A stretch of DNA of 36,644 nt, taken from NCBI GenBank assembly GCA_030529725.1, contig JAUMWI010000014.1, positions 1 through 36,644 of the forward strand, read 5' to 3'. This stretch comes from Eubacteriales bacterium (GTDB taxonomy: Bacteria > Bacillota > Clostridia > Oscillospirales > Oscillospiraceae). Positions 1 through 36,644 of this stretch are shown one piece after another. A model generated the notes under the pieces. The model had not been told where the DNA came from and did no database searches. It saw nothing but the letters and a program-made list of their open reading frames with translations. The position numbers and the translations under genes are program-made. The stretch's first letter is position 1. The number at the start of each line of letters is the position of its first letter.

Positions 1-84
1 AAGACCGCCAAGAAGGCAGATGACGGCGAAGGCAAGGCCGAGAAGAAGCCTGCTGCAAAAAAGACCACCAAGAAGGCTGAATAA
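1..84 (+). CDS. tig: Trigger factor C-terminal tail (partial)
   Basis: Only the last 27 codons of a gene entering from the left edge are present. They read as a Lys/Ala/Glu-rich low-complexity tail (AEKKPAAKKTTKKAE then TAA). Trigger factor is the ribosome-bound peptidyl-prolyl isomerase/chaperone. The call rests on position: tig directly precedes clpP-clpX-lon-engB in many Firmicutes, and I recall similar charged tails on clostridial trigger factors. Nothing of the catalytic or ribosome-binding domains is visible, so the identity is inferred. A histone-like or other basic-tailed protein is the alternative. Confidence 0.55.
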   Translation, partial: KTAKKADDGEGKAEKKPAAKKTTKKAE

Positions 85-115
85 GCTGAAGGCTGGATAG
101 AATAGATAGAAACGT

Positions 116-152
116 CAATCAACCACAAATGGTCTTCATTTGTGGTTGATTG
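116..152 (+). terminator. Perfect 16-bp hairpin without U-tract
   Basis: Arms at 116-131 and 137-152 (CAATCAACCACAAATG and its exact complement) enclose a 5-nt loop, GTCTT. The hairpin lies 31 bp past the upstream stop codon and 69 bp before the clpP start. No run of T follows on either strand, so it is a poor classical intrinsic terminator. It may be a factor-dependent terminator, an RNA-processing or 3'-stabilising structure separating tig from clpP. Confidence 0.45.
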
Positions 153-176
153 TGTACATACCCCAAATTTGAATAA

Positions 177-209
177 GGTATGAACGGAACACCAGGGTAT
201 GAACGAAAC
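177..209 (+). repeat. Duplicated 14-mer in the clpP leader
   Basis: GGTATGAACGGAAC at 177-190 is repeated as GGTATGAACGAAAC at 196-209, 13 of 14 bases identical with a 19-bp period, just upstream of the clpP ribosome-binding site. A third GGTAT occurs at 213-217. It does not match the CtsR heptad repeat (GGTCAAA). It could be a regulator site or a small replication-slippage duplication. Confidence 0.5.
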
Positions 210-221
210 GGAGGTATCATT

Positions 222-803
222 ATGAGTTTAGTCCCTTATGTTATTGAACAGACCAATCGCGGAGAGCGCTCCTACGATATTTTCTCGCGCTTGCTGGAAG
301 ACCGCATCGTCTTTCTCGGCGAGGAGGTCAACGATGCAACGGCAAGCCTGATCGTTTCCCAGCTTCTTTTCCTGGAGGCAAAGGATCCCGATAAGGATAT
401 TCAGCTATACATCAACTCTCCCGGCGGCAGTGTGACTGCCGGCATGGCGATCTATGATACCATGCAGTATATCAAGTGCGATGTCTCCACCATCTGCGTC
501 GGTATGGCGGCGAGCATGGGCGCGTTCCTGCTTTCCTCCGGTGCCAAGGGTAAGCGTATTGCACTGCCCAACAGCGAGGTCATGATCCATCAGCCTTCTG
601 CCGGTACGAAGGGAAAGGTCACAGATATGGAGATCGATGTGGAGCATTTCCTCAAGATCAAGCAGCGTCTGAACAAGATCCTTGCCGAGAACACCGGCAA
701 GACACCGGAGCAGATCAAGGCAGACTCCGAGCGCGACAACTGGATGAGCGCGGATGAAGCACAGGCCTATGGTCTGGTGGACAAGGTCATTTACAAGAGA
801 TAA
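222..803 (+). CDS. clpP: ATP-dependent Clp protease proteolytic subunit
   Basis: Serine peptidase forming the double-heptamer barrel that degrades proteins unfolded by ClpX or ClpC in the cytoplasm. The 193-aa product is the normal family length. The catalytic triad is visible: Ser98 in GMAASMGA, His123 in MIHQPSAG and Asp172 in RDNWMSAD. I place the start at 222 because GGAGG lies 7 nt upstream and the protein then opens [10 protein letters not shown], as in other ClpP proteins. An in-frame ATG at 180 would add 14 residues but lacks a ribosome-binding site. clpX follows 12 bp downstream, so the two are probably co-transcribed. Confidence 0.97.
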
Positions 804-815
804 GGATTTAAATCG

Positions 816-2084
<1,269 letters not shown>

Positions 2085-2093
2085 GGAGAGACC

Positions 2094-4487
<2,394 letters not shown>

Positions 4488-4517
4488 CGGAAAAAAAGAA
4501 ACAGGAGATTACCGTTT

Positions 4518-5108
4518 ATGGCGATCAATTTCAATAAGGCTGAGTTCGTGCTCTCCGCTGCATCACCGAACCAGTTTGTGCGCGATGGATTGCACCAGCT
4601 CGCTTTTGCGGGGCGCTCCAATGTGGGCAAGTCTTCGGTCATCAACCGGTTGGTGAATCGTAAGAATTTTGCCCGTGTGGGTGCATCTCCCGGCAAAACA
4701 ACGCAGATCAATTATTTTAAGATCGACAACAAGCTGTATCTTGTTGATCTTCCCGGTTATGGCTATGCCAAGGTCTCGAAGGCAGAGCGTGATCGCTGGG
4801 GAAAGCTGATGGAGAATTACTTCCGGAGTGCGGGTCTGATCAGTCTCGGTGTGCTGATTGTCGATGCGCGCCATAAGCCGACAGCGGACGATGTGACGAT
4901 GCATGACTATTTTGTGCAGACCGGTTGTCCGGTTGTGATCGTTGCGAACAAACTCGACAAGCTTAAAAAGAGCGAAATCGAGCCGAACCTTGCGCTCATT
5001 CGGGAAACGCTTTCCCTTCGGGAAGACGAGACTGTCGTGCCGTTTTCTGCCGAGCGCGGAGATGGCAAGGAACAGCTTTTGGGACTGCTGCGAAAATTCT
5101 GTGAATGA
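4518..5108 (+). CDS. engB: Ribosome biogenesis GTP-binding protein EngB/YsxC
   Basis: Small TRAFAC-class GTPase (196 aa) needed for late assembly of the 50S ribosomal subunit. G1 GRSNVGKSS, G3 DLPGYG and G4 NKLDK are all visible, and the switch-I region carries the conserved TPGKT-like SPGKTTQ. It follows lon by 30 bp with an AGGAG-type ribosome-binding site. The lon-engB pairing is common in Bacillus and clostridia. A hairpin follows the stop codon, so the clpP-to-engB block probably ends here. Confidence 0.95.
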   Translation: MAINFNKAEFVLSAASPNQFVRDGLHQLAFAGRSNVGKSSVINRLVNRKNFARVGASPGKTTQINYFKIDNKLYLVDLPGYGYAKVSKAERDRWGKLMENYFRSAGLISLGVLIVDARHKPTADDVTMHDYFVQTGCPVVIVANKLDKLKKSEIEPNLALIRETLSLREDETVVPFSAERGDGKEQLLGLLRKFCE

Positions 5109-5111
5109 TCA

Positions 5112-5157
5112 AAATGAGGAGAGGGACAGACCCTCTCCTCATTTGCATCGTCAAATG
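5112..5157 (+). terminator. Hairpin after engB with an overlapping alternative stem
   Basis: A perfect 14-bp stem (5112-5125 with 5131-5144, loop ACAGA) starts 3 bp past the engB stop. No U-run follows on +. The end of its right arm (CATTT, 5140-5144) is shared with a second 6-bp hairpin, CATTTG 5140-5145 with CAAATG 5152-5157, so the two cannot form together. It is probably a terminator for engB, but the overlapping stems also fit a simple attenuator ahead of pyrH. Confidence 0.45.
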
Positions 5158-5229
5158 CGACAAGAACCGCGGCATGATTTTTTACGAAAAAAACGGCTTT
5201 TTCCTCTATGCAAAAGCGGAAAAATGAAG

Positions 5230-5235
5230 TACAAT
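5230..5235 (+). promoter_or_regulatory. Weak candidate -10 element for pyrH
   Basis: TACAAT stands 45 bp before the pyrH start, in an A/T-rich stretch after the engB hairpin. No good -35 is found 16-18 bp upstream, so the assignment is tentative. A promoter is expected somewhere in 5158-5260 if the preceding hairpin terminates transcription. Confidence 0.25.
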
Positions 5236-5279
5236 ATACCCGTAAAAAATTGGACTGTAGACCAAAGGAGGAAGGAGCA

Positions 5280-5999
5280 ATGGCTCAGTTGAAATATAAG
5301 CGCGTTCTGCTCAAGATCAGCGGAGAAGCGCTTGCAGGAGAGAAGCGCTTTGGCTTCGATTTTGACATTGTTTCCAAGGTTTGCGACGTGATCAAGCGTT
5401 GTACCGAGATGGGCGTTGAGGTTGGCGTTGTGATCGGCGGCGGTAACTTCTGGCGCGGCGTGAAAAACGGCGAAGGCTATATCGAACGCACGCGCGCCGA
5501 CCATATGGGTATGCTGGCAACGGCGATGAACTGCATGGCGGTTGCCGATGTGCTGGAGCAGAAGGGCGTTGATGTCCGTATTCAGACGGCACTGGAGATC
5601 AAAGAAGTCGCGGAGCCCTATATCCGCGCCCGCGCGATCCGCCACATGGAAAAGGGGCGCGTGGTGCTGTTCGGCTGCGGCATCGGATCTCCGTTCTTCT
5701 CCACGGACACGGCGGCAGTTCTCCGTGCAGCGGAGATCGGTGCTGACGTGATTCTGCTTGCCAAAAACATTGACGGTGTGTACAGTGCCGATCCTGCTAA
5801 GGTCGCCGATGCCAAGAAGTATGACGCGATCTCCTATGAGGACGTGCTTGCCCAGCACCTTGCCGTCATGGATTCCACGGCGACGAGCCTTTCGATGGAC
5901 AATCATATCCCCGTTCTGGTTTTTGCATTGAAAGATCCCGAGAATATCATTCGCGCAATCAAGGGAGAGAAGATCGGCACGATCGTTGGTGAAGAATAA
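5280..5999 (+). CDS. pyrH: Uridylate (UMP) kinase
   Basis: Converts UMP to UDP in pyrimidine nucleotide synthesis; bacterial PyrH is a hexameric amino-acid-kinase-fold enzyme regulated by GTP and UTP. The 239-aa protein has the family hallmarks: [10 protein letters not shown] near residues 12-21, [16 protein letters not shown] and the acceptor/ATP region around ADPAK. The ATG at 5280 is chosen because AAAGGAGG lies 8 nt upstream and [12 protein letters not shown] is a typical PyrH start; a longer in-frame ATG at 5208 has no ribosome-binding site. The usual upstream partners rpsB and tsf are not here, but frr follows as in most bacteria. Confidence 0.96.
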
Positions 6000-6023
6000 A
6001 ACTTTTTTTGAGGAGGTTTCCCC

Positions 6024-6581
6024 ATGAATAAAGACGATTATAAGATTTACGAAGAAAAAATGAAGAAGAGCATTGACTCCGTTGCCGCAGATTTCGCCGC
6101 CGTGCGAGCAGGACGCGCAAATGCTGCCGTGCTTGACCGCATTGTGGTTGATTACTACGGTTCTCCCACCCCCATTCAGCAGATCGCGTCTATCGGATCA
6201 CCCGACCCGCGCCAGTTGGTCATTACTCCCTGGGACGGCAGCGCCCTCAAACTGATCGAGCGTGCCATTCAGGAGTCCGACCTTGGCATCAATCCGCAGA
6301 ATGACGGCAAGACGATCCGCCTGAATTTCCCCCAGCTGACGGAAGAACGCCGTAAGGATCTGGTCAAGCAGATCCATAAGTATTCCGAGGGCGGCAAGGT
6401 CGCTATCCGCAATATTCGCCGTGATGCGATCGATGCATTTAAGAAGATGCAGAAGAATTCTGAGATCACCGAGGACGATTATAAGATCGCTGAAAAGGAT
6501 CTCCAGAAGTTGACTGACGATATGTGCAAGGAAGTGGATGCCCTTCTTGACAAGAAGGAAAAGGAACTGATGGCGGTCTGA
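6024..6581 (+). CDS. frr: Ribosome recycling factor
   Basis: Works with EF-G to split post-termination ribosomes. The product is 185 aa, exactly the usual length, with the characteristic RAGRANAAVLDRI segment near 27-39, SIGSPDPRQLVI, and a C-terminal three-helix-bundle region rich in Lys and Glu (NIRRDAIDAFKKM). The ribosome-binding site GAGGAGGT sits a good distance upstream. The stop codon overlaps the uppS start in TGATG, indicating translational coupling. Confidence 0.97.
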   Translation: MNKDDYKIYEEKMKKSIDSVAADFAAVRAGRANAAVLDRIVVDYYGSPTPIQQIASIGSPDPRQLVITPWDGSALKLIERAIQESDLGINPQNDGKTIRLNFPQLTEERRKDLVKQIHKYSEGGKVAIRNIRRDAIDAFKKMQKNSEITEDDYKIAEKDLQKLTDDMCKEVDALLDKKEKELMAV

Positions 6582-7333
6582 TGGGACTGTTCGGAACGAA
6601 GAAAAATGTGGGGCAGGTTGACAAGTCCAACCTGCCTTCTCATGTTGCGGTCATTATGGACGGAAACGGCCGGTGGGCGCAGAAGCGAGGTCTTCCGCGC
6701 TCTGCAGGTCACAAAGCAGGCGCAGAGATGTTCCGCCGCATCGGCACCTATTGTAAGGAACTCGGGATCGACTATCTGACCGTCTATGCCTTTTCCACGG
6801 AGAACTGGAAACGCCCGAAGGATGAAGTGGACGGCATCATGCGGCTTCTCAAGCAGTACCTGCATGAGTGCATCGACACGATGGAGCGCGACAAAAACCG
6901 CCTGCGTTTTTTGGGCGACCTGAGTGTTCTTGACGAGGAAACGCGCGCACTTATTGCCCAAACGGACGCGATTTCTGCACGGATCGACGGTTTTCAGGCA
7001 AACATCTGTCTCAACTACGGCGGGCGCGATGAGATCGTGCATGCCGCACGTGCCTTTGCCGCAGATTGTGCGGCAGGGAAGTGCGAGGCGGACAGCTTGA
7101 GCGAAGCGGACTTTGAAACGTATCTCTACTCCGTGGGACTTCCGTCACCGGAGCTGCTCATCCGTCCCGGCGGCGAAAAGCGCATCAGCAACTACCTTTT
7201 GTGGCAGTGCGCCTACAGCGAGTTTTACTATACTGACACGCTTTGGCCTGATTTTGATGAGCGTGAGTTTGACAAGGCGCTCATTGCCTATCAGAGTCGT
7301 GACCGCCGTTTCGGCGGTTTGAGCAGAAAATAA
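6581..7333 (+). CDS. uppS: Undecaprenyl diphosphate synthase (cis-prenyltransferase)
   Basis: Condenses isopentenyl diphosphate units onto farnesyl diphosphate to make the C55 lipid carrier for peptidoglycan and wall polymers. The 250-aa protein shows the cis-prenyltransferase regions: MDGNGRWAQKRG with the catalytic Asp, AGHKAG, YAFSTENWKRP, and the C-terminal IRPGGEKRISN...SEFYYTDTLWPDF block. The usual RTSGE reads RPGGE here. Its ATG overlaps the frr stop by 1 nt and there is no strong ribosome-binding site, so it is probably coupled to frr. cdsA and dxr follow, as in most Firmicutes. Confidence 0.95.
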   Translation: MGLFGTKKNVGQVDKSNLPSHVAVIMDGNGRWAQKRGLPRSAGHKAGAEMFRRIGTYCKELGIDYLTVYAFSTENWKRPKDEVDGIMRLLKQYLHECIDTMERDKNRLRFLGDLSVLDEETRALIAQTDAISARIDGFQANICLNYGGRDEIVHAARAFAADCAAGKCEADSLSEADFETYLYSVGLPSPELLIRPGGEKRISNYLLWQCAYSEFYYTDTLWPDFDEREFDKALIAYQSRDRRFGGLSRK

Positions 7334-7355
7334 TCCCTCAGAAGGAGGAAACGAA

Positions 7356-8198
7356 ATGAAACAAAGGTTACTGGTTGCCGGTGTCGGACTGCCGCTGCTT
7401 CTTGCAGTGCTGCTTGCCTGTCCCGCATGGGCGACGATGCTGCTGGTGTGCGCTATTTCCGGTGTGGCATCGTATGAGCTGCTGCACACGGCGGGGAAGA
7501 TCGTGCCGGCGATCATTTACACCTGGACAATCATGATCGCCCTTATACAAGAGGTGTACATCTATTCGGGCAGCGATGCATTTGCAATCGGTCCGGTATC
7601 GTCGGTGACGATGATACGCTGGTATTTTGTGGTGTCACTTTTTGTGTTTGCCGTTGTCGGATACGGGCGCGGTGAGGGCAGAGAGGTGTCATTTACTACG
7701 CTGTGCATTGCTGTTGTCTGCGGCATCGTGTTTCCGACGATGTATTCCTGCATCTTCCTTCTGCGGATGCACGAATCTTTCGGCAAGGTCTATGTTCTTG
7801 CGCCGTTTTTCATTGCCTTTGCCGGTGATACGCTTTCTATGTTTTTCGGTATGTGGTTTGGAAAGCGTAAGATGGCGCCGAATGTCAGCCCGAAGAAAAC
7901 ATGGGCAGGCTTTTACGGCGGCCCCATCGGCAGCGCACTTGGAATGTGCCTGCTCGGCTTTGTCGGCGCGAAGTGCTTCGGATATGCGCCAAGCTATCTT
8001 GCACTCATCGTGGTCGGCGCTGTCGGCAACGTGTTCGGTCAGCTCGGTGACCTTTCGATGTCGCTTGTTAAGCGCGAGGCGGGCATCAAGGACTATAGCC
8101 ACCTGTTCCTGACCCATGGCGGTATGCTCGACCGATTCGACTCGACGATGTTTATCGCACCGGTCGTATACTTCTTTGTAAGTGCAGGTGTGATCTGA
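7356..8198 (+). CDS. cdsA: Phosphatidate cytidylyltransferase
   Basis: Integral membrane enzyme making CDP-diacylglycerol from phosphatidate and CTP, the branch point for phospholipid synthesis. The 280-aa sequence is mostly hydrophobic with several membrane helices from residue 6 onward. The CDP-diglyceride synthetase signature is near the C-terminus (SLVKREAGIKDYS then HGGMLDRFDS), preceded by PKKTWAGFYGG. GAAGGAGG precedes the ATG. It lies in the uppS-cdsA-dxr-rseP order that is conserved widely. Confidence 0.95.
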   Translation: MKQRLLVAGVGLPLLLAVLLACPAWATMLLVCAISGVASYELLHTAGKIVPAIIYTWTIMIALIQEVYIYSGSDAFAIGPVSSVTMIRWYFVVSLFVFAVVGYGRGEGREVSFTTLCIAVVCGIVFPTMYSCIFLLRMHESFGKVYVLAPFFIAFAGDTLSMFFGMWFGKRKMAPNVSPKKTWAGFYGGPIGSALGMCLLGFVGAKCFGYAPSYLALIVVGAVGNVFGQLGDLSMSLVKREAGIKDYSHLFLTHGGMLDRFDSTMFIAPVVYFFVSAGVI

Positions 8199-8199
8199 T

Positions 8200-9348
8200 A
8201 TGACAAGGAATATTGCTTTACTCGGATCGACAGGCTCTATCGGCCGACAGACGTTGGAGGTCGTGCGCGATCTCGGCTTGACCGTTGCAGCATTGACGGC
8301 AAACAGCAGCGTCGACCTGATGGAACAGCAGGCGCGGGAGTTTTCACCGCGTCTTGCGGTGCTTTATGATGAAGCTGCGGCAAACGAGCTGAGGGTGCGG
8401 CTCTCCGATACAAAGATCGAAGTCCTCTCCGGTATGGAGGGGCTGATCGCCGCGGCAACAATGGAGGAAGCAGATACCGTCGTGACCGCCGTGGTCGGCA
8501 TGATCGGCCTGCAGCCGACGCTTGCTGCCATCTCAAGAGGAAAACGAATTGCGCTTGCCAATAAGGAAACGCTTGTTTGCGCAGGCGAGCTGGTGATGGA
8601 CGCGGCGCAGCGCGCAGGTGCGGAGATCGTACCGGTGGACAGCGAACATTCCGCCATTTTCCAGTGCCTGCAGGGCTGCCGGGACCAAAGTGAGATCCGC
8701 CGTTTGATCTTGACCTGCTCGGGCGGACCGTTCTACGGTCTTTCCTACGACGAGCTTGCGAACAAGACGAAATACGACGCGCTCAAGCACCCCAACTGGA
8801 CGATGGGCGCGAAGATCACGGTGGACAGCGCAACCCTGATGAACAAGGGTCTTGAGATCATTGAGGCAATGCGCCTTTACCGTCTGCCGCATTCGAAGGT
8901 CAGCGCGGTGATCCACCGTCAGAGCATCGTACACTCGCTGGTGGAATTTAAGGATGGCGCGATGCTTGCCCAGCTCGGCACGCCTGATATGAAGCTGCCG
9001 ATTCGCTACGCGATGACCTATCCCTATCGTGCGGAACACACACCCACGGCGCTGGATCTCCTGTCCTGCCCGCCGTTGACATTTGCCCAGCCGGATGAGA
9101 AAGCGTTCCGATGCCTTGCCATTGCCCAGAAATGCGCTGAAGTTGGCGGCACGAGCTGTGCGGTGATGAACGGGGCAAACGAGGCTGCTGTCGGTGCGTT
9201 CCTGCGCGAAGAAATCGGCTTCAACGATATTCCGGCGCTGGTCGAAACGGCACTTGACCGGGTCGAACAGGTATCAAATCCCGCTTTAGCGGATATTCTG
9301 GAAGCAGACCGTCTTGCGCGGCAGGCGGTTGTTTCGCATCTCAAATAA
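8200..9348 (+). CDS. dxr: 1-deoxy-D-xylulose 5-phosphate reductoisomerase
   Basis: Second step of the non-mevalonate (MEP) isoprenoid pathway: NADPH-dependent rearrangement and reduction of DXP to 2-C-methylerythritol 4-phosphate. The 382-aa protein has an N-terminal Rossmann motif GSTGSIG at 8-14, LANKETLV, VDSEHSAIFQCLQG with metal-binding Asp and Glu, WTMGAKITVDSATLMNKG and LEIIEA. Length and motif order match the family. It starts 1 nt past the cdsA stop. Together with ispG downstream and uppS upstream it shows that isoprenoid precursors feed wall-lipid synthesis here. Confidence 0.97.
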   Translation: MTRNIALLGSTGSIGRQTLEVVRDLGLTVAALTANSSVDLMEQQAREFSPRLAVLYDEAAANELRVRLSDTKIEVLSGMEGLIAAATMEEADTVVTAVVGMIGLQPTLAAISRGKRIALANKETLVCAGELVMDAAQRAGAEIVPVDSEHSAIFQCLQGCRDQSEIRRLILTCSGGPFYGLSYDELANKTKYDALKHPNWTMGAKITVDSATLMNKGLEIIEAMRLYRLPHSKVSAVIHRQSIVHSLVEFKDGAMLAQLGTPDMKLPIRYAMTYPYRAEHTPTALDLLSCPPLTFAQPDEKAFRCLAIAQKCAEVGGTSCAVMNGANEAAVGAFLREEIGFNDIPALVETALDRVEQVSNPALADILEADRLARQAVVSHLK

Positions 9349-9384
9349 AAGCGTACGCCACTCGGCGTGGTATGGAGCATCAGC

Positions 9385-10449
9385 ATGGTTTATATTCTTG
9401 CAGCAATTTTAATTTTCGGCGTATTGATCGCCGTGCATGAACTTGGTCACTTTCTAGCCGCCAAGGCGTGCGGCGTTCGTGTCAATGAGTTCTCCATTGG
9501 CATGGGCCCGTGCATTCTTCATCGTACCAAGGGAGAGACGGAGTATTCGCTTCGTATTCTGCCCATCGGCGGCTATTGCGCTATGGAGGGTGAGGAAGAG
9601 AAATCCAATGATCCGAATGCCCTCAATAACAAAGGCTTTTGGGCGCGGCTTTTTATCTTCATTGCCGGCGCTTTCATGAATTTCCTCACCGGTTTTTTGA
9701 TCATCGTCTTCCTGTATGCCGGCGCGGGCGGCTTCTATACTGCGGATATTGTTGCGCTCAATGAAGGCTTTCCTCAGGAAGGAGAGAGCGGCATTATGGT
9801 CGGCGATACGATCTATGCAGTGAACGGTGAGCGTGTCTATCTGAAAAGTGATATTCCTCTCATCATGGAGCTTGCAGGGAGCAGCGATACCATGGAGATG
9901 ACGGTGCTGCGCGACGGGGAAAAGCTTACGCGCACCCTCACGAAACGGATCTATCAGGATGCAAACGGCAACGACTATAAGGCATACGGGTTCACTTACG
10001 GCGGCGTGGTCGAGGCAACGCCTGCTTTGCGGCTGAAATACAGCTGGAACCAGACGATCGACTACGTGCGTCTGGTACGCCTGAGCTTACAGATGCTTTT
10101 TTCCGGCAGCGCCGGAGTTGATGATTTGAGCGGACCGGTCGGGATTGTATCCACTATTACGGAAGTGGGCAAGGAGACTGAGGCTGAGGAAGGATTCGGC
10201 GCGGCGATGCAGAGCATTTTGTTCTTTGCGGCAATGATCGCTGTCAACCTCGCAGTGATGAACCTTTTGCCGCTGCCTGCACTTGACGGCGGACATGTGC
10301 TGTTTTTAGTCGTCAATTCTATTGCGGTGCTGCTATTTAAACGGGAAATCCCAAGCAAGTATCTCAACGCAGTGAACGGCGTTGGATTTGCGCTTTTGAT
10401 GGCGCTGATGCTGTTTGTGACATTCCATGACATTGTAAAGCTGTTCTGA
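9385..10449 (+). CDS. rseP: Site-2 intramembrane zinc metalloprotease (RseP/RasP)
   Basis: Membrane-embedded protease that cuts anti-sigma factors and remnant signal peptides within the membrane. The 354-aa protein has HELGH at 18-22 in the first transmembrane helix, a central PDZ domain (about 120-190, EGFPQEGESGIMVGDTI) and the second zinc-ligand motif ALDGGHVLF with Asp301 near the C-terminal helices. I chose the ATG at 9385, with GGAG 7 nt upstream and the usual MVYILAAI start. A GTG at 9367 would add six residues without support. No anti-sigma substrate gene is evident in the window. Confidence 0.94.
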   Translation: MVYILAAILIFGVLIAVHELGHFLAAKACGVRVNEFSIGMGPCILHRTKGETEYSLRILPIGGYCAMEGEEEKSNDPNALNNKGFWARLFIFIAGAFMNFLTGFLIIVFLYAGAGGFYTADIVALNEGFPQEGESGIMVGDTIYAVNGERVYLKSDIPLIMELAGSSDTMEMTVLRDGEKLTRTLTKRIYQDANGNDYKAYGFTYGGVVEATPALRLKYSWNQTIDYVRLVRLSLQMLFSGSAGVDDLSGPVGIVSTITEVGKETEAEEGFGAAMQSILFFAAMIAVNLAVMNLLPLPALDGGHVLFLVVNSIAVLLFKREIPSKYLNAVNGVGFALLMALMLFVTFHDIVKLF

Positions 10450-10486
10450 CGATGCCTTGAATCGTTGCGAAAGGAGCGGTCATAAG

Positions 10487-11524
10487 ATGACGAAACAGAT
10501 TATAGCTGGCGGTGTTGCCATCGGCGGCGGTGCGCCGGTGACGATCCAGTCCATGTGCAATACAAAAACAGAGGACGTCCGTGCGACGGTGGCGCAGATC
10601 AAGGCTTTGGAACGCTCCGACTGCGAGATCGTGCGCGTGACGGTACCAACGATGGAAGCGGCAAAGGCCGTCAGTGCGATCAAAGAGCAGATCTCTATTC
10701 CGCTGGTTGCCGATATTCACTTTGACTATCGTCTTGCGGTGGAAGCCGCCGTGCGCGGCGCAGACAAGATCCGCATCAATCCGGGCAACATCGGGGGAGA
10801 AGATAACGTCAAGGCGGTCGTGAATGCCTGCCGGACGCGCAAACTCCCCATTCGTATCGGTGTGAACGGCGGTTCGTTGGAAAAAAGCCTTCTTGCAAAG
10901 TACGGAAAAGTCACGCCGGAGGCCCTGGTGGAAAGCGCGATGGGACACATTGCACTTTTGGAACGGTTCGATTTTAATGACATCTGCGTCAGCGTGAAAA
11001 GCTCCGATGTACCGCTCAATATGGCGGCATATCGGCTGCTGCATGAGCGGATCGACTATCCGCTGCACCTCGGCGTCACCGAAGCCGGTACGCCAACGAT
11101 GGGACTTTTGAAGTCTGCTATCGGCATCGGCGGACTTCTCTGTGCGGGAATCGGCGATACGATGCGCGTGTCGCTTACCGCCGATCCGGTGGAGGAGGTC
11201 TACGCTGCCAAACGCATTTTACAGGCCTGCGGGATTCGCCGCAGCGGCGTGAATCTGGTTTCCTGTCCGACCTGCGGCAGAACGAGCTACGATATGATCC
11301 CCATTGCCGAGGAACTGGAAAAGCGGCTGGCCGATTGCAAAAAGAACATTACCGTTGCGGTGATGGGCTGCATTGTCAATGGTCCCGGTGAAGCGAGTGC
11401 GGCAGACATCGGCGTTGCCGGCGGCAAGGGGGAAGGCCTGATTTTCCGCAAAGGAGAAGTCCTTTACAAGGTGCCGCAGGAAAAGCTTGTGGATGCCTTG
11501 ATGGAGGAAATCGAAAAACTCTGA
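10487..11524 (+). CDS. ispG: 4-hydroxy-3-methylbut-2-en-1-yl diphosphate synthase (flavodoxin/ferredoxin)
   Basis: [4Fe-4S] enzyme of the MEP pathway that reductively converts MEcPP to HMBPP. The 345-aa protein has a TIM-barrel N-terminal half (VTIQSMCNTKTEDV, VADIHFDYRLA, RINPGNIG) and a C-terminal cluster domain with Cys260 and Cys263 (SCPTCGRTSYD), Cys295 (GCIVNGPGE) and Glu302, the normal cluster ligands. The start at 10487 has AAAGGAG about 10 nt upstream; a TTG ten codons earlier lacks such a site. polC follows after 16 bp with no proS between them, which differs from many Firmicutes. Confidence 0.96.
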   Translation: MTKQIIAGGVAIGGGAPVTIQSMCNTKTEDVRATVAQIKALERSDCEIVRVTVPTMEAAKAVSAIKEQISIPLVADIHFDYRLAVEAAVRGADKIRINPGNIGGEDNVKAVVNACRTRKLPIRIGVNGGSLEKSLLAKYGKVTPEALVESAMGHIALLERFDFNDICVSVKSSDVPLNMAAYRLLHERIDYPLHLGVTEAGTPTMGLLKSAIGIGGLLCAGIGDTMRVSLTADPVEEVYAAKRILQACGIRRSGVNLVSCPTCGRTSYDMIPIAEELEKRLADCKKNITVAVMGCIVNGPGEASAADIGVAGGKGEGLIFRKGEVLYKVPQEKLVDALMEEIEKL

Positions 11525-11540
11525 TACATAAGGATGAGCT

Positions 11541-14500
11541 ATGGCAGAAAAGATACCTTTTTTTGAATTGTTCAGTGATTTTTCACCTGAGTTTGAGCTG
11601 CGGGTGTTCTTGAATACTGCAATCGTGACCAATATGGTGCTCGAGCCGGAGCAGCGCAGAATGACGCTCGACATGACGGTGCGCGAGGAAGTGACTGAGG
11701 CGGCGCAGGCAACACTCGAGATGCTACTTGCACAGCATTATGCGCTTTCGAGCGTGACGCTCAATATAAAATCTACCGCGGTCGCATTTCCCGATTTGCA
11801 GAAAAATGCCGGGAAAAAGATCGAGGCAGGCGGCAAAGTCATTATGGGCAGGGAAATCAAGGGAAATGTCCTGCCGATGAACGAGCTGACCGCCAAGAGC
11901 GGAAAAGTGGTCGTTGAGGGTAAGGTGTTCAAGTTCGATTGCCACGAAACGCGGCGCCCCGGTATGTGGGTGATGGTGTTGGAGATGACCGACTACACCG
12001 GCTCCGTCAGCATTCGCCGCAATATGTACGAGCGCGAGATCGCTCAGGTGCAGGATAAGATCGCACCGGGTATGTGGCTGCGCGTGAGCGGCAGCATGGA
12101 GCTGACGTTTGACGGCAAGGATATGCAGCTTAATCCGCGCGATATCGAGCAGGTCGAGCACAAGGGGCGCATGGATACCGCTGAGGAAAAGCGCGTGGAG
12201 CTGCACCTGCACACCCGTATGTCCAATATGGATGCGCTGACCGACACGGGAAGCGTTGTCAAGCTTGCTGCCAAATGGGGGATGCCCGCCATTGCCATCA
12301 CCGACCACGGCGTGGCACAGAGCTTCCCGGATGCCTGGCACGCTGGCGAGGGTAAAATAAAAATACTTTACGGCTGTGAAGGGTATTTTGTTAATAATCT
12401 CGATGACCGCATTGCTGTCCATGGCGAGCAGGACGGGGACTTTTCCTCGGAAATCTGCTGTTTCGATATTGAAACGACCGGACTGAAGGTGGCAACCGAG
12501 GCGATCACGGAAATCGGCGCGGTCATTATGAGAAATGGAGAGATCGTTGACACGTTCCAGACCTTCGTTGACCCTGAACGCCGTTTGACGCCGGAGATCA
12601 TCGGACTTACCGGCATTACGGATGAGATGCTCAAGGGTGCGCCGAAGCTTGCCGATGCCCTGCAAGCGTTCCTTGCCTTTGCAGGGGACAGACCTCTTGC
12701 TGCACACAATGCAGAGTTTGACATCAGTTTTATCCGTGCAGGATGCAAAAGGTGCGCTCTTCCATTTGACCCAACCTATCTGGATACTCTCATCTTTGCG
12801 CAGAATCTGCTGCCGGAACTGAGCAAGCACAAGCTTGATATTGTGGCGGATCATCTGCAGCTGCCCCAGTTTCATCACCACCGCGCGAGTGACGATGCGA
12901 TTCCGGTTGCGCAAATGCTCGGCAAATTCTTTCCGATGCTGCGCCAGCGCGGCGTGGAACGGATTCAACAGATCAATGACGAGATGTTGACGCTCCGTCC
13001 GCAGGGGGGCAAGACCAACCGGTTCCCCAAGCATATTATTTTGATCGCAAAGAACAAGACAGGACTAAAAAACCTCTATCAGCTTATTTCCGCATCGAAT
13101 CTCAAATACTTCAAGCGTGTGCCGACCATTCCCAAGAGTGAGCTCAACGCCCACCGTGAGGGACTGATCGTTGGCTCGGCCTGTGAAGCGGGCGAGCTGT
13201 TTAAAGCTGTTGTCGAGCATAAGGACTGGGCGGAGCTGAAGCGAATCGCATCGTATTACGATTATCTGGAGATCCAGCCGCTGTGCAACAACCGGTTTAT
13301 GATCCGAGAGGGAACCGTGCGCTCGGATGAGGATCTGAAGGAGTTCAATCGCACCATCGTGCGCCTCGGTGAAGAACTGGGGAAGCCTGTTTGTGCCACC
13401 GGCGATGTCCATTTCCAGGAGCCGGAGGACGAAATCTACCGTCACATCCTGCTGGCATCGAAGAAGTTTGCTGACGCGAACGCGCCACTGCCGATTTACT
13501 TCCGCACGACGGACGAGATGCTCAGGGAGTTTGATTACCTCGGCAAGGAGAAAGCCTACGAGGTCGTCGTAACCAACACGAGGAAGATCGCCGATATGGT
13601 GGAAGAAATTGAGCTTCTTCCCAAGGGTAAGCTGTTTCCGCCGCGCCTTGCAAACTCGGAAGAGGATCTCAACCGCATGGTGTGGGACAAGGCACATGAG
13701 CTGTATGGCGACGAGCTGCCGCAGCTGATTACCGACCGACTGAACATTGAGCTCGGCGGCATTCTGGGCAAATATGACGTCGTCTATATGTCCGCACAGA
13801 AATTGGTGCAGCGCTCATTAGAGTGTGGCTATCTGGTCGGCTCCCGAGGCAGTGTCGGTTCATCGCTTGTTGCCTATATGTCCGGTATCACCGAGGTCAA
13901 CGCACTTCCGCCGCATTATCGCTGCCCGAAGTGCAAAAATTCGGAGTTTATCATGGACGGCAGCTACGGCTGCGGCGCCGATATGCCGGACAAGTTCTGC
14001 CCGAAGTGCGGGGAAAAGTATCAAAAGGACGGCTTTGACATTCCGTTTGAGACCTTCCTGGGTTACGGCGGCGGCAAGGTGCCTGATATCGACCTCAACT
14101 TTTCGGGTGAGTATCAGGCGCGCGCCCACGCTCATGCAGTCGAGATGTTCGGCAAGACGCAGGTGTTCCGCGCCGGAACGATCGGTACGCTTGCGGAAAA
14201 GACCGCCTATGGTTTTGTCAAGAAGTATCTGGAAGAAAACGGCATTGCCGCAGGAAATGCCGAAGTTGACCGCCTGACCGCAGGCTGCGTCGGCGTCAGA
14301 AGAACGACCGGACAGCACCCGGGCGGACTTGTCGTTGTGCCGGACGATCTGGATATTGAGGATTTCTGCCCCGTGCAGCACCCGGCTGATGACCCGGACA
14401 GCGAGACGATCACCACCCACTTTGAATATCACTGCATGGAGGATAACCTCTTAAAGCTTGATATGCTCGGGCACGATGATCCGACGATGATCCGTATGCT

Positions 14501-15521
14501 GGAAAACCTCACGGGTGTCAATGCCCGAAAGATTCCGCTGGACGACACGGACACCATGAGTATTTTTACCTCCTCGAAGGTGCTCGGCTTTGAAAATGAC
14601 GAGGTGCTTGGCCCCACCGGTGCAGTCGCTATCCCTGAGTTCAACACGCACTTTACGCGCCAGATGCTCGTCGATACACAGCCGAAGGACTTCAACACGC
14701 TGCTGCGTCTTTCCGGCTTCTCCCACGGAACGGATGTGTGGCTCGGCAATGCAAAGGATCTGATCATGAGCGGCACGGCGAGCGTTTTGGAGACGGTCGG
14801 CTGCCGTGATGACATCATGCTCTATCTCATCTCCATGGGTCTTGAGCCGAAGATGAGCTTCAAGATCATGGAGGCGGTGCGTAAGGGAAAGGTCAAAAAG
14901 GGCAAGGCGGACGATTGGCCCATGTGGGTGGAGAAGATGCACGAGCACGATGTGCCGGAGTGGTATATCGAATCGCTTGCCAAGATCGGCTACCTTTTCC
15001 CGAAGGCGCACGCGGTTGCTTATGTCATGATGGCATTTCGCATTGCATGGTTCAAGGTGCATGAGCCGCTGGCATTCTACGCGACCTTCTTCTCTATTCG
15101 CGCCAAGGCATTTGACGCATCGGAGTGCTGCAAGGATGCGGAGGATATTAAGCGCCGGATCCGCGAGATCGAGAACAACAAGGACGCGACAGCTGTTGAG
15201 CAGGATCTGATGACCACGCTTGAGGTGTGCTACGAGTTTTGTATTCGCGGCTTCCACTTTGAGCCGATCGACATTTACCGCAGCGATGCCACGAATTTTG
15301 TCGTGACGGAAAACGGACTCCTTCCGCCGTTTACCTCTGTGCGTGGTCTCGGAGAGGCTGCTGCGCTCGACACGGTGGAGAAACGAAAAGGGAAGACCTT
15401 TACCTCCATTGAGGAGTTTTCCGATTGCTGCAGCAAGCTGTCGAAAACGCATATCGAGCAGCTCAAGGCACTCGGCGCTTTCGCCGGCATGGCGGATACC
15501 AGTCAGATGACGCTGTTTTAA
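11541..15521 (+). CDS. polC: DNA polymerase III alpha subunit, PolC type
   Basis: Gram-positive replicative polymerase with a built-in 3'-5' exonuclease. In 1326 aa: a short N-terminal domain, an OB-fold (about 115-210), the PHP domain starting near 218 (ELHLHTRMSNMDAL), a DEDDh exonuclease inserted in it from about 306 (CFDIETTGL, HNAEFDISF, HHRASDD), a zinc cluster near 794 (CPKC...CGAD...CPKCG), the palm active site PDIDLNFSGEY near 846, and a C-terminal beta-clamp-binding motif QMTLF at the very end. It is about 110 residues shorter than Bacillus PolC (about 1437 aa), nearly all of it in the N-terminal domain, as in other clostridial forms. It is the last gene of the pyrH-polC block. Confidence 0.97.
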   Translation: MAEKIPFFELFSDFSPEFELRVFLNTAIVTNMVLEPEQRRMTLDMTVREEVTEAAQATLEMLLAQHYALSSVTLNIKSTAVAFPDLQKNAGKKIEAGGKVIMGREIKGNVLPMNELTAKSGKVVVEGKVFKFDCHETRRPGMWVMVLEMTDYTGSVSIRRNMYEREIAQVQDKIAPGMWLRVSGSMELTFDGKDMQLNPRDIEQVEHKGRMDTAEEKRVELHLHTRMSNMDALTDTGSVVKLAAKWGMPAIAITDHGVAQSFPDAWHAGEGKIKILYGCEGYFVNNLDDRIAVHGEQDGDFSSEICCFDIETTGLKVATEAITEIGAVIMRNGEIVDTFQTFVDPERRLTPEIIGLTGITDEMLKGAPKLADALQAFLAFAGDRPLAAHNAEFDISFIRAGCKRCALPFDPTYLDTLIFAQNLLPELSKHKLDIVADHLQLPQFHHHRASDDAIPVAQMLGKFFPMLRQRGVERIQQINDEMLTLRPQGGKTNRFPKHIILIAKNKTGLKNLYQLISASNLKYFKRVPTIPKSELNAHREGLIVGSACEAGELFKAVVEHKDWAELKRIASYYDYLEIQPLCNNRFMIREGTVRSDEDLKEFNRTIVRLGEELGKPVCATGDVHFQEPEDEIYRHILLASKKFADANAPLPIYFRTTDEMLREFDYLGKEKAYEVVVTNTRKIADMVEEIELLPKGKLFPPRLANSEEDLNRMVWDKAHELYGDELPQLITDRLNIELGGILGKYDVVYMSAQKLVQRSLECGYLVGSRGSVGSSLVAYMSGITEVNALPPHYRCPKCKNSEFIMDGSYGCGADMPDKFCPKCGEKYQKDGFDIPFETFLGYGGGKVPDIDLNFSGEYQARAHAHAVEMFGKTQVFRAGTIGTLAEKTAYGFVKKYLEENGIAAGNAEVDRLTAGCVGVRRTTGQHPGGLVVVPDDLDIEDFCPVQHPADDPDSETITTHFEYHCMEDNLLKLDMLGHDDPTMIRMLENLTGVNARKIPLDDTDTMSIFTSSKVLGFENDEVLGPTGAVAIPEFNTHFTRQMLVDTQPKDFNTLLRLSGFSHGTDVWLGNAKDLIMSGTASVLETVGCRDDIMLYLISMGLEPKMSFKIMEAVRKGKVKKGKADDWPMWVEKMHEHDVPEWYIESLAKIGYLFPKAHAVAYVMMAFRIAWFKVHEPLAFYATFFSIRAKAFDASECCKDAEDIKRRIREIENNKDATAVEQDLMTTLEVCYEFCIRGFHFEPIDIYRSDATNFVVTENGLLPPFTSVRGLGEAAALDTVEKRKGKTFTSIEEFSDCCSKLSKTHIEQLKALGAFAGMADTSQMTLF

Positions 15522-15522
15522 T

Positions 15523-15560
15523 AAAAAATCACCGACACAAGCCGTGTCGGTGATTTTTTT
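15523..15560. terminator. Bidirectional intrinsic terminator between polC and radical SAM gene
   Basis: A 16-bp stem (15523-15538 with 15544-15559, loop AAGCC) has an A-run on the left and a T-run on the right, so each strand sees a GC-rich stem followed by U residues. It lies between the convergent ends of polC (+) and the radical SAM gene (-) and can stop transcription both ways. Confidence 0.93.
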
Positions 15561-15575
15561 GTATGGGTTTCAGTA

Positions 15576-16448
15576 TCACAGTCCCAGCTCAACGGCGCGG
15601 CGCAAGCGCACCTTGCCGTCAAGGGCGGCATCAATGGTCGCGATCAACTGCTCGCGGTCACGGTTGAGTGTGCCGCCGAGGGGGAGATAGTTTGAGGCGT
15701 GGTTGGAGCGGAAGATGCTGCCTTCGGAGTCGATGTTCTCGAGGAACAGGCGCGTTTCGTGCAGCAGCTCGACTGGCTCCATCAGCTTAAATTCGCCAGC
15801 AATGATCCAGTCGTGCAGGGGAGTGCCGGAATAGACACGCAGCGTCAGAAACGCGATATAATCGGGCTTCATCGCGGAGACTGCCTTTGCCGTTTCGATC
15901 GCGTGGCGCTCCCAATTGCCGAGACTTCCTGCCATGCCGTTGATGGCGGTAACGGAGACGGCAATACCAGATTCCTTGGCGCGAATCGTCTGCGCTACGG
16001 TTTCGGCAGCGGTGACACCCTTATTGTACTTGGCAAGCAGCTCTTCATCACCGGTTTCCAGTCCGATATAGACGATGCCGAGTCCGCGCTCACGCAGGGT
16101 ACGCAGATCTTCATCTGTTTTTCCCTTGAGCGCTTTGGCCGAGGCGTATGCCGCCACGCGCTTGCATTCGGGGAAGTACTGCCGGATGTAGTCAAGCACG
16201 GTGAGCAGGTAGTCCATCGGAAGAACGAGCGCATCACCGTCAGCAAGAAAAATCTTGTCGATATAGCGGGAATAAGAGCGAGCCTCGGCGAGATCGCTGA
16301 GTACCTGCTCAATGGGATTGATGGAAAACTTTTTGTCCTTATACATGATGCAGAATGCACACTTGTTGTGACTGCACCCGAGCGTGCACTGCACGATGAG
16401 ACTCCGCGCCTCACTGGGCGGACGGTAAACGGAACCGGAATAATGCAT
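15576..16448 (-). CDS. Radical SAM protein, COG1032-like, function unknown
   Basis: A 290-aa protein with an N-terminal radical SAM region. The iron-sulfur motif near 21-33 reads CTLGCSHNKCAFC: Cys25, Cys30 and Cys33 are spaced C-x4-C-x2-C rather than the common C-x3-C-x2-C, with an extra Cys21. I recall this spacing in a COG1032 subgroup. The MYKDKKF after the motif, FLADGDAL, and GLETGDEELL later support a TIM-barrel SAM enzyme. Its substrate cannot be told. It is last in the polyamine operon, 13 bp after the thioesterase, with AGGAG 7 nt before the ATG. Confidence 0.85.
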   Translation of the reverse strand: MHYSGSVYRPPSEARSLIVQCTLGCSHNKCAFCIMYKDKKFSINPIEQVLSDLAEARSYSRYIDKIFLADGDALVLPMDYLLTVLDYIRQYFPECKRVAAYASAKALKGKTDEDLRTLRERGLGIVYIGLETGDEELLAKYNKGVTAAETVAQTIRAKESGIAVSVTAINGMAGSLGNWERHAIETAKAVSAMKPDYIAFLTLRVYSGTPLHDWIIAGEFKLMEPVELLHETRLFLENIDSEGSIFRSNHASNYLPLGGTLNRDREQLIATIDAALDGKVRLRRAVELGL

Positions 16449-16461
16449 AATGTTTCTCCTG

Positions 16462-16854
16462 TTAGCTCTCCAGTTTTTTCTGACACTTAGTAAGAAAACG
16501 GTCTGCGGTTACCACCGCACGCTGATGGGTACCCTCACCGATGAGACCGCACGCATCGAAGGCAGATGCCTTAAAATCGACGAGCTTGCCGTTCGGCGAG
16601 ATGCCGGTGACCTCCACAGTTACGCGCACCTCCATACCAACGGGTGTGGGGGAGACATGACTGACGCTTATTTGCGTACCGACACTGCTTTTTCCTTCCT
16701 CGAGATATGGATTCATGTAGCAAAAGGCGGCGTTTTCGATCATGGCGATCAGATACGGTGTGCCGAACACGGGGAGCGCACCGCTGCCCAGAGCGGCAGC
16801 GGTGATCTCGTCCGTGACGATCCTGTTATATTCGTAGGTATCTCCGATTTTCAA
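16462..16854 (-). CDS. FlK-like hotdog-fold thioesterase
   Basis: A 130-aa protein matching the fluoroacetyl-CoA thioesterase (FlK)-like family. Thr32 (FGTPYL), Glu40 (AMIENAA) and His66 (VSHVSP) have the same 8- and 26-residue spacing as Thr42/Glu50/His76 of Streptomyces FlK, so a CoA-thioester hydrolase is likely. The substrate is unknown and need not be fluorinated; most family members are annotated only as thioesterases. The start is a TTG at 16854, with GGAG 8 nt upstream; an open frame continues further upstream but runs into potCD. It lies 13 bp after the potCD stop, so it is co-transcribed with polyamine transport. Confidence 0.82.
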   Translation of the reverse strand: MKIGDTYEYNRIVTDEITAAALGSGALPVFGTPYLIAMIENAAFCYMNPYLEEGKSSVGTQISVSHVSPTPVGMEVRVTVEVTGISPNGKLVDFKASAFDACGLIGEGTHQRAVVTADRFLTKCQKKLES

Positions 16855-16867
16855 GCGAATCGCTCCT

Positions 16868-18769
16868 TTACTTTTCGGCTTTGACCTTGATCCAGAGCTT
16901 ACTGAGCTCCTTTTGCAGCGTGCGGTTGTCGTGGAACATTTCATCCATCTCACCGTCGCTGCGCGGCAGATACGCTTCGTTTTCGGCGTACAGGTCCTCG
17001 CTGCCGGACATTTCCTCCAATACCTCAGCGTTCGGGGAGGCGTAGCCGACCGTCTCGGAGTTATCAAACGAGGCTTCGTAGGTGAGCGTATAGTTGATAA
17101 ACTCGTGTGCCAGCAGCGGATTTTCCGCATTGGCGGGAATCACCATTGCATCGCACCAGATGTTTGTGCCTTCCTCCGGCATGAAGAAGCTCATGTCCTC
17201 GTTTTCATCGAGAATGACGGTCGCATCGCCGGAATAGACCACAGCAATGTCCTTGTAGCCTGCCATCATCGAGTCGATCACCTCGTCGGTGACATAGACG
17301 GGAGACATGGTGTTGTTCATCTCACGCAGCCAGTTGTAAGCGGCGTTGATCTCAACAGGATCATCGGTGTTCATCGAGTAACCGAGTGCCTTGAATGCCA
17401 TCATAAACGAGTCGCGCTCGGAGTCATAGACATAAATGCGGCCGGCATAATCCGTATCGCGCAGAACTTCCCAGCCTTCTTTTTCCAACACGGAGGGATC
17501 AATCGCTTCGTGGTTATAGACAAGTCCCACGCTGCCCCAGAAATAGGGAACGGACCAGGTGTTGTCAGGGTCATAATCCATATTCTGCACGGCGTCGGAG
17601 AGATTATCCAGATTGGGAATGCGGGACAGGTCAAGCTTCTGCAGGTAACCGCCCGACATCAGACGCTCGATCATGTAGTCCGAGGGAATGAGCACGTCGT
17701 AGGCATCGCCTGCCTGCAGCTTGGTGTACATCATTTCGTTGGAGTCAAAGTTTTCCACGATGACCTTGACACCGAACTGGTTTTCAAAATTAGAGATCAG
17801 GTCTTCTCCGATATATTCGCCGGGAAGATAAAGCTTAAGGGTATCGGAGCCGTACCGATCGATTGCGGATTGGCGTTTGCGCTGTGCGCTGAGACTTCCG
17901 CCGATGATCGTGCCGACAATGGCAACCACCAGAACACCGGAGACCACTGCCATTGTTTTGCGCGAAGGTGAAAAGCGTTTCTCCTTGTCAACGTTCTTCT
18001 CACGCAGGATCGGGACAACATTGACAATGCCGAGTGCCAGGGTAATGAGCAGGATCACAATGGTCGAGAGCGCATTGATCGAGGGATTGACACGCTTGGA
18101 CATCGTGTAGACCAGAATGGAAATGTTGTTCACGCCGTTGCCGGTAACGAAATAGGAGATAATGAAATCGTCGAAGCTCATCGTAAACGCGATCAGCGCA
18201 CCGGAAATAATGCCGGGACGGATCTGGGGAACAATGACTTTGATGAGTGCCTGAAACGGCGTCGCGCCGAGGTCCATTGCCGCGTCGATCAGATTCGGGT
18301 CGAGCGAGCGCAGCTTCGGCGTGACCGAGAGCATGACATAGGGAATACAGAACATGATATGCGCGATCAGCAGCGTTCCGAAGCCCTTTCGCACGGAAAG
18401 AATGCTGAAAAACATCAGAAGGGAAATTGCCGTCACGATTTCGGGATTCATGACGGGCAGATCGTTCACGCGCTCTACCATTGTTTGCACGATTTTTTTG
18501 CTTTTGGAAAGACCGATGGCAGTGACCGTACCGACAACGGTAGAAATCACGGTCGCCAGCACGGCAATGATGACCGTGTAGAAAACGGCTTCCATCATGG
18601 TAGAGTCGGAGAACATTTTTTCATACCAACGCAGACTGAAGCCGCCGAATTTCGTCAGCGAACGGGAGTCGTTAAAAGAAAACAGAATAATGTAGAAAAT
18701 GGGGAGATAGAAGAACAGGAGTGTAAGAGCAAGAATGACTCGGGAGCCGATACCGCTTTTTTTCTTCAC
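16868..18769 (-). CDS. potCD: Spermidine/putrescine ABC transporter permease-substrate-binding fusion (PotC-PotD)
   Basis: One 633-aa polypeptide combines the second permease and the binding protein of a polyamine importer. Residues 1-255 are PotC: several membrane helices and the EAA loop (AAMDLGATPFQALI near 163-176) that docks on PotA. A basic linker (about 256-271) leads to a further membrane helix at about 272-292, then residues about 308-633 form a PotD-like extracellular binding domain (LKLYLPGEYIGEDLISNFE, DVLIPSDYMIERL, VPYFWGSVGLVYN). No lipobox is present; the extra helix replaces lipid anchoring. Start GTG at 18769 lies 8 nt after GGAG and overlaps the region right after the potB stop. 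Such fusions are known in some Firmicutes. Confidence 0.93.
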   Translation of the reverse strand: MKKKSGIGSRVILALTLLFFYLPIFYIILFSFNDSRSLTKFGGFSLRWYEKMFSDSTMMEAVFYTVIIAVLATVISTVVGTVTAIGLSKSKKIVQTMVERVNDLPVMNPEIVTAISLLMFFSILSVRKGFGTLLIAHIMFCIPYVMLSVTPKLRSLDPNLIDAAMDLGATPFQALIKVIVPQIRPGIISGALIAFTMSFDDFIISYFVTGNGVNNISILVYTMSKRVNPSINALSTIVILLITLALGIVNVVPILREKNVDKEKRFSPSRKTMAVVSGVLVVAIVGTIIGGSLSAQRKRQSAIDRYGSDTLKLYLPGEYIGEDLISNFENQFGVKVIVENFDSNEMMYTKLQAGDAYDVLIPSDYMIERLMSGGYLQKLDLSRIPNLDNLSDAVQNMDYDPDNTWSVPYFWGSVGLVYNHEAIDPSVLEKEGWEVLRDTDYAGRIYVYDSERDSFMMAFKALGYSMNTDDPVEINAAYNWLREMNNTMSPVYVTDEVIDSMMAGYKDIAVVYSGDATVILDENEDMSFFMPEEGTNIWCDAMVIPANAENPLLAHEFINYTLTYEASFDNSETVGYASPNAEVLEEMSGSEDLYAENEAYLPRSDGEMDEMFHDNRTLQKELSKLWIKVKAEK

Positions 18770-18774
18770 TTTTT

Positions 18775-19611
18775 TCACTCCTTTCCGCGCGAGGCGACCT
18801 GAACATCGACCTTGCGTGTCAGCCACATCGACAGCATGATGATGATCGCCATAATGAGAGAAATCGCGCTGCCGAAGTTCCAGTCACCCGTGGTGAGGAA
18901 CTGTGTTTCGATGATATTGCCGACGAGAACGAACTGACCGCCGCCGAGAAGCTTGGGAATGAAGAAGCTTGACACTGCCGGCAGAAATACCAGCGTAATG
19001 CCGGAAATGACACCGGGCAGCGACAGCGGCAGCGTCACGCGAAGAAATGCGGTGGCAGGTGCTGCACCGAGGTCACTTGCCGCTTCCAGAAGGCTCTTAT
19101 CCATCTTGGCGAGCGAGGTGTGGATCTGCAGGATCATAAACGGAAGGAAGTTATACACCATACCGAGAATGACGGCAAAGCTCGTGTGGATCATCGGAAT
19201 GGGGCCAATGCCGAAAAAGCCGAGAATGGTATTGAAAATGCCCTCGTCCTGTAAAATGCCCATCCATGCGTAGGTGCGCACCAGCATATTGACCCAGGTG
19301 GGCATCGTGATGAGCAGAATACAAAGTGTATTGCCGCGGCTTGGGAGCTGCGCGATGACATAGGCGATGGGGTAGCCTAAAAGAATGCAGATCAGCGTGG
19401 TAATGACCGCAATGTAGAGGGAGCGGAGCAGAACCTCCATAAAGACGCTGTCGGTTACAAAGCGAACGAAGTTGTCGAAAGTAAATTGAATGGTCAGGAC
19501 ATCGTTGCCGGAAACCGAAAAGGCGTAGAGCACGATCAACAGCATCGGTGCGACGATAATGATGCTGATCCACGCGACATACGGATAAGTCATGCTACGA
19601 AATTGCTTCAC
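18775..19611 (-). CDS. potB: Spermidine/putrescine ABC transporter permease PotB
   Basis: First membrane-channel subunit of the polyamine importer, 278 aa with about six membrane helices and an EAA loop ([20 protein letters not shown]). It pairs with the PotC half of the downstream fusion. Two adjacent GTG codons could start it; I prefer 19611, which overlaps the potA stop as GTGA and sits 7 nt after GGAGG, over 19614 with 4-nt spacing. The stop is followed within 5 nt by the potCD start, so potA, potB and potCD are translationally coupled. Confidence 0.93.
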
Positions 19612-21197
19612 CACTGCCCCTCCTTTTTCATGACGTGGATATCCTGCGGCGCAAACACAAGACCGACCTGCTCGCCCTCCTCGAAGTGACGGGTGGTGGA
19701 TACCTGATATTCATAGCCCTCGGTGGAGAAGGTCACATCATACACGCCCGGGGTGATTGTCTCGGGATCAAAGTCATATTTGACATCGGTGATCTCGACC
19801 TGCTCGCCGTCCTCAAGGGACCACGCCGATGCGCTTGCCCAGGTTTCAAGATCGGTGTCAAGCGCCATACTCTCCTGAATATCTTCGACCTTCTTAAAGA
19901 AGTTCATGGCATAGATTTCTTCCTGATAGACCTTGCTCTCCACGCGGTTTTGCGCCACAACCAGAACTTTGACCGTGATGGAGGTGTCGTTTGCCGTGGA
20001 GAAGGTAACGGAGTAATTTCCGGTTTCCGGCTTGATATCATAGTCAACGGTCTTGATGGAAATGGGTTCCTCGGTCTCGGCATCCCATGCCTCGGCAGAG
20101 GCAAGGGCAACGATCCTGGCTTCGTCCAGCTCGGCAACGTCTTCTACGTCCAGCAAAAAGCCGTTGGCGCTGATCTTTTCTCCCTTTTCCTCGTTAAACA
20201 CAGGCTTGTCCTGGGAAACCTGCATTTTTACCGTGATCGAGGTGCCGACACGGGTCTCCACGACCGTTTCGTAGTGCATCCCCTTAAAGATCTGGGACTT
20301 GACCGTGCCTTTAAGCTTGCCATCAGAGCGGGAAACAAGGTCAAGATGCTCGGGACGGATGACGATATCGACTTTTTCACCCTTAGCAAAGCCGCGGGCG
20401 TCGCATTCAAACTTTTTGTCCTCAAACACAACATTCTCATCATCAACGACCACGCCGTCGATAATGTTCGTCTCGCCGATGAAATTGGCGACAAACTCGT
20501 TAACGGGCTTGCGGTAGATCTCGGTGGGGGTGCCGACCTGCTGAATTTCGCCCGCATTCATGACGACGATCTTATCCGACATGGTGAGCGCTTCTTCCTG
20601 ATCGTGCGTGACAAAGATGAAGGTAATGCCGACCTCCTCCTGAATGTACTTGAGTTCCTTTTGCATTTCCTTGCGGAGCTTCAGATCGAGCGCGCCGAGC
20701 GGCTCATCAAGCAGCAGGACACTCGGCTCGTTGACCAGAGCGCGTGCAATCGCAATGCGCTGCTGCTGACCGCCGGAGAGTTCGGTGACGTTGCGGTCGG
20801 CATAATCCTCGAGATTGACAAGCCTCAGCATACGCATGACCTTCTGCTCGATGACATCCTTCGGCTCTTTCTTAATGGTGAGACCGAAGGCAATGTTATC
20901 GTAGACATTCATGTGCGGGAACAGTGCGTATTTCTGGAAAACGGTATTGATCTCGCGCTTGTAGGGGGGGATGTTCACGATGTCCTCTCCGTCAAAGAGA
21001 ACTTTTCCCTCCGTCGGCTGCAAAAAACCGCCGAGAATGCGCAGAAGTGTTGTTTTACCGCAGCCGGAGGGACCGAGCAGCGTAACAAACTCGTTTTCAT
21101 AAATATCAAGCGAAACGCCCTTGAGAACGACCTGACCGTCCTCAAAACTCTTGACAATATTTTTAAACTGAATCAGCTTTTTCTTTTCTTCAGCCAT
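19608..21197 (-). CDS. potA: Spermidine/putrescine ABC transporter ATPase PotA with repeat-expanded C-terminus
   Basis: ATPase that powers polyamine uptake. The first 240 residues are a standard ABC domain: Walker A GPSGCGKT (42-49), Q-loop, signature LSGGQQQR (140-147), Walker B LLLDEP (161-166) and His198. A TOBE region follows (about 275-315, [16 protein letters not shown]). The protein is 529 aa against about 350-380 for normal PotA. The extra length is two tandem units at about 317-402 and 403-493 with Ig-like character, after which the TOBE end resumes ([18 protein letters not shown]). ATG 21197 has AGGA 8 nt upstream; a TTG at 21203 is too close. The ATPase motifs are intact, so it should be active. 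Confidence 0.93.
19719..20249 (-). repeat. Tandem Ig-like/TOBE-like repeat units inside PotA
   Basis: Two units of 86 and 91 residues (PotA 317-402 and 403-493) share ordered landmarks: TSITVK (319-324; 405-410), VEDV/VEDI (351; 437), an ALASAEAW / TWASASAW pair, VDYDIKPET / VKYDFDPET, and NYSVTFSTA / VYDVTFSTE. The last strand pair also resembles HYETVVETR of the TOBE domain just before unit 1. The units look like bacterial Ig-like (Big-type) domains usually found outside the cell, or like duplicated TOBE hairpins. Confidence 0.75.
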
Positions 21198-21221
21198 TTC
21201 CAATATCCTCGCTTTCTAAAA

Positions 21222-21755
21222 TTAAAACAGGGGAGGGGTGCTGACCCACAGAATATGTGCGGTCATTTTCTTTTCATTTTTCAGGGAATGAAAGGTGCGT
21301 CCGTGGAGATAGAACGTCTCGCCCTTGCGCAAAATGCTGCGTTTGCCGTCGCATTCAAGGATGACGCTGCCATCGATTACATAACCGAATTCCTCGCCGC
21401 TGTGCGGTGCGACCTCGAACGACTCGCCGCCGGAGGGCAGCTCCAGCAGGATCGGCTCCATCTGGTTTTTCTGCGTGTTCGGCACGATCCAGTGAACGGT
21501 GCAGTTTTCGCGCTCGTCAACAAAAAAGTCATTTTCACGGAAGAAATACTGCTCGTCCTTGTTCTCTTTAAAAAACTCTGCAAGATTGGTGCCGAGTGCC
21601 TCCAGAATGTCATCAAGCGAGTCGATGGAGGGGGAGGTCAGGTTGCGCTCTAATTGGGACAGGAAGCCTTTGGTCAGCTCGCTTCGGCTGGCGAGCTCCT
21701 CCAGCGTCAGTCCCTTCTGCGTTCGCAGCGCCTTGATTTTACTGCCGATATCCAT
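21222..21755 (-). CDS. XRE-family transcriptional regulator with C-terminal cupin domain
   Basis: A 177-aa DNA-binding regulator. Residues about 4-60 are a helix-turn-helix of the XRE/Cro type (IGSKIKALRTQKGLTLEELA, TKGFLSQLERN); residues about 100-175 are a small cupin barrel (APHSGEEFGYVIDG, GETFYLHG) that probably binds a small ligand. This architecture is that of PuuR, the putrescine-responsive repressor, and it is often found beside pot genes. It is the first gene of the pot operon, 24 bp before potA, so it probably controls its own promoter in response to polyamine. GGAGGG lies 7 nt before the ATG; the upstream TTG at 21773 is not used. Confidence 0.9.
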   Translation of the reverse strand: MDIGSKIKALRTQKGLTLEELASRSELTKGFLSQLERNLTSPSIDSLDDILEALGTNLAEFFKENKDEQYFFRENDFFVDERENCTVHWIVPNTQKNQMEPILLELPSGGESFEVAPHSGEEFGYVIDGSVILECDGKRSILRKGETFYLHGRTFHSLKNEKKMTAHILWVSTPPLF

Positions 21756-21777
21756 AAAATGCCCTCCTGTCAAATAT

Positions 21778-21794
21778 AGTAAACAAAAAGTTTC
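21778..21794 (-). promoter_or_regulatory. Candidate operator 1 of the pot operon
   Basis: AGTAAACAAAAAGTTTC (+ strand) contains the dyad AAAC-N5-GTTT and lies in the 5' leader, downstream of the -10 box. It matches operator 2 at 14 of 17 positions. By position and context it would bind the XRE-cupin regulator; binding is inferred. Confidence 0.5.
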
Positions 21795-21812
21795 TCAAAA
21801 TAAACCATGCCT

Positions 21813-21840
21813 ATTATACACAAATCATTTCAAAATGCAA
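21813..21840 (-). promoter_or_regulatory. Promoter of the regulator-potABCD operon
   Basis: On the - strand TTGCAT (21840-21835), a 16-bp spacer and a perfect TATAAT (21818-21813) precede the regulator start by 58 bp. It is flanked by the two 17-bp sites at 21778-21794 and 21847-21863. Confidence 0.8.
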
Positions 21841-21846
21841 TAGTAT

Positions 21847-21863
21847 ATTAAACAAATTGTTTC
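21847..21863 (-). promoter_or_regulatory. Candidate operator 2 of the pot operon
   Basis: ATTAAACAAATTGTTTC (+ strand) lies just upstream of the -35 box and holds a perfect 13-bp palindrome, AAACAA-A-TTGTTT. It is a direct copy of operator 1 (14/17), with centres 69 bp apart. Confidence 0.5.
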
Positions 21864-21880
21864 CTAAATCAAACTTTTGT

Positions 21881-21916
21881 ATAAAAAAGAACCTGCGGAG
21901 TGTGTTTCTCCGCAGG
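21881..21916 (-). terminator. Intrinsic terminator of the pseudouridine synthase gene
   Basis: Read on -, the 9-bp stem CCTGCGGAG / CTCCGCAGG (21916-21908 with 21900-21892, 7-nt loop) is followed by a T-rich run (TTCTTTTTTAT). It lies 20 bp after the stop codon and separates this gene from the pot promoter. Confidence 0.88.
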
Positions 21917-21936
21917 CTTGTGTGCATTTTGTCAAT

Positions 21937-22893
21937 TCAACCGAAGTATTTCTTTTGAAATGGCACCTCATTGACCATAAATTCTTTTCCGCGCAGATAC
22001 TCTAAAATGCCGCTGCCTGTGGGAAAGTCAAAGCGAAGCCGGTAGGAATAAAGGGCTTGATGCGTCTCGCCGTATTTTCGGTTGGCTGCACCGTTTCCGT
22101 ACTTACCGTCACCGAGCAGTGGGTGACCGAGATCGGCAAAGGATGCTCTGATCTGGTGGGTGCGTCCGGTGAGCAGTTCGACCTCCAGAAGGGAAAGCTC
22201 ACCGTTCGTTTTCAGCGTGTTGTAGAGCGTGACTGCGCTGCGTCCCTCCGGAATGGGGCGATGGTAGACGCGCACGATGTTGCTCTGTTCGTCCTTGCGA
22301 AGAAAACATTCAATGCGGCCTTTGGACGGATTAATGCGGCCAAGCGTGATGCAAAGATAGAATTTTGAAATTTCACGGTCGCGGATCTTGTCATTGAGAA
22401 TACGCAGAGCCTCCGCATTTTTCGCTGCGATCACAATACCGCCGGTGTTGCGGTCAATACGGTTGCACAGTGCCGGCGTGAAAGCATTTTCCTTTCGCGG
22501 ATTCCATTCTCGTTTTTGGTAGAGATAGGCAAGCATATGATTGACAAGCGTGTTGACCTTTTCTCCCTCATCGGCATGAACGACCTGACCGACAGGCTTG
22601 TCGAGCAGCATGATGTTCTCATCCTCGTAGACAATGCGAAGCTTCGGCGCAGCAATGGTAAGATAAACATTTTCTTCACTTGGCGCCTCAAAAAACTCAT
22701 CGTTGATGTAGCATTGCAGCACGTCACCCTCACGGAGCTTTTGATCGCGCGAGGCGCGCAGACCGTTGCATTTAATGCGCTTGAGGCGGATGTATTTCTG
22801 CGCAAGAGACGCCGGAAGCAGAGGAATTGCTTTTCCTAAAAACCGGTCGAGCCTCTGACCTGCATCATTTTTGCCGATGCAAAATTCGCGCAT
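21937..22893 (-). CDS. RluA-family 23S rRNA/tRNA pseudouridine synthase
   Basis: Converts uridines in structured RNA to pseudouridine. The 318-aa protein has an N-terminal S4 RNA-binding domain (about 10-75, RLDRFLGKAI...KYIRLKRIKCNG) and the RluA/RluD catalytic domain: VLLDKP-like MLLDKPVGQVVHAD, the catalytic-Asp motif CNRIDRNTGGIV (usually HRLDR) and RTHQIRASFADLGHPLLGD. RluC, RluD and the YtzF-like branch cannot be separated by eye, so no symbol is given. ATG 22893 has GGAGGCGG upstream. It is monocistronic, with its own promoter and terminator. Confidence 0.92.
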   Translation of the reverse strand: MREFCIGKNDAGQRLDRFLGKAIPLLPASLAQKYIRLKRIKCNGLRASRDQKLREGDVLQCYINDEFFEAPSEENVYLTIAAPKLRIVYEDENIMLLDKPVGQVVHADEGEKVNTLVNHMLAYLYQKREWNPRKENAFTPALCNRIDRNTGGIVIAAKNAEALRILNDKIRDREISKFYLCITLGRINPSKGRIECFLRKDEQSNIVRVYHRPIPEGRSAVTLYNTLKTNGELSLLEVELLTGRTHQIRASFADLGHPLLGDGKYGNGAANRKYGETHQALYSYRLRFDFPTGSGILEYLRGKEFMVNEVPFQKKYFG

Positions 22894-22920
22894 ATCCCCG
22901 CCTCCTTCCAAAGCACGATC

Positions 22921-22949
22921 ATTGTACGATACCTTTTGGGAAATGTAAA
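22921..22949 (-). promoter_or_regulatory. Promoter of the pseudouridine synthase gene
   Basis: On the - strand TTTACA (22949-22944), a 17-bp spacer and TACAAT (22926-22921) stand 28 bp before the chosen ATG. Confidence 0.72.
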
Positions 22950-22991
22950 TAAATCACAAGAAAAATTTTGTAAAAAAATGTGAAAAAAGAT

Positions 22992-23020
22992 TTGACAATC
23001 TGCCATCCGTTTACTATAAT
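22992..23020 (+). promoter_or_regulatory. Consensus vegetative promoter of yceD-rpmF
   Basis: TTGACA (22992-22997), a 17-bp spacer and TATAAT (23015-23020) match the sigma-A consensus at all 12 positions, 28 bp before the yceD start. It is divergent from the pseudouridine synthase promoter. Confidence 0.93.
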
Positions 23021-23047
23021 ACTACTCGTGTCATTACGAGGTGTAGT

Positions 23048-23542
23048 ATGGTTTTAGATGCAAAACGTATCATTAACACCCCCGGAGGCAGAATTCCCTT
23101 TGATTTTTCGGAGGATTTTTCTGATGTGGACTTCGGCGGCGTGTGTCCGGCAGTTCGCCCTGTCTTAGTGGTAGGTCAGGTGCAGAATATTGCGGGGATG
23201 CTTCGTTTGCAGATGGAACTTTCTACGACGCTTTCGTCCGTGTGTGACCGCTGTGGTACTCCGTTCGACAAGGTTTTCCGGCAATCGTTCGAGTGTATGC
23301 TCGCCGAAAAACTGGAGGATGAGGAAAACGATGAAATACTGCTGCTGGACAACGACACGGTCGATCTCTCCGAACTTGCGAGAGAGACGTTTATCCTCAA
23401 TATGCCTACCAAGACCCTTTGCCGCGAGGATTGCAAGGGCTTGTGTTCCGGATGCGGCGCGAATCTCAACCATGAGAAATGCCGCTGCAAAAAGGAAATT
23501 GACCCACGACTGAAAAGCCTCGCAAAGCTTTTAGAACAGTAA
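23048..23542 (+). CDS. yceD: YceD-family (DUF177) protein
   Basis: A 164-aa protein of the DUF177/YceD family, linked to 23S rRNA accumulation and almost always encoded before rpmF, as here. The N-terminal half is a beta-rich domain with CDRC (Cys66, Cys69). The C-terminal segment has LCREDCKGLCSGCGANLN (Cys125, 129, 133, 136) and CRC at 145-147, probably binding zinc. An acidic stretch (EKLEDEENDE) lies in the middle. GAGGTG precedes the ATG. The exact molecular role of the family is not settled. Confidence 0.9.
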   Translation: MVLDAKRIINTPGGRIPFDFSEDFSDVDFGGVCPAVRPVLVVGQVQNIAGMLRLQMELSTTLSSVCDRCGTPFDKVFRQSFECMLAEKLEDEENDEILLLDNDTVDLSELARETFILNMPTKTLCREDCKGLCSGCGANLNHEKCRCKKEIDPRLKSLAKLLEQ

Positions 23543-23581
23543 ATTCGCTGCAAAGCAGCTTAACTTCAAGGAGGTGTCAAC

Positions 23582-23779
23582 ATGGCAGTACCTAAGGGGA
23601 AAGTGTCTCGTCAGAGACGTGATAAGAGACGTTCTTCTCATTGGAAGCTCACCGCTCCCGCCCTCGTCGCATGCCCGAAGTGCGGTGCTCTGCATCAGAG
23701 CCACAGAATGTGCCCGGAATGCGGTACCTATAACGGCCGTCAGGTCAAGGTTATCGAATCCAAGGTCGCAGCTGAGTAA
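23582..23779 (+). CDS. rpmF: 50S ribosomal protein L32
   Basis: Small basic protein of the large ribosomal subunit, 65 aa. It opens MAVPKGKVSRQRRDKRRS, standard for L32, and carries two zinc-ligand pairs, CPKCG and CPECG (the C+ form of L32). AAGGAGGTG lies just upstream. It is second in the yceD-rpmF operon and followed by a strong terminator. The plsX gene often found next is absent here. Confidence 0.97.
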   Translation: MAVPKGKVSRQRRDKRRSSHWKLTAPALVACPKCGALHQSHRMCPECGTYNGRQVKVIESKVAAE

Positions 23780-23791
23780 TTTCATCTACCG

Positions 23792-23830
23792 AAAAGGTCG
23801 CGGGAAGAAAACTTCCTGCGACCTTTTTTT
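23792..23830 (+). terminator. Intrinsic terminator after rpmF
   Basis: A 16-bp stem with one G-T pair (23792-23807 with 23812-23827), AAAA loop and a seven-T run starts 12 bp after the rpmF stop. Confidence 0.93.
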
Positions 23831-23855
23831 GCAAGGATTTTCGTCGTAGGAATAC

Positions 23856-23884
23856 TTGCATCAACTGATAAAATCGGCTATACT
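23856..23884 (+). promoter_or_regulatory. Promoter of the DUF512-der-plsY-gpsA operon
   Basis: TTGCAT (23856-23861), a 17-bp spacer and TATACT (23879-23884) lie 39 bp before the GTG start. Confidence 0.7.
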
Positions 23885-23923
23885 ACATAAGTTAAGGTTT
23901 GCGTTTAGAGAGGAGGCGGAAGT

Positions 23924-25234
23924 GTGAGTACGATCATCACCTCAATCGACAGCGGATCTCCCGCCGAAAAAGCAAAAATACGCATAGGGGAAAAGCTCCT
24001 CAAGCTCAACGGACATGAGATCGTGGACGTACTGGACTACCGCTTTTTCTGCTATGATCCCGTCTTGAAGGTTGAGCTTGGTGGAGAGGACGGCAGCACC
24101 CGTACCCTGAAGATCCGCAAGGACGAGGGGGAAGACCTTGGACTCAACTTCGATACTTATTTGATGGATGAGCCGCGCCCCTGCTCCAATCACTGTATTT
24201 TCTGTTTTGTTGACCAAACTCCGCCGGGAATGCGCGACACACTCTACTTTAAGGATGACGATGCACGTTTGAGCTTCCTGATGGGAAATTACATTACGCT
24301 GACCAATCTGACCGAACGCGAGGCGCAGCGTATCATCGACCTGCGCATCAGTCCGATCAACGTCTCCGTACAGGCCACTGAGCCGCAGCTCCGCCGGACG
24401 CTTCTCGGCAACAAAAATGCGGACAAAAGCATCGAGTATATGCGTGCGTTCGGAAAAGCCGGTATTGAGATGAACGGACAGATCGTTGTCTGTCCGGACT
24501 GGAACGACGGCGAACATCTCAAGCGCACCATTGAGGATCTCATCGACATCGGGTTTCACTCCTGCTCCGTCGTGCCGGTGGGTTTAACACAGTATCGCAG
24601 GGGACTTGCCAATATTAAAGCGGTGGATAAGGCAAAGGCGCGTGAAATTATCGAAACGGTCGATCATTACGGCGCGATCTGCAAGAAAAAGCTTGGCACG
24701 CGTATGTTCTTCTGCGCGGACGAGCTGTATCTGACCGCGGAGCTGCCGCTGCCGGAGGAGAGCTATTACGAGGACTATCAGCAGCTTGACAACGGTGTTG
24801 GTATGCTCACAAGCACGACAAATGAGTTTAAGGACGCGCTCTCTGATGTGGAGGACGGAGATGTGCCGAGCTTTACGATTGCCACCGGTGTCGCTGCTGC
24901 ACCGTTTATTACGCGGCTTGTGAATTTGGCGAAGGAAAAGTTTCCGAAGCTTCAGGGCGAGGTCGTCGCCATCGAAAACGACTTTTTCGGTCATACGATC
25001 ACAGTTTCCGGCCTTGTCACGGGACAGGACATCATGAAGCAGCTTTCGCGTAGGGAGTGGCTCGGCGAGCGCATCATTTTCCCTGCCAATATGCTTCGTC
25101 ACGGGGTAGATATTTTCCTTGATGATGTCACGCCGGATGATATTGAGCGCGCACTGAACCGTCCGCTTTGCTGCTCGGAGACGGACGGCTATTCACTGTG
25201 CGACAGCATTTTCTCAAAGGAGGTAGGAAGATGA
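23924..25234 (+). CDS. DUF512 family protein with PDZ-like and radical SAM-like domains
   Basis: A 436-aa protein of the clostridial DUF512 family. Residues 1-70 resemble a PDZ domain (SIDSGSPAEKAKIRIGEKLLKLNG). Cys87, Cys91 and Cys94 (CSNHCIFC) have radical SAM C-x3-C-x2-C spacing and are followed by FVDQTPPGMRDTLYFKDDD. The DUF512 domain proper forms the C-terminal half. The enzymatic reaction is unknown. The start is a GTG with AGGAGG 7 nt upstream. Its stop overlaps the der start in ATGA, which suggests coupled expression and perhaps a role near ribosome maturation. Confidence 0.93.
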   Translation: MSTIITSIDSGSPAEKAKIRIGEKLLKLNGHEIVDVLDYRFFCYDPVLKVELGGEDGSTRTLKIRKDEGEDLGLNFDTYLMDEPRPCSNHCIFCFVDQTPPGMRDTLYFKDDDARLSFLMGNYITLTNLTEREAQRIIDLRISPINVSVQATEPQLRRTLLGNKNADKSIEYMRAFGKAGIEMNGQIVVCPDWNDGEHLKRTIEDLIDIGFHSCSVVPVGLTQYRRGLANIKAVDKAKAREIIETVDHYGAICKKKLGTRMFFCADELYLTAELPLPEESYYEDYQQLDNGVGMLTSTTNEFKDALSDVEDGDVPSFTIATGVAAAPFITRLVNLAKEKFPKLQGEVVAIENDFFGHTITVSGLVTGQDIMKQLSRREWLGERIIFPANMLRHGVDIFLDDVTPDDIERALNRPLCCSETDGYSLCDSIFSKEVGR

Positions 25235-26556
25235 AACCTTTGGTTGCCATTGTCGGACGCCCGAATGTGGGCAAGTCCATGCTATTTAATAAGCTCGTCG
25301 GGCAGCGTCTTTCCATCGTGGAGGACACACCCGGCGTCACGCGCGACCGCATCTACGGCGAGAGTGAGTGGTGCGGCAGAAAGTTCCGTCTTGTCGATAC
25401 CGGCGGTATCGAGCCGCGCACCGACAACGAGATTCTGACCTTTATGCGTGAGCAGGCGGAAATCGCCATCTCTCACGCAGATGTTATCGTGTTTCTCACC
25501 GATGTCAAAACGGGACTCACCGCCTCCGATCAGGAGGTTGCCAATATGCTTCTGCGCAGCGGCAAGCCTATCGTGCTGGCGGTTAATAAAATGGACTCCA
25601 CGGGTACGCTTAACCCTGACTTCTACGAGTTCTACAATCTCGGCCTCGGCGATCCGATTGCAGTCTCTGCCGTCCACGGTCACGGTACGGGCGACCTGCT
25701 CGATGCGTGCCTTCAATACTTTCCACCCGAAGAGGAGGAAGAGGATGAGAGCGATGTCATTCAGGTCGCCATCATCGGAAAGCCCAATGTCGGCAAGTCC
25801 TCGCTTACCAACCGCATTTTAGGCACAGAGCGTGTCATTGTCAGCGATGTTGCCGGCACTACGCGTGACGCCATCGACTCCTATTTTGAAAATGAGAACG
25901 GCAAGTACGTCTTTATCGACACCGCCGGTATGCGCAAAAAGTCCAAGGTGGACGAGGTCATTGAGCGGTACAGCGTTCTGCGTGCCACCATGGCGATCGA
26001 CCGCGCGGATGTGTGCCTCATTATGATCGACGCGCGTGACGGCGTGACCGAGCAGGACACCAAGGTCGCCGGTCTTGCCCACGAAGCAGGCAAGGCGTGC
26101 ATCATCGTGGTCAACAAGTGGGATCTTGTCGAAAAGGACGGCAAGACCATGGACAAAATGCGCGACGATATTCGCCGCGACCTTTCCTACATGACCTATG
26201 CGCCCATCGTATTTATCTCTGCTGCCACGGGTCAGCGTGTGAACAGGCTTTTTGAGCTCATCAACTATGTCAATGAGCAGTCCTGCACGCGCATCACAAC
26301 CGGTATGCTCAACAACGTCCTCGAGGATGCGCAAACGCGCGTCCAGCCGCCCACAGATAAGGGCAAGCGTCTGAAGATCTACTACATGACGCAGGTCGGC
26401 GTCAAGCCGCCGCACTTTGTGGTGTTCTGCAACAGCCGCGAGCTGTTCCACTTCTCGTATCGCCGGTATCTGGAAAACTGCATCCGCAATGTGTTCGGAC
26501 TGGAAGGCACTCCGATCATTCTTTCCGTGCGCGAAAAAGGGGAGAAAGAGGACTGA
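25231..26556 (+). CDS. der: Ribosome-associated GTPase Der (EngA)
   Basis: Essential double GTPase for 50S subunit assembly. The 441-aa protein has two tandem G domains: first GRPNVGKS (residues 9-16), DTGG, NKMD; second GKPNVGKSS, DTAGM, NKWD; then a C-terminal KH-like domain ending RNVFGLEGTPI...VREK. An acidic linker (EEEEEDESD) joins the G domains. ATG 25231 has AAAGGAGGT upstream and overlaps the DUF512 stop by 4 nt; an upstream in-frame start at 25168 lies within DUF512 and is rejected. Confidence 0.97.
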   Translation: MKPLVAIVGRPNVGKSMLFNKLVGQRLSIVEDTPGVTRDRIYGESEWCGRKFRLVDTGGIEPRTDNEILTFMREQAEIAISHADVIVFLTDVKTGLTASDQEVANMLLRSGKPIVLAVNKMDSTGTLNPDFYEFYNLGLGDPIAVSAVHGHGTGDLLDACLQYFPPEEEEEDESDVIQVAIIGKPNVGKSSLTNRILGTERVIVSDVAGTTRDAIDSYFENENGKYVFIDTAGMRKKSKVDEVIERYSVLRATMAIDRADVCLIMIDARDGVTEQDTKVAGLAHEAGKACIIVVNKWDLVEKDGKTMDKMRDDIRRDLSYMTYAPIVFISAATGQRVNRLFELINYVNEQSCTRITTGMLNNVLEDAQTRVQPPTDKGKRLKIYYMTQVGVKPPHFVVFCNSRELFHFSYRRYLENCIRNVFGLEGTPIILSVREKGEKED

Positions 26557-27206
26557 TGTTGCGTATTTCAACGGTTTGCGCACTTTTGATCTGCGTTGCT
26601 GCCGCATCGTATCTTCTCGGCTGCAGCAACGGTGCGATCATTGCCTCGAATCTTTTCTACCATGACGATGTGCGCCGTCACGGAAGCGGCAACGCCGGAC
26701 TGACAAATTTTTACCGCACTTACGGTGCAAAGTATGCGCTTTGCGTGATTGCGGTCGATATGCTTAAGGCGGCAGCGGCCGTATGGCTCGGCAGAGAGCT
26801 GCTGGGAGGGATCCTCGGCTGCTTGATCCTCGGAAAATATTTTGCAGCGCTGTTTTGCGTCATCGGACATATGTTTCCGGCGTTTTATGCCTTCAAGGGC
26901 GGCAAGGGTATTTTGTGCAGCGCAACGCTGCTGCTGTGTCTTGACTGGCGCATCGCACTCGTGTGCTGGGGGTTATTCCTTGTGCTGTGCTTCGCCACGC
27001 GCTATGTGTCGCTCGGCTCAGTCAGTGCGGCGGCCGGTTTCCCGATTCTGACGCAGATCATCTATAACGATTATTACCTAACCGTTTTTTCTGTGCTGAT
27101 CGCAGGACTTGTGATTTATGCACACAGGCAGAATATTGTACGGCTGCTGCAAGGCACGGAGAGCAAATTCCATTTTCATATGAACAATTTTGAGGAGAAA
27201 CCATGA
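26556..27206 (+). CDS. plsY: Acyl-phosphate:glycerol-3-phosphate acyltransferase
   Basis: Membrane enzyme that transfers an acyl group from acyl-phosphate to glycerol-3-phosphate, the first step of phospholipid synthesis in most bacteria. The 216-aa protein has about five membrane helices and the three PlsY motifs: GSGNAGLTNFYRTYG near 47-61, GHMFPAFYAFKGGKG near 106-120, and the third near ATRYVSLGSVSAA. It overlaps der by 1 nt (TGATG) and gpsA by 4 nt, which couples it to supply of its substrate glycerol-3-phosphate. Confidence 0.95.
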   Translation: MLRISTVCALLICVAAASYLLGCSNGAIIASNLFYHDDVRRHGSGNAGLTNFYRTYGAKYALCVIAVDMLKAAAAVWLGRELLGGILGCLILGKYFAALFCVIGHMFPAFYAFKGGKGILCSATLLLCLDWRIALVCWGLFLVLCFATRYVSLGSVSAAAGFPILTQIIYNDYYLTVFSVLIAGLVIYAHRQNIVRLLQGTESKFHFHMNNFEEKP

Positions 27207-28204
27207 AGGTTACCGTTCTTGGCAGCGGCGGCTGGGGAACGGCTGCTGCGATGCTGCTTCATACAAACGGCCATGAGGTCACATTGTGGTCTCATAGCGC
27301 GGAAAAGGCGGAAATTCTTTCGCTGGAAAGGGAAAACCCTTTACTGAAAAATGTCAGGATATCCGATACAATATCCGTTACGAACGATCTGCGCGGCTTG
27401 AAGGATGACGAAATGATCGTTTTTGCCGCGCCGTCCTTTGCGCTGCGCGAAGTTTCAAGGATGGCGGCACCGTACATTACTGACGGTACGATCCTCGTCT
27501 CGCTGACCAAGGGTGTGGAACAGGGAACACATCTACGCATGTCGGAGATCATTCGGCAGGAAACTGCAGAGAAATGTCCTGTTGCTGTGCTCTCCGGCCC
27601 GTCACACGCGGAGGAGGTTGCCCTTGGCATCCCGACCGGCTGTGTTGCTGCGGCGGAAGAGCAAAGTGTGGCGGAGGCGGTGCAGCGTGCCTTTATGAAT
27701 GATGTTTTTCGCGTCTACACGCATGACGATGTGGTGGGCGTTGAGCTTGCCGGCGCTTTAAAAAATGTTGTGGCGCTTTGCTGCGGTGTCAACGACGGCG
27801 CCGGTCTCGGGGATAACTCAAAGGCACTTTTAATGACACGCGCTCTTTCTGAAATATCCCTTCTGGCTGAGGCCATGGGCGGACGCAAGGAGACGCTTGC
27901 CGGACTTGCCGGCGTGGGCGACCTGGTTGTGACCTGTACGTCCATGCACTCACGAAACCGCCGCTGCGGCATTTTGATCGGACAGGGAAAGTCGGCGCAG
28001 GAGGCCAGGGAAGAAATCGGCGCTGTGGTCGAAGGCTACTTTGCTGCGCGCAGTGCCTATGAGCTGTCGAAAGAGTACGGAGTGCAAATGCCAATCTGCG
28101 CAGCAGTGTACGAATTGCTCTATTGCGAGGCATCGGTCGAACCGACGATCCGTGCATTGATGCAGCGTATGCCGCGCCGCGAAAGCGACAGCAGTTGGGT
28201 ATAA
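27203..28204 (+). CDS. gpsA: Glycerol-3-phosphate dehydrogenase [NAD(P)+]
   Basis: Makes glycerol-3-phosphate from dihydroxyacetone phosphate for the PlsY reaction. The 333-aa protein starts with the Rossmann motif GSGGWGTA (7-14). Further hallmarks are LSGPSHAEEVALG, GALKNVVALCCGVNDG with the catalytic Lys, GLGDNSKALLMTRALSEI and GLAGVGDLVVTCTS. Length is normal. It begins in ATGA overlap with plsY and ends 21 bp before a bidirectional terminator. Confidence 0.97.
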   Translation: MKVTVLGSGGWGTAAAMLLHTNGHEVTLWSHSAEKAEILSLERENPLLKNVRISDTISVTNDLRGLKDDEMIVFAAPSFALREVSRMAAPYITDGTILVSLTKGVEQGTHLRMSEIIRQETAEKCPVAVLSGPSHAEEVALGIPTGCVAAAEEQSVAEAVQRAFMNDVFRVYTHDDVVGVELAGALKNVVALCCGVNDGAGLGDNSKALLMTRALSEISLLAEAMGGRKETLAGLAGVGDLVVTCTSMHSRNRRCGILIGQGKSAQEAREEIGAVVEGYFAARSAYELSKEYGVQMPICAAVYELLYCEASVEPTIRALMQRMPRRESDSSWV

Positions 28205-28225
28205 GTGCAGCCCTACCAACGGAAT

Positions 28226-28261
28226 AAAAAAATTCCGACCACGGTGTGGTCGGAATTTTTT
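28226..28261. terminator. Bidirectional intrinsic terminator between gpsA and rpmB
   Basis: A 16-bp stem (A-run plus ATTCCGACCAC at 28227-28242, with GTGGTCGGAATTTTTT at 28246-28261, GGT loop) lies between convergent gpsA (+) and rpmB (-). A and T runs on either side allow termination on both strands. Confidence 0.94.
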
Positions 28262-28275
28262 CGTTATATCAGCTA

Positions 28276-28464
28276 TCAGATTGCGCGGGTAACCTTACCG
28301 GAACGCAGACAGCGGGTACAAACATAGACATGGCGGGGCGTACCATTAACGATCGCCTTAACGCGCTTGACATTGGGCTTCCAAGGACGGTTGGAACGAC
28401 GGTGAGAGTGGGAAACTCTGATACCGAAAGTCACACCCTTGTCGCAAAACTCGCACTTTGCCAT
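28276..28464 (-). CDS. rpmB: 50S ribosomal protein L28
   Basis: Small basic large-subunit protein, 62 aa. It opens MAKCEFCDKGVTFG and has VSHSHRRSNRPWKPN and VYVCTRCLRSGKV; CEFC and CTRC are zinc-ligand pairs (C+ form of L28). AAGGAGGTG lies 6 nt before the ATG at 28464; an earlier in-frame ATG at 28506 is not used. It is a single-gene unit transcribed divergently from hprK. Confidence 0.97.
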   Translation of the reverse strand: MAKCEFCDKGVTFGIRVSHSHRRSNRPWKPNVKRVKAIVNGTPRHVYVCTRCLRSGKVTRAI

Positions 28465-28521
28465 CCGTTGCACCTCCTTGCTGTAGTTAAAATCAAACTT
28501 GCACATTCACAAGCAGTTGAT

Positions 28522-28550
28522 ACTATAACAGATACAAAAGCAAAATGCAA
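28522..28550 (-). promoter_or_regulatory. Promoter of rpmB
   Basis: On the - strand TTGCAT (28550-28545), a 17-bp spacer and TATAGT (28527-28522) stand 57 bp before the rpmB ATG. Confidence 0.72.
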
Positions 28551-28630
28551 GTCAAAATTTCAAAAAAGTTCAAATTTTTTATTTTTTAGCAGAATAGAGA
28601 AAAAGTGTGGAAAAATCAGAATGGTCGTGC

Positions 28631-28659
28631 TTGTAAAAAGAGGGAAATGATACTATAAT
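28631..28659 (+). promoter_or_regulatory. Promoter of hprK
   Basis: TTGTAA (28631-28636), a 17-bp spacer and a perfect TATAAT (28654-28659) lie 36 bp before the hprK start. The 80 bp between this and the divergent rpmB promoter are A/T-rich with no other clear element seen. Confidence 0.78.
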
Positions 28660-28695
28660 AAAAGTGAGTTATTATACAACTATCGGAGGGACAAC

Positions 28696-29637
28696 ATGAA
28701 CACGAACCGATCGGTCAAGTTGAAGGATATTGTTGATAAATTCCAGATGGAAGTCATTTTCGAGGGCTCGGATTATGAGACCGAAATTCTGACCATTACC
28801 GATGTAAACCGGCCGGGCTTACAGTTTGTCGGTTTTTTCGATTATTTTGATCCGCGCCGCCTGCAGATCATCGGGAAGTCTGAGACGACCTTTTTGCAGA
28901 GCTATTCCTCCGGCGAGCGACGCAAATGCTTTGAAAATATTTTCCGGTATGAGATCCCTGCATTGGTAATTTCGCGTAATCTGGATGTGTTCCCCGAATG
29001 CCTTGAGATGGCAAAAAAGTTTGGCCGCACCCTGCTGCGCACAGGGTATACCTCGGTCGAGTTTACCTCCATGACGATTGATTACCTGAACCATGAGCTT
29101 GCACCGGTGATCACGCGCCACGGGGTACTGATGGACGTTTACGGAGAGGGCGTTCTGATCCTCGGCGACAGCGGGATCGGCAAGAGTGAAACCGCGATCG
29201 AGCTGATCAAGCGAGGCCATCGGCTTGTCGCGGATGACGCAGTGGAAATCAAACGCATCGGCGGAACACTGTTCGGCACGGCACCGGAACTGATCCGAAA
29301 CTATCTGGAAGTGCGCGGTGTCGGTGTGATCGATGTGCAGAAGCTTTTCGGTATGGGCGCGGTGCAGGATTCCACACAGATCGATCTTGTGATCCAGTTT
29401 GAAAAATGGGCGGACGATAAGTTTTATGACCGTCTCGGCCTGGACGACAGCTTTGTCAGTATTATGGATGTTCATGTCCCCATGTCGGTGATCCCTGTCA
29501 GCGCGGGCCGCAACCTTGCCGGTATCGTGGAGCTTGCCGTGATGAATAACCGCCAGAAGAAGCACGGATGCAATTCCGCACACGATTTTGTCAATCAGAT
29601 CGACGGCTATGTGGATCGCCATACCCCGCGGGACTAA
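28696..29637 (+). CDS. hprK: HPr kinase/phosphorylase
   Basis: Phosphorylates and dephosphorylates Ser46 of HPr in response to sugar metabolites, driving carbon catabolite control in Firmicutes. The 313-aa protein has an N-terminal regulatory domain (1-130) and a C-terminal kinase domain with RHGVLMDVYGEGVLI, Walker A GDSGIGKS (157-164) and the HprK signature EVRGVGVIDVQKLFG. CGGAGG precedes the ATG. HPr and CcpA are not in the window. It leads the hprK-murB-rapZ-whiA run. Confidence 0.97.
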   Translation: MNTNRSVKLKDIVDKFQMEVIFEGSDYETEILTITDVNRPGLQFVGFFDYFDPRRLQIIGKSETTFLQSYSSGERRKCFENIFRYEIPALVISRNLDVFPECLEMAKKFGRTLLRTGYTSVEFTSMTIDYLNHELAPVITRHGVLMDVYGEGVLILGDSGIGKSETAIELIKRGHRLVADDAVEIKRIGGTLFGTAPELIRNYLEVRGVGVIDVQKLFGMGAVQDSTQIDLVIQFEKWADDKFYDRLGLDDSFVSIMDVHVPMSVIPVSAGRNLAGIVELAVMNNRQKKHGCNSAHDFVNQIDGYVDRHTPRD

Positions 29638-29661
29638 AACAGGAAGGAATGAGTTATTACC

Positions 29662-30576
29662 ATGGCGTGGTTTGAAACGCTTGACAAAAAGGTAGCAGAT
29701 TATTTGCCGGATCTTAAGTATGCTGCAGACGAGCCGATGGCGAAGCACACCTCATTCCGCATCGGCGGCGCGGCAAAGCGAATGGCATTTCCGCAGACGG
29801 CGGAGCAGATCGTCATTCTCTCCGGCTTTTTGCAGGAACTTGGCGTGGAGCCGCTCGTGATTGGAAACGGGACGAACTTGATCGTATCCGATGAGGGACT
29901 TGACACGGTGGTCATCAATATGGCAGGCGAGTTTGCATCCACGGAAAAGAGCGGTGAAGCGGAGCTGACCGCCACCGCCGGGATCTCCCTTGCGAGACTG
30001 GCACTTTTTGCTTGGCAGGAGGGACTGACGGGGCTCGAATTTGCCCATGGCATTCCCGGAAGCCTCGGCGGTGCGATCTGTATGAACGCAGGAGCCTACG
30101 GCGGCGAGATGAAAGACGTGCTTCGTGAGGTGACGGTGCTTTATCCGGATGGAATACGCACCCTCAGCGCACAGGAGCTGGATCTATCCTATCGCCACAG
30201 CGTCTTTTCGGATCATCCCGAGGCGATTGTGCTTCGCGCGAAGATCGCATTGCAGCATGGGGAGAAGGACGCGATCAAGGCGAGAATGGATGAGCTGATG
30301 GAAAAACGCAGAGCATCGCAGCCGCTTGAGCTTCCCAGCGCGGGCAGCACCTTCAAGCGTCCGACCGGCTATTATGCAGGCCCGTTGATCGAGGGCTGCG
30401 GACTGAAGGGATGCCGCATTGGCGGCGCAGAGGTGTCAACAAAGCATGCAGGATTTGTCGTCAATGTCGGCGGTGCGACCTGCTCAGATGTGTTGGCACT
30501 GATTGAGAAGGTACAGAAAACTGTCTATGATGCACATGGCGTCATGCTTGAGCCTGAGGTAAAGATTGTCCGTTAG
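29662..30576 (+). CDS. murB: UDP-N-acetylenolpyruvoylglucosamine reductase
   Basis: FAD- and NADPH-dependent enzyme forming UDP-N-acetylmuramate for peptidoglycan. The 304-aa protein has the FAD-binding region (KHTSFRIGGAAK, GNGTNLIV, GLEFAHGIPGSLGGAICMN), SYRHSVF, and the active-site serine in SAGSTFKRP with Glu in LEPEVKIV at the C-terminus. Tyr-rich loop and length place it with the Gram-positive type. It follows hprK by 24 bp. Confidence 0.96.
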   Translation: MAWFETLDKKVADYLPDLKYAADEPMAKHTSFRIGGAAKRMAFPQTAEQIVILSGFLQELGVEPLVIGNGTNLIVSDEGLDTVVINMAGEFASTEKSGEAELTATAGISLARLALFAWQEGLTGLEFAHGIPGSLGGAICMNAGAYGGEMKDVLREVTVLYPDGIRTLSAQELDLSYRHSVFSDHPEAIVLRAKIALQHGEKDAIKARMDELMEKRRASQPLELPSAGSTFKRPTGYYAGPLIEGCGLKGCRIGGAEVSTKHAGFVVNVGGATCSDVLALIEKVQKTVYDAHGVMLEPEVKIVR

Positions 30577-30627
30577 AGCGGTTTATTATGGCATAAAGAT
30601 ACACAACACGGCAAGGAGAAAAAGCCA

Positions 30628-31488
30628 ATGGAGATTCTGATTATTTCCGGACTTTCCGGCGCAGGAAAATCCAGCGCCGCAACTTACCTGGAGGATATGG
30701 GATACTATACGGTGGACAATATGCCTGCCGATATTATCCTCAAGTTTGCTGAGTTCTGCACGCAGAGTGACGGCCGCTATGACCGCGTCGCCTTTGTCAG
30801 CGACATTCGCTCGGGCAGCGATGGCTTTGCGCCGCTGCTTGCCGCGATGGAGGATCTGCGCAAGGACGGCAACATTTGCCGGCTGCTGTTTCTCAATGCG
30901 AACGTGGAGACGATCATCAAGCGATATAAGGAAACGCGCCGACGCCACCCGTTGATGGACGACGGCGGAACGCTTGAGGAAGCCATGCGCCGGGAGGAGA
31001 CGCTGCTGCGCCCGCTCAAGGAGCGTGCAGATTTTGTTCTCGATACCACGCAAATGCCGGCAGCCAAGCTCAGAAGCGAGCTTTACAGTCTTTTCGGCGA
31101 TAAGGCGATGCGGGGGAAACTCAGCGTGAATGTGGTCTCTTTCGGCTATAAATACGGCATTCCGCTGGAGGCGGATCTGGTTTTTGACGTTCGATTCCTG
31201 CCGAATCCCTTTTATGTGCCGGAGCTGAAGCATAAGACCGGTATGGATCAGGAAGTCTATGATTATGTGTTCTCCTTCCCACAGACAAAAACGTTTGCTG
31301 AGAAGCTTGAGAATATGCTTTCCTTCCTCCTGCCGCTGTACAGCGAGGAAGGGAAGACGATGCTTGTCATCGCTGTCGGCTGCACCGGCGGACACCACAG
31401 AAGTGTGTCGATTGCACGCGCGATCAATTCCTATCTCAATCAGATCGGATATCCCGCTTTTGAGAACCACCGCGATATGGCGCGCTGA
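30628..31488 (+). CDS. rapZ: RNase adapter/nucleotide-binding protein RapZ (YvcJ)
   Basis: P-loop protein that binds nucleotides and, in E. coli, small RNAs controlling GlmS; in Bacillus (YvcJ) it affects competence. The 286-aa product has Walker A GLSGAGKS (8-15), YTVDNMP, RRRHPL, and the C-terminal domain with VFDVRFLPNPFY and GCTGGHHRSV. AAGGAG precedes the ATG. In many Firmicutes yvcK sits between rapZ and whiA; here only 50 bp separate them. Confidence 0.96.
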   Translation: MEILIISGLSGAGKSSAATYLEDMGYYTVDNMPADIILKFAEFCTQSDGRYDRVAFVSDIRSGSDGFAPLLAAMEDLRKDGNICRLLFLNANVETIIKRYKETRRRHPLMDDGGTLEEAMRREETLLRPLKERADFVLDTTQMPAAKLRSELYSLFGDKAMRGKLSVNVVSFGYKYGIPLEADLVFDVRFLPNPFYVPELKHKTGMDQEVYDYVFSFPQTKTFAEKLENMLSFLLPLYSEEGKTMLVIAVGCTGGHHRSVSIARAINSYLNQIGYPAFENHRDMAR

Positions 31489-31538
31489 GGGGAAATATTG
31501 CTGTTAATCATTCGAAAACAGCAGGGGAGGTGAACGCA

Positions 31539-32438
31539 ATGTCCTTTGCCTATGAGGTGAAAGCGGAGGTTTGCAAGACCTCGCTCGTGCGCCAGTGCTG
31601 CGCGATTGCCGAGGCGTATGGGGTGCTGCTCTACGCCAACAGCTTTTCCGGCAGCGAAGTGCGCATCGTGACGGAAAATGACGAGTTTGCCGCAAGGCTG
31701 CCGAAGCTCTTTCAAAAGGCGTTCTCTGTCCGGTTTGACGTCCTGCCGGAGAAAACGAGTCAGGGGAAACTGACGTTTCGCATCACCGATGCGGACAAGC
31801 TTGCCGCCATATTTTCTGCGCTGGGATACGATCAGAAGGCGCATTTTGCTCTGCATGTCAATTTTGCCATTGTCGAGGAAGAGTGCTGCCGAACGGCTTT
31901 CTTAAGAGGTGCATTTTTGGCCGGCGGCAGCGTGACAGATCCCCAAAAGCGCTATCATCTGGAGCTTGCCACCTCGCATTTGCAGGCGGCAAAGGAGGTT
32001 GAGGCGCTTCTGTGTGACATGGGCTATACCCCGAAAAATGTAATAAGGCAAAGCAACAGCATCACTTATTTTAAGCAAAGCGAGCATATTGAAGATCTGC
32101 TCACGCTCATTGGCGCACCGGCGTGCGCGACGGAGATCATGGCGGCCAAGGTGGAAAAGGAAATGCGCAACACCATCAACCGCCGCGTCAACTGCGATGC
32201 AGCAAATCTTGATAAAGCAGTGAGTGCATCCCGTGAACAGGTGGAAGCCTTTACACGTCTGACAGAGTCGGGCGCGATCAATGATCTTCCGGTCAAATTG
32301 CAGGAGGTGGCGGTGGCGCGGCTATTACAGCCCGAACTGACACTCAGCGAGCTTGCGGAGACCTTTGACCCGCCGCTTACGAAATCCTGCCTGAATCACA
32401 GGATCCGCAAGCTGATGGAGCTTGCAAAGGAATCATAA
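31539..32438 (+). CDS. whiA: DNA-binding protein WhiA
   Basis: Widespread Gram-positive protein; a sporulation regulator in Streptomyces, linked to division and chromosome segregation in Bacillus. The 299-aa protein has an N-terminal degenerate LAGLIDADG homing-endonuclease fold (about 90-190, with FLRGAFLAGGSVTDP) and a C-terminal helix-turn-helix (LTLSELAETFDPPLTKSCLNHRI). It opens with MSFAYEVKAEVCK. The ATG at 31539 has GGGAGG 8 nt upstream; a GTG nine bases earlier overlaps that site and is rejected. Confidence 0.95.
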   Translation: MSFAYEVKAEVCKTSLVRQCCAIAEAYGVLLYANSFSGSEVRIVTENDEFAARLPKLFQKAFSVRFDVLPEKTSQGKLTFRITDADKLAAIFSALGYDQKAHFALHVNFAIVEEECCRTAFLRGAFLAGGSVTDPQKRYHLELATSHLQAAKEVEALLCDMGYTPKNVIRQSNSITYFKQSEHIEDLLTLIGAPACATEIMAAKVEKEMRNTINRRVNCDAANLDKAVSASREQVEAFTRLTESGAINDLPVKLQEVAVARLLQPELTLSELAETFDPPLTKSCLNHRIRKLMELAKES

Positions 32439-32482
32439 ACCGACTGCTTCTTTGCAGCGCGGCGGAGAAAGGAACTACTACA

Positions 32483-32923
32483 ATGAATCGTATTAAGACC
32501 GCTGTGGGGACGCATGAAAAAGGATTTAACTGCTGCCAGAGTGTCTTGTCGGCATTTGCCGATCGGCTCGGTGTAGACGAGCAGACCTATCAAAAGCTTG
32601 GCAGCGGATTCGGTGGCGGCGCCGGAACAGGGGAACTGTGCGGTGCAATTACCGGCGCGATCATGGCGCTGGATCTGATTTTTCCGGCAGATTTCAGTGA
32701 CCCTGTCAGCGCAAAGAAGAAAGCGGTGCTTCGCTCGAAGCTTCTTCAGCAGGGCTTTGAGGAACGCTTCGGTCACCTGCGCTGCCGTGAGCTTCTTTCG
32801 GATCGCAGGGGGGAGGATGCCATTTCTCCTGCTGTTAAGGAATTGAATCTTACCAATCACTGCTCCGTTATGATTGCAACTGCAGTCGAGCTTGCTGAGG
32901 AGATCCTCAAGGAAGAACGATAA
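32483..32923 (+). CDS. C_GCAxxG_C_C family protein (putative redox-active)
   Basis: A 146-aa cysteine-motif protein. It matches the C_GCAxxG_C_C family layout: FNCCQSVL (Cys17, Cys18), GSGFGGGAGTGELCGAITGAIMAL (Cys53), then single cysteines at 101 (LRCREL) and 127 (NHCSVM). The family is thought to be redox-active or metal-binding, but its role is not known. There is no signal peptide or membrane helix. It stands between whiA and dnaE with a GAAAGGA ribosome-binding site, 44 bp after whiA and 23 bp before dnaE, so it is probably co-transcribed. Confidence 0.88.
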   Translation: MNRIKTAVGTHEKGFNCCQSVLSAFADRLGVDEQTYQKLGSGFGGGAGTGELCGAITGAIMALDLIFPADFSDPVSAKKKAVLRSKLLQQGFEERFGHLRCRELLSDRRGEDAISPAVKELNLTNHCSVMIATAVELAEEILKEER

Positions 32924-32946
32924 AGAAACCCAGGGAGGTTAGATCC

Positions 32947-35900
32947 ATGCCCTTTGCCCACCTGCATGTCCATACTGAATACAGCCTCCTCGACGGAGCC
33001 TGCCGCATCAAAGACCTTCCGAAGATGGTCAAGGAGATGGGGCAAACCGCCTGCGCCATCACCGATCATGGTGTGATGTATGGTGCGATCGACTTTTACC
33101 GCGCCTGCAAGGCGGAGGGGATTAAGCCAATCATTGGCTGCGAGGTCTATGTTGCGCCGCGCACACGCTTTTTAAAGCAGCACGAATTTGACAGTGAGGC
33201 GCGTCATCTGGTACTCCTGTGCGAGAATGAGGAGGGCTACCGCAATCTTTCCTACCTCGTTTCCATGGCGCATGTTGAGGGCTTTTATATTAAGCCTCGC
33301 ATCGACCTTGAGTTGCTGCGCGAGCATAGCGGAGGATTGATTGCACTCTCGGCCTGTCTTGCCGGTGAGATTCCGAGAAGAATTCGCGGCGGAAACTATG
33401 ACGGTGCAAAGGAATATGCCTTAACACTTGCTGAGATTTTCGGCAAAGACCACTTTTATCTCGAACTGCAGGATCATGGTATCCGCGAACAGGCGATCGT
33501 TAATCAGGGCATCCTGCGTCTGCACGAGGAGACGGGGCTGCCGCTGGTCGTGACCAATGACGCACACTATTTGCGTAAGGAAGATGCCTACGCGCATGAC
33601 GTTCTGCTGTGCATTCAGACCGGAAAGACGGTGGACGATGAGAACCGTATGCGCTATGAGCCGCAGAATTTCTATCTCCGCACGACCGAGGAGATGGCAG
33701 CGCTGTTCCCCGAGCACCCGGAAGCGATCGAAAACACCGGAAAGATTGCCGAGATGTGCAATGTGGAGTTTACGTTCGGAAAGTACCATTTGCCGGAATT
33801 TAAGCTGCCTGAGGGTTATGACAGCTTTTCCTATTTCAAGAAGCTTTGCGACGAGGGCTATCACGAGCGTTACGGTGAGGGGAGCGAGGCGCTGCGCCGT
33901 CAGCTTACTTATGAGCAGGATATGATCGAGAAAATGGGCTTTACGGACTACTTTCTCATCGTTTCCGATTTTGTGCGCTATGCCAAGAGCGTCGGGATCC
34001 CTGTCGGACCGGGACGCGGCAGCGCGGCAGGCAGCATGGTGTCCTATTGCCTGCACATTACTGACATTGATCCGATTCCGTATTCACTTTATTTTGAGCG
34101 TTTTCTGAATCCTGAGCGTGTCTCCATGCCAGATATCGATATGGACTTCGGCGATACGCGCCGCGGCGAGGTGGTCGAGTATGTTCGACGCAAGTACGGC
34201 GAGGATCATGTGGCGCAGATCGTGACGTTCGGTACCATGGCGGCGCGCGGCGTGATCCGCGATGTGGGCCGTGCGCTCAATATGAGCTATGCGGACTGTG
34301 ATGTGATCGCAAAGCTGATCCCCAACGCTTTGCACATCACGCTTGACGATGCGATGAAGCTCTCGCGTGAGCTGAGAGAGAAGTATGAGAACGATGAACG
34401 GATCAAAAGGCTGATCGACACGGCAAAAGCCCTTGAGGGAATGCCGCGCCACGCCTCGACGCACGCCGCCGGTGTTGTGATCACAAAGGACCCTGTCGTT
34501 TCCTATGTTCCGCTTGCGCGTAACGATGACACCATTGTCTGCCAGTACACGATGGTCACGCTGGAGGAGCTGGGACTTCTGAAGATGGACTTCCTGGGCC
34601 TTCGTAACCTGACCATTCTCGATGATGCTGTAAAGCTTATTCGTGAAAAGGAAAATTCCTTTACAATTGATTCTATTCCGGATAATGATCCGGAGACCTA
34701 TGCCATGCTGCAGGCAGGACGCACGAGCGGCGTATTTCAGCTGGAGTCGAGCGGCATGACGGGTGTCTGCACAAGCATGAAGCCGGAGAGCATTGAGGAT
34801 CTGACGGCTATTATTGCCCTCTATCGCCCGGGCCCGATGGATTCTATTCCGCGCTTTATTGCCAGCAAACACGATCCCAAGCTTGTGACGTACCTGCACC
34901 CATCGCTTGAGCCGATCCTCGGTGTTACCTACGGCTGCATCGTCTATCAGGAGCAGGTCATCGAGATTTTCCGCCGTCTTGCCGGCTACTCACTCGGGCA
35001 GGCGGACATGGTGCGCCGTGCGATCTCCAAGAAGAAAGTCAAGCAGATCGAAGCCGAGCGTCAGGCGTTTATTCACGGCGATCCCGAGCGCGGCATTACC
35101 GGATGCGTGGCAAACGGCATTCCCGTGGAGACTGCACAGGCGATTTATCAGGACATTTACGACTTTGCAAACTATGCCTTCAACAAGGCGCACGCGGTGT
35201 CCTATGCTGTGGTCGCCTATCAGACGGCCTACTGCAAGTGCCACTACACCAAGGAGTATATGGCGGCACTGCTGTCCTCTGTGCTGGATTCTTCGGATAA
35301 GGTGTCGGAGTATTTTGCTGAGTGCCGTGAAAACGGCATCGCGCTTCTGCCGCCGGATGTGAACCATTCGTCCGACTGCTTCACCGTGGAGGAAAACGGC
35401 ATTCGCTTCGGTCTCGTTGCCATTAAAAACATCGGTCGTTCGCTCATTCAGCGCATGATGGCGGAGCGTGAAGCAAACGGAGCATTCACCGACTTTGAAA
35501 ACTTCTGCAAGCGCATGGACGGGGCAGATATGAACAAGCGCGCAGTGGAGAACCTGATCCGCGCGGGCGCGTTTGATGGGAGCGGTGCGCACCGCTCGCA
35601 GCTTCTTGCCGTCTATGAAAAGGTGATGGACGGTATTTCCAACGGAAACCGCGCCAACATTGACGGCCAGATCGACTTTTTCGGTCTCGGCGTTGGAACA
35701 GAGCAGCAAAATGCATTGATTTTGCCGGATATTCCCGAGTTTTCCGCACAGGAACTGATGGCAATGGAAAAAGAGACAACAGGACTCTACCTGTCCGGTC
35801 ATCCGATGGACGCCTACCGCGACCTTGCCCGCGCTTCGGGTGCGGTGCAGATCAGCCGCATCATGGATGACTTTGCGCAGGAGAGTGGGCCGACGAACTT

Positions 35901-36420
35901 CTCGGATGGGCAGAAGATAAGGCTTGCCGGTGTTGTGACCTCCAGTAAAACAAAAACCACGAAGAAAAATACGCTTATGGCATATGTTACCCTGGAGGAC
36001 GGCACAGGTGCGATAGAAATGCTCTGCTTCACGCGCGTGCTGGAGCAGTACGGCAGCTACCTCAAGGAGGGGCAGGTCATCAGCGTTTCCGGCACACTCA
36101 GCGTGCGCGATGAGAAAGCACCGCAGCTCATGTGCGATTTTGCCCGCCCGCTGACGGAGAAAATTCCGAGAGAGACCGCGTCGGGTGATGCCGCAGCGAA
36201 GAAGGAAAGACGCACACTGTATCTGAGGCTGCCGTCGATAGACTGCTCGGAGATGGAAATGCTCAGAAAGATCCTTTTCATGTTTGAGGGCAGTGAAAAC
36301 CCTGTGAAGATTCGCCTTGCCGACACGGGCAAGCTGATCGGAACGACCTGCAATTTGCAGGAATCGCTCGTCCGGGAGATGAAGGCACGTCTGGGCGATG
36401 AAAATGTCGTGGTAAAGTAA
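32947..36420 (+). CDS. dnaE: DNA polymerase III alpha subunit, DnaE type
   Basis: Second replicative polymerase; in PolC-containing bacteria DnaE extends RNA primers before PolC takes over and may help lagging-strand synthesis. In 1157 aa: PHP domain with HLHVHTEYSLLDG (His5, 7, 9) and ITDHGVMYG; palm with catalytic Asp396 and Asp398 (PDIDMDFGDTRRG); fingers; a helix-hairpin-helix region; a beta-clamp-binding motif QIDFF from residue 908; an OB-fold (about 995-1075, IRLAGVVTS); and a C-terminal tail. No exonuclease insert. The length is that of E. coli DnaE. GGGAGG precedes the ATG. Confidence 0.97.
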   Translation: MPFAHLHVHTEYSLLDGACRIKDLPKMVKEMGQTACAITDHGVMYGAIDFYRACKAEGIKPIIGCEVYVAPRTRFLKQHEFDSEARHLVLLCENEEGYRNLSYLVSMAHVEGFYIKPRIDLELLREHSGGLIALSACLAGEIPRRIRGGNYDGAKEYALTLAEIFGKDHFYLELQDHGIREQAIVNQGILRLHEETGLPLVVTNDAHYLRKEDAYAHDVLLCIQTGKTVDDENRMRYEPQNFYLRTTEEMAALFPEHPEAIENTGKIAEMCNVEFTFGKYHLPEFKLPEGYDSFSYFKKLCDEGYHERYGEGSEALRRQLTYEQDMIEKMGFTDYFLIVSDFVRYAKSVGIPVGPGRGSAAGSMVSYCLHITDIDPIPYSLYFERFLNPERVSMPDIDMDFGDTRRGEVVEYVRRKYGEDHVAQIVTFGTMAARGVIRDVGRALNMSYADCDVIAKLIPNALHITLDDAMKLSRELREKYENDERIKRLIDTAKALEGMPRHASTHAAGVVITKDPVVSYVPLARNDDTIVCQYTMVTLEELGLLKMDFLGLRNLTILDDAVKLIREKENSFTIDSIPDNDPETYAMLQAGRTSGVFQLESSGMTGVCTSMKPESIEDLTAIIALYRPGPMDSIPRFIASKHDPKLVTYLHPSLEPILGVTYGCIVYQEQVIEIFRRLAGYSLGQADMVRRAISKKKVKQIEAERQAFIHGDPERGITGCVANGIPVETAQAIYQDIYDFANYAFNKAHAVSYAVVAYQTAYCKCHYTKEYMAALLSSVLDSSDKVSEYFAECRENGIALLPPDVNHSSDCFTVEENGIRFGLVAIKNIGRSLIQRMMAEREANGAFTDFENFCKRMDGADMNKRAVENLIRAGAFDGSGAHRSQLLAVYEKVMDGISNGNRANIDGQIDFFGLGVGTEQQNALILPDIPEFSAQELMAMEKETTGLYLSGHPMDAYRDLARASGAVQISRIMDDFAQESGPTNFSDGQKIRLAGVVTSSKTKTTKKNTLMAYVTLEDGTGAIEMLCFTRVLEQYGSYLKEGQVISVSGTLSVRDEKAPQLMCDFARPLTEKIPRETASGDAAAKKERRTLYLRLPSIDCSEMEMLRKILFMFEGSENPVKIRLADTGKLIGTTCNLQESLVREMKARLGDENVVVK

Positions 36421-36435
36421 GAGAATAGAGCATAA

Positions 36436-36490
36436 AAAAGGGGTACGCTGCAGAAATTGGCATTTTGCAGCGTACCCTTCTTTTTCTTCT
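36436..36490. terminator. Bidirectional terminator after dnaE
   Basis: A 12-bp stem GGGTACGCTGCA (36441-36452) with TGCAGCGTACCC (36466-36477) is extended inward by AAAT/ATTT after a 1-nt bulge. A T-rich run follows on + (TTCTTTTTCTTCTT) and an A-run precedes, giving a T-run on -. It serves dnaE and the convergent gene at the right edge. Confidence 0.92.
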
Positions 36491-36644
36491 TATCCGTTTG
36501 GCTCTTCAAAAAGCGCATTGAGAATACCGGAGTAGAGCTGCTCGGTATTCTTTTTGAACCGCTTGGCGAGATCCTGCGCCATGACCTCTTTGGGCACCAT
36601 AAGCTCCATTTTTAAAATGCTCTCGTCGCTGTCGTCACTGAAAG
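36490..36644 (-). CDS. C-terminal fragment of an unrecognised protein (partial)
   Basis: The last 51 codons of a gene entering from the right edge on the - strand, convergent to dnaE. Residues include FSDDSDESILKMELMVPKEV, then AQDLAKRFKKN, and it ends LYSGILNALFEEPNG before TAA. The fragment looks soluble and helical, with an acidic start and a basic patch. I do not recognise a family. Support for coding comes from the uninterrupted frame running up to a terminator placed right after its stop. Confidence 0.6.
   Translation of the reverse strand, partial: FSDDSDESILKMELMVPKEVMAQDLAKRFKKNTEQLYSGILNALFEEPNG

Follow-up and report, generated by a model that had tools for sequence, protein, structure and literature searches.

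A form of the polyamine importer ATPase PotA with two predicted tandem domains of surface-protein type in its regulatory domain

Introduction

How gut bacteria take up polyamines is a question of wide interest, and to our knowledge the shut-off of PotA, the ATPase of the polyamine ABC importer, is poorly understood. EIIA-Glc binds the regulatory domain of MalK, and partner binding is common among surface-protein repeats. The solved PotA of the E. coli importer PotABC (8y5f, 8zx1) has 360 ordered residues, in which a nucleotide-binding domain is joined to a regulatory (TOBE) domain; the PotA described here shares both folds and probably the role as subunit of a polyamine importer, whereas the E. 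coli protein is without an insert of the kind found here. One report (PMC11414716) describes PotA as a cytosolic protein with an ATPase and a regulatory domain, and the insert should therefore be cytosolic as well. The regulatory domain of ordinary PotAs from the same family of bacteria runs through the motif FKG-x-x-Y, a strand, a turn, a second strand and a tail ending like DIHVMKK. These proteins (L014-L031, 350-397 aa as trimmed) share the hairpin flanks and the IHVMKK-like ending with the PotA analyzed here, but their hairpin turn consists of a few residues, compared to about 177 in our protein. The window, i.e. the whole analyzed stretch of 36,644 nucleotides from an Oscillospiraceae genome, carries the features collected in Table 1.

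Table 1. Features of the window and of related loci, with the evidence for each assignment
Feature	Location (nucleotides)	Strand	Evidence or remark
PotC-PotD fusion (permease and binding protein), 652 aa	16868..18826	-	PF00528 96-268, SBP_bac_8 343-605
PotB permease	18775..19614	-	best NCBIfam model PRK09497 PotB; overlaps potA end
PotA, polyamine ABC importer ATPase, 529 aa	19611..21197, stop codon to 19608	-	TIGR01187
Nucleotide-binding domain, residues 8-240	20478..21176	-	PF00005 135.4 bits; Walker A, signature and Walker B motifs present
Regulatory (TOBE) domain before insert, residues 241-316	20250..20477	-	TOBE_2 46.3 bits
Two-unit insert in TOBE hairpin turn, residues 317-493	19719..20249	-	missing from ordinary PotAs
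Regulatory domain after insert, residues 494-529	19611..19718	-	within tail matched in ordinary PotA
Repeat domain 1 as fold unit, residues 338-417	19947..20186	-	AlphaFold2 model
Repeat domain 2 as fold unit, residues 424-502	19692..19928	-	AlphaFold2 model
HTH-cupin regulator, PuuR-like, upstream of potA	21222..21773	-	HTH_3 and Cupin_2
LPKTG-ended surface-type ORF with one PotA-unit homologue	L173, 1312-2631	-	hmmsearch
PotA with two InlB-type repeats (L218)	G372:C7:5500-9000
PotA with two InlB-type repeats (L219)	G422:C30:79000-82500

Results

The HTH-cupin regulator, PotA, PotB and the PotC-PotD fusion follow one another in the window, giving an operon in which PotB, PotC and PotD are all present. 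Counted from the ATG at 21197, the PotA frame has the 529 aa of the original prediction, while an alternative TTG two codons upstream would extend it to 531 aa. PotA belongs to the NCBIfam family TIGR01187 potA (392.5 bits, cut-off 355.6) and stays under the cut-offs of two stricter equivalog models (NF043075, 533.6 against 550; PRK09452, 426.5 against 482). Its best solved relatives are the E. coli PotA structures 8zx1 and 8y5f (E about 1e-96), and ABC ATPases were among the best 50 matches listed for the whole PotA model in Foldseek. The columns of the ATPase motifs were invariant or nearly so across 79 PotA sequences, those of LLLDE being invariant, which shows the motifs to be intact. PotB reached 233 bits against its best model (cut-off 348), and the regulator 79.2 bits against PuuR, its best NCBIfam model (cut-off 211). 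Sequence comparison thus suggests that the window PotA is a subunit of a polyamine importer, with transport of spermidine or putrescine predicted from the similarity of PotD.

Within the insert, two similar units at residues 317-402 and 403-493 were recovered with the same nucleotide limits that had been predicted. Aligned to each other as a single pair, they were 46% identical over 68 aa in BLASTP (E 5e-12), and a profile-profile comparison (hhalign) gave a probability of 98.1 with an E value of 1.4e-13, so that the repeat is not a product of chance. The TSITVK and VED motifs, the A-x-A-W stretch and the VTFST strand lie where they had been described, and the protein does end like a usual TOBE domain, since the tail of the query (from about residue 485 to 526) was the only part matched in 35 of 300 genomes of the family. 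These unit boundaries start in the middle of a domain, and by the predicted strands the domains run from about 338 to 417 and from 424 to 502. The net charge of the insert is -25 in the window PotA and ranges from -16 to -29 among the 79 sequences. Residues 300-525 contain no hydrophobic span, the highest mean over 19 residues being 1.07 in the window PotA and at most 1.63 among the 79 sequences. When the genome itself was searched for further copies of the insert, by sequence and by unit profile, PotA alone was matched.

In the AlphaFold2 model of the whole protein each unit is predicted to form six strands and two short helices, namely strands 340-343, 347-350, 369-372, 381-386, 393-401 and 406-414 with helices 351-356 and 359-365 in domain 1, and strands 426-429, 433-436, 457-460, 469-474, 484-492 and 495-501 with helices 437-441 and 446-453 in domain 2. 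The mean pLDDT over ten residues was 79-88 across residues 331-420 and 73-87 across residues 421-510, and the pTM of the model was 0.60, a value at which the placement of the arm is uncertain. When the Foldseek matches were re-aligned with VIA-align, 343 model residues between 6 and 525 superposed on E. coli PotA 8y5f_A with an rmsd of 2.1, and 177 residues of this span, of unspecified position, stayed unaligned. The repeated modules that had been expected are seen in the model, and the remainder superposes on E. coli PotA. No Ig-type chain was among the VIA-align matches listed, a result that is uninformative on the insert. At cut-off, no Ig family was found for the insert or its units in Pfam, nor for the insert in NCBIfam, and the best PDB match named Ig-like was not significant (E 0.49-0.7). 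The units are nevertheless probably Ig-like. Among the family models matched, none describes the insert.

The join between insert and native domain was placed by mean identities of single strands to the hairpin strands of ordinary PotA. The insert was missing from all 18 aligned ordinary PotAs of the same family, and in the window PotA 178 residues separate hairpin strand 1 (309-316), with which the TOBE part before the insert ends, from strand 2 (495-502). Strand 309-315 was 0.42 identical to ordinary strand 1 and strand 495-502 was 0.30 identical to ordinary strand 2. On the inner side, strand 319-326 was 0.47 identical to repeat strand 405-412 and only 0.03 to ordinary strand 2, and strand 486-492 was closer to repeat strand 395-401 (identity 0.68) than to ordinary strand 1 (0.22). 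The pattern used for the ordinary hairpin demands a tryptophan in strand 2 and matched only 29 of 58 ordinary or tailed rows, which limits how sharply the join can be placed. The join is further blurred by the identity of native strand 1 to two repeat strands (0.30 and 0.32), and phmmer carries the alignment with E. coli PotA on through window residues 318-345; the exact left join could sit about 25 residues further on. These comparisons suggest that the insert consists of two repeat periods cut between the last two repeat strands (F and G if the units are Ig-like), and with a join at this turn both native strands adjoin repeat strands, the last strand of domain 2 being the native TOBE strand 2. 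Taken together, sequence and model make it very probable that two tandem homologous beta-rich domains of surface-protein type lie within the TOBE hairpin turn of this PotA.

A relative of the unit outside PotA was found in one genome of the phylum draw (G710), where a 491-aa open frame matched the profile of unit 1 in hmmsearch with an E value of 1.6e-8. Like the window PotA, this frame (L173) carries a unit homologous to PotA unit 1; it differs in being of a wall-anchored type and in having no ATPase. By eye its terminus reads as LPKTG followed by hydrophobic residues and then a basic tail, an arrangement that we take to be the usual wall-sorting signal. An in-frame stop divides the frame from an upstream stretch resembling leucine-rich repeats. 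No second surface copy was found in 10 genomes of the order around G710, and the unit profiles likewise failed to reveal additional copies in surface proteins when run against the order and class of the window genome. In the order two weak matches were set aside, one presumably a PepSY-type protein (L077) and the other presumably ribosomal protein bL9 (L078), as were two weak matches of the phylum draw (L174 and L175).

Within the family of the window genome, matches across the insert were obtained in 12 of 300 genomes from five genera, and one match (G173) was weak and of another kind. The unit profile matched 18 of 394 genomes of the order, and in 16 of these a frame of PotA length contained two units; two of 196 genomes matched in the class (G1189 by frame length and two matches). 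Six of 398 matched in the phylum draw: three in PotA, of which G000 and G894 were read and G973 was judged solely from its frame length and a pair of matches, another in the surface frame and two weakly. A scan of named genomes yielded 216 relatives, and of the best 80 that were kept all 78 complete ones had 526-535 aa, when counting starts 41 residues ahead of Walker A, and a near-constant insert, the remaining two ending with the contig. The survey of PotA length and repeat number thus points to a constant two-unit form, although one pattern of the scan was located inside the insert and matches with full coverage rank higher, so that forms with one or three units may be under-sampled. The isolates include Holdemanella biformis, Anaerotignum lactatifermentans, Faecalicatena contorta, Eggerthia catenaformis and Sharpea porci, and some labels of metagenome-assembled genomes among the named relatives (Proteobacteria, Myxococcales) look wrong. 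The insert-bearing PotA is therefore a widespread form that also occurs in cultured gut species. Plasmid, phage and viral collections held no relative of the insert, and PHROGs gave nothing significant. In seven insert-bearing genomes out of 197, with ten candidates scored per genome, the arm-bearing PotA was the sole match to an ordinary PotA query at E <= 1e-100; since this held for all seven, polyamine import by the PotA route probably uses the arm-bearing form in these genomes.

In a quick tree of 100 rows over residues 8-300, which excludes the insert, a branch with an SH-aLRT of 99 set the 40 insert-bearing rows (the window PotA and alternate ones of the other 78) apart from the rest. 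L207, L215 and L216 were left out, and long branches were flagged among some outgroup rows. This topology is consistent with one origin of the insert within the sampled PotA set. Median dN/dS values from 103 pairs at 85-97% identity, with 56-70 usable values per region and a high median dS of 1.0-1.3, were 0.031 in the ATPase domain. For the native regulatory domain they came to 0.066 and 0.048, and the halves of the insert gave 0.096 and 0.057. By these sequence ratios the insert is under purifying selection, unit 1 being kept a little more loosely and evolving somewhat faster than the native regulatory domain.

A similar situation was found in two other PotAs (L218 and L219, frames of 544 and 538 aa), in which the same hairpin turn holds an insert of 170 aa. 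In this insert Pfam recognizes two Listeria-Bacteroides repeats (PF09479, Flg_new, InlB-type; E 1.7e-19 and 9.8e-19), and the net charge is -16 and -14. These proteins thus share with the window PotA two acidic surface-type repeats at the identical turn, but their repeat family is unrelated and they form a branch of their own on the PotA tree (SH-aLRT 99). PF09479 was absent from the three families matched by the window insert and from the best 25 of 31 families matched by the whole protein. In the family of L218 and L219, 9 of 52 genomes matched their type of insert; only these two, which are both of the sampled genomes of one genus (g158), carry it within PotA, the remaining matches sitting in frames of 695-2672 aa. 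Moreover, in all six long-tailed PotAs tested from the same order as the window (L220-L225) a second whole regulatory domain follows the first at the C-terminus (hmmsearch E 1.9e-19 to 2.1e-9; hhalign 99.4). These six were chosen for their long frames and are scattered over several places of the tree; the tailed L210 lay outside the test. Together the InlB-type repeats and the second regulatory domains show that the regulatory domain of PotA has been elaborated more than once in this group.

Discussion

The insert-bearing PotA is a variant of a known enzyme without a description in the family libraries searched, and among the matches listed for open PMC literature no title or abstract opening mentioned repeats inside PotA or a TOBE domain of the MalK type. 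The original prediction held that the regulatory domain of a cytoplasmic polyamine ATPase had gained a module, either by duplication of the TOBE hairpin or from an Ig-like domain of the kind seen in secreted proteins. Our analysis supports the gain, and of the latter source it upholds the surface-protein type through the L173 homologue and through the InlB-type repeats that an unrelated PotA lineage acquired at this turn, with no Pfam Ig family reaching its cut-off. Duplicated hairpin units are very unlikely: single strands do resemble TOBE, as seen in the pairs YETVVET/TSITVK, YSVTFST/TSITVK and YDVTFST/YEYQVST, in the likeness of native strand 1 to the repeat strands and in the reach of the phmmer match to residue 345, but whole units do not. 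Every unit is modelled with two helices besides its six strands, strand 319-326 resembles a repeat strand and hardly the ordinary strand 2, and a homologue of the unit exists in a surface frame. Furthermore TOBE_2, which matches two stretches of the whole PotA (best 279-330), was absent from the families listed at E <= 1 for the insert of 177 aa, which speaks against a duplicated TOBE domain, and genuine duplicates of the regulatory domain (L220-L225) look different. With L173 as the one case, the sequence evidence speaks for the import of a surface-type domain, rather than for duplication of TOBE, as the source of the insert.

As to function, the best explanation overall, to which we give about even odds, is an acidic arm that tunes the PotA ATPase. 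In the PotA dimer, the regulatory domain of each protomer would bear such a two-domain arm, which would alter how the two regulatory domains or the ATPase halves come together. That the insert has a regulatory rather than a passive role is a claim on which we are evenly balanced. The likeliest input would be cytoplasmic polyamine, acting by trans-inhibition, as an acidic arm would attract a polycation, and this signal would be preferred over a docking partner, and a partner over a tolerated passenger; even so, polyamine as the input is put forward tentatively, and the surface copy is also acidic (-6 in 80 aa), so that the acidity may be inherited and not selected. By analogy with MalK, the two domains might instead bind another protein, either a regulator of PTS or signalling type or a scaffold, and thereby gate the pump. 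The position of the insert on the regulatory domain, its conservation with 90%-conserved positions in both units and the binding habits of surface-protein repeats agree with docking, but no partner gene accompanies the insert in flanks of up to 5 kb a side, though one may be encoded at a distance. When frames of at least 90 aa at the 80 loci were clustered over these flanks, the only conserved neighbours were the HTH-cupin gene and the pot genes with their shadow frames, and the true neighbour family ranking next occurred at 7 of 80 loci. Two unrelated repeat types at one turn also fit a single specific partner poorly, and we regard docking as rather doubtful. The insert could also be a passenger at a permissive site, if the hairpin tip tolerates insertion and an array recombined there once, partial removal of which would break the composite hairpins. 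Differing elaborations of the regulatory domain do occur, composite strands would hinder clean loss, and unit 1 is under weaker constraint than the remainder of this domain; its faster evolution suits a tolerated passenger and counts against a regulatory arm. However, the insert has a dN/dS close to the value of the native domain, and all 78 complete relatives agree in copy number and length, which makes a passenger unlikely.

Because this accessory module of the regulatory domain is conserved and present in cultured gut species, the proposed tuning of the ATPase would be open to a test by simple deletion. That repeats of two unrelated surface types came to lie at a single turn of a cytoplasmic enzyme is an unusual and clear case of convergent domain grafting. 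In a wider and improbable scenario the hairpin tip would be a natural splice site at which gut Bacillota repeatedly grafted pairs of adhesin-type repeats, the arms sensing or buffering incoming polyamine as a substrate feedback. If true, such grafting at the tip would represent a new kind of substrate-feedback device for importers of the MalK type.

At the 80 insert-bearing loci PotC and PotD are fused in 25, separate in 49 and incomplete in 6, and with fusion in only 25 a link between insert and PotC-PotD fusion was dropped. The HTH-cupin regulator, which is perhaps a candidate polyamine-responsive repressor, lies upstream of potA in 61 of the 80 loci by BLAST and in 62 by clusters.
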